Part shown: positions 1 to 32,764 of the stretch, one piece after another
Numbering within the stretch: the stretch's first letter is position 1
Layout of the letters: each line of letters starts with the position of its first letter
Notes under the pieces: model-generated
The model's input: the letters and a program-made list of their open reading frames with translations, nothing else
Told to the model about the DNA's origin: nothing
Database searches by the model: none
Assembly (NCBI GenBank): GCA_028291945.1
Contig: JAQGNH010000271.1
Span: 1 to 32,764 of the forward strand
From: Betaproteobacteria bacterium
Lineage (GTDB): Bacteria; Pseudomonadota; Gammaproteobacteria; Burkholderiales; SG8-41
Length of the DNA stretch: 32,764 nucleotides
Direction of reading: 5' to 3'
Translations under genes and position numbers: made by a program

Positions 1-1
1 T

Positions 2-2038
2 ACGTCCCTCGGCGAAAGCGAGAGGAACAACCGGCGTCTCGCAGCGATCGTCAAGCAATCGAGCGAAGCGATCTGGACTCGCGATCTCGAAGGCCGGATC
101 ACGACCTGGAATTCGGGTGCAAGCGCACTGTTCGGGTACAGCGCGCAGGAGGCCATCGGTAAGGATCTTACGCTCGATCGCTCGAAGGCCGGCGAGCTGG
201 AAAACCGCGTGGGACGCCTGCGATCCGGTGAGACATTCTCGTACGAAAGCAGAGCGACCACCAAGTCGGGTCGCGAGCTTGACATCGCTGTAGCCGTTGC
301 AGCTCTGCACGACGAGAACACTCGCGTGATCGGCAGGATTTGTGTAGCGCACGATGTGACTCAGCGCAAACGCGCGGAAGAAGAGCTGCAGGCTGCTCGG
401 GAAGCGGCTGAAGCGGCCAACAAGGCGAAAAGCGGTTTCCTGGCCAAGATGAGCCATGAGATCCGCACGCCGATGAATGGCGTGCTGGGAATGACGGAGC
501 TGCTCCTCGAAACGGGCTTGACGAGTGCGCAGCGCAGATTTGCCGAGACGGTGCAGCGTTCCGGAAAATCCCTGCTCGGCATCATCAACGACATTCTGGA
601 CTTCTCGAAGATCGAGGCCGGCAAGCTCAATCTCGAGCACATCGAGTTCGACCTGCGGCAAACCGTGGAGGACACGGTTGAGCTACTCGCCGAGCGCGCC
701 CATAGCAAGGGTCTCGAGCTCGTCTGTGCCTTACCCGTAGACCTTGCGCTGAACGTCAAGGGTGATCCACTGCGCCTGGGTCAGGTGCTGACGAACCTTA
801 TCGGCAACGCAATCAAATTCTCCGAGCGCGGAGAGGTTACGGTTTCGGCCAGCTGTTCGGAAGCTACCTCTGACAGCATGACATTGCGTTTTGAAGTGAC
901 CGACACCGGGCCTGGCATCACGAAGGAAGCGCAGGGCCGCATTTTCGAAAACTTCACGCAAGCGGACGGCTCGACGACCCGCAAGCACGGAGGCACCGGC
1001 CTCGGCCTTCCCATCAGCAAGCAACTCGTTGACATGATGGGCGGCACGATGCACGTGGAATCGGTTCCGGGCGTCGGGGCGACATTCTGGTTCTCGCTTC
1101 GTTTCGAAAAGCAAACCACGCCGATTGAAACGCCGTCGTATAAGAAGGTCGAAGGCCTGCGCGCCCTCGTAGTCGGCCCGCACGCGACGACGCGTAATAT
1201 CCTGCACGTCCAGATGACCCACTGGGGCATGAGCAGTCGCACGGTGGAGACGGCGGACCAGGCGCTCGACCTCCTTACGCATACGCAGGCGCGCGGCTCC
1301 CCTTACCATATCGTCATCATCGACACGGCCCTCGAAGGATCTCGCGCGCTGAAGCTCGCGAAAGCCATCAAGGCCTCGCCTACGTTGGCTGACATACGCA
1401 CGGTCATGCTGATGCCCGTGGGTCGCCAGACCGATATACGGGAAGTGCGGCAAGCGGGCGTGCGCATGTGTCTGCCCAAGCCGGTACGCCGCGCGGCCCT
1501 GTACGAATGCCTCGTATCGGTCATGTCGGCGGTAGAGAGCAACCAGGACGATACGGAGGTCGTGGACAAACCGGCAGCTCCGGTGCGACAGCTCAACCGC
1601 AAGCGCTTGCTGCTCGCCGAAGACAACCCGGTCAATCAGGAGGTCGCGCTGGGCATCCTGCAGATCGAAGGATTCGATGTCACGCTCGCAAAGAATGGAG
1701 CGGAAGCGCTGGAGGCCTACTCCAGAGCGGCGTTCGACGTCGTACTGATGGATTGCCACATGCCGGAGATGGACGGATTCGAGGCGACTCGCAAGATCCG
1801 CGCGCTCGAGAAGCAAGCGAATCTGCAACGTGTACCCATCGTCGCGCTCACGGCCAATGCGATGCAGCAGGATCGCGAGGAGTGCCTGAATGCCGGTATG
1901 GACGACCACCTGAGCAAGCCTTACAGCCGTTTACAGATGCGTGAAACGCTCGCGCGCTGGCTACCTCAACAAAGCGCGATTGACAGCACATCGGCGGGCT
2001 TGCGCGCATCCAGGATTGCAGCGAGCGACCTGACTTGA
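2..2038 (+). CDS. PAS-containing hybrid sensor histidine kinase, 5' end cut by the window
   Basis: The reading frame is open from base 2, so the gene begins outside the window; the first internal ATG-like start (209) would split a PAS domain. Visible order over 678 residues: PAS domain (about 8-120, ending in the DVTQRKRAEEEL hinge), a short coiled coil, HisKA with the phospho-acceptor His in KMSHEIRTPMNG (His about residue 152, codon 455-457), HATPase with DTGPGI and GGTGLGLPIS, then two receiver domains. The first receiver (about nt 1150-1530) lacks the acidic pair after its first strand and looks degenerate, although it keeps an Asp (VIIDTAL) and a Lys-Pro (LPKPV). The second (nt 1610-1965) is canonical: LLAEDNPVNQ, the phospho-Asp in VVLMDCHMPEMDG and the Lys in LSKPYS. 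No Hpt domain follows, so phosphotransfer would need a separate Hpt protein. Input signal and target are unknown. Confidence 0.95.
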   Translation, partial: TSLGESERNNRRLAAIVKQSSEAIWTRDLEGRITTWNSGASALFGYSAQEAIGKDLTLDRSKAGELENRVGRLRSGETFSYESRATTKSGRELDIAVAVAALHDENTRVIGRICVAHDVTQRKRAEEELQAAREAAEAANKAKSGFLAKMSHEIRTPMNGVLGMTELLLETGLTSAQRRFAETVQRSGKSLLGIINDILDFSKIEAGKLNLEHIEFDLRQTVEDTVELLAERAHSKGLELVCALPVDLALNVKGDPLRLGQVLTNLIGNAIKFSERGEVTVSASCSEATSDSMTLRFEVTDTGPGITKEAQGRIFENFTQADGSTTRKHGGTGLGLPISKQLVDMMGGTMHVESVPGVGATFWFSLRFEKQTTPIETPSYKKVEGLRALVVGPHATTRNILHVQMTHWGMSSRTVETADQALDLLTHTQARGSPYHIVIIDTALEGSRALKLAKAIKASPTLADIRTVMLMPVGRQTDIREVRQAGVRMCLPKPVRRAALYECLVSVMSAVESNQDDTEVVDKPAAPVRQLNRKRLLLAEDNPVNQEVALGILQIEGFDVTLAKNGAEALEAYSRAAFDVVLMDCHMPEMDGFEATRKIRALEKQANLQRVPIVALTANAMQQDREECLNAGMDDHLSKPYSRLQMRETLARWLPQQSAIDSTSAGLRASRIAASDLT

Positions 2039-2048
2039 GTGGGCACGC

Positions 2049-2768
2049 TCAACGCGCCGTCTGAACTGCCGTGAGGACGCCGTCCTCGAAAAAAAGATTG
2101 TTCGTCCCGTACACCCATTGTTCCCGCAGCCGCGCGCCGATGACGGCTGTGTGAATCCGGTCCGGCTGTCCCCAGCCGCTACTCAATACTTGTTGCTTGG
2201 TCATGCCTACGCGGATGCCGCCTCTGTCGAACCGCTCCTGGTCGCGCCGTGCTGCGTCTGCCTGTCGCTCGATCATTCTCTGCTGCATGCGCGCGAGCGC
2301 CACTTCGGGCCGCTCGTAGAAAAAGAGCTCGTAGACCGGTAGCGCGCTGTCGGGACGCGTGTCCTGATGCCGCATTTCGACGAACATCTGACTGCGCAGG
2401 GTGTCCGCGTTGAGATACCCGACCTTGCCCGAATCGAATCGCACGCGGTACCAGGCGTCCGTGCGCGATGCAGGGCGGGAGTGGTTCGCCGCCTCGATCG
2501 TGAAGCGCTCGCTAAGTTGAGGGCCGAAGACTTTACCGTCACACGACAGGCGTGGGAAATCCTTCGTATCGCAGAAAACCTGGTTCGTGGCGGTGCCGCC
2601 GCGTACCCAGTATTGCCTGCCTATTTCGTCCCGCACTTCCCCGGCCAGCGCGCGTTCCAGTGGTGTCGCGACCGAACTATCGCTTTCTGCTGCGTGCACA
2701 ACGCCTGCGCCGATCATCAGCGCGACCATCACGGCCTCAGGCCATCTTCGAAATAACAGCGAGGGCAT
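2049..2768 (-). CDS. exported protein with C-terminal BamE/SmpA-like motif, function unknown
   Basis: A 239-aa protein converging on the kinase gene with a 10-bp gap. The N-terminus (RRWPEAVMVALMIGAGVVHA) is a typical Sec signal peptide ending at AHA/A or HA/AE, so it should be periplasmic. The middle part (about 45-140) has no motif I recognise; 'WYRVRFDSGKVGYLNADTL' resembles an SH3-like/bacterial SH3 segment. The C-terminal about 50 residues have the pattern GMTKQQVLSSGWGQPDRI ... EQWVYG ... FFEDGVLTAVQ, which follows the small two-helix/three-strand SmpA/OmlA (BamE-like) fold: 'GMt..qV...wG.P' then a strand with QW.Y and FE.G.l. There is no lipobox Cys, so it is not BamE itself. The function is not recognised. 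It is transcribed divergently from the methyltransferase-like gene 54 bp away. Confidence 0.85.
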   Translation of the reverse strand: MPSLLFRRWPEAVMVALMIGAGVVHAAESDSSVATPLERALAGEVRDEIGRQYWVRGGTATNQVFCDTKDFPRLSCDGKVFGPQLSERFTIEAANHSRPASRTDAWYRVRFDSGKVGYLNADTLRSQMFVEMRHQDTRPDSALPVYELFFYERPEVALARMQQRMIERQADAARRDQERFDRGGIRVGMTKQQVLSSGWGQPDRIHTAVIGARLREQWVYGTNNLFFEDGVLTAVQTAR

Positions 2769-2822
2769 CGGGGTTGTACAGATGGGATAATCCTGTTCGA
2801 TCTTAACATCTGAACCGAAGTT

Positions 2823-3644
2823 ATGAAGGCGCTCAAAGTTCTTGCTGCATTGTTGCTCCTGGGACTGCTCGAGGTTCCATCTGTTCGCGCAGCCGGCGAA
2901 ATTTCAGATCTTCTTGACCAGGCCGTGGCCAGTCCGCAACGCTCGCCTGCGTACAAGGCGCGAGACAGGTATCGGCACCCGCAGGAGACGTTGCTCTTTT
3001 TCGGATTGCGGCCGGAGATGCACGTCGTGGAGGTATGGCCAGGGGCGGGGTATTACACGGAGATTCTCGCCCCAATCCTGCGCACTCGCGGCAGATATTA
3101 CGCGGCGCACTATTACGTCGATGACCGGAGCTCGGCGTACTTCCGCGAGGCGCGTCAGGCCTTTCAACAGAAGCTTTCGAAAGAACCCGCGCTCTACGAC
3201 CGAATCGTGGTGACAGCCCTTCAGGCGCCCGAACACGTCGCCGCGGCTCCCAAAGAGTCGATCGATCTCGTGCTGACCTTCCGCAATGTCCATAACTGGA
3301 TGGCTGCGGGCAACGACCAAGCGATGTTTCGAGCGTTTTACGATGTGCTCAAGCCTGCTGGAATCCTCGGCGTAGTCGAGCACCGCGCGCGGGATGGCAC
3401 GACGCCGGAGGACATGAAGCGTAGCGGCTACATTACTGAAGCCTACGTGATCGAGCTCGCCCAAAAAGCCGGTTTCAAAGTCGCGGCCCGGTCGGAAATC
3501 AACGCGAACGCCAGGGACACCAAGAACTATTCTGCGGGGGTTTGGACACTCCCGCCGACGCTGCGTCTGGGCAACGTCGATCGCGATAAGTACATGGCGA
3601 TCGGGGAGAGCGACCGCATGACTTTGAAATTCGTGAAACCCTGA
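2823..3644 (+). CDS. exported class I SAM-methyltransferase-like protein
   Basis: A 273-aa protein. Residues 1-23 (MKALKVLAALLLLGLLEVPS..) form a clear signal peptide with cleavage near VRA/AG. The rest has a class I methyltransferase layout: motif I is VVEVWPGAGYYTEIL (Pro replaces the first Gly of the usual GxGxG loop), followed by an acidic/strand-2 region with an insert, then DLVLTFRNVHNW (post-motif II) and a long strand-helix pair, DVLKPAGILGVVEHRAR. The family of 'predicted methyltransferases' with leader peptides is known in proteobacteria; whether its members bind SAM in the periplasm, where SAM is not expected, is unclear. Start: ATG 2823 gives the signal peptide directly; the upstream ribosome site is weak (GAACCGAAG). 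It stands alone and no substrate can be inferred. Confidence 0.88.
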   Translation: MKALKVLAALLLLGLLEVPSVRAAGEISDLLDQAVASPQRSPAYKARDRYRHPQETLLFFGLRPEMHVVEVWPGAGYYTEILAPILRTRGRYYAAHYYVDDRSSAYFREARQAFQQKLSKEPALYDRIVVTALQAPEHVAAAPKESIDLVLTFRNVHNWMAAGNDQAMFRAFYDVLKPAGILGVVEHRARDGTTPEDMKRSGYITEAYVIELAQKAGFKVAARSEINANARDTKNYSAGVWTLPPTLRLGNVDRDKYMAIGESDRMTLKFVKP

Positions 3645-3688
3645 GCGCCGGAGGACACGTCGAACGTGAGTCCGTGGGCCGACAAACC

Positions 3689-3787
3689 TCAGAGGATGCC
3701 CAGCAAGAGGAGAATGATCACGGTGACGACCGCCGAAACAACGATAGACCCGAGGCAGCCCAGACGACTGGAGAAGAAGAGGAACAC
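3689..3787 (-). CDS. possible 32-aa single-span membrane protein
   Basis: The minus strand reads from GTG 3787 to TGA 3689 as a 32-residue peptide: a short Phe-rich start (MFLFFSSRLGCLGS) followed by a continuous hydrophobic stretch (about residues 15-32) that would span the membrane once. The pattern FFSxRLGCLGS plus a Val/Leu/Ile tail resembles annotated tiny hypothetical membrane proteins I have seen in high-GC bacteria. I cannot verify this with a search. There is no strong ribosome site: a perfect 14-bp hairpin lies 11 bp upstream of the GTG. It lies downstream of the GlsB-type gene on the same strand, separated by that hairpin. The alternative is that this is non-coding. Confidence 0.42.
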   Translation of the reverse strand: MFLFFSSRLGCLGSIVVSAVVTVIILLLLGIL

Positions 3788-3797
3788 TGCGGAATCA

Positions 3798-3829
3798 TGA
3801 CGAAACCCCGCTGATGCGGGGTTTCGTCA
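3798..3829 (-). terminator. perfect 14-bp stem with TGAT loop; intrinsic-terminator-like hairpin
   Basis: The arms 3798-3811 and 3816-3829 are exact reverse complements around a 4-base loop. The stem carries AAACCCCGC/GCGGGGTTT, so it presents a GC core with a short U-run on either strand. It lies about 85 bp past the stop of the minus-strand GlsB-type gene and about 155 bp past the plus-strand methyltransferase gene, so it could stop transcription from both sides. The GlsB-type gene is the nearer user. Confidence 0.7.
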
Positions 3830-3914
3830 ATCTCCTGTCGCCGCAGACGCCTGCCTTTCGGCGGGTCTGCGTTGGCCACGATCATCTGCGGCCACGCGCG
3901 CTAAACAGCAAGTC

Positions 3915-4172
3915 TCAGGCTATTCTGCGCCGGCCTGCGATCATGCGGTAGATCACCAGCAGGATAATGGCGCCGATAACCGATCCAATCAGACCGGCGT
4001 ACTGGTTGCCACCACCGATACCCATCGAGTTGAAAAGAAACCCCCCGAGGAGAGATCCGGCAATACCGAGCAGTATCGTCACTATGATTCCTCCCGGATC
4101 TTTTCCGGGCATGATTAGCTTGGCCAGAGCCCCGACAACCAAGCCGAATATAATCATCATCAATATACTCAC
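3915..4172 (-). CDS. GlsB/YeaQ/YmgE family stress-response membrane protein
   Basis: An 85-aa hydrophobic protein with the family pattern [40 protein letters not shown], a Gly/Asn-rich turn, and [17 protein letters not shown] ending in a basic RRR tail. This gives about three membrane spans. The family (formerly 'transglycosylase-associated protein') is tied to general stress responses; no enzymatic role has been shown. Start: GTG at 4172-4170 is preceded by AGGTGA five bases upstream on the minus strand, which favours it over the in-frame ATG codons 5 and 6. Two copies of the palindrome GCACAGTGC, spaced one helical turn apart, lie 31-51 bp upstream and could be an operator. It appears monocistronic. 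Confidence 0.93.
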   Translation of the reverse strand: [85 protein letters not shown]

Positions 4173-4611
4173 GGGTCACCTATAAAGTTGGATGAGACCG
4201 TGAGCACAGTGCAAGCACAGTGCCCGCTGTGAACTGCACGGTTTCAGGCGACGAATGGCCTTCGATGTTGCGGTGCACGTGTCCATATTGCGGCCGGGGT
4301 GGAGGGGGTCTTCGATCCGGCGGGCGCAACCGATAATCCCTCCCCAGAGAAACACGGTGAATGCCGCCGTCTGCAGATCCCCCCTGCAGCGTGCCTGCGA
4401 GGTAACGCTCCCACATCATCTTCAGCAGCAGTGCGGCGATGACGCATCGACATTCACGCATTAGACGTGCGCACCTAGACGTCAGCACAAGCGAAAAAGG
4501 GGTGTGCTCTCGCGATCTTTTATGATTTCTTGCGGCTTTTCGCGCGAGATGGTTGCAACGTGTCTGACGGCCCCAACTCATGAGTGACCGTTATCGTTCA
4601 GGGAGCCTGTC
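4173..4611. other. 439-bp divergent intergenic region
   Basis: This separates the minus-strand GlsB-type gene from the plus-strand exported protein, so it should carry both promoters. Apart from the twin GCACAGTGC palindromes near the GlsB side I see no clear sigma-70 promoter pair, no convincing ORF and no RNA gene. Around 4510-4540 the sequence is locally A/T-rich (CTTTTATGATTTCTTG) ahead of gene 4612, which is where a promoter for that gene would be expected. Confidence 0.5.
4204..4223. promoter_or_regulatory. two phased copies of palindrome GCACAGTGC (candidate operator)
   Basis: GCACAGTGC occurs at 4204-4212 and again at 4215-4223, start-to-start spacing 11 bp, so both palindromes face the same side of the helix. 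They sit 32-51 bp upstream of the GTG start of the GlsB-type gene, a usual position for a regulator site. The binding protein is unknown, and chance cannot be excluded for so short a motif. Confidence 0.3.
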
Positions 4612-5052
4612 ATGAGTAGCACAACATCCGTTCGAGCCGTTCTTCTTGGGCTGGTCGTTCTGTTCGCCGCAGCACACGCGCTGGTCCAGGCTGCGTCTGC
4701 ACCTCAAACCAAGGGCGAGGTGGTCTATGTGACCGGCGGCGTAGGAGCCGACGAGCGCGAGAAACTGAAAGCGATCGAGAAGGACTTCAACCTCAAATTG
4801 ATCTTCTCGCTTGCAGATGGCGCCTTCATAGCGGATGTCGCAGTCGTGGTGAAAGACGCCTCCGGCAAGGTGGTCCTCAGCGAACAGGCGCAAGGGCCCA
4901 TATTCATGGCGAAGCTGCCGCCCGGGACGTACACGGTCGAGGCGACGTTCGAAGGCAAAACGGAGGCTCACAAGGTCACAGTCGGACAAGGGAAGCTGAC
5001 TACTGTGCAGCTGCGGTGGCCGGGAAGTGCAGGGTCGAAGACCGTGCAGTGA
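4612..5052 (+). CDS. exported protein with carboxypeptidase-regulatory-like beta-sandwich
   Basis: A 146-aa protein. The signal peptide covers about residues 1-28 (RAVLLGLVVLFAAAHALVQA/A), so it is periplasmic. After it comes a GGVGADEREKLKAIEKDFNLKLIFS segment, then a beta-rich domain with VAVVVKDASGKVVLSE ... PIFMAKLPPGTYTVEATFEGKTEAHKVTVGQGK. The 'LPPGTYTVEATFEGK' turn is the signature of carboxypeptidase-regulatory-like (transthyretin-type) domains, which act as binding or structural modules. The length fits small exported proteins of this kind annotated in betaproteobacteria. ATG 4612 is preceded by CAGGGAGCCTGTC, giving a usable ribosome site. It is followed 32 bp later by a universal stress protein gene and probably shares its transcript. 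No specific role is known. Confidence 0.87.
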   Translation: MSSTTSVRAVLLGLVVLFAAAHALVQAASAPQTKGEVVYVTGGVGADEREKLKAIEKDFNLKLIFSLADGAFIADVAVVVKDASGKVVLSEQAQGPIFMAKLPPGTYTVEATFEGKTEAHKVTVGQGKLTTVQLRWPGSAGSKTVQ

Positions 5053-5084
5053 GCGATGAGGCTGCCTTCGGAAAGGAGCACGCC

Positions 5085-5579
5085 ATGTACAAACGTATGC
5101 TGGTTCCCATCGACGGCAGTCACACGTCGGAGCTGGGTCTGCGACACGCAATCGGCCTCGCAAAACCGCTCGGCGCCCATATTCGACTGCTGAACGTGGT
5201 GGACGAGCTCTCGGTTGTGCCGGCAGTGGACGCCTATGCACTCGTCGATCTCGTATCATTGATCGCCGCATTGAAGGAGGGCGGTCAGAAGGTGCTGGAC
5301 GAAGCCGCCACCCTCACCGCGCGCAGCGGCGTCGAAGCCGAGAAAGCGCAACTGGAAAGCCATGGCGCGCATGTGTCTCACGTCATCGTCGAGGACGCGA
5401 ACCAATGGCGTGCGGATTTGATCTGCATGGGCACGCATGGCCGACGCGGATTGAACCGGCTTCTGCTTGGCAGCGACGCGGAGCGCGTGTTACGCGAAGC
5501 GACCGTGCCCGTGCTGCTGGTGCGAGGCCAGGACACGAAGCAGCCCGCGGAGAACACCCGACGGTCCCGCGTTGCCTGA
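5085..5579 (+). CDS. universal stress protein (UspA family)
   Basis: A 164-aa single Usp domain. It starts with the family strand MYKRMLVPIDGSHTSELGLRHA; near the C-terminus is the ATP-binding loop with G-2x-G-9x-G-S spacing (GTHGRRGLNRLLLGSDAE), then the last strand VPVLLVRG. Presence of the full loop suggests the ATP-binding (MJ0577-like) subgroup. ATG 5085 is chosen over an in-frame ATG at 5016 because AAGGAG lies seven bases before it and the fold begins there; the longer form adds 23 unrelated residues. A short basic tail follows the domain. It lies 32 bp after the exported protein gene and one base before a lipoprotein gene, so the three are likely an operon. Confidence 0.95.
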   Translation: MYKRMLVPIDGSHTSELGLRHAIGLAKPLGAHIRLLNVVDELSVVPAVDAYALVDLVSLIAALKEGGQKVLDEAATLTARSGVEAEKAQLESHGAHVSHVIVEDANQWRADLICMGTHGRRGLNRLLLGSDAERVLREATVPVLLVRGQDTKQPAENTRRSRVA

Positions 5580-5580
5580 C

Positions 5581-5955
5581 ATGCGTTTGGCCTCCCTAGC
5601 GGCTGCCTTGCTGCTCCTGCTCGCGGCCTGTGGCGGTGCGAAAGAACAGCCGAAAACCACCTGCTACGATACATCGCGCCAATGCATGAAAGTCTGCGAC
5701 GAATCCGAGCAGAATGCCTCTGCGGCAAGCATCGGCTGCAGAGACACATGCAACGGGAGCTACAAAGCGGCAGTTTCAGTTTGCGCCGACACCACCAGCA
5801 AGGACAGCCGCCCGGGATGTATGGACAAGGCGAACCAGGATTTCGGCGAGTGTCTGAACGGGTGCCAGGGCGCTTTTGACAAAGTGCGCAAGGATGCGGT
5901 CGACTGCAGGAACACGTGCGTAGATGAACTGCAGCGCTGCACCAGCACAAAATAA
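5581..5955 (+). CDS. small Cys-rich lipoprotein with four CX3C motifs
   Basis: A 124-aa protein whose ATG lies one base after the stop of the universal stress gene, which fixes the start and implies coupling. Residues 1-18 form a lipoprotein signal with lipobox LAAC. The mature part has twelve further Cys residues, and eight of them fall into four CX3C pairs (CMKVC, CRDTC, CLNGC, CRNTC), with single Cys between. Twin CX3C spacing on helices is typical of disulfide-locked helical hairpins, so an envelope protein with up to six disulfides is plausible (inference). I do not recognise a family. A longer upstream frame exists, but its N-terminus overlaps the stress gene and has no signal peptide. 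Confidence 0.85.
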   Translation: MRLASLAAALLLLLAACGGAKEQPKTTCYDTSRQCMKVCDESEQNASAASIGCRDTCNGSYKAAVSVCADTTSKDSRPGCMDKANQDFGECLNGCQGAFDKVRKDAVDCRNTCVDELQRCTSTK

Positions 5956-5996
5956 GGTCGCGTCCGTCAGCTCAAACAAAGGAGCGAGCCCTGTCG

Positions 5997-6085
5997 TCAT
6001 CCTGGCGAAAACCAGGATCGACGGTCGACGTTTGAAAAAAATAGATTCCGGATCCGTGCGCAGCGCGCTGTCCGGAATGACGGGT
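5997..6085. repeat. mosaic intergenic palindromic repeat (GTCATCCTGG / TCCGGAATGAC type)
   Basis: Between two convergent genes. The left part has a 7-bp stem around CGAAAA (5999-6005 with 6012-6018, within GTCATCCTGGCGAAAACCAG). The right part has ATTCCGGA (6045-6052) pairing with TCCGGAAT (6071-6078), enclosing GTGCGCAGCGCGC. Sequences of the form GTCATCC-gGCGAAA-CCgGGATC and ATTCCGGA..TCCGGAATGACG are common dispersed repeats in proteobacterial genomes. It may also serve as a bidirectional transcription stop. Confidence 0.6.
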
Positions 6086-6090
6086 TTTCA

Positions 6091-7023
6091 TCAGCTCTTG
6101 CGGGTCTGCTCTGAACGCTTCAGCTGCCTCGTCAACTCGCGTGCATTCTTGATCGCATAGCCTTCGCGGTCGTTGTTGAAGTACGCCCAAACCCGCCCGG
6201 CGCCGCTGCGGCGGATGCGCTCTGTCCACACCGCGAGCTCGTCTTTCGTATAATCGTGACGGTACCATTTCTTCGTGCCGTGAAAGCGGATGTACACGTC
6301 GTCGGCCGTTTTCACCAGTTCATCAGGAAGGCGCGGTCCGCTCGCTGAGCAGAAGATTGTGTTCGATTCCCGAAAAGCTTTGTAGACGGTCTCGTTCCAC
6401 CAGCTTCGATGGCGGAACTCGACAACGTTGCGGCGGCGCGGGTCGAGTTGTTTGAGGATGCGCTTGAGCGTGGCATTGGTGTAATGCACGCTGGGCGGCA
6501 GTTGAAAAAGAAAGCAGCTGAAGCTGGGACCTAGCAAGTCGGCGATGAGCCCGAAGTCTTTTACAAGTATTCCCGTGCGCACGAAGCGTTTCGTGTGCGT
6601 GATCAGCTCGTTGACTTTGATCGCGTAGGTAAAGCGACGGCGGCCGGCCTGGCGCTTCCAGGTATTGATGGTTGCGAGTGTGGGCCACGAATAGAAGGGC
6701 GCGTTGAGCTCGACGGTTCTGAACTGGCTCGCGTAATGATCGAACCAGCGGCTGCTCGGCAGCCCCTCGGGGTAAAACGAGTCGCGCCAATGCCAGTAGT
6801 ACCATCCAGAACATCCGACGAACGTTTGCGGCTTGATTTGCGCGGTGCCGCGTGCTCTCGAAGGGGCGCGGACGACAGCGCCTGCTGGATGGCTCTTTTC
6901 GTATTCGAGCCTCGACACGTGCATCTTCTGCGCGCGGATAATATTCTGGGCGCGCTGTTTTGCGCGGCGCTCTTCGCGCCGCGCTCGCCATTCGGCGCGG
7001 GAGTCATCGTCGGAGGAAGGCAT
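6091..7023 (-). CDS. DUF72 (YecE-like) protein
   Basis: A 310-aa protein. A basic, Arg/Ala-rich leader of about 65 residues precedes the DUF72 TIM-barrel-like domain, recognisable by FVGCSGWYYWHWRDSFYPEG, then the FRTVELNAPFYSWP strand, FTYAIKVNELITHTKR, FLFQLPPSVHYT, VVEFRHRSWW, VYIRFHG and the closing RVWAYFNNDREGYAIKNA. These follow the family order (GxSGW, E-N-xFY, K.....TH, QLPP, E-R-SW, R-HG, YFNN). The biochemical role of DUF72 is not established. Start ATG 7023 has no strong ribosome site, and the basic leader is atypical in length, so a start further inside (Met at residue 34) is possible. It runs convergent to the stress/lipoprotein operon and divergent from gene 7114. Confidence 0.92.
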   Translation of the reverse strand: MPSSDDDSRAEWRARREERRAKQRAQNIIRAQKMHVSRLEYEKSHPAGAVVRAPSRARGTAQIKPQTFVGCSGWYYWHWRDSFYPEGLPSSRWFDHYASQFRTVELNAPFYSWPTLATINTWKRQAGRRRFTYAIKVNELITHTKRFVRTGILVKDFGLIADLLGPSFSCFLFQLPPSVHYTNATLKRILKQLDPRRRNVVEFRHRSWWNETVYKAFRESNTIFCSASGPRLPDELVKTADDVYIRFHGTKKWYRHDYTKDELAVWTERIRRSGAGRVWAYFNNDREGYAIKNARELTRQLKRSEQTRKS

Positions 7024-7113
7024 GGCGCGCAGAATATCGTGAGATAGTCGTTCGTGCGATGGCGTGGCGCCGTCGCGATACCCGTCATCAGTGAGTCACG
7101 AGGAAGATAGCTT

Positions 7114-7503
7114 ATGGAAATCAACAATCCGCAGGTGCTCGCGGAAGTAGCGGCCGCGTTCCGGCGCTATGAGGATGCGCTCGTGACGAACGACGTCGCG
7201 GCGCTGAACGAGCTGTTCTGGGACAACACGCTGACGCTGCGCTACGGCACGGGCGAAAATCTTTATGGCCACAGTGCAATTGCCTCGTTCCGGGGCGCGC
7301 GTAACCCGGCCGGGCTCGCCCGCGAAGTGACAAAGTCGGTGATCACGAGTTACGGGCGAGATTTTGCGACAACCAACATCGAGTTCCGGCGAGCGGGGCG
7401 GCAGGGCCGCCAGAGTCAGACGTGGACGCGCCTGCCGGAAGGCTGGCGTATCGTGGCCGCCCACGTGAGCTACATGGACGAGCCGAAAACGGCGCAACGA
7501 TGA
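7114..7503 (+). CDS. AtzH/HpxZ-like NTF2-fold protein
   Basis: A 129-aa cone-shaped NTF2-like protein. It opens with [25 protein letters not shown] and continues [26 protein letters not shown], then [19 protein letters not shown] and [26 protein letters not shown]. This is the pattern of the AtzH/HpxZ family (formerly DUF3225). In the family, HpxZ is linked to oxalurate catabolism and AtzH supports the amidase AtzE. No AtzE/HpxY amidase lies nearby, so it is an orphan here and its partner is unknown. ATG 7114 is preceded by GAGGAAG at good spacing. It is divergent from the DUF72 gene and separated from the oxidoreductase by 94 bp. Confidence 0.85.
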
Positions 7504-7597
7504 GGCGCCTCGCTACACGGCACATTCGCAAAGCTGGAGGGTGCAGCGCGCAGCTGTTAACTTGCGGTAAATCACAGCCATTGAAAGGACGCGCGAG

Positions 7598-8590
7598 ATG
7601 ATCCCAGACACGATGACCGCGATCACCATCACCCGCGCCGGCGGACCGGAGGTCTTACAACCCGGCACGCGCCCCGTGCCTCAGCCGGGCGCCGGACAAG
7701 TGCTGATCAAGGTCGCGTACGCCGGTATCAATCGTCACGACTGCGGACAGCGTCTCCGCGGATTCGGTCCGCCGGGCGCGACCGACATTCCCGGACTCGA
7801 AGTAGCGGGAGAAGTGGTTGCCACCGGCAGCGGCGTGACGCGCTGGAAGTCCGGAGACCGGGTGTGCGCGCTCGTGAATGGCGGCGGTTACGCGCAGTAT
7901 TGCATAGCCGCTGAGCCGATCACACTGCCGATCCCGGCCCAGTTCGACCTCAAGCTGGCCGCTGCTTTGCCGGAAGCGTTGTTTACGGCGTGGCTCAACG
8001 TCTTCATCCTAGGCAGGCTCAAGGCCGGCGAATGGCTACTGGTACATGGCGGTTCGAGCGGCGTGGGGACCATTGCGATTCAACTCGCACGCCTCATGGG
8101 CGCTAACGTGGTGGCGACCGTCGGCAACCGCGCCAAAGGCGACGTCTGCATGAAGCTCGGTGCGAGCCGGGCGATCAACTATCGCGAGGAGGATTTCGTC
8201 GCAGTGGTGAAGGAGGTGACGCAGGGGCACGGCGCCGACGTCATCCTGGACATGGTCGGGGGTGCTTATGCCAAGCGCAACCTCGAGGCGCTCGCTCGCG
8301 ATGGCCGCATGGTCCACCTCAGCGGCGGCGCCGGCGCAGAGTTCTGCGTGCCGGTCAGTGCCATCATGGCGAAGCGCGCGGTGATCACGGGCTCGGGTTT
8401 GCGCGGCTCCGAGATGTCGGTGAAAGAAGAGATCGTGCGCCAGACGCGTGAGCGCGTGTGGCCTCATCTCGGCACGAAAGTCACGCCGATCATCGACTCG
8501 ATTCTGCCGCTCGCGCGGGCGGCCGACGCTCACGCTCGAATGGAGTCGAGCGCGCATATCGGGAAGATCCTTCTCGAAATCGCACAGTGA
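7598..8590 (+). CDS. NAD(P)H-quinone oxidoreductase, PIG3-type MDR family
   Basis: A 330-aa medium-chain dehydrogenase/reductase without zinc ligands. N-terminal GroES-like domain: MTAITITRAGGPEVLQP, VLIKVAYAGINRHDCGQR, PGLEVAGEVVATGSGV, GDRVCALVNGGGYAQY. The nucleotide-binding domain starts near residue 145 with LLVHGGSSGVGTIAIQLAR, followed by GADVILDMVGG and a conserved end IDSILPLARAADAHARMESSAHIGKILLE. This is the PIG3/TP53I3 and zeta-crystallin-like quinone reductase group, which reduces quinones with NADPH. ATG 7598 follows GAAAGGA at suitable distance; an in-frame Met at codon 6 is an alternative. It lies only 8 bp ahead of the phosphoesterase lipoprotein, so they are probably co-transcribed. 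Confidence 0.93.
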   Translation: MIPDTMTAITITRAGGPEVLQPGTRPVPQPGAGQVLIKVAYAGINRHDCGQRLRGFGPPGATDIPGLEVAGEVVATGSGVTRWKSGDRVCALVNGGGYAQYCIAAEPITLPIPAQFDLKLAAALPEALFTAWLNVFILGRLKAGEWLLVHGGSSGVGTIAIQLARLMGANVVATVGNRAKGDVCMKLGASRAINYREEDFVAVVKEVTQGHGADVILDMVGGAYAKRNLEALARDGRMVHLSGGAGAEFCVPVSAIMAKRAVITGSGLRGSEMSVKEEIVRQTRERVWPHLGTKVTPIIDSILPLARAADAHARMESSAHIGKILLEIAQ

Positions 8591-8598
8591 GTCGTTGA

Positions 8599-9630
8599 AT
8601 GGGTAGGTTGCGGTTCGTTACTGTAGTTCTCGCGCTGATCTTATCTGGATGTGCTTCGATCAGCGGATCCGAATCCGAGTCGAGGCAGTCCACTTTCACC
8701 TTCGCGCTGATTGGTGATCTCGCTTATGTGCCTGATCAAGAGCCGGCCATGGACAACGTTCTCAGCGATATCAGTGCGGCCCCGCTCGCATTCGTCGTCC
8801 ATGTGGGTGACCTCGCGCATCCGCGCTTCGGTTCGTGCACGAACGAGCTGTGGGCGCGCCGCTACGCACAGTTTCAGGCGGTGGCGCATCCGCTGATCTA
8901 CACGCCGGGTGACAACGACTGGACCGATTGTCACGAAGCAGAGGGCGCCAAGGGTTTCGATCCGTTCGAGCGGCTGCAGAGCCTGCGCAAGCTTTTCTTC
9001 CAGGGGCGGCAGAGCCTCGGACGAAGAACGATCACTCTGACGCGTCAGAGCGAGAGCAGCGATCCGGCGCTGCAGAAGTACCGCGAGAACGTGCGCTGGA
9101 GCCGTGGCGGTGTCACGTTTCTGACGCTGCATGTCGTCGGCAGCAACAATGGTCTCGGCCGTACCGCGGAAGGCGACGCGGAATATGCGGAACGAACCCG
9201 GGCCAACCTGCAATGGTTGCGCCAAGGCTTCGAGTATGCAAAAGCGAACCGGAGCCGCGCCGTCATGGTTTTGCAGCAGGCGAACTTCTTCTTCGACGCG
9301 ACGCCGACAGCCACCCCGCACGACGTGCAGCCAAGCGGCTTTTCGGACATACGGGCTACCCTCGAAGCGGAAAGCGTCGCCTTCGGCAAGCCCGTCGTCC
9401 TCGTGCATGGGGATACTCACTATTTCCGCATAGACAAGCCGTTCGGATCCACTGCCGATAGGCGCACTCCAGCGCTCGAGAACTTTACGCGCGTGGAGAC
9501 CTTCGGCGTCCCGAACCATCACTGGCTGCACGTGACGGTCGAGCCAGATGAACCGAACGTGTTCACGTTTCGCGAGCGCACCGTCGACGCGAATGTCGTC
9601 AAAGGTCGAGCGCCTACGGCACCGCAATGA
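8599..9630 (+). CDS. lipoprotein of the metallophosphoesterase fold
   Basis: A 343-aa protein. Residues 1-18 are a lipoprotein signal with lipobox LSGC. The catalytic pattern of calcineurin-like phosphoesterases is present in order: FALIGDLAYV (motif 1; a D-x-H is replaced by D-L-A), VHVGDLAHP (motif 2, GDxx), YTPGDNDWTDC (motif 3, GDNx), then a distant VVLVHGDTHYF (GHxH-like, read as HGDTH). The first motif lacks the usual D-x-H histidine, so metal binding may be changed or use another residue. The substrate is unknown. It follows the quinone reductase by 8 bp. Start ATG 8599 gives the lipobox at the right distance. Confidence 0.85.
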   Translation: MGRLRFVTVVLALILSGCASISGSESESRQSTFTFALIGDLAYVPDQEPAMDNVLSDISAAPLAFVVHVGDLAHPRFGSCTNELWARRYAQFQAVAHPLIYTPGDNDWTDCHEAEGAKGFDPFERLQSLRKLFFQGRQSLGRRTITLTRQSESSDPALQKYRENVRWSRGGVTFLTLHVVGSNNGLGRTAEGDAEYAERTRANLQWLRQGFEYAKANRSRAVMVLQQANFFFDATPTATPHDVQPSGFSDIRATLEAESVAFGKPVVLVHGDTHYFRIDKPFGSTADRRTPALENFTRVETFGVPNHHWLHVTVEPDEPNVFTFRERTVDANVVKGRAPTAPQ

Positions 9631-9765
9631 CCGTGCGTGGCCCATTCTGGAGACGTTCGTTGCGTTATGCCGTTCACAACGCGGATCGAGATGTAACGAT
9701 TGCGTCTGGCCCGATCGTGCAGTCGTCCTGCTTTAGCAAGCCGCAAGACCCTCGTACTCAAAAAA

Positions 9766-10737
9766 ATGAAAAAAATCCCTGTTGTAATCTGCATCGATGT
9801 CGAACCTGAAGACCGCGAGACCGGTCGCGGAAGCGTAAGTGATTGGGCAGGCGTTGATGAGACGATAGAGTTCTTCAGCGCGCTCAGACCGCGTCTCGAG
9901 CTCGCGACCGGCGCACCCGCGCGCTTCTGCTGGTTCTTCAGGATGGATCCTCAGGTCGAGCACACCTACGGCGTCACGTCCTGGGGCGTGGAGCGTTACC
10001 GCGAGCACATCAGGAAGCTGGAGGCGGCGGGCGATGAGCTCGGGTTGCACACGCACGCCTGGCGTTGGGACGCAACTACGCAAGGGTGGGTCATAGATCA
10101 CGGCGATCAGGCGTGGGTCGAGCACTGCGTACGCACCTCGATCGACACGTATCGCAAGGTCTTCGGGCGTGCGTGCCGTTCGTTCAGGTTCGGCGACCGA
10201 TGGATGAACAACGAGACGATCGCACTGCTCGAATCATCAGGCATCGAATTCGATCTGACCCTCGAGCCGGGCAGACATGTGTCGCCCGATCTGGAAGAGG
10301 TGCACACCGGCACGCTGCCGGACTATCGTGACGTGCCGACATGGCCTTACCGTCCGGCGCAACACGAGTTCAGAAGGCGAGGGCGGCGCTCGGCTCGCGA
10401 TCTGTGGGTGATACCCCTCAGCACCGGTCGATTCTGGCCAAGCCGGTTCGCGCCGCTCGAGCGCGGGGCTCGGGCACTGGGCATCAACCTGCACAGACGC
10501 CATGAGACGACGCCGCTGTTCCTCAATCTGGAAAGGCCCCGTTTCGAGCTCATGGTGAACAGCCTGCTCGCCGTATGGACGAAACCCTTTCTTGCGCCGG
10601 TGTTAAGATCGGATGCAGCGGGCAAAGTAAAATGCAAAGCTAATATGCGCGACAACGTCGAGTTCCTGCTCACGCATCCCCTCGCGAGCCGTTTCAGATT
10701 CGTGCGGCCGCACGAAGCCATCGAGCTTCTCAGCTAG
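9766..10737 (+). CDS. polysaccharide deacetylase-like protein
   Basis: A 323-aa cytoplasmic-looking protein with the NodB-homology layout. Motif 1 is VVICIDVEPEDR (Asp in place of the TFDD pair). Motif 2 is ELGLHTHAWRWD, with two His as in H-x-H. A third site is SFRFGDRWMNNET, followed by LLESSGIEFDLTLEPG. Later parts are basic and end with FRFVRPHEAIELL. Proteins of this kind occur in exopolysaccharide and glycolipid clusters, but here no such genes are adjacent. ATG 9766 begins MKKIPVVICID with no clear Shine-Dalgarno; an in-frame TTG at 9700 would add 22 residues that do not look like a signal peptide. Substrate and activity are not determined. Confidence 0.75.
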   Translation: MKKIPVVICIDVEPEDRETGRGSVSDWAGVDETIEFFSALRPRLELATGAPARFCWFFRMDPQVEHTYGVTSWGVERYREHIRKLEAAGDELGLHTHAWRWDATTQGWVIDHGDQAWVEHCVRTSIDTYRKVFGRACRSFRFGDRWMNNETIALLESSGIEFDLTLEPGRHVSPDLEEVHTGTLPDYRDVPTWPYRPAQHEFRRRGRRSARDLWVIPLSTGRFWPSRFAPLERGARALGINLHRRHETTPLFLNLERPRFELMVNSLLAVWTKPFLAPVLRSDAAGKVKCKANMRDNVEFLLTHPLASRFRFVRPHEAIELLS

Positions 10738-10763
10738 TCCCGTTCCGGAAAGTTACAGCTCAA

Positions 10764-10949
10764 GTGTCTTCCTTGCATTGCGGCCGCCGTGTAAGCGTCC
10801 GATCGTGTGCTCGAAGTGTTCTTGCAATGGCGTGCGCTGTCGGGCCCGCTCACGCCGCAGATAACACGTTCCCGACGCGGCCGATTCGGCTCATCCTCGG
10901 TTATCCCGCGCGCGGTGCGACTGGCGTGGCCGACAGCGGAACACCATGA
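10764..10949 (+). pseudogene. N-terminal remnant of a Bug/TctC-type substrate-binding protein
   Basis: The frame from GTG 10764 reads a 61-residue peptide: a signal peptide (SVLAMACAVGPAHA/A) followed by NTFPTRPIRLILGYPARGAT. This is the invariant first strand of Bug receptors (YPxRPIRLIxGYPAGGxTD), with changes at the Gly-Gly-x-Thr-Asp loop. It then stops at TGA 10947-10949, so about 260 residues are missing. The stop overlaps the ATG of the amidohydrolase (ATGA), so a deletion probably brought the two together. It could still be translated as a short exported peptide and couple translation of the next gene. Confidence 0.8.
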
Positions 10950-12166
10950 GAACGATCCTCACGAATGCAACGCTGATCGACTGCGTTAACCCGACACCTT
11001 TCAAGAACGCAACGGTCGTCGTAGAAAAGGGACGCATCTCGGAGATTCTCACCGACGGACGTAAAGCGCCATCCGCCGACGCTACCCTCGTTGATCTGGC
11101 AGGGGCGTATCTGCTGCCCGGTCTGTGGGACGTCCACGTTCATCCCGACTATCTGTCGCTCGCCGAAGCGCCCCTTGCCGATCAGGTGGCGCTCTTTGGT
11201 CACCGCCTTATGACGTCGCTCACCGAGTCCGGCATCGTCGGCTTCCGCTGCGCCGGCACGCACAGTTTCATGGACGTGGCGTGGAAGCGCGCGTTCGATT
11301 CGGGACTGTACGTCGGTCCTCGCTTGTACTCGTGCGGTCATTTCCTGACAACGACCGGGGGACATTTTCTGACCACCGGTCACGCACTCGAGTGCGATGG
11401 TCCGTACGGATTCGTCAAGGCGATCCGTGAGCAGATCAAGAACGGCGTGGATCACATCAAGCTGAACCTCTCCGGCGGCATCATGGGGCCCGCGTGGGAC
11501 CGGCACTGGCATTCATTCCTGCTCGACGATGAGATCAAGGCGGCGTTCGAGATCTGCCGCCAGCGCGAATTCAAAGTGATGGCGCACGCGACGAATCCGA
11601 ATGCGGTGAAAAGCGCCGTGCGCCTCGGCGCTCACAGCATCGAGCACGGCTACATCATGGACGATGAGTGCATCGAGCTCCTGCTCGAGCACAACACCTG
11701 GTACGTGCCAACGCTCGCGATCAGCCATCTCACGCCCAACCAGGCCGGCAACGAATGGGAGCGCGCCTATCTGAAGCAGCGCAACCTCGCGCCTTCGTTG
11801 TGCTGTCGCGCGGACGCTGCTTCGGATGTCCATGCGGGATGGTTCAAGAAGGCGCTCGACGCGGGCGTGAAGATGGCGCTCGGTTCCGACATCCGTCCGC
11901 TCAAGGACGCGGCATTGCTCGAGATGGGCCTGTGGGTAAAAGATGGCGCAACACCGTGGCAGACCTTGCTCGCCGCGACGAAAAATGCTGCGGCGGTCTG
12001 CGGTGCCGCCGACGATCTCGGTACGGTCGAAGTCGGTAAGCTTGCCGATCTGATCGTGGTGTCAGCAAACCCTCTGGATGACATTAACAACGTGCGGCGC
12101 CTGCTGCTCGTGCTGAAAGAAGGACGTATCGTTTCGGACAAAAGAGATCATGCACATGCGCGATGA
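10946..12166 (+). CDS. metal-dependent amidohydrolase (imidazolonepropionase/prolidase-like)
   Basis: A 406-aa amidohydrolase-superfamily enzyme. The N-terminal beta part (MRTILTNATLIDCVNPTPFKNATVVVEKGRI) leads to the metal motif LPGLWDVHVHPD (His64, His66). Further ligands are the likely carboxylated Lys in VDHIKLNLSGG (about 170), His in MAHATNP (about 213), His in SIEHGYIMD (about 233) and Asp in LGSDIRPLKD (about 315). The C-terminus GTVEVGKLADLIVVSANPLDD..VRRLLLVLKEGRIV is typical. This subgroup hydrolyses cyclic amides, dipeptides or lactones; the substrate is unknown. The ribosome site is weak, but the start overlaps the stop of the Bug remnant. The dehydrogenase gene follows 21 bp later, suggesting one operon. 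Confidence 0.93.
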   Translation: MRTILTNATLIDCVNPTPFKNATVVVEKGRISEILTDGRKAPSADATLVDLAGAYLLPGLWDVHVHPDYLSLAEAPLADQVALFGHRLMTSLTESGIVGFRCAGTHSFMDVAWKRAFDSGLYVGPRLYSCGHFLTTTGGHFLTTGHALECDGPYGFVKAIREQIKNGVDHIKLNLSGGIMGPAWDRHWHSFLLDDEIKAAFEICRQREFKVMAHATNPNAVKSAVRLGAHSIEHGYIMDDECIELLLEHNTWYVPTLAISHLTPNQAGNEWERAYLKQRNLAPSLCCRADAASDVHAGWFKKALDAGVKMALGSDIRPLKDAALLEMGLWVKDGATPWQTLLAATKNAAAVCGAADDLGTVEVGKLADLIVVSANPLDDINNVRRLLLVLKEGRIVSDKRDHAHAR

Positions 12167-12187
12167 GCAGGCGGTTACGGGTCGTAC

Positions 12188-13363
12188 ATGAGTCCCACCA
12201 GCTTTGCGTATCGCAATCCTACGCATCGACTCGTTTTTGGCCGTGGTGCGCTCGACAGGATCGCTGAAGAGCTTTCGGCAGCCGCCTTACGCAAGCCGAT
12301 GCTGGTTTGCAGTGCACGGGGCGCAGCTTCGGACGCCGCGCGGATGATCATCCAAGCGCTGCGCATCGGGCACGATGCCGTCTTCAGCGGCGTTCGATCG
12401 CATGCGCCGCTTGCGTCGGTGAACGAGGCGTGGAAACAAGCGCGCGCCCTGCAGCCGGACTGCCTGATCGCGTTAGGCGGAGGCAGCGCGGCCGATACTG
12501 TGAAAGGCATAGCGCTCGCGTTTGCAGAGGAAGGACGGGTCCTCGATTTCGTGCTCGCGCGTGGCGCTGACGGCCAGCTCAAAGGGCGGCCGACGATAAC
12601 GCCGAAGCTGCCCATCGTCGCGGTACCCACTACCGTATCCGGTGCAGAAGTCAGCCCGTCATTCGGCCTCACCGATGACAGCGGTAGAAAGCTGATCATC
12701 CGGCACGACAGTCTGGCGCCTTCGATTCTGGTCTACGATCCGGATCTGCTGCGCTCGGTGCCGCTCGCGACGCTGGCGCCTTCCGTCATGAACGCGCTCG
12801 CGCACAACGTCGAAGCGCTGTACTCGAAAGGACGCAATCCGATCTCGGACGTGTATGCGTGCGCGAGCTTACCGCTGCTGAACGATGGGTTAAGCACCGC
12901 GCTAGCGGACCCCGCCGACGACGATGCTTATTCGAGTCTGACTCTCGGCGCCTATTACGCCGCGGTGGCGATCTTCAATGCGAGAACCGGTCTGCACCAC
13001 GCGATCTGTCACAAGCTGGCGCCGGCAGCGGGACTCTCGCACGGGATTGCAAATTCGATCATCCTGCCGCGCGCGCTGGAATTCAATCTTCCGGCAGCGC
13101 GTCCCGAGCTGACCCGCGTCGCTCAGCTCATGTGCAAAGGCCCTGCTGCAGCCGGTGAGCTGCGGGCCGAACACGCCATCGAGCAGCTCGAGCAACTGTC
13201 GGCACGTGCGGGCCTGCCGCGGCGCCTGAGAGAAGTTGGTGTTCGGAGAGAAATCTTTCCCACCCTGGCAGAAAAGATCATGAGCGAGCCCGGGCTCGCA
13301 TTCAACCCTCGTCAACTGCGCACGGCGCGCGAAGTGGAAGAGGTGCTCGAGGCGGCGTGGTAA
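12188..13363 (+). CDS. iron-alcohol-dehydrogenase family protein, maleylacetate-reductase-like
   Basis: A 391-aa protein. The NAD-binding part has PDCLIALGGGSAADTVKGIAL (GGGSAAD about residues 97-103) and PTTVSGAEVSPSFGLTD. In the C-terminal half the metal motif reads APSVMNALAHNVEALYS: classical Fe-ADHs have Asp where this has Asn, and the Asn form is what maleylacetate reductases carry. HHAICHKLAPAAGLSHGIANSIILP likewise matches the HHxxCHxLG..xLxH pattern of that subgroup. Maleylacetate reductases feed ring-cleavage products into the 3-oxoadipate pathway, but no hydroxyquinol dioxygenase is in the window, so the true substrate is open. It is translated 21 bp behind the amidohydrolase and ends 6 bp before a convergent Bug gene. 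Confidence 0.9.
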   Translation: MSPTSFAYRNPTHRLVFGRGALDRIAEELSAAALRKPMLVCSARGAASDAARMIIQALRIGHDAVFSGVRSHAPLASVNEAWKQARALQPDCLIALGGGSAADTVKGIALAFAEEGRVLDFVLARGADGQLKGRPTITPKLPIVAVPTTVSGAEVSPSFGLTDDSGRKLIIRHDSLAPSILVYDPDLLRSVPLATLAPSVMNALAHNVEALYSKGRNPISDVYACASLPLLNDGLSTALADPADDDAYSSLTLGAYYAAVAIFNARTGLHHAICHKLAPAAGLSHGIANSIILPRALEFNLPAARPELTRVAQLMCKGPAAAGELRAEHAIEQLEQLSARAGLPRRLREVGVRREIFPTLAEKIMSEPGLAFNPRQLRTAREVEEVLEAAW

Positions 13364-13369
13364 GAACGA

Positions 13370-14326
13370 TCATCCCTCGGGTTTGATCCCGGCGGCCTTG
13401 ACGACTCGCGCGTACTTCTCGACCTCGGCCCGAACGAACTGCGCGAATTCAGCCGGCGTTTCGCCGCCGATCTTGTAACCGAGCTTTTCAATCGCCGGCC
13501 GCGAATCGTTCAACGATTTCACGACGACATCGTGTATCCGGTTCACGATCGCTTTCGGCGTTTGAGGCGGCATCCACATCCCGAACCACGCAGTGGATTC
13601 GAATCCGGGCACACCCGATTCATCGAGCGTCGGGATCTCGGGTGCGAGGGGCGTTCGCTTGAGCGATGCCACGCCGATGCCGTTCAGGCGGCCTGCCCGC
13701 ACCTGCGGCAGCATGTAAGACACGCCGCCGAAGACGAATTGCGTCTGTCCGGCGACCGTTTCCTGTACCGCGAGCGGGCTCGCTTTATACGCGACGTGCA
13801 CGATCTGAGTCTGCGTTGCCTGCTTGAACATCTCGCCCGCAATGTGTGCGATGCTGCCAACGCCGAACGACGCGTAGTTGAGCTTGTTCGGCTGCGATCT
13901 CGCAAGTGCGATGAGATCACGCACCGACTTGACGGGCAGCTGCGGATAGACGCCGAGGATCAGGTCCACCGACGCGAGCTGTGTCACAGGCGTCAGATCG
14001 CGCCTGATGTCGTAGCTGAGCTTGTAGAGGCTCGGATTGATTGCGATCGCGAGCGAATTGGCATGCAGCGTGTAACCATCCGGCGCGGCCTTTACCACCA
14101 TTTCATCGCCCATGACCCCGTTCGCGCCGGGCCGATTGTCCACAATGATCTGCTGACCGAGCAGCTCCGACATCCGTGGCGTGATGGTTCGTATCACGAT
14201 GTCGGTGGCGCCGCCGGCCGCCATCGGGATGATCACGCGCAACGGCCGATTCGGATAGGGTTGAGCGAGCGCCGGAGACGCGATGAGCACCATGAATACG
14301 ACGTACGTCCGACGCGACAATGTCAT
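13370..14326 (-). CDS. Bug/TctC-family tripartite tricarboxylate transporter receptor
   Basis: A 318-aa extracytoplasmic receptor. The signal peptide is MTLSRRTYVVFMVLIASPALA/Q. The family features are QPYPNRPLRVIIPMAAGGATDIVIR, then VDNRPGANGVMGDEMVVKAAPDGYTL (about 62-87), YDIRRDLTPVTQLASVDLILGV, LNYASFGVGSIAHIAGEMFKQ, IVHVAYKASPLAVQETVAGQTQFVFGG and the ending ARVVKAAGIKPEG. Such receptors bind small carboxylates in the periplasm and deliver them to TctA/TctB membrane proteins, which are absent here. The start at ATG 14326 was chosen because AGAGGA lies seven bases upstream and it gives the signal peptide; the longer open frame adds 51 residues of no family similarity. It is divergent from the MmgE/PrpD gene. 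Confidence 0.95.
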   Translation of the reverse strand: MTLSRRTYVVFMVLIASPALAQPYPNRPLRVIIPMAAGGATDIVIRTITPRMSELLGQQIIVDNRPGANGVMGDEMVVKAAPDGYTLHANSLAIAINPSLYKLSYDIRRDLTPVTQLASVDLILGVYPQLPVKSVRDLIALARSQPNKLNYASFGVGSIAHIAGEMFKQATQTQIVHVAYKASPLAVQETVAGQTQFVFGGVSYMLPQVRAGRLNGIGVASLKRTPLAPEIPTLDESGVPGFESTAWFGMWMPPQTPKAIVNRIHDVVVKSLNDSRPAIEKLGYKIGGETPAEFAQFVRAEVEKYARVVKAAGIKPEG

Positions 14327-14468
14327 GGAGTATCCTCTTCTCGTCACGACAGCATAGCGTAGCAGGCGGGGACCTGGCGTCGACGCGCTCGCGCCGATAC
14401 ATTGCTCGACCGAAGTGCACCATGTGCCTCGACGCGCTTCACTGGGATTTGAACTGGAGGTCAACGAC

Positions 14469-15830
14469 ATGGATAACACGACACGTACCCTCGCGAACTA
14501 TGTTGCCGGTCTGAAGCTCGCGGACTTGTCTCCCAGTGCCATACACGAAAGCAAGCGGCGTCTCATCGACGCCATTGCGTGCTGCATCGGCGGCTACTCG
14601 AACGAGCCGGCTTCCATTGCACGCCAGATAGCAGCCGACAACAGTGGTCGACCTCCCGCTCGTGTTCTGGGTTCCGGCGCGCTCACGTCGATCGAAATGG
14701 CGACCTTCGCGAATGCAGTGATGGTGCGCTACCTCGATTGCAACGACACTTATGTATCCAAAGGCTCGGGGCATCCGAGTGACATGATCGCCGCGTCACT
14801 CGCCGTGGCCGATGCGCTTCACGCAGACGGTAAACAGACGCTGCTCTCCATCGCGACGGCCTACGAGATCTTCACCGCACTCGCGGATGTCGTCGGGCTG
14901 CGGGATCTCGGATGGGATCAAGGCGTTTTCGTCGTCCTGGGCTGCGCCGCCGGCGCCGCGAAGCTTCTGAACCTGACGAGCGAGCAGACGGCCAATGCGC
15001 TGGCGATCGCGGTGACGGGCAATATCCCGACGCGACAGACACGAGCCGGTGAGCTGTCCATGTGGAAAGGATGTGCGACGGCAGTCGCAGCGCGCGCCGG
15101 TGTGTTTGCGGCGCTGTTGGCGCAGAAGGGCATGACGGGCCCGACTGCAGCGTTCGAAGGGCGGCACGGCGTGTGGGAGCAGGTGACCGGTCCTTTCGAG
15201 CTGGGCCGGCTCGGAGGCCACGGTGTCCCGTTCGGAATCGAGCGCACGAATCTCAAGTTTTTTCCTGCCGAATATCATTCGCAGGCACCGCTGTGGATCG
15301 CGCTCGAGTTGCGCAAGAAAGTTCGTGTCGAGCAGATCGAAGCTGTCGACGTGCAGACCTACTACACCGCATACAGCGAGATCGGCAGTGAACCCGAGAA
15401 ATGGCATCCGAAGACACGCGAGACTGCCGATCACAGCCTCCCCTATCTGCTCGCACTCGGGCTGACCGACGGGTACATCAATACCGAGAGCTTCAGCGAT
15501 GAACGCATCGCCGATCCAGGCCTGCGACAACTGATGCAGCGCATCCGTATCGCGGAGAACAAGGAGTTCACGCGCGAGTTTCCCTCGAAGCTCGTGACGA
15601 AGATCGAGGTGATCGCGCGCGATGGTCAGCGGATCGTCGAGACGGCGGCGTATCCGAAGGGGCACGCAAAAAATCCGATGAGCGATGCCGATGTAGAAAG
15701 CAAGTTCGCCGGTTTGTCGGAAGGCTTGGTTGCGCCGGTTGAGCGCGATGCGTTGCTGAGTGCCTTATGGGCTGTCGACCACGCTACGGAGATGGGCAAG
15801 GTACTCGAGCTGGTACGATTGGAACACTAA
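14469..15830 (+). CDS. MmgE/PrpD family protein
   Basis: A 453-aa protein of the usual family length. Recognisable blocks: RTLANYVAGLKLADLSPSAIHESKRRLIDAIACCIGG, ATFANAVMVRYLDCNDTY, GHPSDMIAASLAVADALH, LLSIATAYEIFTALADVVGLRDLGWDQG, LAIAVTGNIPTRQTRAGELSMWKGCATAVAARAGVFAALLAQKGMTGP, and VVGP-like KFFPAEYHSQAPLWIALEL. The order matches 2-methylcitrate dehydratase PrpD, cis-aconitate decarboxylase and the many MmgE/PrpD enzymes that dehydrate, decarboxylate or epimerise small carboxylates. The specific reaction cannot be assigned. ATG 14469 has GGAGG nine bases upstream and is preferred over an earlier in-frame codon at 14415. It is divergent from a Bug receptor gene, a common pairing that suggests the receptor supplies its substrate. 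Confidence 0.93.
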   Translation: MDNTTRTLANYVAGLKLADLSPSAIHESKRRLIDAIACCIGGYSNEPASIARQIAADNSGRPPARVLGSGALTSIEMATFANAVMVRYLDCNDTYVSKGSGHPSDMIAASLAVADALHADGKQTLLSIATAYEIFTALADVVGLRDLGWDQGVFVVLGCAAGAAKLLNLTSEQTANALAIAVTGNIPTRQTRAGELSMWKGCATAVAARAGVFAALLAQKGMTGPTAAFEGRHGVWEQVTGPFELGRLGGHGVPFGIERTNLKFFPAEYHSQAPLWIALELRKKVRVEQIEAVDVQTYYTAYSEIGSEPEKWHPKTRETADHSLPYLLALGLTDGYINTESFSDERIADPGLRQLMQRIRIAENKEFTREFPSKLVTKIEVIARDGQRIVETAAYPKGHAKNPMSDADVESKFAGLSEGLVAPVERDALLSALWAVDHATEMGKVLELVRLEH

Positions 15831-15901
15831 AAGCCACTCGCAAACCCGTTCGCACTGAACCTGATATGTCCTTCGCGGACAGGGCGATATCAACAAACGA
15901 C

Positions 15902-15996
15902 TGTAATCGCGAGGAGAACCGCGACGTGGCGATCCCATGGCGTACGGTTAACGTTCGTAACGGGATTGCTTCGTAACGCCGTTTCTCGCAATGACA
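15902..15996. repeat. complete GTCATTGCGAG-type palindromic repeat
   Basis: The left arm TGTAATCGCGAGGAGAACCG.. GTGGCGATCCC and the right arm GGGATTGCTTCGTAACG.. TCTCGCAATGACA are imperfect reverse complements around a short spacer containing GTTAACGTTCGT. Related arms occur at 18412, 19469 and 32609. This dispersed non-coding palindrome is common in many bacterial genomes. Here it lies just after the MmgE/PrpD gene. Confidence 0.75.
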
Positions 15997-16001
15997 ACTT
16001 G

Positions 16002-16028
16002 GCCCGCTGTTTCTTGAGAACAGCGGGC
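16002..16028. terminator. GC-rich hairpin between convergent genes
   Basis: GCCCGCTGTT (16002-16011) pairs with AACAGCGGGC (16019-16028) around a 7-base loop, a perfect 10-bp stem. It lies between the convergent MmgE/PrpD gene (ends 15830) and the Bug gene (ends 16129). There is no long T-run on either side, so it is terminator-like rather than a textbook intrinsic terminator. Confidence 0.5.
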
Positions 16029-16128
16029 ACGGTAGCCCGCAGTCGAAGTCGTGTCCTGAGCCGGGCGAGCGGTGCCGTAGTCGAAGGGATGAACGCCCGG
16101 ATGTTTTGGGATGAAGGGAAGCTCGCGG

Positions 16129-17103
16129 CTATTCGCCTTTGATTCCCGCGGCCTTGATCACCTTAGCCCATTTCGCTGATTCGTTCCGAATAAAAGCTGA
16201 GTATTGCTCCGGGTTCGAGCCAACGGGTTCGGCTCCGGCATTGTTGAACGCTGCACGCACCTCGGGCGACTTCAGCGCATGTACGATGTCGGTGTAGACG
16301 CGGTCGACGATCGCTGAAGGCGTCCTGGCCGGAGCGGACACGCCGAACCAGTTGCTCACTTCGAACCCCGGCACGCCGCTCTCTGCGACCGTGGGAATGT
16401 CCGGCGCGGCAGCCGTGCGCTGTGCGCCGGTGACCGCGATTGCACGCAGCTTGCCCGCGCGCACCTGCTGTACGAGCGTGGGAATGTTGCCGAAGCTCAG
16501 AGAAATCTGGCCGGCCATGAGATCGCTCATCGCAGGCGCGCCACCCTTGTACGGGACGTGCACCCATTTAACGCCCGTCATGAGCTGGAACAACTCTCCG
16601 GAAAGATGGCCCGAAGCGCCGATACCCTGCGAACCGTACGTGATCTCGCCGGGCTTCGCTTTCGACAGCGCGATCAAAGCTTTTACGGTCGTTGCAGGAA
16701 ACGAGGGGTGTGCCACCAGCAGATTCTGCGATGCGGCGACCTGCGAGACGAATGCGAAATCGTTGATCGAATCGAAATTGAGCTTCATCACTGACGGGTT
16801 GATGGAATGCCCGATGATGTTCACGATCAGCGTGTGACCGTCGGGTGCTGAGCGCGCCAGCAGCTCGGATGCGATCGCACCGTTTGCGCCGGGGCGATTC
16901 TCTACAATTACCGACTGCCCCAGGCTCTCGCTCAGCTTCTGGCTGAGCGCCCGTGCGATGAAGTCCGCGCCGCCTCCGGGCGGTGATCCGACGAGCAGTC
17001 GGATCGGCTTCGATGGAAAACTCTGGGCGTAAGCGAAGCTCGCGCACGACGATACCGCGAGTACGGCGAGCGTCATCTCGAATAATGAGCGTCGTTTGTT
17101 CAC
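16129..17103 (-). CDS. Bug/TctC-family receptor, probably leaderless
   Basis: A 324-aa receptor. From GTG 17103 the protein begins MNKRRSLFEMTLAVLAVSSC..AYA/Q, a signal peptide with a basic n-region. The family blocks follow: SFPSKPIRLLVGSPPGGGADFIAR, VENRPGANGAIASELLARSAPDGHTL, FAFVSQVAASQNLLVA, ITYGSQGIGASGHLSGELF, WVHVPYKGGAPAMSDLMAGQISLSFG and AKVIKAAGIKGE. The open frame extends to TTG 17139, but that codon coincides with the -35 box of a strong promoter whose transcript would begin next to the GTG. An ATG at 17076 would lose the charged n-region. A Cys at residue 20 gives a weak lipobox-like VSSC, but the AYAQ cleavage is the usual Bug form. The ligand is unknown and no TctAB is present. 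Confidence 0.93.
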   Translation of the reverse strand: MNKRRSLFEMTLAVLAVSSCASFAYAQSFPSKPIRLLVGSPPGGGADFIARALSQKLSESLGQSVIVENRPGANGAIASELLARSAPDGHTLIVNIIGHSINPSVMKLNFDSINDFAFVSQVAASQNLLVAHPSFPATTVKALIALSKAKPGEITYGSQGIGASGHLSGELFQLMTGVKWVHVPYKGGAPAMSDLMAGQISLSFGNIPTLVQQVRAGKLRAIAVTGAQRTAAAPDIPTVAESGVPGFEVSNWFGVSAPARTPSAIVDRVYTDIVHALKSPEVRAAFNNAGAEPVGSNPEQYSAFIRNESAKWAKVIKAAGIKGE

Positions 17104-17110
17104 CTCGGCG

Positions 17111-17139
17111 AGTATAGCCAGCGCCGAAATCGTGTCCAA
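17111..17139 (-). promoter_or_regulatory. sigma-70 promoter TTGGAC-17-TATACT
   Basis: On the minus strand TTGGAC (17139-17134) is followed by a 17-base spacer and TATACT (17116-17111): five of six matches in each box and ideal spacing. Transcription would begin about seven bases after the -10, near 17104, immediately in front of GTG 17103 of the Bug gene. That leaves essentially no 5' leader. Confidence 0.7.
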
Positions 17140-17269
17140 TAACTTTCGCCGAGCCGTGATATCCGGGAAGTCTCAACGCGATGACATTCGAGTCGCGTTC
17201 CAGGCAGAAAAGATATTGGACGAACCATCGCGTCCGATGCATAGTGCTGCCGCACATGGAGAACCATAA

Positions 17270-17532
17270 ATGCACGACAGCCAATACCGCCTGGCGGTCG
17301 ACGTCGGCGGGACGTTCACCGATCTCGTAATACTCGACGAAGCGAGCGGACGCATCAAAGGCGGCGGGCATCTACGCATCAGGACGCCGGGTGGCGGGCG
17401 GGTTTCGGCCCGATGCCTGAGCGCGACATCGAATCGCTCAAACGCGATTTTGTGGATGAAAAGATCTCCGCGGCGAAAATTGAAGCCGATTACGGCGCGG
17501 AGGTCATGCGCAGCGTAACGGCCACACGATAA
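17270..17532 (+). pseudogene. deletion remnant of hydantoinase/oxoprolinase genes (hyuA start joined to hyuB end)
   Basis: From ATG 17270 the frame reads YRLAVDVGGTFTDLVILDEA, the invariant nucleotide-binding start of HyuA/oxoprolinase A subunits, for about 30 codons. It then passes at about 17362 into HLRIRTPGGG, which is the near-C-terminal segment of HyuB subunits. After a one-base shift in the G-rich stretch around 17393-17402 the HyuB C-terminus continues in another frame (GFGPMPERDIESLKRDFVDE, later EADYGAEV) to TAA 17532. About 1,200 codons of a normal hyuA-hyuB pair are missing. The aldolase gene follows 29 bp later and may use the old operon promoter. Confidence 0.82.
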
Positions 17533-17561
17533 ACGGTGAGAGAGGTAAACAGGAGAACGAG

Positions 17562-18359
17562 ATGGCGAATGCGGCTGGTGTGTCTCATCCACTCAAAGAG
17601 CTGTTCAAAGCAAAGAAGGTCGCGCTGGGCCTGCTGACGCGCCTTGCGCGCTCGGGCGACATCGCTCGTATCGCTAAGACGACAGGCCACGATTTCATTC
17701 TTATCGACTGCCAGCACTCGTTGTACAACGTCGAGACCATCGGCCACATGGCACAGGCCGCGCTCGGCATCGGCCTCTCGCCGCTCGTGCGCGTACGCAG
17801 CTGCGACGATCCCCAGACTCAAGTGCTCCTCGACAATGGCGTCACGGGCATCGTCTTTCCGGACGTGAATACTGCTGCGGAGGCCAAGCGTGCGGTGAAC
17901 AGATGCCGATTTCCACCGCTCGGAAAGCGATCGGTCGCCGGCACCTATCCGATATTCGACTACAAAGCGATGCCGATGCCGGACACGCTCAACGCGTTGA
18001 CCGAGAACACGCTCGTCGTGTGCATGATCGAAACGCAGGAAGGGCTCGACAACGTCGAAGCCATTGCGGCGGTCGAAGGCGTCGATGTCGTCCACGTGGG
18101 CTCGAACGACTTACTCACCGCGATGGGTAAACCCGGCTCTTTCGGCAGTGAGCAGCACATCGCTGCGCTCGATCGCGTGATCGCTGCGTCCAAGAAGCAT
18201 GGCAAGATCCCCGGCGTTGGAGGTGACCGCAACGTGGCGCGTCAAACCGACTTCATACGCAAAGGCGCGCAGTTCCTTACGACCAACAGTGATATCGCCT
18301 TCCTGACGGTCGAAGCAATGCGTGTCACGGGCGAGCTGCGCAAGGCGATCGCCGGATGA
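17562..18359 (+). CDS. HpcH/HpaI-type 2-oxoacid aldolase
   Basis: A 265-aa class II (metal-dependent) pyruvate-type aldolase. Visible active-site blocks: ILIDCQHSLYN (general-base His), LVRVRSCDDPQ (Arg that binds the pyruvate carboxylate), GVTGIVFPDVNTAAEAKRAV, VVCMIETQEGLDNVEAI (metal Glu) and VDVVHVGSNDLLTAMG (metal Asp). The C-terminus matches the swapped helix region of HpaI/GarL-like aldolases. These cleave 4-hydroxy-2-oxo acids to pyruvate (or a related oxoacid) and an aldehyde; the acid is not known here. ATG 17562 is preceded by CAGGAGAACGAG, a good ribosome site. It probably forms a catabolic unit with the Bug receptor 70 bp downstream. Confidence 0.92.
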   Translation: MANAAGVSHPLKELFKAKKVALGLLTRLARSGDIARIAKTTGHDFILIDCQHSLYNVETIGHMAQAALGIGLSPLVRVRSCDDPQTQVLLDNGVTGIVFPDVNTAAEAKRAVNRCRFPPLGKRSVAGTYPIFDYKAMPMPDTLNALTENTLVVCMIETQEGLDNVEAIAAVEGVDVVHVGSNDLLTAMGKPGSFGSEQHIAALDRVIAASKKHGKIPGVGGDRNVARQTDFIRKGAQFLTTNSDIAFLTVEAMRVTGELRKAIAG

Positions 18360-18411
18360 AAACCGATACGCCGCTCCTTCGGCGCGGCGCGGCTTAGGGC
18401 GCAGCACGGCT

Positions 18412-18434
18412 GTCATTTCGAGGGGCAGCGTGAC
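18412..18434. repeat. left arm of the GTCATTGCGAG repeat, overlapping a gene start
   Basis: These 23 bases (GTCATTTCGAGGGGCAGC..) differ at two positions from the copy at 19470-19492. Its GAGGGG forms the ribosome site and its GTG forms the presumed start codon of the Bug gene at 18430. No matching right arm is nearby. Confidence 0.55.
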
Positions 18435-19455
18435 CAGGGCCAGGACATTCGCCAGGGATCCACTGACGCGCACGCAACGCTCGGCACATGTTGCGGCGGC
18501 GCTCGCGGCCGTGACAACCGCGCTGTGCATGGCGGTTAATTTCTGCGCTGCGCAAGGCTATCCCAACAAGCCGATACGCATCATCAACACGACTGCAGCC
18601 GGCGGGCCTGCGGAGCTGGTTGCGCGTCTGGTCGGGCAAAGATTCACCGAAGCGTGGGGTCAGCAGGTCGTCATCGACACGCGTGCGGGGGCGGGCGGCA
18701 TTATCGGCGCGGAGATCGCCGCGCGGGCCGCGCCGGACGGCTATACGCTGCTGCTCGGCTCGGGTGCGACCATGGTGTTCGCGCCGTTGTTGCAGCCGAG
18801 CATACGATACGACCCGATCAAGGACTTCGCACAAGTGAGCATGGTCGTCTTGAGCCCATTCGTGCTGGTCGCACATCCTTCGGTCGGTGCAAAGAGCGTA
18901 AGCGAGCTCGTCACGCTCGCCAAAGCTAAACCCGGTTTCTTCAATTTCGGCACACTCGGCACCGGCAGCACGTCGCACCTCGGCTGTGAGCTCCTCAAGA
19001 TGCGCACCGGCATCGAAGTGCAGCAGGTCTCCTACAAGGGCGGGGTTCCCGCCGTGGCCGCTCTCGTCGCCGGCGAGGTTCACCTTCTGTTCAACAGCCT
19101 TGCCACGGCGCTGCCGCACGTCAAATCGGGCCGGCTCACGCTGCTCGCGACGGGCGGTCCCAAACGCTCGCCGATCATCCCGGATACGCCGACCTTGTCC
19201 GAGACGTACCCGGGCGTGGAAGTTGTGACGTGGTACAGCATTCTCGCGCCTGCGAAAACGCCGCGCGAGATCGTACTCAAGCTGAACGCCGAAATCGCAC
19301 GTGCCCTCGCGACCCGGGATATCGTCGATCGCCTCATTCAGCAGGGACACGAGCCTCGTCCGAGCACGCCCGAAGAGATGCGCGACTACACGCGCGCCGA
19401 GATTGCGAAGTGGGGAAAGATCATTAAGGCTGCTGGCATGAAAGCGGACAGTTGA
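18430..19455 (+). CDS. Bug/TctC-family receptor
   Basis: A 341-aa receptor. GTG 18430 is preceded by GAGGGG and gives a long, basic n-region (MTRARTFARDPLTRTQRSAH) before the hydrophobic core and FCAAQ cleavage site. The longer open frame from 18322 overlaps the aldolase. Family blocks: YPNKPIRIINTTAAGGPAEL, IDTRAGAGGIIGAEIAARAA, FAQVSMVVLSPFVLVAHP, FNFGTLGTGSTSHLGCELL, VSYKGGVPAVAALVAGEVHL and IIKAAGMKADS. The loop after strand 1 (TAAGGPAELVAR) has Pro-Ala where many have Ser-Thr-Asp, which may alter carboxylate binding. It follows the aldolase by 70 bp, so it is likely to import that enzyme's precursor substrate (inference). Confidence 0.93.
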   Translation: MTRARTFARDPLTRTQRSAHVAAALAAVTTALCMAVNFCAAQGYPNKPIRIINTTAAGGPAELVARLVGQRFTEAWGQQVVIDTRAGAGGIIGAEIAARAAPDGYTLLLGSGATMVFAPLLQPSIRYDPIKDFAQVSMVVLSPFVLVAHPSVGAKSVSELVTLAKAKPGFFNFGTLGTGSTSHLGCELLKMRTGIEVQQVSYKGGVPAVAALVAGEVHLLFNSLATALPHVKSGRLTLLATGGPKRSPIIPDTPTLSETYPGVEVVTWYSILAPAKTPREIVLKLNAEIARALATRDIVDRLIQQGHEPRPSTPEEMRDYTRAEIAKWGKIIKAAGMKADS

Positions 19456-19468
19456 CGACTCTCTACGA

Positions 19469-19507
19469 GGTCATTGCGAGGGGCACCGTGACGAAGCAAT
19501 CCCGTGG
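19469..19507. repeat. half copy of the GTCATTGCGAG repeat
   Basis: GGTCATTGCGAGGGGCACCG followed by TGACGAAGCAATCCCGTGG is the left arm of the same dispersed palindrome seen at 15902 and 32609; I find no right arm before the next gene. It lies between convergent Bug genes. A separate small hairpin (CACGCAC-GCA-GTGCGTG, 19541-19557) lies 34 bp further on and might aid termination. Confidence 0.65.
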
Positions 19508-19590
19508 CGCACGACGATCATGAACGAAGGATGGCAGCGCCACGCACGCAGTGCGTGACACCCGAGCGCGATCCATTGCTCCATGCTTCG

Positions 19591-20568
19591 CTACTCAGCG
19601 CGTATGCCGGCGTCCTTGATCACCTTCGCCATTCTGGTCATATCTGATCTGATCGTGGCTGCAAGCTGATCCGGTGAGCCGCCAATGGGCTCCATGCCGA
19701 CACTTAAAAACCTCTCCTTGAGATCGGGCGCGCTGAGCACACGAACGATTTCGCTGTTGAGCTTCTGTACGACAGGCTGCGGCGTCGCCGCCGGAGCAAA
19801 CACGCCGTATATGGCGATCGATTCGTAACCCGGTAAGCCCGCTGCAGCAATCGTCGGCAATCCTGGTGTCAGGGTAGACGGCTCTGCGCTCGTCACGGCG
19901 AGCGCCCTCACTTGTCCTGACCTCAGGAAAGCCATTACAGAGACTGAAGTCGGGAACATCAGCTGCACGCGGCCGCCGATCAGATCGTTGAGCCCCTGCG
20001 CGGCGCCTTTGTACGCGATACGCACGATCTTGACGGCCGCCATCGCCTTGAAGAGCTCTCCCGCGAGATGATTCGAAGCGCCGTTGCCGCTCGATGCGTA
20101 GTTGAGATCGCCGGGGTTCGCTTTGGCGAGCGCAATAAGCTCTGCGACTGATTTCACCGGCACCGCTGAATTCACGACGAGAACGTTCGGCGTGCTCGAG
20201 ACCCATACGACGGCTGAAAAATCCTTCGTCACATCGTAAGGCGTCTTCTGCATCAGCGTTCCGATCCAGAACGTATTGTTGTAGAGGAGCACCGTGTAAC
20301 CGTCCGGCGCCGCTTTTGAAACGATCTCTCCGGGTATGACGCCGCTCGGCCGATTGTCTACAACCACCCGCTGTCCCATCCTCATCGACAGCCCTTGAGC
20401 GATCAGGCGCGCCTGAACATCGTTGCCGCCGCCGGCTTCGGCGGTCACGAGACGTATCGGGCGCACCGGATAAGGCTGCGCAGCAGCCACGCGCGCGTCG
20501 AATATCAAGACGCCGCTTGCGATCAGCTGGAGAAGGACTACAACCAGCCGAATGGATGGGCCGTTCAT
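19591..20568 (-). CDS. Bug/TctC-family receptor, third gene of the UGSC operon
   Basis: A 325-aa receptor. Signal peptide about 1-31 (RLVVVLLQLIASGVLIFDARVAAA/Q). Family blocks: YPVRPIRLVTAEAGGGNDVQAR, VVDNRPSGVIPGEIVSKAAPDGYTV, FSAVVWVSSTPNVLVV, LNYASSGNGASNHLAGELFKA, VRIAYKGAAQGLNDLIGGRVQLMF and AKVIKDAGIRAE. It departs from the other receptors in the ligand loops: GGGNDVQAR instead of GGxTDxxAR, and DNRPSGVIPGE instead of DNRPGANG. Its ATG lies 21 bp after the stop of the UGSC selenoprotein gene on the same strand, so it is probably expressed with that gene and its partner, and may import their substrate. Confidence 0.93.
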   Translation of the reverse strand: MNGPSIRLVVVLLQLIASGVLIFDARVAAAQPYPVRPIRLVTAEAGGGNDVQARLIAQGLSMRMGQRVVVDNRPSGVIPGEIVSKAAPDGYTVLLYNNTFWIGTLMQKTPYDVTKDFSAVVWVSSTPNVLVVNSAVPVKSVAELIALAKANPGDLNYASSGNGASNHLAGELFKAMAAVKIVRIAYKGAAQGLNDLIGGRVQLMFPTSVSVMAFLRSGQVRALAVTSAEPSTLTPGLPTIAAAGLPGYESIAIYGVFAPAATPQPVVQKLNSEIVRVLSAPDLKERFLSVGMEPIGGSPDQLAATIRSDMTRMAKVIKDAGIRAE

Positions 20569-20589
20569 CGTTCGACAGCGGCGCTGTTT

Positions 20590-21144
20590 TTAAGCACGCG
20601 CGGCGGAGCTCAGCAGTCTCACGACTTCTGCTGCGACGTGGCGAGCCTTCGCTGCGCTTTCCTCATCGGATTCCCGTGCCGGCGCATCCTGCTTGTACAC
20701 GAGCGTTACGGGGTCTTTCGCGCCGAGCGCCTGGCACTGTGCTTTCGCGAGCGTCGCGAATGGCTCATGAACGAGAACGACTGCGGGTATGCCCTGCTTC
20801 CATGCCTGGAATGCGTCGCGCACGGCGGCGCCGGTGCAGGAGCCTCAGGCGCCGACACCGATAACCATGTAATCGACGGAGTCCGCGAGCGCACTGAATT
20901 TGGCGCTCTCGAGCGGCATCCACGTATTACTTTTGTATGCGCGCTGCACCGACGCGGGCGTCGCAAGCTCTTCGAGCGCGCGCTCCAGGCGCGGCCAGAA
21001 CTGCCGTGTCGCCTGGTATTGATTCCATATGAATCCCACGCGCCGGCCGACGGGCGTGTCCAGAGAGCGGCGCTGGGCCTGCTCCTGGATACGCGGATAA
21101 CCCACAGGGCTGATGAGCTCGATCACAAGACCTCCAAATATCAT
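20590..21144 (-). CDS. UGSC-family selenoprotein, in-frame TGA read as selenocysteine
   Basis: The frame from ATG 21144 runs 99 codons to TGA (20847-20845) and continues open for 84 more to TAA 20590, giving 184 residues with Sec at position 100. The codons at the TGA read VDYMVIGVGA-U-GSCTGAAVRDAF. Sec-Gly-Ser-Cys is the defining motif of the known UGSC (seleno)protein family, which also has Cys versions. The flanks fit the family too: a hydrophobic strand before it, then GIPAVVLVHEPFATLAKA after it. A U-x-x-C redox pair suggests a thiol/selenol reaction, but the family's function is not known. The start overlaps the stop of the upstream gene (ATGA). A SECIS-like hairpin follows the TGA. Reading it as two separate ORFs or a nonsense mutant is less likely, since the stop falls exactly at the Sec position. 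Sec use requires selA-D genes elsewhere in the genome. Confidence 0.88.
20820..20837 (-). promoter_or_regulatory. candidate bacterial SECIS hairpin
   Basis: Read on the minus strand, the hairpin begins eight bases after the TGA: GCAC pairs with GUGC, one C is bulged, then GGC pairs with GCC around a three-base loop GCC. The apical loop lies 16-18 bases after the UGA with a G in its first position. This agrees with the published bacterial SECIS model (loop about 16-37 bases downstream, conserved G near the loop start). The stem is short, so an extended fold may be the functional one. Confidence 0.55.
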
Positions 21145-22211
21145 TCAGGAAAACTTATTTTCTTGGTGAGCATGGGCTCACCCGCCGAGCTGCGGCTCGA
21201 GATGGCGATGCAATGACCCATCTGAGGCGCTTCGCCTCCGCCCACGACGATATGAATTTCGGCAGGCGTAATCGGGGACACGAAAATCTCGCGCTCGCTG
21301 CGCACGCGCGTGTCCGGATCGGGAAACGGCTCCGCATTGCCCTGATTCTTGTCGTTCTGCCAATCGTATGAATACTTGAATGCGCGCTCGGCAATCGCAC
21401 TCTTGAGCTTCTCCCGCGTGAAGCCGGCGCGATCGAACGTCTGTGCAAGCGCCGGGTTGATCACGTAGAGAAAGGCGCGCTTGCCGCCGCTTGTCGTGAT
21501 GCCGAGCCGTCCGATCCCGCGCGCGAGCAGCGTGATGCATTCGTTCAGTCCCACCGTGTTCACCGGAACGGCGAGTTGCGTGTGCTCGCCGGCTTTCATG
21601 ACGGTCACGGCGCTGTCGGACGCGGCGATGCCGAGGTCGACATGCATGGGGGCCCACGGCGTGATCTCCTGCTCTTCCCCGATGCAGTAGCTCCATGACG
21701 CCGGATGACCCATCGTTCCTTTGATGAGTTTGCCCGGGTGTGCGCGGCCTATGTTCCACAGGATCAATCGGATGGCTCTGCCGATCGCGCCGTTCGCGCG
21801 TCCTCCGTTCGGCCCGAAGATCCATTCGCGCGTATGGAAATCGAGCTCTCGTACGACGGGGCCCGTGACGACGGTGAGTATCGATGCCGAGCCGGTCGAT
21901 TGTGTCGTCGTAATCGGCATGGCCGGATCGACGAGACATTCGACTGCAGTGAGCACGACCGGCACGTGCTCAGGGAGGCAACCCGCCATGGCGCAGTTCG
22001 CTGCAACGTTGCGCACCGTCGCAACACCGTCTCCGGGAAAGATCGTGCCCAGCACTTCGTCGGGATCGCGTCGGGCATAGGCGAGTAACCCTTCGACTGC
22101 TTTGCGAGTCGGCGGGAACACAGGCAGGCCGTCCGTCCAGCCTTGCTCGTAGACGAATTCGGTGAAATGCTCGACCGATTCGATCTGGTGAATCTCAGCT
22201 TGTTGCGGCAT
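21141..22211 (-). CDS. conserved partner protein of the UGSC selenoprotein, function unknown
   Basis: A 356-aa protein with no signal peptide or membrane span. The N-terminal part has FVYEQGWTDGLPVFPPTRKAVEGLL, DPDEVLGTIFPGDGVATVRNVAANCAMAGCLPEHVPVVLTAVECL. The block 'DGLPVxPPT ... aTvxxxAxNxxMAGCxPExxPVVL' is one I recall from large uncharacterised proteins, some linked to UGSC proteins, but I cannot verify this here. The middle is Gly-rich (GPNGGRANGAIGRAIRLILWNIG), and the C-terminus has PAEIHIVVGGGEAPQMGHCIAISS. A Cys-x4-Cys pair (CAMAGC) could be redox active or bind metal. The gene shares an ATGA overlap with the selenoprotein gene, so translation is coupled. A TATAAT promoter lies upstream, and AGGTGG precedes the ATG. 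Confidence 0.85.
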   Translation of the reverse strand: MPQQAEIHQIESVEHFTEFVYEQGWTDGLPVFPPTRKAVEGLLAYARRDPDEVLGTIFPGDGVATVRNVAANCAMAGCLPEHVPVVLTAVECLVDPAMPITTTQSTGSASILTVVTGPVVRELDFHTREWIFGPNGGRANGAIGRAIRLILWNIGRAHPGKLIKGTMGHPASWSYCIGEEQEITPWAPMHVDLGIAASDSAVTVMKAGEHTQLAVPVNTVGLNECITLLARGIGRLGITTSGGKRAFLYVINPALAQTFDRAGFTREKLKSAIAERAFKYSYDWQNDKNQGNAEPFPDPDTRVRSEREIFVSPITPAEIHIVVGGGEAPQMGHCIAISSRSSAGEPMLTKKISFPE

Positions 22212-22255
22212 CGCCCACCTGGGGTTGGTATGGAACGTCCACTTGTCAGCACTCG

Positions 22256-22285
22256 ATTATAGGTCGCGTATGCCGGTCGTGTGAG
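22256..22285 (-). promoter_or_regulatory. candidate promoter of the UGSC operon (CTCACA-18-TATAAT)
   Basis: On the minus strand a perfect TATAAT (22261-22256) lies 18 bases after CTCACA (22285-22280; four of six matches to TTGACA). The predicted start is near 22249, leaving a leader of about 38 bases before ATG 22211. The divergent amidohydrolase start lies 46 bp to the other side, so regulation may be shared. Confidence 0.5.
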
Positions 22286-22330
22286 ATCGGAGTGGTTCGC
22301 GACGGCCGTGGTAGAGTCGACGAAGTAACT

Positions 22331-23326
22331 ATGACGGACGGAAAGCCGAGCATGGAAGGAAAAACGAGCAGGGCAGGTTCGATCGACGCGCATGCGCATT
22401 GGGCGCCTGAAGCGTACGTAAGGGAAGTGGAGAAACTCGGCCACAAAGCTGCCGGCGGTCCGCTGAGCCCGCTCATGTTCGATCTGGAAAAGCGCATGGC
22501 GTGGATGGATGAGCGCAACATCAGGATGCACGTACTGACGCTCTCGGGCGCGATGCCATGGCAGTGGGCCTCGCAGGACTCGGCGAATACTCTTGCGCGG
22601 ATCGTCAACGATGCGGCGATAGAGGCACACAAGTCTTTTCCCGATCGCTTCATCGCAGGCGTCGCGATGCCGATGCGCGATCCCTCAGCGGCCGTGAAGG
22701 AGCTTGACCGAGTGGCTGGCAAGCCCGGCATACGCGCGGTCCACCTGCCCACCTCAGTCGAGGGCCACGACTACATTTTTGAACGCGAGTATCTGCCGCT
22801 GCTGGCTCACTGCGAAGAGCTCGGTTATCCGCTCCTGTTTCATCCGCTGGACGGCGTCGAGAACCACTACGGCGGCCCCGAGCGACTCGCAGGCGCGTCG
22901 TTCATGTACAACACGCTCGGCTTTCCGTTCGAGACCGCCACGCTCGTGGTCAAGTTCATCTCTAGTGGTCTGCTCGACAAGTTTCCAAAACTCCAAATCG
23001 TGCTGCCGCATTCCGGCGGCTGCTTCCCCTACATTGCGGGACGCATCGAGCACAGCATCAAGAAAGGCGTGTCGGACATCAAGCTGCAGCGCCCATTCAG
23101 GGAATACATCCGGCGCTTCCATTACGACACGCTCGCGTACTACCCGGAAACGCTGCGCTTCATGATCGATCTCGTCGGATCGGACCGCGTCGTCATCGGC
23201 ACCGACAATTACGCGAAGATGGACGTCGAGCAGCCGAACGCACTCGTGGAGGAGTTGAAGCTTCCCGCCGCAGACCTCGAACGGATCCTGCGCGGTAATG
23301 CGGCGAAGCTTTTGCGGCTATCGTGA
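22331..23326 (+). CDS. ACMSD-like amidohydrolase/decarboxylase
   Basis: A 331-aa amidohydrolase-family protein of the 2-amino-3-carboxymuconate-6-semialdehyde decarboxylase group. It has the metal motif GSIDAHAHWAP near the N-terminus, then MAWMDERNIRMHVLTLS, SFPDRFIAGVAMPMRDPSAAVKELDR, LLAHCEELGYPLLFHPLDG (metal His), LQIVLPHSGGCFPYIAGRIEH (His), YDTLAYYPETLRFMIDLVGSDRVVIGTDNY (Asp) and ILRGNAAKLL. Members decarboxylate or hydrate small acids such as gamma-resorcylate or ACMS; the specific substrate is unknown. ATG 22331 is chosen; ATG 22352 (with GGAAAG upstream) is a close alternative, and an in-frame GTG at 22292 is less likely. It is divergent from the UGSC operon with about 120 bp between, so it may belong to the same pathway. 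Confidence 0.9.
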   Translation: MTDGKPSMEGKTSRAGSIDAHAHWAPEAYVREVEKLGHKAAGGPLSPLMFDLEKRMAWMDERNIRMHVLTLSGAMPWQWASQDSANTLARIVNDAAIEAHKSFPDRFIAGVAMPMRDPSAAVKELDRVAGKPGIRAVHLPTSVEGHDYIFEREYLPLLAHCEELGYPLLFHPLDGVENHYGGPERLAGASFMYNTLGFPFETATLVVKFISSGLLDKFPKLQIVLPHSGGCFPYIAGRIEHSIKKGVSDIKLQRPFREYIRRFHYDTLAYYPETLRFMIDLVGSDRVVIGTDNYAKMDVEQPNALVEELKLPAADLERILRGNAAKLLRLS

Positions 23327-23329
23327 GTC

Positions 23330-23375
23330 AGTGACGAAGTGACGAAGTGACGACTGACGAGTGACGGAGTGACGG
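23330..23375 (+). repeat. tandem AGTGACGA octamer array
   Basis: Directly after the stop codon of the preceding gene, AGTGACGA occurs three times exactly (23330-23353), followed by CTGACGA, GTGACGG and AGTGACGG. This gives about six degenerate copies in 46 bp. It contains no ORF and no palindrome. It could be a slippage product. Confidence 0.85.
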
Positions 23376-23558
23376 TGGTAAGTCGCACGGATGCACTCGC
23401 CTCGGTGATGCAATCCGCTGACCCGTCCAAGCGAAGGGCTCATACGAACGGTTTATTGGTGATCCCCACCCTGATGCTTCGACTGCGCCGGCTGGACGCT
23501 GAGCACCACTGCTGCCGAAGCGAGACGGTCATTCTGTTGCGGACTTGCAAGAATTTGG

Positions 23559-24521
23559 TTACTGCACCTTGATGTTGCCGACCTTCACCACCCGATTCCA
23601 CTTGTCGATTTCGCGCGCGATCACGCGTGAGAACTCTTCGGGCGACGAGTGCGCAGGCTCTCTCCCGTCCGCGCGGAGCCGCTCCAGCACATCCGGCTGC
23701 TTGAGGATGCGCCCGAGGGAAACGTTGAGGCGCGAGATGATGTCCTTCGGTGTTCGTGCCGGCGCCCACATGCCGTTCCAAGACGTGTGCTCGTAACCGG
23801 GCAGCGTTTCGGCGATCGCAGGCAAATCGGGCAGTTCCGCGAAGCGTTGTTCGGTGGTGACGGCAAGCCCGCGCAACCGGCCGCCTTTCAAGTGCGGTAT
23901 CAACGCCGGCACCGAACAGAATATGAGCTGGATCTGGCCGCCGAGGAGGTCGGCGATGGCGGGCGCGTCGCCCTTGTAGGGAACGTGCACCATGCTCGTC
24001 TTCGTCATCTGCAGAAAAAGCTCGGTCGCGAGATGAGTGGCCCCGCCGATGCCCGAAGAGCCGTAGGTGAGCGCGCGCGGTTTCGAGCGTGCAAGCTCGA
24101 TGAAATCCTTCACGTTACCGGCAGTGATCGAAGAGTTCACCGCGAGCGCGAACGGCCCCTTGTGCAACATGCCGATCGACGCGATGTCCTTGACTGGATC
24201 GTAAGGCAGCTTGTAGAGCGCCGCGTTGGTGGCGTAGCTCGTTGCAACGATGATGAGCGTGTAGCCGTCCGGGTTCGCGCGCACGACGATGTCGGTGCCG
24301 ATCGATCCGCCGGCGCCGGAGCGGTTGTCGACGATGAACTGCTGGCCGAATTCCTGGGAGAGCCGCGCGGTGAGCACGCGCGCGATGATGTCGGTGCTCC
24401 CGCCGGGGGCAAAGGGCACCACGACGCGCACGGGCTTGTCAGGCCATTTTCCGGTCTGCCCATGCACCGCGGGCAAGGTCGCGCCAAGCGCGAGCATCAA
24501 CAATGCGGGTATTGTTTTCAT
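23559..24521 (-). CDS. Bug/TctC-family receptor
   Basis: A 320-aa receptor. Signal peptide MKTIPALLMLALGATLPAVHG/Q from ATG 24521; the longer open frame to 24665 adds 48 residues with no signal character. Family blocks: WPDKPVRVVVPFAPGGSTDIIAR, VDNRSGAGGSIGTDIVVRAN, IASIGMLHKGPFALAV, LTYGSSGIGGATHLATELF, MVHVPYKGDAPAIADLLGGQIQLIF and VVKVGNIKVQ. It is the most canonical of the five receptors in the binding loop (GGSTDIIAR). A GGGGGAG lies twelve bases before the ATG, a little far for a Shine-Dalgarno. It is divergent from the D-2-hydroxyacid dehydrogenase gene and convergent with the ACMSD-like gene. Confidence 0.95.
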   Translation of the reverse strand: MKTIPALLMLALGATLPAVHGQTGKWPDKPVRVVVPFAPGGSTDIIARVLTARLSQEFGQQFIVDNRSGAGGSIGTDIVVRANPDGYTLIIVATSYATNAALYKLPYDPVKDIASIGMLHKGPFALAVNSSITAGNVKDFIELARSKPRALTYGSSGIGGATHLATELFLQMTKTSMVHVPYKGDAPAIADLLGGQIQLIFCSVPALIPHLKGGRLRGLAVTTEQRFAELPDLPAIAETLPGYEHTSWNGMWAPARTPKDIISRLNVSLGRILKQPDVLERLRADGREPAHSSPEEFSRVIAREIDKWNRVVKVGNIKVQ

Positions 24522-24838
24522 CGGTGCAATTCGCTCCCCCTCGTTAGAAGTGAAACCGCAGCACAGCCCTGCCGATTTATCGTGCGTCATTTGCATATCA
24601 GCGTCAAGGTGCGCCGCTCGAATCGAGAGGTGTGGTGTGCAGCCCGTCTTGGCAGGTATTCTCATGGCTCATGGTTCATGAAAGGAAGGGGTGATCACCT
24701 ATGTCGGCGGCATCGCATGCGTTTGGCTACCTGACTCAGTCTGAAGTCCGCTTTCTGCGCGAGTGGTCGCGATGATTCCGACGTCTGCCGCGACGTTGCT
24801 TACCGGAGTGTCGAACACCCGACTGGAGCCGCGCTGAC
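24522..24838. other. 317-bp divergent intergenic region
   Basis: This lies between the Bug gene (minus) and the dehydrogenase gene (plus). I see a TTGACG on the minus strand (about 24610), but no -10 at proper spacing. There is no convincing ORF, RNA gene or repeat. The only other pattern is CTCATGGCTCATGGTTCATG near 24661-24680, three near-copies of a 7-8-mer. Confidence 0.4.
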
Positions 24839-25771
24839 ATGGCCCAACCCCAGATCGTGTTGATGAAGGCGATCTACGAGCCTGCCATCGTGCAACTCGA
24901 ACGCGATTTCATCGTGCACAAGCTTTGGATAAAGCCGGATCCCCACGCCTTCATCGCTGAAGCGTGTGGCAATGTTCGCGCTGCAGTCACGACGCCGCCG
25001 ACAGGATTCAGCCGAGCCGATTTCGATGCGATGCCCAATCTCGAAATGCTTGCGTGTTTTGGTGCGGGCGTGCAGCTGATCGACCTTGCCGCAGCGAAGG
25101 AACGTAACGTTGTGGTGACCCAGACCGCGGACTCAACTGCTGAACCCGTCGCTGATCTTGCGATGGGGATGATCGTCGCGGTAATGCGTCGATTGTGCGA
25201 GGCCGATCGGTTCGTGCGAGCTGGGCAATGGCCGAATGGCGTATTCGCCTCAGGCGTGGACGTGCGCGGAAAGACTCTCGGCATAGTCGGCTTCGGCAGG
25301 ATTGGACAGCAGATCGCGAAGCGCGCCGCAGGCTTCGACATGGCCGTCTGTTACTACGGCCTACGCCAGAAACACGGCGTTCCGCATCCGTACTTCGACG
25401 ACCTCGAAAAAATGGCGCGAGCAGTCGATTGCCTCGTAGTCACGTGCCCATTGACCGATGCCACCCGCAACCTCGTCGACTCGCGCATTCTCACTGCGCT
25501 CGGCGCAGATGGCTACCTCGTCAACGTTGCGCGCGGCGCAATTGTCGACGATCAGGCGCTGATCGCGGCTCTGGCGCACCATCAGATCGCAGGTGCGGCG
25601 CTCGACGTCTTTAAAGACGAGCCGCAGGTTCCGACTGAGCTGATGAGCATTAATAATGTCGTTCTCGCTCCGCATATCGGAACGTCGACGCGTGAGATAC
25701 GCGAAGGTCGAATGAACAAACTGCTGGCAGACGTTCGGGCGCATTTTCGGAGTGAGCTGGCTGCGAGGTGA
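24839..25771 (+). CDS. D-isomer-specific 2-hydroxyacid dehydrogenase
   Basis: A 310-aa NAD(P)-dependent reductase. The substrate domain reads LEMLACFGAGVQLIDLAAAKERNVVVTQTADSTAEPVADLAMG. The Rossmann domain begins with GKTLGIVGFGRIGQQIAKRA (GxGxxG about 150-155). The catalytic triad is visible: Arg in LVNVARGAIVDD, Glu in DVFKDEPQVP and His in VVLAPHIGTSTREIREG. This is the glyoxylate/hydroxypyruvate reductase-like branch, which reduces 2-oxo acids to D-2-hydroxy acids. ATG 24839 begins the fold at once. It is the last gene of the catabolic region; the next 170 bp lead into the cassette-like array. Confidence 0.94.
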   Translation: MAQPQIVLMKAIYEPAIVQLERDFIVHKLWIKPDPHAFIAEACGNVRAAVTTPPTGFSRADFDAMPNLEMLACFGAGVQLIDLAAAKERNVVVTQTADSTAEPVADLAMGMIVAVMRRLCEADRFVRAGQWPNGVFASGVDVRGKTLGIVGFGRIGQQIAKRAAGFDMAVCYYGLRQKHGVPHPYFDDLEKMARAVDCLVVTCPLTDATRNLVDSRILTALGADGYLVNVARGAIVDDQALIAALAHHQIAGAALDVFKDEPQVPTELMSINNVVLAPHIGTSTREIREGRMNKLLADVRAHFRSELAAR

Positions 25772-25940
25772 GATTGCGAATTAACAAACGGGCACGCACG
25801 GCGACGCGACTGTTGTACCGGTGGAGGGGCATGACTACAAGTATCTGATGCCACACACCGATTTTGTGTGCCACGCGGCCTAACAAAATAGGGCTGCGTG
25901 CTGCGCGGCCTCTCTCAGTATTTTAATTTGAACGGAGCAG

Positions 25941-26031
25941 GCTAAACTGTTGACGCTCAAGCGGACGATGACAACTCAAAGTCGCAATAATCAGGATAGA
26001 TGATAATTACGACGTTCACAGTACGTTATGT
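25941..26031 (+). repeat. attC-like site 0 (degenerate)
   Basis: GCTAAAC (25941-25947) serves as the left box, TCAAGCGGACG as the left core, CGACGTTCA as the right core (8 of 9 bases identical to site 2) and GTTATGT (26025-26031) as the right box. The length of 91 bp is within the attC range. It lies just ahead of the DUF1289 gene, so it would close the preceding cassette. Confidence 0.45.
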
Positions 26032-26055
26032 GTGTAGTGCGTACGAGAGACTGCG

Positions 26056-26274
26056 ATGACTGATCGTACTAAGGGACCTATCGGCAGCATACAAACACCA
26101 TGTGTTCGCAATTGCTGTCTTGACGACGATGATATTTGTTTGGGTTGTTATCGATCAATTTCAGAAATCGTCCGTTGGAGCGAGGCAAGCGAAAGGGAAA
26201 GAAAAGAAATCTTGGTCAAGTGTCGTCTTCGATACAAACAACGGTATGGCAAGAACCCGCGTGACGACACATAA
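26056..26274 (+). CDS. DUF1289 family protein
   Basis: A 72-aa protein with the family signature IQTPCVRNCCLDDDDICLGC followed by YRSISEIVRWSEASERERKEIL. The Cys spacing (C-x3-CC-x6-C-x2-C) suggests metal or cluster binding; the family has no assigned function. The family is usually chromosomal and small, and the length here is normal. ATG 26056 has only a weak ribosome site (GAGAGA). The TAA stop lies inside the left box of the attC-like site that follows, the arrangement expected for an integron cassette. Confidence 0.88.
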   Translation: MTDRTKGPIGSIQTPCVRNCCLDDDDICLGCYRSISEIVRWSEASERERKEILVKCRLRYKQRYGKNPRDDT

Positions 26275-26328
26275 CCTGTCGCTCCAGCGGACGCTCGCAA
26301 GCGGGCGCCGCTGAGCTCTACCTTAGGC
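26270..26328 (+). repeat. attC-like site 1 (complete)
   Basis: A 59-bp imperfect palindrome: left box CATAAC(C), left core CTCCAGCGGACG, a central hairpin CGCT-CGCA-AGCG, right core GCGCCGCTGAGCTC and right box CTTAGGC. The arms pair with an unpaired A in the left core (CAGCGGACGC against CAGCGGCGC), like the extrahelical bases that set strand choice in attC sites. It ends 7 bp before the next gene. Confidence 0.7.
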
Positions 26329-26335
26329 ACCATAG

Positions 26336-27085
26336 ATGCCGCAAGTCGAATCCATCGCTCTAGTCGCCGGTATCTTTCTGCTCGCCGGCTGGGTGAAGGG
26401 CGTCGTCGGCATGGGGCTGCCGACGGTAGCGATGGGCGCCCTGGGTCTTGTAATGCAGCCTGTTCAGGCGGCGGCGCTCCTCGTCGTTCCTTCGTTAGTA
26501 ACCAATGTCTGGCAGTACTTGGCCGGGCCGGCCGCTCGCGGTATCGCCCGCCGCTTGGCGACGATGCTGCTTCTAGTCTGTGTCGGAACCGCAGTCGGTA
26601 TTCAGTTTCTCACTTCAGGAGCTTCTCGCTGGCCCTCTATTGCATTGGGGGGAGTGCTGGGCGCGTATGGCCTGCTTGGCCTGTTCCTGCCGCGCCTGTC
26701 GGTTTCTACTCGTAGCGAATCCTCCTTGTCGCCAGCCGTCGGCATCATCACGGGCGTACTCACGGGAGCCACCGGAGTGTTCGTGGTTCCAGCGGTCCCG
26801 TACTTGAGCGCGCTTGGGTTCACCAAAGATGAGCTGATTCAGGCACTGGGTCTGTCATTCACGGTTTCCACGATCGCCCTTGCAGTCGGTCTCGGAGTTT
26901 CAGGCAGCTACTCCCAGGGGCTCGTGCTCGCTTCTTTGGTGGCGGTTGTGCCCGCTCTGGCAGGCATGTTCTTCGGGCAAGCCACACGACATCGCATCGA
27001 ACCGGTAGCTTTCCGACGTTGGTTCTTCGTTGCCATGTTTCTGGTTGGCGGCTATATGGTCGCCAAGGGTTTATTCACGCGGTGA
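26336..27085 (+). CDS. TauE/SafE family membrane permease
   Basis: A 249-aa membrane protein with about eight hydrophobic spans. It has the family repeats: GWVKGVVGMGLPTVAMGALGL in the first half and GIITGVLTGATGVFVVPAVPYLSALGFTKDELIQALGLSF in the second, two inverted halves that each begin with a Gly-rich GxxxGxxGxGxxxxP segment. The family exports sulfite or other sulfur-containing or organic acids and includes many proteins of unknown cargo. ATG 26336 follows the attC-like site with no clear Shine-Dalgarno, as is common in cassettes. The stop (27083-27085) lies one base before the next attC box. No sulfur metabolism genes are adjacent. Confidence 0.92.
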   Translation: MPQVESIALVAGIFLLAGWVKGVVGMGLPTVAMGALGLVMQPVQAAALLVVPSLVTNVWQYLAGPAARGIARRLATMLLLVCVGTAVGIQFLTSGASRWPSIALGGVLGAYGLLGLFLPRLSVSTRSESSLSPAVGIITGVLTGATGVFVVPAVPYLSALGFTKDELIQALGLSFTVSTIALAVGLGVSGSYSQGLVLASLVAVVPALAGMFFGQATRHRIEPVAFRRWFFVAMFLVGGYMVAKGLFTR

Positions 27086-27086
27086 T

Positions 27087-27164
27087 GCCTAACTACTTCA
27101 TCGAGCGGACGTCCTCTGGCAAGCTTCGCTTGCGTGCGATCGCCGTTCATGTTGAACGTTGGGC
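27087..27164 (+). repeat. attC-like site 2 (complete)
   Basis: A 78-bp imperfect palindrome: left box GCCTAAC (27087-27093), left core TTCATCGAGCGGACG, a central hairpin GCAAGC-TTC-GCTTGC, right core CGCCGTTCATGTTGAAC and right box GTTGGGC (27158-27164). The outer boxes pair in six of seven positions, and the left core carries an extra A. This is the best-formed site of the array. Confidence 0.78.
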
Positions 27165-27196
27165 GTTATTCCCACCAGGCGAGGCCTCCACGACTT

Positions 27197-27886
27197 ATGT
27201 TTGAACTGTTCATCGCCAACAAAAACTACTCCTCGTGGTCGTTGCGACCGTGGGTGCTCATGCGAGAGCTCCGTATTCCTTTCGAGGAGAAGATAGTGCC
27301 ATTCGGAGGGGCAGGTGATCCGAACGCTTTTCGCGCATTCTCACCCACTGGCAAGGTCCCGTGCCTTGTTGACGGCAGTAATGTCGTCTGGGACTCTCTT
27401 GCGATCACTGAGTTCTTGGCCGAGCGAGTGCCTAAAGTATGGCCAAGTGATTCAGTCGCTCGTGCATGGGCTCGTTGCGCTGCCGCCGAGATGCATTCGG
27501 GTTTTTCAAAACTCCGTGACATCTGCACCATGAATTGCGGGATACGCGTTCGAATCGACGCGTACCCTCCTGCACTACTGCAGGAGTGGGCGCGAATTGA
27601 CGAGTTGTGGAATGACGGGCTCGCCCGCTTCGGTGGACCATTTCTGGCCAGCGAAGCATTTACCGCCGTGGACGCATTCTTTGCGCCCGTCGCATTCCGT
27701 GTTCAATCATACGAACCACCCCTGTCTGCGCGTTCGCGCGAATACGTCAACCGCCTGTTGTCTTTACCGTCGATGCAGGAATGGTATTTGGCCGCACTGA
27801 GCGAACCGTGGCGTGATGAGGAGCACGAGGATGAAGCACACAGAGCGGGAGCTTGGCTCCAGGATCTGCGCCACGTCGCAACATGA
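27197..27886 (+). CDS. glutathione S-transferase family protein
   Basis: A 229-aa two-domain GST. The thioredoxin-like N-terminus is FELFIANKNYSSWSLRPWVLMRELRIPFEEKIV; the SSWS stretch supplies the likely catalytic Ser as in zeta-like GSTs. FSPTGKVPCLVDG holds the cis-Pro, and VVWDSLAITEFLAE the glutathione-binding Asp-Ser pair. The helical C-terminal domain follows (ARCAAAEMHSGFSKLRD, PFLASEAFTAVDAFFAPVAFR with the N-capping Asp). ATG 27197 begins the fold; the longer frame from 27134 would start inside the attC-like site. The substrate is not known; detoxification is a typical cassette function. Confidence 0.92.
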   Translation: MFELFIANKNYSSWSLRPWVLMRELRIPFEEKIVPFGGAGDPNAFRAFSPTGKVPCLVDGSNVVWDSLAITEFLAERVPKVWPSDSVARAWARCAAAEMHSGFSKLRDICTMNCGIRVRIDAYPPALLQEWARIDELWNDGLARFGGPFLASEAFTAVDAFFAPVAFRVQSYEPPLSARSREYVNRLLSLPSMQEWYLAALSEPWRDEEHEDEAHRAGAWLQDLRHVAT

Positions 27887-27912
27887 CCTGCGGCGGAGCT
27901 CAAACGTAAGGC
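27884..27912 (+). repeat. attC-like site 3 (right half only)
   Basis: CTGCGGCGGAGCTCAAACG followed by TAAGGC (right box GTAAGGC, 27906-27912; one mismatch to GTTAGGC) matches the right half of site 1 (CGCCGCTGAGCTC...TTAGGC). No left core with AGCGGAC precedes it, so the site is truncated or fused to the 3' end of the GST gene. Confidence 0.45.
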
Positions 27913-27927
27913 CGCTCATACAACGCC

Positions 27928-28362
27928 ATGGTCGCTGTCAAGTGGTCTGAGTTCATCGACGCCTTCGAGTTCGCAAGTTTCGGCGCACCCCACGAAAGCC
28001 GAGCCTTCGTCAACCTCGACACTGGCTCCCTTCACTGTATCTCCGACGTCATCGATCTTGAGGAAGAAACCCCGGAGGACCTTGAAGTGTCAGACAGATA
28101 TCTGGCACTGCCGCACAAGAACGATCTGGACCTTGGCAGAAAGCTCGCGCTGTCGTTCACTGAGCAGCAGCTGCCGAGGGAATTCGGCAGAGTGCTGGGC
28201 TACTTCCACAAACGTGGGGCTTACAGCCGGTTCAAGGAGCTACTCCAAGACCGTGGAGCTCTTGAAAACTGGTATGCCTTCGAAAAGGACGCAACCGAAC
28301 GAGCACTGAAGCAATGGTGTGATGAACACGAAATTGAGCTTGTTCCCGAGCCCCCGGACTAA
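27928..28362 (+). CDS. UPF0158 family protein
   Basis: A 144-aa soluble acidic protein. It follows the UPF0158 pattern: an N-terminal FVNLDTGSLHCISD strand pair, an acidic EEETPEDLEVSDRYLALPHKNDLDLGRKLALSF segment, then the hallmark LGYFHKRGAYSRFKELLQDRG and WYAFEKDATERALKQWCDEHEIEL. Members are uncharacterised and are frequent in mobile and cassette contexts. ATG 27928 begins 15 bp after the half attC site, with no strong ribosome site. The TAA stop lies within the left box of the next attC-like half-site. Confidence 0.85.
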   Translation: MVAVKWSEFIDAFEFASFGAPHESRAFVNLDTGSLHCISDVIDLEEETPEDLEVSDRYLALPHKNDLDLGRKLALSFTEQQLPREFGRVLGYFHKRGAYSRFKELLQDRGALENWYAFEKDATERALKQWCDEHEIELVPEPPD

Positions 28363-28384
28363 CTATAGTTCGAGCGGACGCGTG
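28357..28384 (+). repeat. attC-like site 4 (left half)
   Basis: Left box GACTAAC (28357-28363) plus left core GTTCGAGCGGACGCG match sites 2 and 6. The sequence then runs directly into the beta-helix remnant. A right half (site 5) appears only 650 bp later, so the two may be parts of one split site. Confidence 0.6.
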
Positions 28385-29021
28385 TCAGCGTGGGGTGGTA
28401 TGGGTTTCACGCTGACCGCTGGTCGCGACGGTATCCATCTGTCGGGCGCAGCAGCGGGCGCATCGGCTATTATCGATGGGAACACGATCCGACGGACCGG
28501 CAGACAGGGAATCCACCTTGATCAAGGGAGCATTGGCCGAATCGCCAACAACGTTATCGAAGACGTGCCGGGCGAGGGAATCTACGTTCTGGAGAGCTCT
28601 AACGCGCGGATCGGCTTTCTAATCGCGGATCTCGGACCGAATACGATCCGCAACACAGGCACTCATGGAATCATTTTGCGCGGCGGCTCTAGCGCCTGGA
28701 TCGTCGGCAACCATTATCAACAGCAAGGGCAGCGGGATCTGGATTACCCGGAATTCACAGGCGGACATCCTCGCAAACTCAATCAATGGCAGCACTTCAA
28801 ACGGTATTACCGTCAGCCACGGCGGGGGCGTGAATTTCCGCAGCGAGGGAACAGCGCGGCGCGAGGGCCCCAACCTCACTGACACTCGCTCTAAGAATGC
28901 CGGCTTCGGTGTAAGTTGCTCTGTAGGCGGGTATGTCGAAGGGCCGCTTGGTACCCTAGTCGGAGCTCAAGGCCCGAAAGAGATCGACAGTTCTTGCGTC
29001 GATCGGGTGACTGTAAATTGA
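28380..29021 (+). pseudogene. beta-helix (right-handed parallel) protein fragment, truncated and frameshifted
   Basis: From about 28395 one frame shows beta-helix coils (DGIHLSGAAAGASAIIDGNT, GRQGIHLDQGSIGRIANNVIE, EGIYVLESSNARIG, NTIRNTGTHGIILRGGSSA). Near 28700-28715 the repeats leave that frame and resume in another (ATIINSKGSGIWITRNSQAD, SINGSTSNGITVSHGGGVNF), ending at TGA 29021. So one indel breaks the gene. The 5' end is missing: there is no start, signal peptide or ribosome site, and the coils begin directly after the attC-like half-site. Intact relatives are secreted or surface carbohydrate-binding proteins or lyases. The coding region outside this fragment is not in the window. Confidence 0.75.
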
Positions 29022-29030
29022 CCGCGCAGT

Positions 29031-29055
29031 GGCCCTGCGAGATCCGACGTTGGGC
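29031..29055 (+). repeat. attC-like site 5 (right half)
   Basis: GGCCCTGCGAGATCCGACGTTGGGC ends in GTTGGGC (29049-29055), the same right box as site 2, and is followed by GTCA. No AGCGGAC left core is seen just upstream. It precedes the TrmO gene by 21 bp. Confidence 0.45.
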
Positions 29056-29076
29056 GTCACGGGAGGCCGCGAAGCA

Positions 29077-29547
29077 ATGAAGCAAGAAGTACAGGCAGTG
29101 GGCTTTGTTGAGGCGATCCGTCCTCATGCGGAGGATGATTTCTGGGGCGGAGAAGAGGCAACGATCGCTCTCACGGAGGAGTTCAACGCTGACGCGCTGC
29201 AGGGCCTTGCCGATTTCTCACATGTCGAGGTGCTATTCGTGTTCCACGAAGTGGAGCCATCGAAGATCGTGGTCGGTGCTCGTCACCCGAGGAACAACCG
29301 AGCCTGGCCAGCCGTTGGTATCTTCGCGCAGCGTGGCAAGAACCGTCCGAACCGCATTGGCAGCACCATCTGCCGTGTCGTTCGGATTGAAGGCACCAAG
29401 CTCATCGTTGCAGAGCTCGACGCAATCAATGGAACGCCAGTACTCGACATCAAACCGGTCATCGTTGAGTTCCTCCCACGCGAACAGGTCCGCCAGCCAG
29501 GTTGGTCGCACGAACTCATGCGCGAGTACTGGTTGCCGAAGGAGTAG
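29077..29547 (+). CDS. trmO: TsaA/TrmO-type tRNA methyltransferase
   Basis: A 156-aa protein of the TrmO fold. TrmO uses SAM to N6-methylate t6A37 in tRNA-Thr. Visible blocks: VGFVEAIRPHAEDDFWGGEEATIAL, LADFSHVEVLFVFHEVEPSKI, HPRNNRAWPAVGIFAQRGKNRPNRIGSTICRVVRIEGTKL (with the RxxxRPNxIG signature) and DAINGTPVLDIKP. The length is below E. coli TrmO because the C-terminal domain is absent, as in many short family members, so the substrate may differ. ATG 29077 has GGGAGG upstream; an in-frame start at 29029 lies inside the attC-like half-site. It sits in the cassette-like array rather than with housekeeping genes. Confidence 0.9.
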   Translation: MKQEVQAVGFVEAIRPHAEDDFWGGEEATIALTEEFNADALQGLADFSHVEVLFVFHEVEPSKIVVGARHPRNNRAWPAVGIFAQRGKNRPNRIGSTICRVVRIEGTKLIVAELDAINGTPVLDIKPVIVEFLPREQVRQPGWSHELMREYWLPKE

Positions 29548-29559
29548 CTCACACCTGAC

Positions 29560-29590
29560 GCCGAACCCTTCCATCGAGCGGACATCCCGT
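29560..29590 (+). repeat. attC-like site 6 (left half)
   Basis: GCCGAAC (29560-29566) and CTTCCATCGAGCGGACATCC match the left half of site 2. The expected right core and GTTRRRY box are not recognisable before the M16 peptidase gene, although GCTGAACGACCC at 29643-29654 may be a decayed remnant. This is the last site of the array. Confidence 0.5.
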
Positions 29591-29680
29591 ATCTGGCTTC
29601 GACCGGGCGGTCGAGATCGGACGCGCCGACAAGCAGCGCGCTGCTGAACGACCCCAAATGAACGTGAAGGAAAAGCCTCT

Positions 29681-32353
29681 TTGAATTCGAAAACACAGTT
29701 TGGTCGTTACGTCTGGCTCGCCTTTTTCGTCGCAACTGCGATGTTCGCAGGCGGCGCGCAGGGCGCCGAACAGGGCGTGCTCAAGGCGACGCTCAACAAT
29801 GGCCTGCGCGTGATCATCGTGCGTAACGATCTCGCGCCCGTCGTGAGCACCGCCGTGAATTATTTCGTGGGTGCGGATGACACACCGCCCGGGTTTCCCG
29901 GCACCGCACACGCGCTCGAGCACATGATGTTTCGCGGAAGCCCCGGGTTGTCGGCGACGCAGCTCGCAGACATCGGCAGCATCATCGGCGGCAACTTCAA
30001 CGCGAACACGCAGCAGACGCTGACGCAGTATCTCTATTCAGTCCCCGCCGACAATCTCGATATCGTTCTGCGGATCGAGGCACTGCGCATGCGCGATCTC
30101 ACGCTCAGCGCGAGCTCGTGGCAGCAGGAGCGAGGCGCGTTGTTGCAGGAGATCGCGCAGGATCTTTCGAGCCCGTTCTATGTGCTTTCGACGCAGCTGC
30201 GCGAAACGCTGTTCGCGGGAACGCGCTACGCGCACGACGCGCTCGGCACGCGCGAGTCGTTCATGAAGACGACTGCGCCGCAGCTCAAGCGTTTTCACCG
30301 CACGTGGTATGCGCCCAACAATGCGCTGCTCGTCGTGGTCGGTGACGTGGACCCGCCCGAAGCACTGAAGAAAATCAAAGCCCAGTTCGAATCCATCGCA
30401 CCACGCAAGCTCCCGGCGCGCGGCAGCATACAGTTGCGGCCGGTTACCGCGCGCAACATCGCGCTCGATACCGATCTGCCCTATACCCTGGACGTCGTGG
30501 CCTTGCGCGTGCCGGGTCTGAGAAGCGTTGATTATCCCGCCGTGCAGGTCCTCGCCGACGTGCTCAACAGTCAGCGCGGGCCTCTGTACGCGCTCGTGCC
30601 CGAGGGTAAAGCGCTCGGCACGCAATTCGTACTGGATGCGCTGCCGCAATCGGGCATTGCATACGCAGTTGCTGCGTCGGGGAGTACGCGCAACGCGACC
30701 GCGCTGCAAACGGAGCTGCGCAACGTGCTTGCGGAAGTCGCGAAAAACGGTGTCCAACCGGAGCTCGTCGACGCGACGAAGCGTGCGGCGCGGCGCGAGC
30801 TCGAGGTGCAGAAGAATTCGATCAACGGTCTCGCCGCAGCGTGGTCTCGCGCAGTCGCCGTTGAGGGGCTCGACAGCCCGCAGGAGGAGTTGCGGCGCAT
30901 CGAGAGCGTGACCGTCGACGACGTCAACCGTGCGGCGCGCCGCTATCTCGATCTCGATCACGCGGTCACGGCCGTGCTCACGCCCACCGGATCCGGAAAA
31001 CCGATATCGTCCGGGAAAGTAACGCGCGAGGAGCGGATCACGCTGGCCAACGTGAAGCCGACGGCCCTGCCACCCTGGGCACGCAAAGCGATCGAAGATC
31101 TGAAGGTGCCGCAGTCCAAGGTGCACCCGGTCGTGACGCGCCTCTCTAACGGCATCACCCTGCTCGTGCAGCCGGAGACCATCAGCAACACGGTCAGCGT
31201 GTACGGTCACGTGAAAATCCGCTCCGAGCTGACGGAGCCCGCCGGCAAGGAAGGACTCTCGGACATCGTCGAGCAGCTTTTCTCGTACGGCACGAAACGC
31301 TTCGACCGGCTTGCTTTGCAGGCGGCGTATGACGAGCTGGGCGCGGACGCGCGCGCCGGCCGCGACTTCGGCGTTGAGGTGCTCACGGAAGATTTCGAGC
31401 GTGCAGTGGCCTTGCTTGGCGAAAACGAGCTCGCGCCCGCTTTTCCGGAGGACGCTTTCAAAGTCGTGAAGAAGCAGGTTCTCGAAAGCGTCGACAGCCG
31501 CCTCACGAGCCCGGGCTACCTCAGCGAACGCGCTCTCGTGGCGGCGCTCTTTCCGAAAGGCGACCCGGCGCAACGCGAGGCTCTGCCTGCGACCGTCGAC
31601 GCCGTGACGCTCGAAGACGTGCGCGAGTATTACCGCGCTGCCTTTCGACCGGATCTCACGACCATCGTGGTCATCGGAAACGTGACGCCTGAGAGTGCAC
31701 GGGCCGCGATAGAAAAGCATTTCGGCGCCTGGAGCGCGGAAGGCCCGAAGCCGCCCACCGATCTTCCGCCCGTGCCGCCGAATCCCGCCGTGATCATCGC
31801 AGTTCCCGACAAGAGCAGGGTGCAGGATCGCGTCACGCTTGCGCAAACCCTCGATCTGGTACGCGCCAACCCCGATTACTACCCGCTTCAGCTCGGCAAC
31901 ACGGTACTTGGAGGCGCCTTTTATTCCTCGCGTCTGTCGCGCGATGTCCGAATGTCTGCGGGGCTCGTATATGCGATCGATTCGGGTCTGCAGGCAGGCA
32001 AGACGCGCAGCGTGTATTCGATTCAATATGCGTCGGATCCGCAGAATGTCTCGCGCGTGCATGCGATGATCGAACGCGAGCTGCGGCAGATGCGCACGGT
32101 GCCTGTGACTTCTGGCGAGCTGCAGCGCGCAAAAGCACTGCTGGTCCACCGCATCCCGCTCGAGGAATCGAGTATCAGCGAGATCGCGCAGCGGCTGATC
32201 GGCCGTGAAGTGCTCGAGCTGCCGCTCGACGAGCCGACACGTGCGGCGCGCCGCTACCTCGACACGAACGCCGAGCAGGTGAGGGCCGTATTCAACAGGC
32301 ATGTGGCTCCGGAGCGCCTGTCGCGCGTGAGCCAGGGCCCGCCGCCTCAATGA
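29681..32353 (+). CDS. periplasmic two-domain M16 metallopeptidase
   Basis: An 890-aa protein. Residues 1-29 are a signal peptide ending at AQG/A. The N-terminal M16 domain has the inverted zinc motif HALEH (residues 77-81) and the third ligand Glu157 in RGALLQEIAQD, the spacing expected for HxxEH-x(75)-E. A second M16-like region (about 470-890) lacks the motif and would close the clam-shell, as in pitrilysin-like enzymes. RLSRDVRMSAGLVYAIDSG provides the Arg-Tyr pair typical of the C-terminal half. Such proteins degrade peptides in the periplasm. Start: TTG 29681, nine bases after GAAGGA, gives the signal peptide; there is no in-frame ATG before the hydrophobic core. An eight-codon ORF (ATG 29658) ends at TGA overlapping this TTG. 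Confidence 0.93.
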   Translation: MNSKTQFGRYVWLAFFVATAMFAGGAQGAEQGVLKATLNNGLRVIIVRNDLAPVVSTAVNYFVGADDTPPGFPGTAHALEHMMFRGSPGLSATQLADIGSIIGGNFNANTQQTLTQYLYSVPADNLDIVLRIEALRMRDLTLSASSWQQERGALLQEIAQDLSSPFYVLSTQLRETLFAGTRYAHDALGTRESFMKTTAPQLKRFHRTWYAPNNALLVVVGDVDPPEALKKIKAQFESIAPRKLPARGSIQLRPVTARNIALDTDLPYTLDVVALRVPGLRSVDYPAVQVLADVLNSQRGPLYALVPEGKALGTQFVLDALPQSGIAYAVAASGSTRNATALQTELRNVLAEVAKNGVQPELVDATKRAARRELEVQKNSINGLAAAWSRAVAVEGLDSPQEELRRIESVTVDDVNRAARRYLDLDHAVTAVLTPTGSGKPISSGKVTREERITLANVKPTALPPWARKAIEDLKVPQSKVHPVVTRLSNGITLLVQPETISNTVSVYGHVKIRSELTEPAGKEGLSDIVEQLFSYGTKRFDRLALQAAYDELGADARAGRDFGVEVLTEDFERAVALLGENELAPAFPEDAFKVVKKQVLESVDSRLTSPGYLSERALVAALFPKGDPAQREALPATVDAVTLEDVREYYRAAFRPDLTTIVVIGNVTPESARAAIEKHFGAWSAEGPKPPTDLPPVPPNPAVIIAVPDKSRVQDRVTLAQTLDLVRANPDYYPLQLGNTVLGGAFYSSRLSRDVRMSAGLVYAIDSGLQAGKTRSVYSIQYASDPQNVSRVHAMIERELRQMRTVPVTSGELQRAKALLVHRIPLEESSISEIAQRLIGREVLELPLDEPTRAARRYLDTNAEQVRAVFNRHVAPERLSRVSQGPPPQ

Positions 32354-32764
32354 GCGCTCGGCTTTCCGGGTAACAAGGCTCCGTTCGTTCCACCGGTTTC
32401 GGACCGGCTGCGGGCCACACTCCCCTCGCACGGAAGCGCCCTGCTCGCGCTGCGCGTGCGAAACGCAACCGACTTACCTTCAAACCTGCTGGTACGGCGC
32501 TCGCAACGACCCCTCTGTCGATTTTTCCCCGTGAGGCCGAGCCGCCCAGAACCGCAACGATCTGACCTTCCTGAGCGTCTGCTTGCGAAGGCGAAGGCCA
32601 AACGACCGGTCATTGCGAGCGGCGCCGCGCGAAGCAATGCCGAGACGCTCGGAAGCGGTTGTATGCGTGCGCCACGAGATCGCCACGCCCTGTCGGGCTC
32701 GCGATGACACCAGTTTGTCCTCCCATGCGAAGGTTGGTCGGATAACGTTCGTTCTTGGCACGCT
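32354..32764. other. 411-bp 3' intergenic region to the window end
   Basis: No convincing gene is seen on either strand. CCGGT-TTCGG-ACCGG (about 32391-32405) is a short hairpin that may follow the peptidase transcript. A full GTCATTGCGAG-type palindrome occupies 32609-32708. The open frames here are typical chance frames of GC-rich DNA. Confidence 0.5.
32609..32708. repeat. complete GTCATTGCGAG-type palindromic repeat
   Basis: Left arm GTCATTGCGAGCGGCGCCGC, then GCGAAGCAATGCC; right arm GAGATCGCCACGCCCTGTC, then GGGCTCGCGATGAC. The arms are imperfect reverse complements around about 35 bp. It is the same family as the copies at 15902, 18412 (half) and 19469 (half). Confidence 0.75.

Follow-up and report, generated by a model that had tools for sequence, protein, structure and literature searches.

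The locus raises the question of whether a minus-strand reading frame interrupted by a single TGA is a disrupted gene or encodes one selenocysteine (Sec)-containing protein and, in the latter case, what this protein might do. In the window, that is the whole stretch of 32,764 nt analysed here, translation with table 11 returns two adjacent open reading frames, 20845–21144 (99 aa) and 20590–20823 (77 aa). As proposed in a preliminary description of this DNA, both belong to one frame of 184 codons on the minus strand (21144–20590), whose sole interruption is the TGA at 20847–20845; the coordinates were found as claimed, and the Gly-Ser-Cys codons following the TGA, which together with Sec spell U-G-S-C, can be read directly from the sequence. 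The locus comprises the following features:

19591–20568, minus strand: TctC-type solute-binding protein (PF03401, 222.5 bits), starting 21 nt after the UGSC stop codon
20590–21126, minus strand: UGSC selenoprotein gene (PF24696) of 178 codons, with GTG start, TAA stop and a single in-frame TGA
20813–20831, minus strand: candidate bacterial SECIS hairpin, nt 17–35 with the T of the TGA as nt 1, with an apical GUG loop
20845–20847, minus strand: TGA read as Sec, codon 94 from the GTG and first residue of the U-G-S-C motif
21131–21135, minus strand: ribosome-binding site GGAGG, 5' of the GTG start, recognized by sequence
21141–22211, minus strand: putative partner subunit of 356 aa, from an unnamed family of ~360-aa proteins, directly upstream of UGSC
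22292–23326, plus strand: divergent amidohydrolase (Amidohydro_2, Pfam), given as context

Most likely, translation starts at the GTG at 21126–21124 behind the GGAGG sequence. Of the 13 distinct orthologues, 12 have an ATG or GTG at the same codon, L215 being the exception, and GGAG or similar purine-rich sites occur at the equivalent place in most of them. In addition, orthologue L209 carries a stop codon upstream of this position. Conservation of the start codon and the upstream stop in L209 thus indicate a protein of 178 codons and make the ATG at 21144 an unlikely start. That is, the single TGA-crossed frame of the preliminary description stands, whereas its length was over-called by six codons.

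Predicted decoding of the TGA as selenocysteine

A stop-split pseudogene, a sequencing error or a true stop releasing a 93-aa product would agree with the split of the frame under table 11, yet such an explanation is hardly credible given the conservation on both sides of the TGA. All 16 ortholog loci examined, at 59–86% identity, retain the TGA, which is far beyond chance expectation; they correspond to 13 distinct sequences, since L204, L210 and L213 represent the genomes of L081, L082 and L083. The identical position of the TGA in these 13 orthologues also disposes of the sequencing error that had been considered at the outset. Moreover, selection persists 3' of the TGA: for three orthologues, dN/dS-like ratios of 0.046, 0.101 and 0.093 were obtained after the TGA, as compared to 0.141, 0.091 and 0.121 before it, all of them rough values at a synonymous divergence of 0.54–0.71. 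A fourth, 40%-identical homologue yielded 0.53 after and 0.52 before the TGA. Selection downstream of the TGA and its presence in all orthologues examined lead us to reject a pseudogene, a frameshift and a sequencing error.

The Sec codon was also inspected in 115 UGSC domains, 27 of them from the source genome and 88 from 80 loci selected by their partner gene (see below). It is TGA in 113 cases, TGC in one and GGC in one. The 88 domains derive from 96 matches, eight of which were left out as weak or shorter than 100 positions; likewise omitted were C33 and C168, end-of-contig fragments of one gene of the source genome, and a few domains are counted twice as L102 and L155 overlap (111 distinct sequences among the 113 SECIS stretches). 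Residues other than Cys or Sec at this site (position 100 in the 184-codon frame), which the preliminary description had singled out as a point to check, are therefore limited to rare Gly or Ser exceptions. The resolving Cys of U-x-x-C is 93% conserved over UGSC domains.

The source genome (7.1 Mb in 587 contigs, 98% complete) contains the sel genes that were expected to accompany such a gene, which further argues against a pseudogene: selA (593.8 bits), selB (459.5 bits), selD (426.3 bits) and tRNA-Sec (75.8 bits) all score above cut-off. The selA and selB genes adjoin each other, and the tRNA carries the anticodon TCA (tRNA-Sec(UCA)). SelD of this genome (L018; G000 C136:23390–24316) has an in-frame TGA and is itself a selenoprotein. 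The partner gene terminates with TGA (21143–21141), and hence this codon also serves as a stop within the UGSC operon.

Folding energies of the 113 TGA domains fall below those of codon shuffles only around the TGA: the difference amounts to -4.24 +/- 0.40 kcal/mol at offset 0 and to -2.0 and -2.3 at offsets -12 and +12, respectively, and ranges from -0.73 to +0.80 kcal/mol elsewhere. The common form of the UGSC SECIS is an 8-bp stem (nt 15–22 with 26–33) topped by a GUN loop. With this stem, 79.6% of cells are paired, as compared to 23–49% in slid versions; the 707 pairs counted exceed those of all 500 shuffles, the highest of which reached 634. Of the 111 distinct sequences, 46 form all eight pairs; at stem position 21/27, G-C occurs 56 times and C-G 46 times. 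For the window copy this canonical register was rejected, as it yields only two of the eight pairs. With the register moved on by two bases, 14 of 14 sequences fit, namely the window copy and its 13 orthologues. All 14 distinct members of this subfamily preserve the corresponding candidate hairpin at nt 17–35 with its GUG or GUC loop, the changes among them being two that keep a wobble pair and one from C-C to G-C, found in two sequences. In the window copy, its six pairs are accompanied by a single C-A mismatch, and C faces C at the base of the loop; a simple hairpin search preferred nt 15–25 in this case.

Codons +2 to +10 after the TGA are synonymously constrained in the window subfamily. 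In a profile of 17 rows, among which are the window copy and three duplicates, five-codon windows within +2 to +12 contain 73–92% identical codons at shared residues, as compared to 44–66% elsewhere with the exception of +35 to +39 (82%). Within a 45-nt context, the nt 17–35 hairpin has a pair probability of at least 0.5 in eight of the 14 sequences; in the window copy, the value is about 0 and the hairpin is not the minimum-energy fold, and an Rfam search of the window gave no match. The SECIS evidence is good for the window subfamily and weaker for the window copy alone. Taken together, Sec coding, the presence of the sel machinery and RNA constraint are supported computationally.

The UGSC family, its paralogues and its partner

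Read with Sec at the TGA, the protein matches Pfam family PF24696 with 107.9 bits (gathering cut-off 25), and its gene was also recovered by a genome-wide UGSC search. Against the NCBIfam UGSC equivalog NF041046 it reaches 76.5 bits, below the cut-off of 125, which marks the window copy as a divergent member of the family. The His-Pro motif found in about 70% of UGSC domains is absent from this copy. The family assignment made at first sight thus holds for PF24696, but not at the equivalog threshold, and the gene is confirmed as a correctly spotted member of the known UGSC family. Sequence family, Sec motif and SECIS are common to the window copy and the 'UGSC-containing protein' of metagenomic selenoproteomes. 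Lists of common selenoproteins have included UGSC from 2008 or earlier. The accessible text of PMC2398784 reports 255 Sec versus 21 Cys homologues, a predominance of Sec as seen here. A review of May 2026 (PMC13188914), in its available part, places UGSC in a group with functions termed largely uncharacterized and remarks that selenoprotein genes are often truncated or overlooked by annotation tools. Beyond membership in a known family, the wider result lies in a near-constant partner, homology to a reductase family and the numbers of paralogues.

The source genome gave 29 UGSC matches. Two of them appear to be the halves of a single gene cut at contig borders, so that the number of genes is 28, of which 27 have TGA and one has Cys. 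This sole Cys form (L033:862–1368; G000 contig C523) shares a 12-kb contig with two Sec forms. All 73 other searched genomes of the same taxonomic family have at least one match, with counts from 1 to at least 21. The Betaproteobacteria MAGs of L081, L082 and L083, assigned to this family because the coordinates of their matches are identical to those of G035, G034 and G030, contain 32, 19 and 40 matches, respectively. At least 150 UGSC matches among 208 candidates were obtained in the Chloroflexi MAG NC_groundwater_644_Ag_B-0.1um_60_123 (G353, reached via L086). Of the 150 genes examined in this MAG, 146 have TGA at the Sec column and four encode Gly or Ser; identity to the nearest paralogue has a median of 0.70 and a maximum of 0.91, and the set displays a folding dip at the TGA (-2.75). 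As 18 of these genes reside on one 359-kb contig and one selB scores above cut-off, strain duplicates or a mixed bin do not readily explain the number, with the usual caveats of a MAG.

The four G353 loci with Ser or Gly at the Sec site are L312, L332, L350 and L364, and a further non-Cys form is L158:6059–6496; such paralogues are perhaps non-catalytic subunits. A second TGA is present in three G353 matches. As to the decoding machinery, selB was above cut-off in nine of 12 UGSC-bearing genomes, while G049 yielded fragments only and G343 and G345 none over cut-off, which may reflect gaps in the MAGs.

Relatives of the partner gene occur in 23 of 24 UGSC stretches of the source genome, mostly adjoining UGSC; in stretch L040 the distance is 3.6 kb. 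In 12 copies both proteins are fused, with the partner behind UGSC. A partner search in named genomes gave 567 confirmed relatives, of which the best 80 were kept. These derive from Betaproteobacteria, Chloroflexi including SAR202, Rokubacteria, Alphaproteobacteria and others, and 73 of them have UGSC within the same stretch (up to 8 kb on each side). The remaining seven comprise four from Poribacteria, two near a contig end and one in the middle of a Chloroflexi contig. The stand-alone Poribacteria partners (L100:7953–8798, L111:3337–4128, L131:8001–8837 and L147:7962–8783; 67–83% alike) possibly represent an ancestral or Sec-independent form; the L100 genome has one UGSC elsewhere, outside the partner stretch. 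A MAG titled Bordetella parapertussis, a title that looks mislabelled, carries UGSC and partner (L128 and L143, fused in the latter).

Searches with the partner gave no match below E 0.05 in Pfam or at E up to 1 in the PDB (23 sequences each), and none below 0.003 in NCBIfam (77 sequences). Its invariant residues include D-G-x-P, A-G, G-P, G-R, an Asn, a Glu and a Trp; a MAGC block is invariant as well, in part through selection, as it also served as the search pattern. A UGSC/Unknown_1 fusion, in which UGSC is joined to a second conserved domain, appears in the available text of PMC2398784 and resembles the present arrangement by description only. The literature searched, with few subscription papers among it, contained no account of the partner, of a link to GrdB or of such numbers of UGSC paralogues.

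Relation to GrdB and PrdB

When 77 UGSC domains were compared with family models at E up to 1, five Grd/Prd families were the commonest matches after UGSC itself: TIGR01917 (glycine reductase selenoprotein B; 41 domains, best 5.2e-7), the GrdF model (26), TIGR01918 (23, best 1.2e-5), the GrdH model (23) and the PrdB model TIGR04483 (16, best 0.0014). The next family matched three members. The window copy alone matched the UGSC model only and none of the Grd/Prd models, and had no match to PF07355 at E up to 10. The latter model (347 positions) seems to stop just before Sec, which is located at about residue 349–363 of ~435 in GrdB, and may be blind to the shared Sec part.

Searches for GrdB returned two weak matches in 200 genomes of the window's own phylum and 67 in 297 genomes of the phylum of L120's genome, from which 30 loci were taken. 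Profiles were made of 11 full GrdB and 17 short PrdB-like proteins, L170 and L175 being excluded as too short. The genes of the short PrdB-like proteins (L176–L192, phylum of L120's genome) contain TGA in contexts such as U-G-I-C-N-Q-S and U-P-V-C-H-Q-S. Using hhalign, UGSC aligned with the 11 GrdB sequences at 96.35% (E 1.5e-9, 83 columns, 23% identity) and with the 17 PrdB-like sequences at 92.7% (E 4.3e-7); the 7% obtained against GrdE was disregarded. With the motif masked in both profiles, the rest of the same UGSC-GrdB region was retained at 61–62% (E about 7e-5). The masked score of 38.6–38.9 lies above the maximum of 100 column-shuffled controls (21.3) and above the reversed profile (21.5), indicating that the link between UGSC and GrdB exceeds the short motif alone. 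Only the C-terminal half of UGSC (82–172) takes part in the alignment. For the family as a whole, remote homology between the Sec-containing half of UGSC and the GrdB/PrdB Sec domain is shown by computation, at the level of sequence profiles.

GrdB, GrdF and GrdH (TIGR01917, TIGR01918) resemble UGSC in the succession of a strand, U-G-x-C, a helix, a strand, a Pro-His-Pro loop and a last helix. In contrast to GrdB, UGSC with its 178 aa is devoid of the N-terminal part, and its partner is not detectably GrdE. D-proline reductase PrdB and the short PrdB-like selenoproteins are small Sec subunits, as is UGSC. PrdA, the partner of PrdB, is a pyruvoyl proprotein, whereas no similarity to GrdE, which is related to PrdA, was detectable in the partner of UGSC. 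Indeed, the partner scored 0.56% against the GrdB profile and 0.25% against GrdE, with 0.25–0.56% as the full range including PrdB-like proteins; the value of the adjacent partner versus 12 GrdE-like proteins, named by their position next to GrdB, was 0.25% and within the range of 40 shuffled controls. Since the partner is unlike GrdB and GrdE, the carbonyl chemistry of the Grd/Prd systems need not carry over, and substrate activation would differ.

The AF2 model of UGSC (pLDDT 87.6) has a flavodoxin/receiver-like sheet with Sec after strand 3. In a fold search it retrieved receiver/flavodoxin-like chains (best Z 10.2), with no thioredoxin among the 50 matches listed. The model differs from the thioredoxin-like fold suggested in the accessible part of PMC2398784. 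A natural UGSC-partner fusion (L125) was modelled with pLDDT 89.5 and pTM 0.89. The best Foldseek match of this model had E 3.7e-4 and TM 0.21, and the best VIA match (Z 10.1) fell on the UGSC part; the matches of both searches barely cover the partner, and no specific relative emerged from either.

Proposed function and alternatives

Four TctC-type proteins are encoded in about 11 kb of the window (13370–14479, 18322–19455, 19591–20568 and 23559–24665), and neither TctA nor TctB was among the window proteins scanned. In a tally of 150 neighbour proteins of UGSC and partner (from 232 selected ORFs, each trimmed to 330 aa; L081 to L133 only), TctC accounts for 20 and SBP_bac_5 for six; no enrichment is claimed. 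TctC is common in such genomes. Other neighbours are flavin/NAD oxidoreductases, MmgE/PrpD, hydratases including enoyl-CoA hydratase, asparaginase and amidohydrolases.

We propose, with a probability of roughly 0.6, a catabolic reductase of two subunits, in which UGSC provides the Sec and the partner is the large subunit. The subunit complex, the reductive chemistry and the substrate class are what we infer, the chemistry by analogy with GrdB/PrdB. The locus would encode the small Sec subunit and, upstream, the large subunit of this two-component enzyme, and SelB and tRNA-Sec would decode the TGA at a SECIS within the first 35 nt from the TGA. By analogy with GrdB/PrdB, the substrate bound by the partner would be a small organic compound; a carboxylate supplied via the neighbouring TctC-type protein is the probable candidate. 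It would be attacked by the selenolate of the Sec, which follows strand 3, with reductive cleavage of a C-N, C-O or C-X bond. Resolution of the selenium adduct would then fall to the Cys of U-x-x-C, itself recycled by cellular thiols. The paralogues may be copies tuned to different substrates.

The U-x-x-C motif would also suit the guess of 2008, a thioredoxin- or peroxiredoxin-like protein engaged in thiol-disulfide redox reactions with proteins or peroxides. We regard this as quite unlikely, because profile homology points to GrdB/PrdB and the AF2 model, which would not decide the matter alone, matches flavodoxin-/receiver-like chains; dozens of partnered paralogues near catabolic genes would, in addition, be ill-suited to a housekeeping thiol protein. 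It is unlikely, too, that Sec acts without redox turnover, as a nucleophile or carrier in a catabolic step (isomerase, lyase, hydrolase or GrdA-like substrate carrier). Neighbours such as MmgE/PrpD, enoyl-CoA hydratase, asparaginase and amidohydrolase as well as the four paralogues of one genome with Ser or Gly at the Sec site would be in line with such an enzyme, whereas the conservation of the resolving Cys suggests redox turnover and the nearest known relatives found are reductases. Finally, the pair might act on organometals, selenium compounds or electrophiles instead of nutrients; another multi-selenoprotein system, SAO, is tied to organometal chemistry in the available text of PMC13188914. 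Such a role in detoxification appears improbable, since the TctC and SBP_bac_5 proteins among the 150 neighbours fit uptake and no mer- or ars-type family is present among the 25 of 196 neighbour families listed.

The two-subunit catabolic reductase may be part of a broader picture, which we put forward as tentative and a little short of even odds: UGSC and partner would be a general Se-based kind of catabolic enzyme, a third branch beside GrdB and PrdB without pyruvoyl subunit, duplicated into a substrate-specific toolbox. If true, at least one Chloroflexi genome, G353, would hold the largest selenoproteome known, with 146 predicted Sec genes of the UGSC family alone, and selenium would serve in bulk as a catalytic element when groundwater and ocean bacteria break down dissolved organic acids. 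The function of UGSC can now be approached through the partner protein, a homologous family with known chemistry and the neighbouring binding proteins as leads. According to the available part of PMC13188914, the published maximum of selenoprotein genes per genome, all families included, has been 57, the newest value being 63. As compared to this number, 27 Sec genes of one family in the source genome and at least 146 elsewhere would alter the view of bacterial reliance on selenium.
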